Assembly: GCA_001795345.1 (NCBI GenBank)
Contig: MGON01000121.1
Coordinates: forward strand, 733-7,999
Length of the DNA: 7,267 nt
Direction of reading: 5' to 3'
Origin: Chloroflexi bacterium RIFCSPLOWO2_02_FULL_71_16
GTDB lineage: Bacteria > Chloroflexota > Limnocylindria > P2-11E
Every line of letters starts with the position of its first letter. Positions within the stretch are counted from its first letter, which is position 1. The notes beneath the pieces were generated by a model that was not told the origin of the DNA, made no database searches, and saw nothing but the letters and a program-made list of their open reading frames with translations. Positions 1 to 7,267 of this stretch are shown piece after piece. The position numbers and the translations under genes are program-made.

Positions 1-1847
1 TCGAGGAGGAGATCGCCATCCGCCAGTGCCACGGCTACGGGGGCGAGCTCGCACTCGAGATGGAGGAGGCGCCGACGCCCTTCCCGAAGGAGACCGCTAC
101 CGGCAAGCGCGTGGCCGTGATCGGCGCGGGCCCCGCCGGCATGACCGCGGCGTACTACGTCGCGCTCAAGGGCCACGCCGTGACCGTGTTCGACATGATG
201 CAGAAGCAGGGCGGGATGCTCCGCTACGGCATCCCGGAGTACCGCCTCCCGAAGGTGAAGCTCGACAAGGAGCTCAACTCCGTGTGGCAGCTGGGGGCCG
301 AGTTCAGGGGCGGCATGATGCTGGGCCGCGACTTCTCGGTCGAGGACCTGCAGGCCCAGGGCTACGACGCCGTGTTCCTCGGCATCGGCGCCTGGCGCAG
401 CAACGAGATGCGAGTGCCCGGCGAGGACCTTCCCGGCGTGATCGAGGCCATCAGCTACCTGCGCCAGAACGCGGAAGGCGACCCGGTGCCGGTCGGGGCG
501 GGGAACCGCGTCGTGGTCATCGGCGGCGGGTTCACGACGTTCGACTGCGCGCGCACCTCACGCCGCCTCGGCGCCGACGTCACCGTGGTCTACCGCCGCT
601 CGCGCAAGGAGATGGGGGCCCACTACAGCGAGGTCGACGACGCCGAGCACGAGGGCATCAGGCTCGAATTCTTCGCCGCGCCGGTGCGCATCGTCGAGAA
701 GGGCGGGCGCGCCGGCGGGGTCGAGTTCCAGCGGATGCAGCTCGGCGAGCCCGACGCCTCCGGCCGCCGGCGGCCCGTTCCCGTTGAGGGCAGCGAGTTC
801 GTCATCGAGTGCGACACGGTGATCCCGGCCATCGGCCAGAACTCCGACCTCAGCTGGTACGCGCGCGCCCCCGGCCTGCGGCAGACGAAGCGCGGGACGA
901 TCGTCACGAACGCCGCGCTCATGACCGACCGGCCGGGCGTGTTCGCCGGCGGCGACGCCCAGATGGGGACGCGCACCGTCATCGAGTGCGTCGCGCAGGG
1001 GAAGCTCGCGGCCAAGGCCATCGACCGGTACCTCGCCGGCGCCGACATGGCGCAGGTCGCCGCGGAGATCGCCGAGGAAGAGGGCGTGCCGGAGCTCATC
1101 GACATCGTGCCCTACAAGCCCGAGGAACCGCAGGTGCGCATGCCGTTCCTGCCGTTCGAGGAGCGCGCCCAGAGCTTCCAGCTCATCGAGCACGGCTACT
1201 CGAAGGCCGCCGCCGAGAAGGAGGCCGGCCGCTGCCTCCAGTGCGTCTGCCCGGACGTCGGCCGCTGCCACCTGCAGCGGCTGTCGCTCGAGCACGGGCT
1301 GACCGACAACCGCTTCCACCGCGCGGAGCCGGTCGACTACCACGACTACGAGTACGACTTCAGCCACGACTTCATCCTTCGTGACCTCAACAAGTGCATC
1401 AACTGCACGCAGTGCGTGCGGATCTGCCGCGACGTCATCGGTGCGAACTGCTACGGGCTGATGGGCGTGGGCTACGACTCGATCGTCACCACGCCGTGGA
1501 ACGTGTCGCTCTCGTACACGGACTGCGTGTCCTGTGGCGCCTGCGCGGAGACGTGCCCGACCGGCGCGCTGATGATGCGAGAGCGCGACCTGATGACGTA
1601 CGAGCTCGACATCGTGCGCTGCATCTACTGCGGCGACTGCGTCGAGGTCTGCCCGCACGGCGCGCTGGGGGAGACGCCGAACTTCGAGCTCTCCACCTAC
1701 CAGCGGTTCGGCGCGACCGTGCTCGCGAAGGAAGAGCTGGCCGTCGCGCGGACGTGGAAGCCCAGCGAGAACATCCCGCTGGACGGCCACAGGGCAACGC
1801 GTCCGCCCGAGGTGCGCCCGCCCGCGCCTCCGCGCTGGGGGGCATAG
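1..1847 (+). CDS. GltD-type FAD/NAD(P)H oxidoreductase fused to NuoG/NuoI-like ferredoxin modules (5' partial)
   Basis: The frame is open from base 3 to a TAG at 1845-1847 and enters from outside the window, so the true start is missing; residues here are numbered from the ATG at 60. The FAD-binding Rossmann motif GAGPAG is at 22-27 and the GltD-family signature GGMLRYGIPEYRLPK at 51-65. A second dinucleotide fold, GGGFTTFD, is at 155-162, followed by an Arg pair (179-180) that suggests NADPH. A GGDA flavin motif lies near 294-298. The C-terminal third is iron-sulfur: Cys392/395/397/403 resemble the NuoG CxxCx5C region. Three CxxCxxCxxxC sites follow: Cys446-456, Cys489-499 and Cys521-531. 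The last, followed by TPNFELSTYQR, strongly resembles the end of NuoI. The likely role is cytoplasmic electron transfer between NAD(P)H and ferredoxin or a partner enzyme; the partner is unknown. Domain family is confident, physiological role is not. Thirty-one bases separate it from the methyltransferase gene, so they may be co-transcribed. Confidence 0.9.
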   Translation, partial: EEEIAIRQCHGYGGELALEMEEAPTPFPKETATGKRVAVIGAGPAGMTAAYYVALKGHAVTVFDMMQKQGGMLRYGIPEYRLPKVKLDKELNSVWQLGAEFRGGMMLGRDFSVEDLQAQGYDAVFLGIGAWRSNEMRVPGEDLPGVIEAISYLRQNAEGDPVPVGAGNRVVVIGGGFTTFDCARTSRRLGADVTVVYRRSRKEMGAHYSEVDDAEHEGIRLEFFAAPVRIVEKGGRAGGVEFQRMQLGEPDASGRRRPVPVEGSEFVIECDTVIPAIGQNSDLSWYARAPGLRQTKRGTIVTNAALMTDRPGVFAGGDAQMGTRTVIECVAQGKLAAKAIDRYLAGADMAQVAAEIAEEEGVPELIDIVPYKPEEPQVRMPFLPFEERAQSFQLIEHGYSKAAAEKEAGRCLQCVCPDVGRCHLQRLSLEHGLTDNRFHRAEPVDYHDYEYDFSHDFILRDLNKCINCTQCVRICRDVIGANCYGLMGVGYDSIVTTPWNVSLSYTDCVSCGACAETCPTGALMMRERDLMTYELDIVRCIYCGDCVEVCPHGALGETPNFELSTYQRFGATVLAKEELAVARTWKPSENIPLDGHRATRPPEVRPPAPPRWGA

Positions 1848-1859
1848 GCCCGGCGCACC
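1811..1859 (+). repeat. Inverted repeat spanning the oxidoreductase stop codon
   Basis: GGTGCGCC at 1811-1818 is perfectly complementary to GGCGCACC at 1852-1859, with 33 bases between that include the TAG stop. The transcript could fold into an 8-bp hairpin. There is no T-run after it, so it is not a classical intrinsic terminator. It may be a chance product of high GC. Confidence 0.35.
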
Positions 1860-1878
1860 CGCGTACCCTCGCGGAGCC

Positions 1879-3003
1879 GTGCTGAAGGAGCGCCTCGTCC
1901 AGCGGATCCGCTCACGCGGCGCCATCACGTTCGCCGAGTACATGGAGGCGGCCCTCTTCGACCCCGACGGGGGCTACTACATGACCCGCGCCGCCATCGG
2001 CTTCGGGGAGGGCGACGACTACTTCACCTCGGCCGACCTCGGACCGGACTTCGGCCGTGCCCTCTCGCGCGTCGCGGCCGACGCCTGGGCCGCGCTGGGC
2101 CGGCCGCGGGCGTGGGACCTGGTCGAGGCGGGAGCGGGGCGGGGGAGCGTCATGCGCGACATGCTGGCCGCCCTCGAGCGTGAGCGGCCCGAGGCTGCGC
2201 GCAGCGCCCGTCCCGCGATAGTCGAGGTCTCGCCGCGCCTGCGGTCCGAGCAGGCCGGCGCGCTCGCCGGCCGCGATCTGCGCTGGGCCACCTCCGTCCT
2301 CGGCCTCGCGCCGATCCAGGGACTCGTATTCGCGAACGAGGTGCTCGACGCGTTCCCGGTCCACGTCCTCGTGCGATCCGAGGACGGCGTGCGTGAGGTC
2401 CATGTGGACGAGCAGGACGGCGAGCTCGTCGAGGTGCTCCTCGCTCCGAGCCAGCCGGACCTCCGCTGGCGCGTGCCGGAGGCAGTCGCCGTCGGCGGCC
2501 GCTGGGAGGTGAGCGCCGCGGCGGAGGGGTGGATCGCCCAGCTCGCCGCGGCGGTCGCGAGCGGCTACGTCCTGCTGATCGACTACGCCGACGATGAGGC
2601 GGGGCTCCTCGCCCGCCTCGGCAGCGGCACGCTGCGCGGCTTCAGCCGGCACCGCCTGGTCGGAGATCCGCTGCGCGCGCCAGGCGAGGCGGACCTCACC
2701 GCGACCGTGAACGTGACCGCCATCCGGCGCGCGGCCGAAGGCGCCGGCCTCCGGCTCGCCGGCATGGGGAGGCAGCGCGACGTGCTGCTCGCCCTCGGGA
2801 TCCGCGAGCCGACCGCCCGGCCGACCGCACCGATCGAGCAGCTCCGCGCGGCCAGCCGGCGGTCCGCCGTGGACACGCTGCTCGACCCGAACGGCCTCGG
2901 CGCGTTCCGGGTGCTGTTGTTCGGGAAGGAGGCACCGACGGAGGGCTTCCGCGCGTTCCCGACCCAGCGACGGACGGATGACCCGCGAGGGCCGACACGC
3001 TAG
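1879..3003 (+). CDS. SAM-dependent methyltransferase, MidA/NDUFAF7 family (COG1565, DUF185)
   Basis: The 374-residue product has the ordered motifs of the MidA/NDUFAF7 family. These are AITFAEYMEAALFDPDGGYY (15-34), a GDDYFTSADLGPDFG-type segment (45-59) and the SAM-binding EAGAGRGS (83-90). Then come NEVLDAFPV (153-161), LIDYADDE (233-240), TLRGFSRH (251-258) and a DLTATVNVT segment (272-280); LLDPNGLGAFRVLLFG near the C-terminus is also typical. Mitochondrial NDUFAF7 symmetrically dimethylates an arginine of complex I subunit NDUFS2; substrates of bacterial members are largely undefined. The GTG start at 1879 leaves about ten residues before the conserved AITF segment, as usual in the family. 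The ribosome-binding site is weak (GCGGAG very close upstream), and AAGGAG at 1884-1889 lies inside the gene, so the exact start is uncertain. The TAG stop doubles as part of the tRNA-Val promoter. The preceding gene carries NuoG/NuoI-like modules, which fits a respiratory or redox link, though that is inference. Confidence 0.88.
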   Translation: MLKERLVQRIRSRGAITFAEYMEAALFDPDGGYYMTRAAIGFGEGDDYFTSADLGPDFGRALSRVAADAWAALGRPRAWDLVEAGAGRGSVMRDMLAALERERPEAARSARPAIVEVSPRLRSEQAGALAGRDLRWATSVLGLAPIQGLVFANEVLDAFPVHVLVRSEDGVREVHVDEQDGELVEVLLAPSQPDLRWRVPEAVAVGGRWEVSAAAEGWIAQLAAAVASGYVLLIDYADDEAGLLARLGSGTLRGFSRHRLVGDPLRAPGEADLTATVNVTAIRRAAEGAGLRLAGMGRQRDVLLALGIREPTARPTAPIEQLRAASRRSAVDTLLDPNGLGAFRVLLFGKEAPTEGFRAFPTQRRTDDPRGPTR

Positions 3004-3006
3004 ACT
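2978..3006 (+). promoter_or_regulatory. Candidate promoter of tRNA-Val
   Basis: ATGACC (2978-2983) resembles a TTGACN -35 box. It is followed after exactly 17 bases by TAGACT (3001-3006), a TANNNT -10 box. Transcription would begin about 7-10 bases later, just before the mature tRNA 5' end at 3017. The promoter lies in the last codons of the methyltransferase gene, and the -10 begins with its TAG stop. The 9-mer GCTAGACTG recurs upstream of infC. Confidence 0.55.
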
Positions 3007-3016
3007 GAGGCTCCTC

Positions 3017-3090
3017 GGGCGGTTAGCTCAGCTGGTTAGAGCACTTGCTTGACATGCAAGAGGTCACTGGTTCGAGCCCAGTACCGCCCA
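3017..3090 (+). tRNA. tRNA-Val (anticodon GAC)
   Basis: A complete cloverleaf can be drawn. The acceptor stem is GGGCGGT (3017-3023) with ACCGCCC (3083-3089). The D stem is GCTC/GAGC (3026-3029, 3039-3042). The anticodon stem is CTTGC/GCAAG (3044-3048, 3056-3060) with loop TTGACAT. The T arm is ACTGG/CCAGT around TTCGAGC (3066-3082). The anticodon at 3051-3053 is GAC, which reads the valine codon GUC (and GUU by wobble). The discriminator is A3090. The 3' CCA is not encoded, since the next bases are CGG, so it must be added by nucleotidyltransferase. No convincing terminator is visible in the 119-base spacer that follows. Confidence 0.97.
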
Positions 3091-3209
3091 CGGCCCCGGG
3101 GTCTCCCACTTCCCACTTTGGTCGAGCGGCACATCGCTGCGCCCGAAATCTGGGTAGAGCTAGGTAGACCTCTTGACCAGGCGCCCGCGCCGTCGGAGCC
3201 TCGGGGACC

Positions 3210-4223
3210 GTGGACCCGAACGTCGTCCTGCCGCTCCTGTCGTCGGTCGCCAGCTTCGTCTTCGGAGCGCTCGTGTTCGCGCAGTGGCTCCAGCGCCGGC
3301 GGAGCTTCCAGCTGGTGTGGGCGATCGGGCTCCTCTGGTACGGCATCAGCGCCGGGACCGAGTTCGTGGGGAGCGCGTTCGGCTGGAGCGAGCCGCTCTA
3401 CCGCACCTGGTACCTGATCGGCGCGTTCTTCGTCGCCGCGTACCTGGGGATGGGCACCGTCTATCTGCTGGCGAAGACCCGCTTCGGCTACTTCGTCGCC
3501 GCCACGCTCCTGCTCGGTGGCCTCTTCGGCCTCTCCATCCGCGGGCGCTATCCGGAAGCCGGCGAGCTCGGCCTCACCGTGATCCTCTTCTCGATCCTCG
3601 CCGCAACGCTCGTCGCGACAACGACGTGGCTACGGCGCGACTGGTCCGGGCACGTGACCATGGCGATCCTGGCGCTGGGCTCCGTCGGTGTGGCCTACCT
3701 CACCCTTACCGCACAGCTTGCGGCGCCGGGCTGGGCGGTGGACCCGGTCACTCACGTCCCGGTCGGGACGGCCATCCCCGGAGCGGTCCGCGTCCTGGCC
3801 GCGCCGTTCAACATCGCGGGGGCGTTCGCCCTGGTGTTCGGAGCGCTCTTCTCCGCGTACGTCTTCATGCCCAAGAACAAGGTCATGCGGGGCCGCACGC
3901 TGCCTCCGGTCGTCGCCCAGCTCTACGGCCTGGTCGCGGTCGTCGTGAACTTCTTCGCTTCGATCCCACGCGCCGTCGCCGCGGGCAAGCGCGGCGAGCT
4001 GCACTCGCGGGTCCCCGCGACGCTGCTCATCGCCATCGGTGGCTTCATCCCCGGAGTGACCAGCGGCCTGAACCGGTTCGGATTCACGTGGGCGTTCTTC
4101 CTCGGCGAGCTCCTCGGCGTGCTCTTCATCTTCGCGGGGTTCCTGGTGAGCCGGGAGGTCTTCGCTTCGCGGGCTCGCCCCGAGCGCACGCCCGCGCTGC
4201 GCGGAGAGGCGACCTCCGCCTAG
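3210..4223 (+). CDS. Multi-pass membrane protein of unknown function
   Basis: I do not recognise this 337-residue protein. Hydrophobic segments suitable for membrane spans lie at about 4-24, 34-54, 66-87, 90-107, 118-137, 146-168, 193-219, 234-256, 268-288 and 292-314, so nine or ten helices are likely. There is no cleavable signal peptide, no obvious catalytic motif and no long soluble domain. An Arg/Lys-rich loop (QRRRS at 28-32) and a basic tail (about 317-330) would place those parts in the cytoplasm by the positive-inside rule. A Trp/Tyr-rich region (35-67, with LWYGISAGTEFVGSAF) may be family-specific. The GTG start at 3210 directly precedes the first hydrophobic segment; GGAG at 3195-3198 is a plausible ribosome-binding site. 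Codon use is the same high-GC3 style as its neighbours. It stands alone between a tRNA and the thrS riboswitch, so context gives no functional hint. A transporter or integral membrane sensor are both possible. Confidence 0.8.
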   Translation: MDPNVVLPLLSSVASFVFGALVFAQWLQRRRSFQLVWAIGLLWYGISAGTEFVGSAFGWSEPLYRTWYLIGAFFVAAYLGMGTVYLLAKTRFGYFVAATLLLGGLFGLSIRGRYPEAGELGLTVILFSILAATLVATTTWLRRDWSGHVTMAILALGSVGVAYLTLTAQLAAPGWAVDPVTHVPVGTAIPGAVRVLAAPFNIAGAFALVFGALFSAYVFMPKNKVMRGRTLPPVVAQLYGLVAVVVNFFASIPRAVAAGKRGELHSRVPATLLIAIGGFIPGVTSGLNRFGFTWAFFLGELLGVLFIFAGFLVSREVFASRARPERTPALRGEATSA

Positions 4224-4232
4224 CCTCTCCGC
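4201..4232 (+). terminator. Perfect 10-bp hairpin at the end of the membrane-protein gene
   Basis: GCGGAGAGGC (4201-4210) pairs perfectly with GCCTCTCCGC (4223-4232) around a 12-base loop that contains most of the TAG stop codon. The stem is strong and GC-rich but no T-run follows. It may be a U-less 3'-end hairpin or an RNA-stability element isolating this gene from the T-box unit downstream. The structure is directly visible; the terminator role is inference. Confidence 0.45.
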
Positions 4233-4247
4233 TGCACGGCGCAGAGG

Positions 4248-4253
4248 TATGCT
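4248..4253 (+). promoter_or_regulatory. Candidate -10 element of the thrS leader
   Basis: TATGCT fits TANNNT and ends seven bases before 4260, where the base of T-box Stem I begins. This spacing is what a transcription start at the first paired base would need. No good -35 hexamer is seen at 16-18 bases upstream, so the call rests on position and the -10 alone. Confidence 0.45.
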
Positions 4254-4259
4254 GTGCCC

Positions 4260-4476
4260 GCGCGACGACGCGGACAGCGCCTTCGATCCGTTCCGCACAG
4301 CGAGCCCCGGATGGTGCGAGGGGGCCGGTCGAGCGAAGGACACCACCGCCGAGCGCCGTGGGTGGGCCCCGTACAGCCCCTCGCAAGAGTGCTGTCGGCA
4401 ATAACCGACAGAACGTGGGTGGAACCACGGGAGCTTCGAAGGCCTCTCGTCCCGCAATGGGTCGAAGAGGCTTTTT
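4260..4476 (+). promoter_or_regulatory. T-box riboswitch controlling thrS
   Basis: A T-box leader binds its cognate tRNA and, when that tRNA is uncharged, switches from a terminator to an antiterminator. Stem I closes with GCGC (4260-4263) and GCGC (4353-4356), with an internal GA-containing loop resembling a kink-turn. Next come GCGG/CCGC (4270-4273, 4346-4349), the specifier loop, and CCTTCG/CGAAGG (4280-4285, 4334-4339). AGCGAG (4299-4304) and GGTGCGAG (4313-4320) match the distal bulge and loop motifs. The likely specifier is ACC (4342-4344), a Thr codon, followed by A. Stem III is a perfect 7-bp hairpin (4392-4398 with 4405-4411). The T-box TGGAACC (4420-4426) is a bulge between GGG/CCC (4417-4419, 4451-4453) and ACGGGAG/CTCTCGT (4427-4433, 4444-4450). 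TGGA predicts a U discriminator on tRNA-Thr. The terminator uses the same 3' strand, so the two folds exclude each other. Control is by transcription attenuation in response to threonine starvation. Confidence 0.93.
4438..4476 (+). terminator. Intrinsic terminator of the thrS T-box
   Basis: GCCTCT (4442-4447) pairs with AGAGGC (4466-4471). The inner pairs CG/CG and CCC/GGG (4451-4453 with 4459-4461) are separated by a T-T mismatch and a bulged A, and the loop is GCAAT. TTTTT (4472-4476) follows. The left arm is the 3' half of the antiterminator, so uncharged tRNA-Thr binding would prevent this hairpin from forming. Confidence 0.88.
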
Positions 4477-4542
4477 GCGTTCAACGAGTAGGACTAAAAA
4501 GCCGAAGAGGCTTTTTCTATTCGACGAGTAGTACTGAAAGGC
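4463..4542 (+). repeat. Imperfect 40-nt tandem duplication in the thrS leader
   Basis: Bases 4463-4502 and 4503-4542 are directly adjacent 40-base copies. They match at 33 of 40 positions, counted by hand, with differences at 4477-4479, 4483, 4492, 4496 and 4500. Each copy begins CGAAGAGGCTTTTT, the 3' arm and T-run of the terminator, and contains ACGAGTAG. In copy 2 the end of the unit supplies part of the thrS ribosome-binding site. The equivalent part of copy 1 is AAAAAGC, which forms the left arm of a second hairpin. Confidence 0.88.
4496..4516 (+). terminator. Second hairpin with terminator-like sequence upstream of thrS
   Basis: AAAAAGCC (4496-4503) pairs perfectly with GGCTTTTT (4509-4516) around the loop GAAGA. 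The A-tract and T-tract flanking a short GC core resemble a small bidirectional terminator. The core has only three GC pairs and the Us are inside the stem, so termination would be weak. It was created by the 40-nt duplication and lies after the main T-box terminator, outside the usual antiterminator switch. Confidence 0.45.
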
Positions 4543-4545
4543 GGT
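4536..4545 (+). promoter_or_regulatory. Strong ribosome-binding site of thrS
   Basis: GAAAGGCGGT matches the ideal anti-16S sequence GAAAGGAGGT at nine of ten positions. It ends six bases before the ATG at 4552, which fixes the thrS start. Confidence 0.85.
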
Positions 4546-4551
4546 ACCGAC

Positions 4552-6399
4552 ATGGCGAAGGAGCTGGGACGCAGGGACCACGCGGCGGAGGATCCGCTCC
4601 ATCCGTTACGGCACTCGGCCGCGCACGTCATGGCGGGCGCGGTGCTCGACCTCTTCCCCGGCACCAAGCTCGGGATCGGTCCCGCCATCAGGAACGGCTT
4701 CTACTACGACCTGGACGTCCCGCGGCCGCTCTCGCCCGACGACCTGCCACGCATCGAAGCGCGCATGCGGGAGGTCGCCAACGCCGATCACCCCTTCGAG
4801 CGCAGTGAGATGTCGCGCGAAGAAGGACTGCGCTTCTTCCGTGAGGCCGGCCAGGACTACAAGGTCGACCTCATCGAGAGCTTCGAGGAGGCCGAGGGCG
4901 CCGACGGTGGCGCGGTGAGCATCTACCGGCACGGGGACTTCGTGGATCTCTGCAAGGGCCCGCACGTGAAGCGGACCGGCGACATCAAGGCGTTCAAGCT
5001 GCTCTCGATCGCCGGCGCCTACTGGCGCGGCGACGAGTCGCGCCCGCAGCTCACGCGCCTCTACGGCACCGTCTGGCCGTCGCAGAAGGAGCTCGACGCG
5101 TACCTCGAGCGCCTCAAGGAGATCCAGCGGCGGGATCACCGCGCGCTCGGGCGGGACCTCGAGCTCTTCCGCATCGACGACGAGCTCGGGAGCGGCCTCG
5201 TGCTGTGGCTCCCGAATCTCTCCGTCGTCCGCGAGGAGCTGGAGACGTGGTGGCGCAAGGTGCACCACGAGCGCGGGTACACTCTCGTGTACACGCCGCA
5301 CATCGCCCACGAGAAGACGTACCAGCGCTCGGGCCACCTCGAGAAGTACGGGGAGAACATGTACGGCCCGCTGCTGCTGGACGAAGGCACTCAGCGCTTC
5401 TGGATCAAGCCCATGAACTGCCCGGGCCACATCAAGGTGTTCCAGTCCGGAGTGCGCTCCTACCGAGAGCTGCCCCTGCGCATCGGCGAGCTCGGAACGG
5501 TCTACCGCTACGAGCGCGGCGGCACGCTCCACGGGATGCAGCGCGTCCGCGGATTCACGCAGGACGACAGCCACATCTTCTGCAGCTGGGAGGACGCGCA
5601 GGAGGAGATCGGGAAGGTCTTCGACCTGGCGATGGAGTTCATGCGCCTCTTCGGCTACGTCGACCCCGTCATCTACCTCTCGACCCGGCCGGAGCGGCGC
5701 CTCGGCTCCGACGAGCTATGGGACAAGGCCGAGGAGGCTCTCCGGCAGGCTCTCGGGGTCCGGGAGGTGCCGTACAAGATCGACGAGGGCGGCGGCGTCT
5801 TCTACGCGCCGAAGATCGACATCAAGGTCATGGACGCCATCGGGCGCGAGTGGCAGGGACCGACCATCCAGATCGACCTCAACCTCCCGGAGCGCTTCGA
5901 CGTGACATTCGTGAACTCTCGCGGCGAGCGGGAGCGCGCGGTCATGATCCACCGCGTCCTCTTCGGGAGCCTGGAGCGCTTCGTGGGCGGGCTCATCGAG
6001 CACTACGCCGGCAACTTCCCGCTCTGGCTCAACTGGGAGCAGGTCGCCGTCGTACCCGTGCGCGAGGACGCGCTCCCGTACGCCCGCGAGGTCGCCGCGC
6101 GTCTCCGGCAGGAGGGCATCCGCGTGCGTCTCGACGAGCAGATGGCCGACATGCGCGAGCGCATCCGCGAGGCGCAGCAGCGCCGCGCGGGCTACATCAT
6201 CGTCGTGGGCGGCAAGGAGGCCGAGGCGCGGACCGTCTCCGTGCGCCGCCGCGGCGCCGGCAAGGGCGAGGAGGAGCGCGGCGTCGCCCTCGAGGAGTTC
6301 GTCCGCCGCGTGACCGAGGAGCGCGACGCGAAGTCGCTGCCTTCCGACTTCAACCCCCGCGACACGGGACCCAGCGTGGACGAGGCGGCCGTCTCGTGA
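4552..6399 (+). CDS. thrS: Threonyl-tRNA synthetase lacking the TGS domain
   Basis: This cytoplasmic class II synthetase joins threonine to tRNA-Thr using ATP. The 615-residue product begins almost directly with the editing domain: HSAAH at 21-25 and CKGPH at 134-138 are the residues that hydrolyse Ser-tRNA-Thr. The catalytic core carries the zinc ligands Cys290 (MNCPGH), His341 (DDSHIFC) and His467 (MIHR). It also has motif 2 with Arg319 (VYRYE) and motif 3 with Arg476 (GSLERF). An HGTP-type anticodon-binding domain spans about 497-590. Compared with E. coli ThrRS (642 residues), catalytic positions are shifted by 44 and editing positions by 48-52, so the N-terminal TGS domain of about 60 residues is absent. 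A TGS-free start is credible because the T-box and an excellent ribosome-binding site sit immediately upstream. A short charged tail (about 591-615) follows the anticodon domain. Expression should rise when uncharged tRNA-Thr accumulates. Confidence 0.97.
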   Translation: MAKELGRRDHAAEDPLHPLRHSAAHVMAGAVLDLFPGTKLGIGPAIRNGFYYDLDVPRPLSPDDLPRIEARMREVANADHPFERSEMSREEGLRFFREAGQDYKVDLIESFEEAEGADGGAVSIYRHGDFVDLCKGPHVKRTGDIKAFKLLSIAGAYWRGDESRPQLTRLYGTVWPSQKELDAYLERLKEIQRRDHRALGRDLELFRIDDELGSGLVLWLPNLSVVREELETWWRKVHHERGYTLVYTPHIAHEKTYQRSGHLEKYGENMYGPLLLDEGTQRFWIKPMNCPGHIKVFQSGVRSYRELPLRIGELGTVYRYERGGTLHGMQRVRGFTQDDSHIFCSWEDAQEEIGKVFDLAMEFMRLFGYVDPVIYLSTRPERRLGSDELWDKAEEALRQALGVREVPYKIDEGGGVFYAPKIDIKVMDAIGREWQGPTIQIDLNLPERFDVTFVNSRGERERAVMIHRVLFGSLERFVGGLIEHYAGNFPLWLNWEQVAVVPVREDALPYAREVAARLRQEGIRVRLDEQMADMRERIREAQQRRAGYIIVVGGKEAEARTVSVRRRGAGKGEEERGVALEEFVRRVTEERDAKSLPSDFNPRDTGPSVDEAAVS

Positions 6400-6419
6400 C
6401 GCAGGAGGCCGTCGCCGTG

Positions 6420-6553
6420 GGTCCGATCCCTACGGACCTCGGTGTTCTGCTCGTTCGTCGACACCGAGTGGCCGGAGGCGAAGCGGCGGCTCGAGGCGCT
6501 CCTCGCGCCAGGACGCTACGGAAGCGCGTAAGCGTGCGTTGGCTCTCCGGCCA
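6420..6553 (+). other. Spacer with adjacent and nested inverted repeats between thrS and infC (candidate structured RNA)
   Basis: GGTCCG (6420-6425) pairs with CGGACC (6433-6438). Immediately next, TCGGTGT (6439-6445) pairs with ACACCGA (6461-6467). One base later TGGCCGGAG (6469-6477) is perfectly complementary to CTCCGGCCA (6545-6553). This last stem encloses two more hairpins: GGCGC/GCGCC (6495-6499, 6505-6509), and ACGCTACG (6513-6520) with CGTA-A-GCGT (6527-6535, one bulged A). The pieces form a compact multi-helix fold without overlap. It does not match RNase P, tmRNA, SRP or 6S RNA as I know them. It could be a thrS 3' UTR structure, a terminator region or an unrecognised RNA. High GC makes chance helices common, hence the low confidence. 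Confidence 0.35.
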
Positions 6554-6577
6554 GGACCCAGTGCCGTGCTGCGCTGC

Positions 6578-6583
6578 TAGACT
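6578..6583 (+). promoter_or_regulatory. Candidate -10 element for infC
   Basis: TAGACT lies within GCTAGACTG, the same 9-mer found at the tRNA-Val promoter. It would start a leader of about 60 bases before the infC start. The -35 is poor: only GACC near 6555-6558, at a long spacing. infC may instead be read through from thrS. Confidence 0.4.
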
Positions 6584-6636
6584 GTCGGGAGTTGAAGTCG
6601 TTCCGCTCCCAGGAGCCCGTCTGATTCGCTTCCAAG

Positions 6637-6642
6637 AGAAGG
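6637..6642 (+). promoter_or_regulatory. Ribosome-binding site supporting an AUA start for infC
   Basis: AGAAGG lies ten bases before ATA at 6653. It is the only good purine-rich site before the conserved IF3 N-terminus, and so supports the non-standard start codon. Confidence 0.5.
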
Positions 6643-6652
6643 GCCTGCCCTC

Positions 6653-7267
6653 ATAGCAGAGCTCCGGGTCAACGAGCAGATCCGCGTCCCCACCGTGCGC
6701 CTGATCGGGGCCAACGGCCAGGCATTGGGCGTCGTCCCCACGCAGCGCGCGCTCGCGCTCGCCCAGAGCGAGGGCTTCGATCTCATCGAGATCGCCCCGC
6801 AGGCGACTCCGCCCGTCTGCCAGATCGGCGACTACGGGAAGTACCGCTACAAGCAGCAGCAGCGCGAGAAGGAAGCCAAGAAGAAGCAGAAGACGATCAC
6901 CTGGAAGGAGGTCCGGGTGGCCCCGAAGATCGACGGGCACGACCTCGACACGAAGATCCGTACGGCCATCCGACTGCTCGAGCACGGCGACAAGCTCAAG
7001 GTCGTCGTCCGGTTCCGCGGCCGTGAGCTCGCGCACCCCGACCGTGGCCGCACCCTCCTGATGCAGATGTCGGAGCGCCTCAAGGACCACGGCACGGTCG
7101 AGCGCCCGCCGCTCCTCGAGGGCCGGCAGATGGTCATGGTCATGAATGCCGTCCGCCGCGACGCCGCCGCAGCGGCCACCGCGAAGCCGGACGGGGGGAC
7201 TGACCCCGGCGGCGCCGCGAAGCCGGTGACACCGGCCCCCGCGGGGCCGCGCCCCGCGCCCGCTCCT
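6653..7267 (+). CDS. infC: Translation initiation factor IF3 (3' partial, probable AUA start)
   Basis: IF3 binds the 30S subunit, keeps it apart from 50S and checks initiator tRNA and start codon. The frame encodes ELRVNEQIRVPTVRLIG near the start, then GVVPTQRALALAQ, DLIEIAPQATPPVCQIGDYGKYRY and a Lys-rich linker. The C-terminal domain has KIDGHDLDTKIRTA, VVVRFRGRELAH and EGRQMVMVMNAVRR. These are the two IF3 domains in order. No ATG, GTG, TTG or CTG occurs in frame between the upstream stop (6593-6595) and the conserved NEQIR segment. The first in-frame GTG (6695) would remove that segment, so ATA at 6653 is the best start. Non-AUG starts (AUU, AUC, AUA) are a known trait of infC and allow IF3 to repress itself. 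After the core comes an Ala/Pro/Gly-rich tail that is still open at the window edge, giving at least 205 residues against a usual 170-180. Genes rpmI and rplT commonly follow but lie outside. Confidence 0.95.
   Translation, partial: MAELRVNEQIRVPTVRLIGANGQALGVVPTQRALALAQSEGFDLIEIAPQATPPVCQIGDYGKYRYKQQQREKEAKKKQKTITWKEVRVAPKIDGHDLDTKIRTAIRLLEHGDKLKVVVRFRGRELAHPDRGRTLLMQMSERLKDHGTVERPPLLEGRQMVMVMNAVRRDAAAAATAKPDGGTDPGGAAKPVTPAPAGPRPAPAP

What the first reader, a model, noticed from the sequence alone, without database searches (positions are those of the whole stretch)
4463..4542. Tandem duplication of the T-box terminator arm creates a second hairpin before thrS
Two adjacent 40-nt copies (33/40 identical) sit between the T-box and the thrS start. 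The left arm GCCTCT (4442-4447) can pair with AGAGGC in copy 1 (4466-4471) or copy 2 (4506-4511), and the junction forms AAAAAGCC/GGCTTTTT. The segment that is the ribosome-binding site in copy 2 corresponds to the hairpin's left arm in copy 1. This suggests an ancestral leader-to-RBS unit was copied and the older RBS became a terminator arm. The result may be a two-stage attenuator or a leader with a fail-safe terminator.
Basis: partly seen in the sequence, partly recalled or inferred. Interest (0 to 1): 0.72.

Follow-up and report, generated by a model that had tools for sequence, protein, structure and literature searches.

The report
Duplicated T-box terminator arm before thrS
In an uncultured Chloroflexota bacterium, a 40-base tandem duplication has copied part of the likely tRNA-sensing RNA switch in front of the threonyl-tRNA synthetase gene, and the extra copy is predicted to act as a weak backup stop signal that would follow the state of the main switch.

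Summary
Two adjacent 40-nt copies (4463-4502 and 4503-4542, 33/40 identical) lie between a thrS T-box (RF00230, E 2.8e-9, below Rfam's gathering score) and the thrS start. The T-box has an ACC specifier and a canonical antiterminator that excludes a good terminator (T1). tRNA-Thr(GGU) of the same genome ends in UCCA, matching the UGGA bulge. The duplication appears private: of 90 distinct T-box cores scanned, only this one has it, and relatives' leaders are about 50-75 nt shorter. The second hairpin (H2, AAAAAGCC/GGCUUUUU) can form but is weak as a terminator, with only three G-C pairs outside the U-run. If T1 is forced, H2 forms (p 0.93-1.00); if the antiterminator is forced, the freed copy-1 arm takes H2's left arm and H2 stays at or below 0.10 for 3' ends 4511-4520. 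So the duplication is predicted to make H2 a weak, T-box-coupled backup terminator. Nothing shows that it works in cells, and a neutral duplication is about as likely. A new variant of a known kind, of modest interest.

The parts
4248..4253 (+). TATGCT, candidate -10 box of the thrS leader
   Evidence: read by eye; similar TATNNT words precede the leader in several relatives (sequences, by eye); the consensus scan found no promoter; inference
4256..4457 (+). T-box leader (RF00230), Stem I through antiterminator
   Evidence: cmscan 46.6 bits, E 2.8e-9, below the gathering score of 93
4342..4344 (+). Specifier codon ACC (Thr), followed by a purine
   Evidence: same register relative to GAGC as CUC in the leuS T-box of the same genome; inference from alignment
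4415..4455 (+). Antiterminator: helices 4415-4419/4451-4455 and 4427-4433/4444-4450 around the 7-nt bulge UGGAACC
   Evidence: minimum free energy fold of 4405-4456 and 4405-4462, -16.0 kcal/mol; pairs checked
4438..4476 (+). Terminator T1 (stem 4438-4453/4459-4475, U-run 4472-4476)
   Evidence: fold of 4437-4476 -22.3 kcal/mol; -17.3 without U-run; not listed by the simple consensus scan
4463..4502 (+). Copy 1 of the 40-nt unit: T1 3' arm, U-run, spacer, former RBS segment
4503..4542 (+). Copy 2 of the unit: second arm, second U-run, spacer, RBS segment in use
4469..4503 (+). Copy-1 internal hairpin (anti-H2): GGCUUUUU 4469-4476 pairs AAAAAGCC 4496-4503
   Evidence: -12.7 kcal/mol, z -3.2; p 0.80-1.00 with antiterminator forced, 3' ends 4503-4520
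4496..4516 (+). Junction hairpin H2 core AAAAAGCC-GAAGA-GGCUUUUU with second U-run
   Evidence: -8.5 kcal/mol with U-run, -3.3 without
4485..4523 (+). Extended H2, predicted to form only after the polymerase has passed the second U-run
   Evidence: -16.7 kcal/mol; H2 pairing takes over at 3' ends of 4522 and beyond even with the antiterminator forced
4538..4545 (+). Shine-Dalgarno-like AAGGCGGT, 6 nt before the start codon
   Evidence: sequence; complementarity to the 16S 3' end is recalled knowledge
4552..6399 (+). thrS, threonine--tRNA ligase
   Evidence: TIGR00418 638 bits, cut-off 383.65

Best explanation
A 40-bp tandem duplication has copied the 3' arm, U-run and RBS segment of the terminator of a likely transcriptional thrS T-box, and the second copy is predicted to form a weak second terminator hairpin that would be allowed or blocked by the state of the first switch. 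The duplication leaves the old RBS segment (AAAAAGCC, call it A) between two identical arms (GGCUUUUU, X1 and X2). With charged tRNA-Thr, T1 would form and use X1, so A is free to pair with X2 and H2 forms behind T1, where it would catch polymerases that escaped. With uncharged tRNA-Thr, the antiterminator would take T1's left arm, X1 is freed and pairs with A, so H2 is not formed while the polymerase is on the second U-run and thrS is transcribed. Once transcription has passed about 4522 the longer junction hairpin takes over, too late to terminate. Shown: duplication, arms, T-box features and computed folds. Inferred: that the T-box works, that H2 terminates at all, and that the coupling operates during transcription.
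For: T-box match. tRNA-Thr(GGU) of the same genome ends in TCCA, matching UGGA. Antiterminator and T1 use overlapping bases. Constrained partition functions over 4405..end: H2 p 0.93-1.00 with T1 forced and 0.00-0.10 with the antiterminator forced, for 3' ends 4511-4520. Both hairpins, chosen after seeing the folds, are more stable than dinucleotide shuffles: junction piece z -3.41, 5 of 1000 as low; anti-H2 z -3.2, 3 of 1000. The first 14 nt of the unit (both X arms and both U-runs) are unchanged while 7 differences fall in the other 26, chance 0.035. A tandem of this quality, and the exact 8-nt X-A-X arrangement, occur in 1 of 90 distinct T-box cores, the window's own.
Against: H2 without its U-run is -3.3 kcal/mol. 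Of 60 T-box cores scored, 44 had a terminator-like hairpin, the first of them at -16.2 to -36.9 except -1.0 at L038 (my scan took an inner hairpin) and -12.0 at L144; some of those stems include a few U-run bases, so the comparison is rough. At the second U-run that scan did not pick H2 but a -16.2 kcal/mol structure holding the anti-H2 hairpin. No relative examined has the duplication, so there is no covariation. The seven differences favour the junction hairpin only weakly: the actual assignment is tied lowest with three others of 128, but random substitution reaches it in 129 of 3000 or 392 of 3000 trials by ancestor assumed, and two copy-2 units would fold better, -19.7 against -17.9. Doubling twelve relatives' own 40-nt segments gave junction pieces of -11.5 to -23.5, 5 of 12 at least as stable as the window's. 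Coupling follows automatically from doubling such a unit, so it need not be selected. Folds are equilibrium, without tRNA, Stem I or polymerase.
Confidence: 0.37

Rival explanations
1. A neutral slippage duplication: it lengthened the leader by 40 nt, T1 alone does the regulating, and the second hairpin has no use.
For: No second copy found in the relatives' sequences scanned; H2 core very weak; copies already differ at 7 of 40 positions; where the scan found a terminator in relatives' thrS leaders it was one, L024 listing the same hairpin twice.
Against: X arms and U-runs unchanged between copies (0.035); the two A/G differences in the left arm (direction unknown) give A-U where the other copy's letter would give G-U. 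Both are weak and after the fact.
Confidence: 0.42
2. The copy is an independent, unconditional fail-safe terminator that lowers thrS expression in both states.
For: Hairpin plus U-run UUUUUCUAUU; H2 can form alone.
Against: With the antiterminator forced, H2 is at or below 0.10 at 3' ends 4511-4520; only 3 G-C pairs outside the U-run.
Confidence: 0.07
3. The useful product is the extended hairpin 4485-4523 in the read-through mRNA, which caps the 5' side of the RBS, protects the mRNA after leader processing or keeps the second U-run from pairing with the RBS.
For: -16.7 kcal/mol and H2 pairing near 1.00 in both forced states from 4524 on; copy 2 alone could pair its U-run with GAAAGGC at -9.1. 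Leader processing of Bacillus subtilis thrS mRNA is recalled, not looked up.
Against: No processing data; RBS accessibility is similar in both states (mean unpaired 0.54-0.63).
Confidence: 0.11
4. Assembly error in the metagenome-assembled contig.
For: Draft genome, 131 contigs, 78% complete.
Against: Copies differ at 7 of 40 positions and carry different flanks; a false k-mer repeat would be near-exact. No reads were available to check.
Confidence: 0.03

Closest known systems
Transcriptional T-box riboswitch (Rfam RF00230), thrS type
   Same: Stem I, ACC specifier, UGGA bulge, antiterminator against terminator, upstream of thrS
   Different: Part of the expression platform, not the sensor, is duplicated downstream of the terminator
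Multiple adjacent T-boxes before thrZ and trpE in bacilli (passage in PMC2494555)
   Same: Repeated attenuation in front of a threonyl-tRNA synthetase gene
   Different: There whole T-boxes (2 or 3) are repeated; here one sensor serves both hairpins
rimP leader with a second tandem terminator and possible anti-terminator in several Gammaproteobacteria (passage in PMC2965389)
   Same: Two terminators in tandem in a leader with alternative pairing
   Different: No tRNA sensor described there; the second terminator lies upstream and is not described in the passage as a copy (its motif is inverse)
Tandem riboswitches (passages in PMC12452182 and PMC9481103)
   Same: Serial decisions before one gene
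   Different: Those have two or more sensors; here no second sensor

Membership tests
T-box riboswitch (RF00230) | Covariance model match over Stem I to antiterminator | tested here: met
   46.6 bits, E 2.8e-9, model 1-219, but under the gathering score of 93; low scores are usual in the order, 4 of 29 genomes have a match over the cut-off
T-box riboswitch (RF00230) | Specifier codon matching the regulated gene | tested here: met
   ACC at 4342-4344 by register with the leuS T-box CUC; gene is thrS
T-box riboswitch (RF00230) | UGGN bulge complementary to the tRNA NCCA end | tested here: met
   UGGA against tRNA-Thr(GGU) ending UCCA
T-box riboswitch (RF00230) | Mutually exclusive antiterminator and terminator or sequestrator | tested here: met
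   (prediction)
T-box riboswitch (RF00230) | Response to uncharged tRNA | not testable with these tools
   needs transcription assays
Tandem T-box (thrZ type) | Second complete sensor/T-box core | tested here: not met
   only one RF00230 match at E up to 1 in 4200-4600; one T-box core word upstream of thrS
Intrinsic terminator (H2) | G-C-rich stem next to a U-run | tested here: inconclusive
   U-run present; stem without it GCC/GGC only, -3.3 kcal/mol; consensus scan lists none in 3900-4700, T1 missed too

The most novel reading that the evidence does not exclude
One slippage event turned a single-decision T-box into a two-stage relay: the terminator arm released by the first switch becomes the antiterminator of the second, so one tRNA sensor sets two successive terminators. 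Because a purine-rich RBS is naturally complementary to a U-run, duplicating any terminator-arm-to-RBS unit would build such a relay at once, a general route to multi-stage attenuators.
Probability: 0.25. Interest if true: 0.6.

Novelty: new variant of a known kind. Interest (0 to 1): 0.35.

Why it matters
If the relay works, it shows how an RNA switch can gain a second, coupled decision point in one mutational step without a second sensor, and it gives a simple sequence signature (arm, complement, same arm) to search for. If it does not, it is an example of how tolerant T-box expression platforms are: among these related Chloroflexota one thrS leader is partly duplicated, one has lost its T-box core, and two show no core in the stretch read.

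Tried and rejected
Leader-peptide attenuator: rejected, the 40-nt period is not a multiple of three and the frames listed over the leader (60 aa or more) show no threonine run; shorter frames were not listed. Repeated element: rejected, the leader has one match in its genome. Copy-2 arm pairing the distal left arm: lowest-energy fold at 4511 and 4514 but p about 0.2. Selection on the seven differences: tested (swaps of the junction piece, of a longer region where the actual one ranks 2 of 128, and random substitution) and left as weak. In-silico doubling of relatives' own 40-nt segments as a null: 5 of 12 were at least as stable as the window's; it is a poor null, because their shorter leaders push the segment into the terminator's left arm, but it does not favour my reading. 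The first tandem-background count was spoiled by masked N runs and was redone without them. My first pair probabilities used a register off by one; one search replaces them. Same-genus comparison was not possible: searches list no other member of genus g1.

Full report
What is there. The window is a stretch of contig C121 of a draft genome (78% complete) whose nearest named relatives are Chloroflexi MAGs. It holds an oxidoreductase-type gene and a putative methyltransferase gene, a tRNA-Val gene (3017-3090), an open frame at 3210-4223 with no Pfam match, thrS (4552-6399, TIGR00418) and infC. The thrS leader matches the T-box family at 4256-4457 with E 2.8e-9, under Rfam's gathering score. Low scores are usual here: 29 of 29 genomes of the order have T-box matches and 4 of 29 have one over the cut-off. 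The specifier reads ACC, the bulge UGGAACC is intact, and tRNA-Thr(GGU) of the same genome ends in UCCA, which fits UGGA. The antiterminator (-16.0 kcal/mol) and terminator T1 (-22.3) use overlapping bases. This is an ordinary, probably transcriptional, threonine T-box.

The duplication. Copies 4463-4502 and 4503-4542 are 33/40 identical, far beyond chance. The unit starts in T1's 3' arm, includes the U-run, and ends in the RBS segment. The T-box core lies 135 nt before the thrS ATG, against 66-85 nt in 12 relatives and 60-81 nt in three others; taking away 40 leaves 95, nearer the relatives. Of 18 Chloroflexota thrS leaders read, 15 have a T-box core and three (L033, L036, L046) do not in the stretch read. 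Of 90 distinct T-box cores in the held loci (strict core word, at least 150 nt following), only the window's shows a tandem of this quality and the exact arm-complement-arm arrangement. Those 90 are the cores in loci that my searches returned, including 30 of the 40 matches of a pattern search over 400 genomes of the phylum, so they are a sample. The nearest relatives' thrS proteins are 81-84% identical; searches list no other member of the genus, so the age of the duplication is open.

How it could work. Call the T1 3' arm and U-run X1 (4466-4476), the former RBS A (AAAAAGCC, 4496-4503) and the second arm X2 (4509-4516). A can pair backwards with X1 (13 pairs in the forced fold; -12.7 kcal/mol) or forwards with X2 (H2, -8.5 with the U-run). 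With T1 forced, H2 has probability 0.93-1.00 for 3' ends 4511-4520. With the antiterminator forced, X1-A has 0.80-1.00 (ends 4503-4520) and H2 0.10 or less (ends 4511-4520). At 4522 H2 reaches 0.86, and from 4524 it is 1.00. So the second hairpin is predicted to read the state of the first at the moment that matters. It rests on equilibrium folding of pieces from 4405 on, without tRNA, Stem I or polymerase.

Why I stay cautious. Without its U-run H2 has three G-C pairs and -3.3 kcal/mol. Of the 60 cores scored, 44 had a terminator-like hairpin (the window's T1 among them, -17.3); apart from two low values (-1.0, a scan artefact at L038, and -12.0 at L144) their first hairpins were -16.2 to -36.9, some with a few U-run bases in the stem. 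Three cores list a second entry: L024 (the same hairpin again), L094 in a Bacillota MAG (-6.9, far downstream) and the window, where the scan picked not H2 but a -16.2 structure holding the X1-A hairpin. H2 would be a poor terminator by itself, perhaps a pause. The arrangement arises automatically when a unit with complementary ends is doubled, so its presence is no proof of selection. The seven differences lean towards keeping the hairpins (tied lowest with three others of 128; first 14 nt untouched, 0.035), but a random-substitution null reaches the observed stability in 129 of 3000 or 392 of 3000 trials, depending on the ancestor assumed, a doubled copy 2 would fold better still, and 5 of 12 doubled segments of relatives are at least as stable.

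Relation to known systems. Adjacent whole T-boxes before thrZ and trpE are reported (passage in PMC2494555), tandem riboswitches are common (passages in PMC12452182 and PMC9481103), and a second tandem terminator with a possible anti-terminator is reported for the rimP leader (passage in PMC2965389). Passages of PMC7583486 gave T-box element definitions, and passages of PMC8355165 were seen for clustered hairpins. Five searches for T-box or attenuator leaders with tandem, second or double terminators listed no title or abstract start that describes a duplicated terminator arm under one T-box sensor. They cover only open-licence PMC papers, I saw listings and passages only, and the T-box surveys of 2008-2009 (RNA; MMBR) were seen only as references.

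Verdict. Its function as a coupled backup terminator is the most specific mechanism the sequence allows, and I give it a little over one in three; neutral duplication is about as likely.

Noticed in passing
L112:1680-1752 (G000:C114:24767-24838) and 21 further loci L139, L143-L150, L152-L155, L157-L159, L161-L165: A tRNA-Ala(GGC) gene lies inside the leader of the leuS T-box, between Stem I and the T-box core, on the same strand (alignment seen for L112 only). ARAGORN found such a tRNA-Ala in 22 of the 33 T-box loci scanned, in 22 genomes; in 21 it lies within the Rfam T-box match (not L165), and in 16 of the 22 a T-box core word follows 15-99 nt later. In the window's genome the downstream gene is leuS (TIGR00396) and the specifier reads CUC; the other downstream genes were only glanced at. 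Removing the tRNA by normal processing would cut sensor from switch. Three paper searches listed no title or abstract start on it. It deserves its own study.
   Followed up: partly
L033:1271-1504 (thrS leader; same contig as L004, G021): Close relative whose thrS leader keeps Stem I and the terminator but lacks about 44 nt, compared with L034, that hold Stem III and the T-box core, so it could not form the usual antiterminator.
   Followed up: partly
L036 and L046, upstream of thrS: No T-box core word within 350 nt (L036) or the 345 nt held (L046) before the match to thrS; control may have been lost or lies elsewhere.
   Followed up: no
L041 and L044, thrS leaders: No terminator-like hairpin with U-run was found after the T-box core; UCUCG or UCGUCC of the switch can pair next to or over the GGAGG ribosome-binding site, so these two may regulate translation (read by eye).
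   Followed up: no
window 4552-6399: The ThrRS matches core, SAD and anticodon-binding domains but no N-terminal TGS domain in Pfam at E up to 0.001; that most ThrRS carry one is recalled.
   Followed up: no
L188 near position 1918 (G000:C52, beside two tRNA-Ser genes): A T-box-core-like word that is not among the five Rfam T-box matches of the genome; possibly a further T-box or chance.
   Followed up: no
window 3017-3090; L025 and L027 upstream of thrS: The tRNA-Val gene (anticodon GAC) upstream of thrS in the window has a look-alike within about 300 nt upstream of the thrS match in two distant relatives that show no T-box core there (read by eye; window gene); possible conserved neighbourhood.
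   Followed up: no
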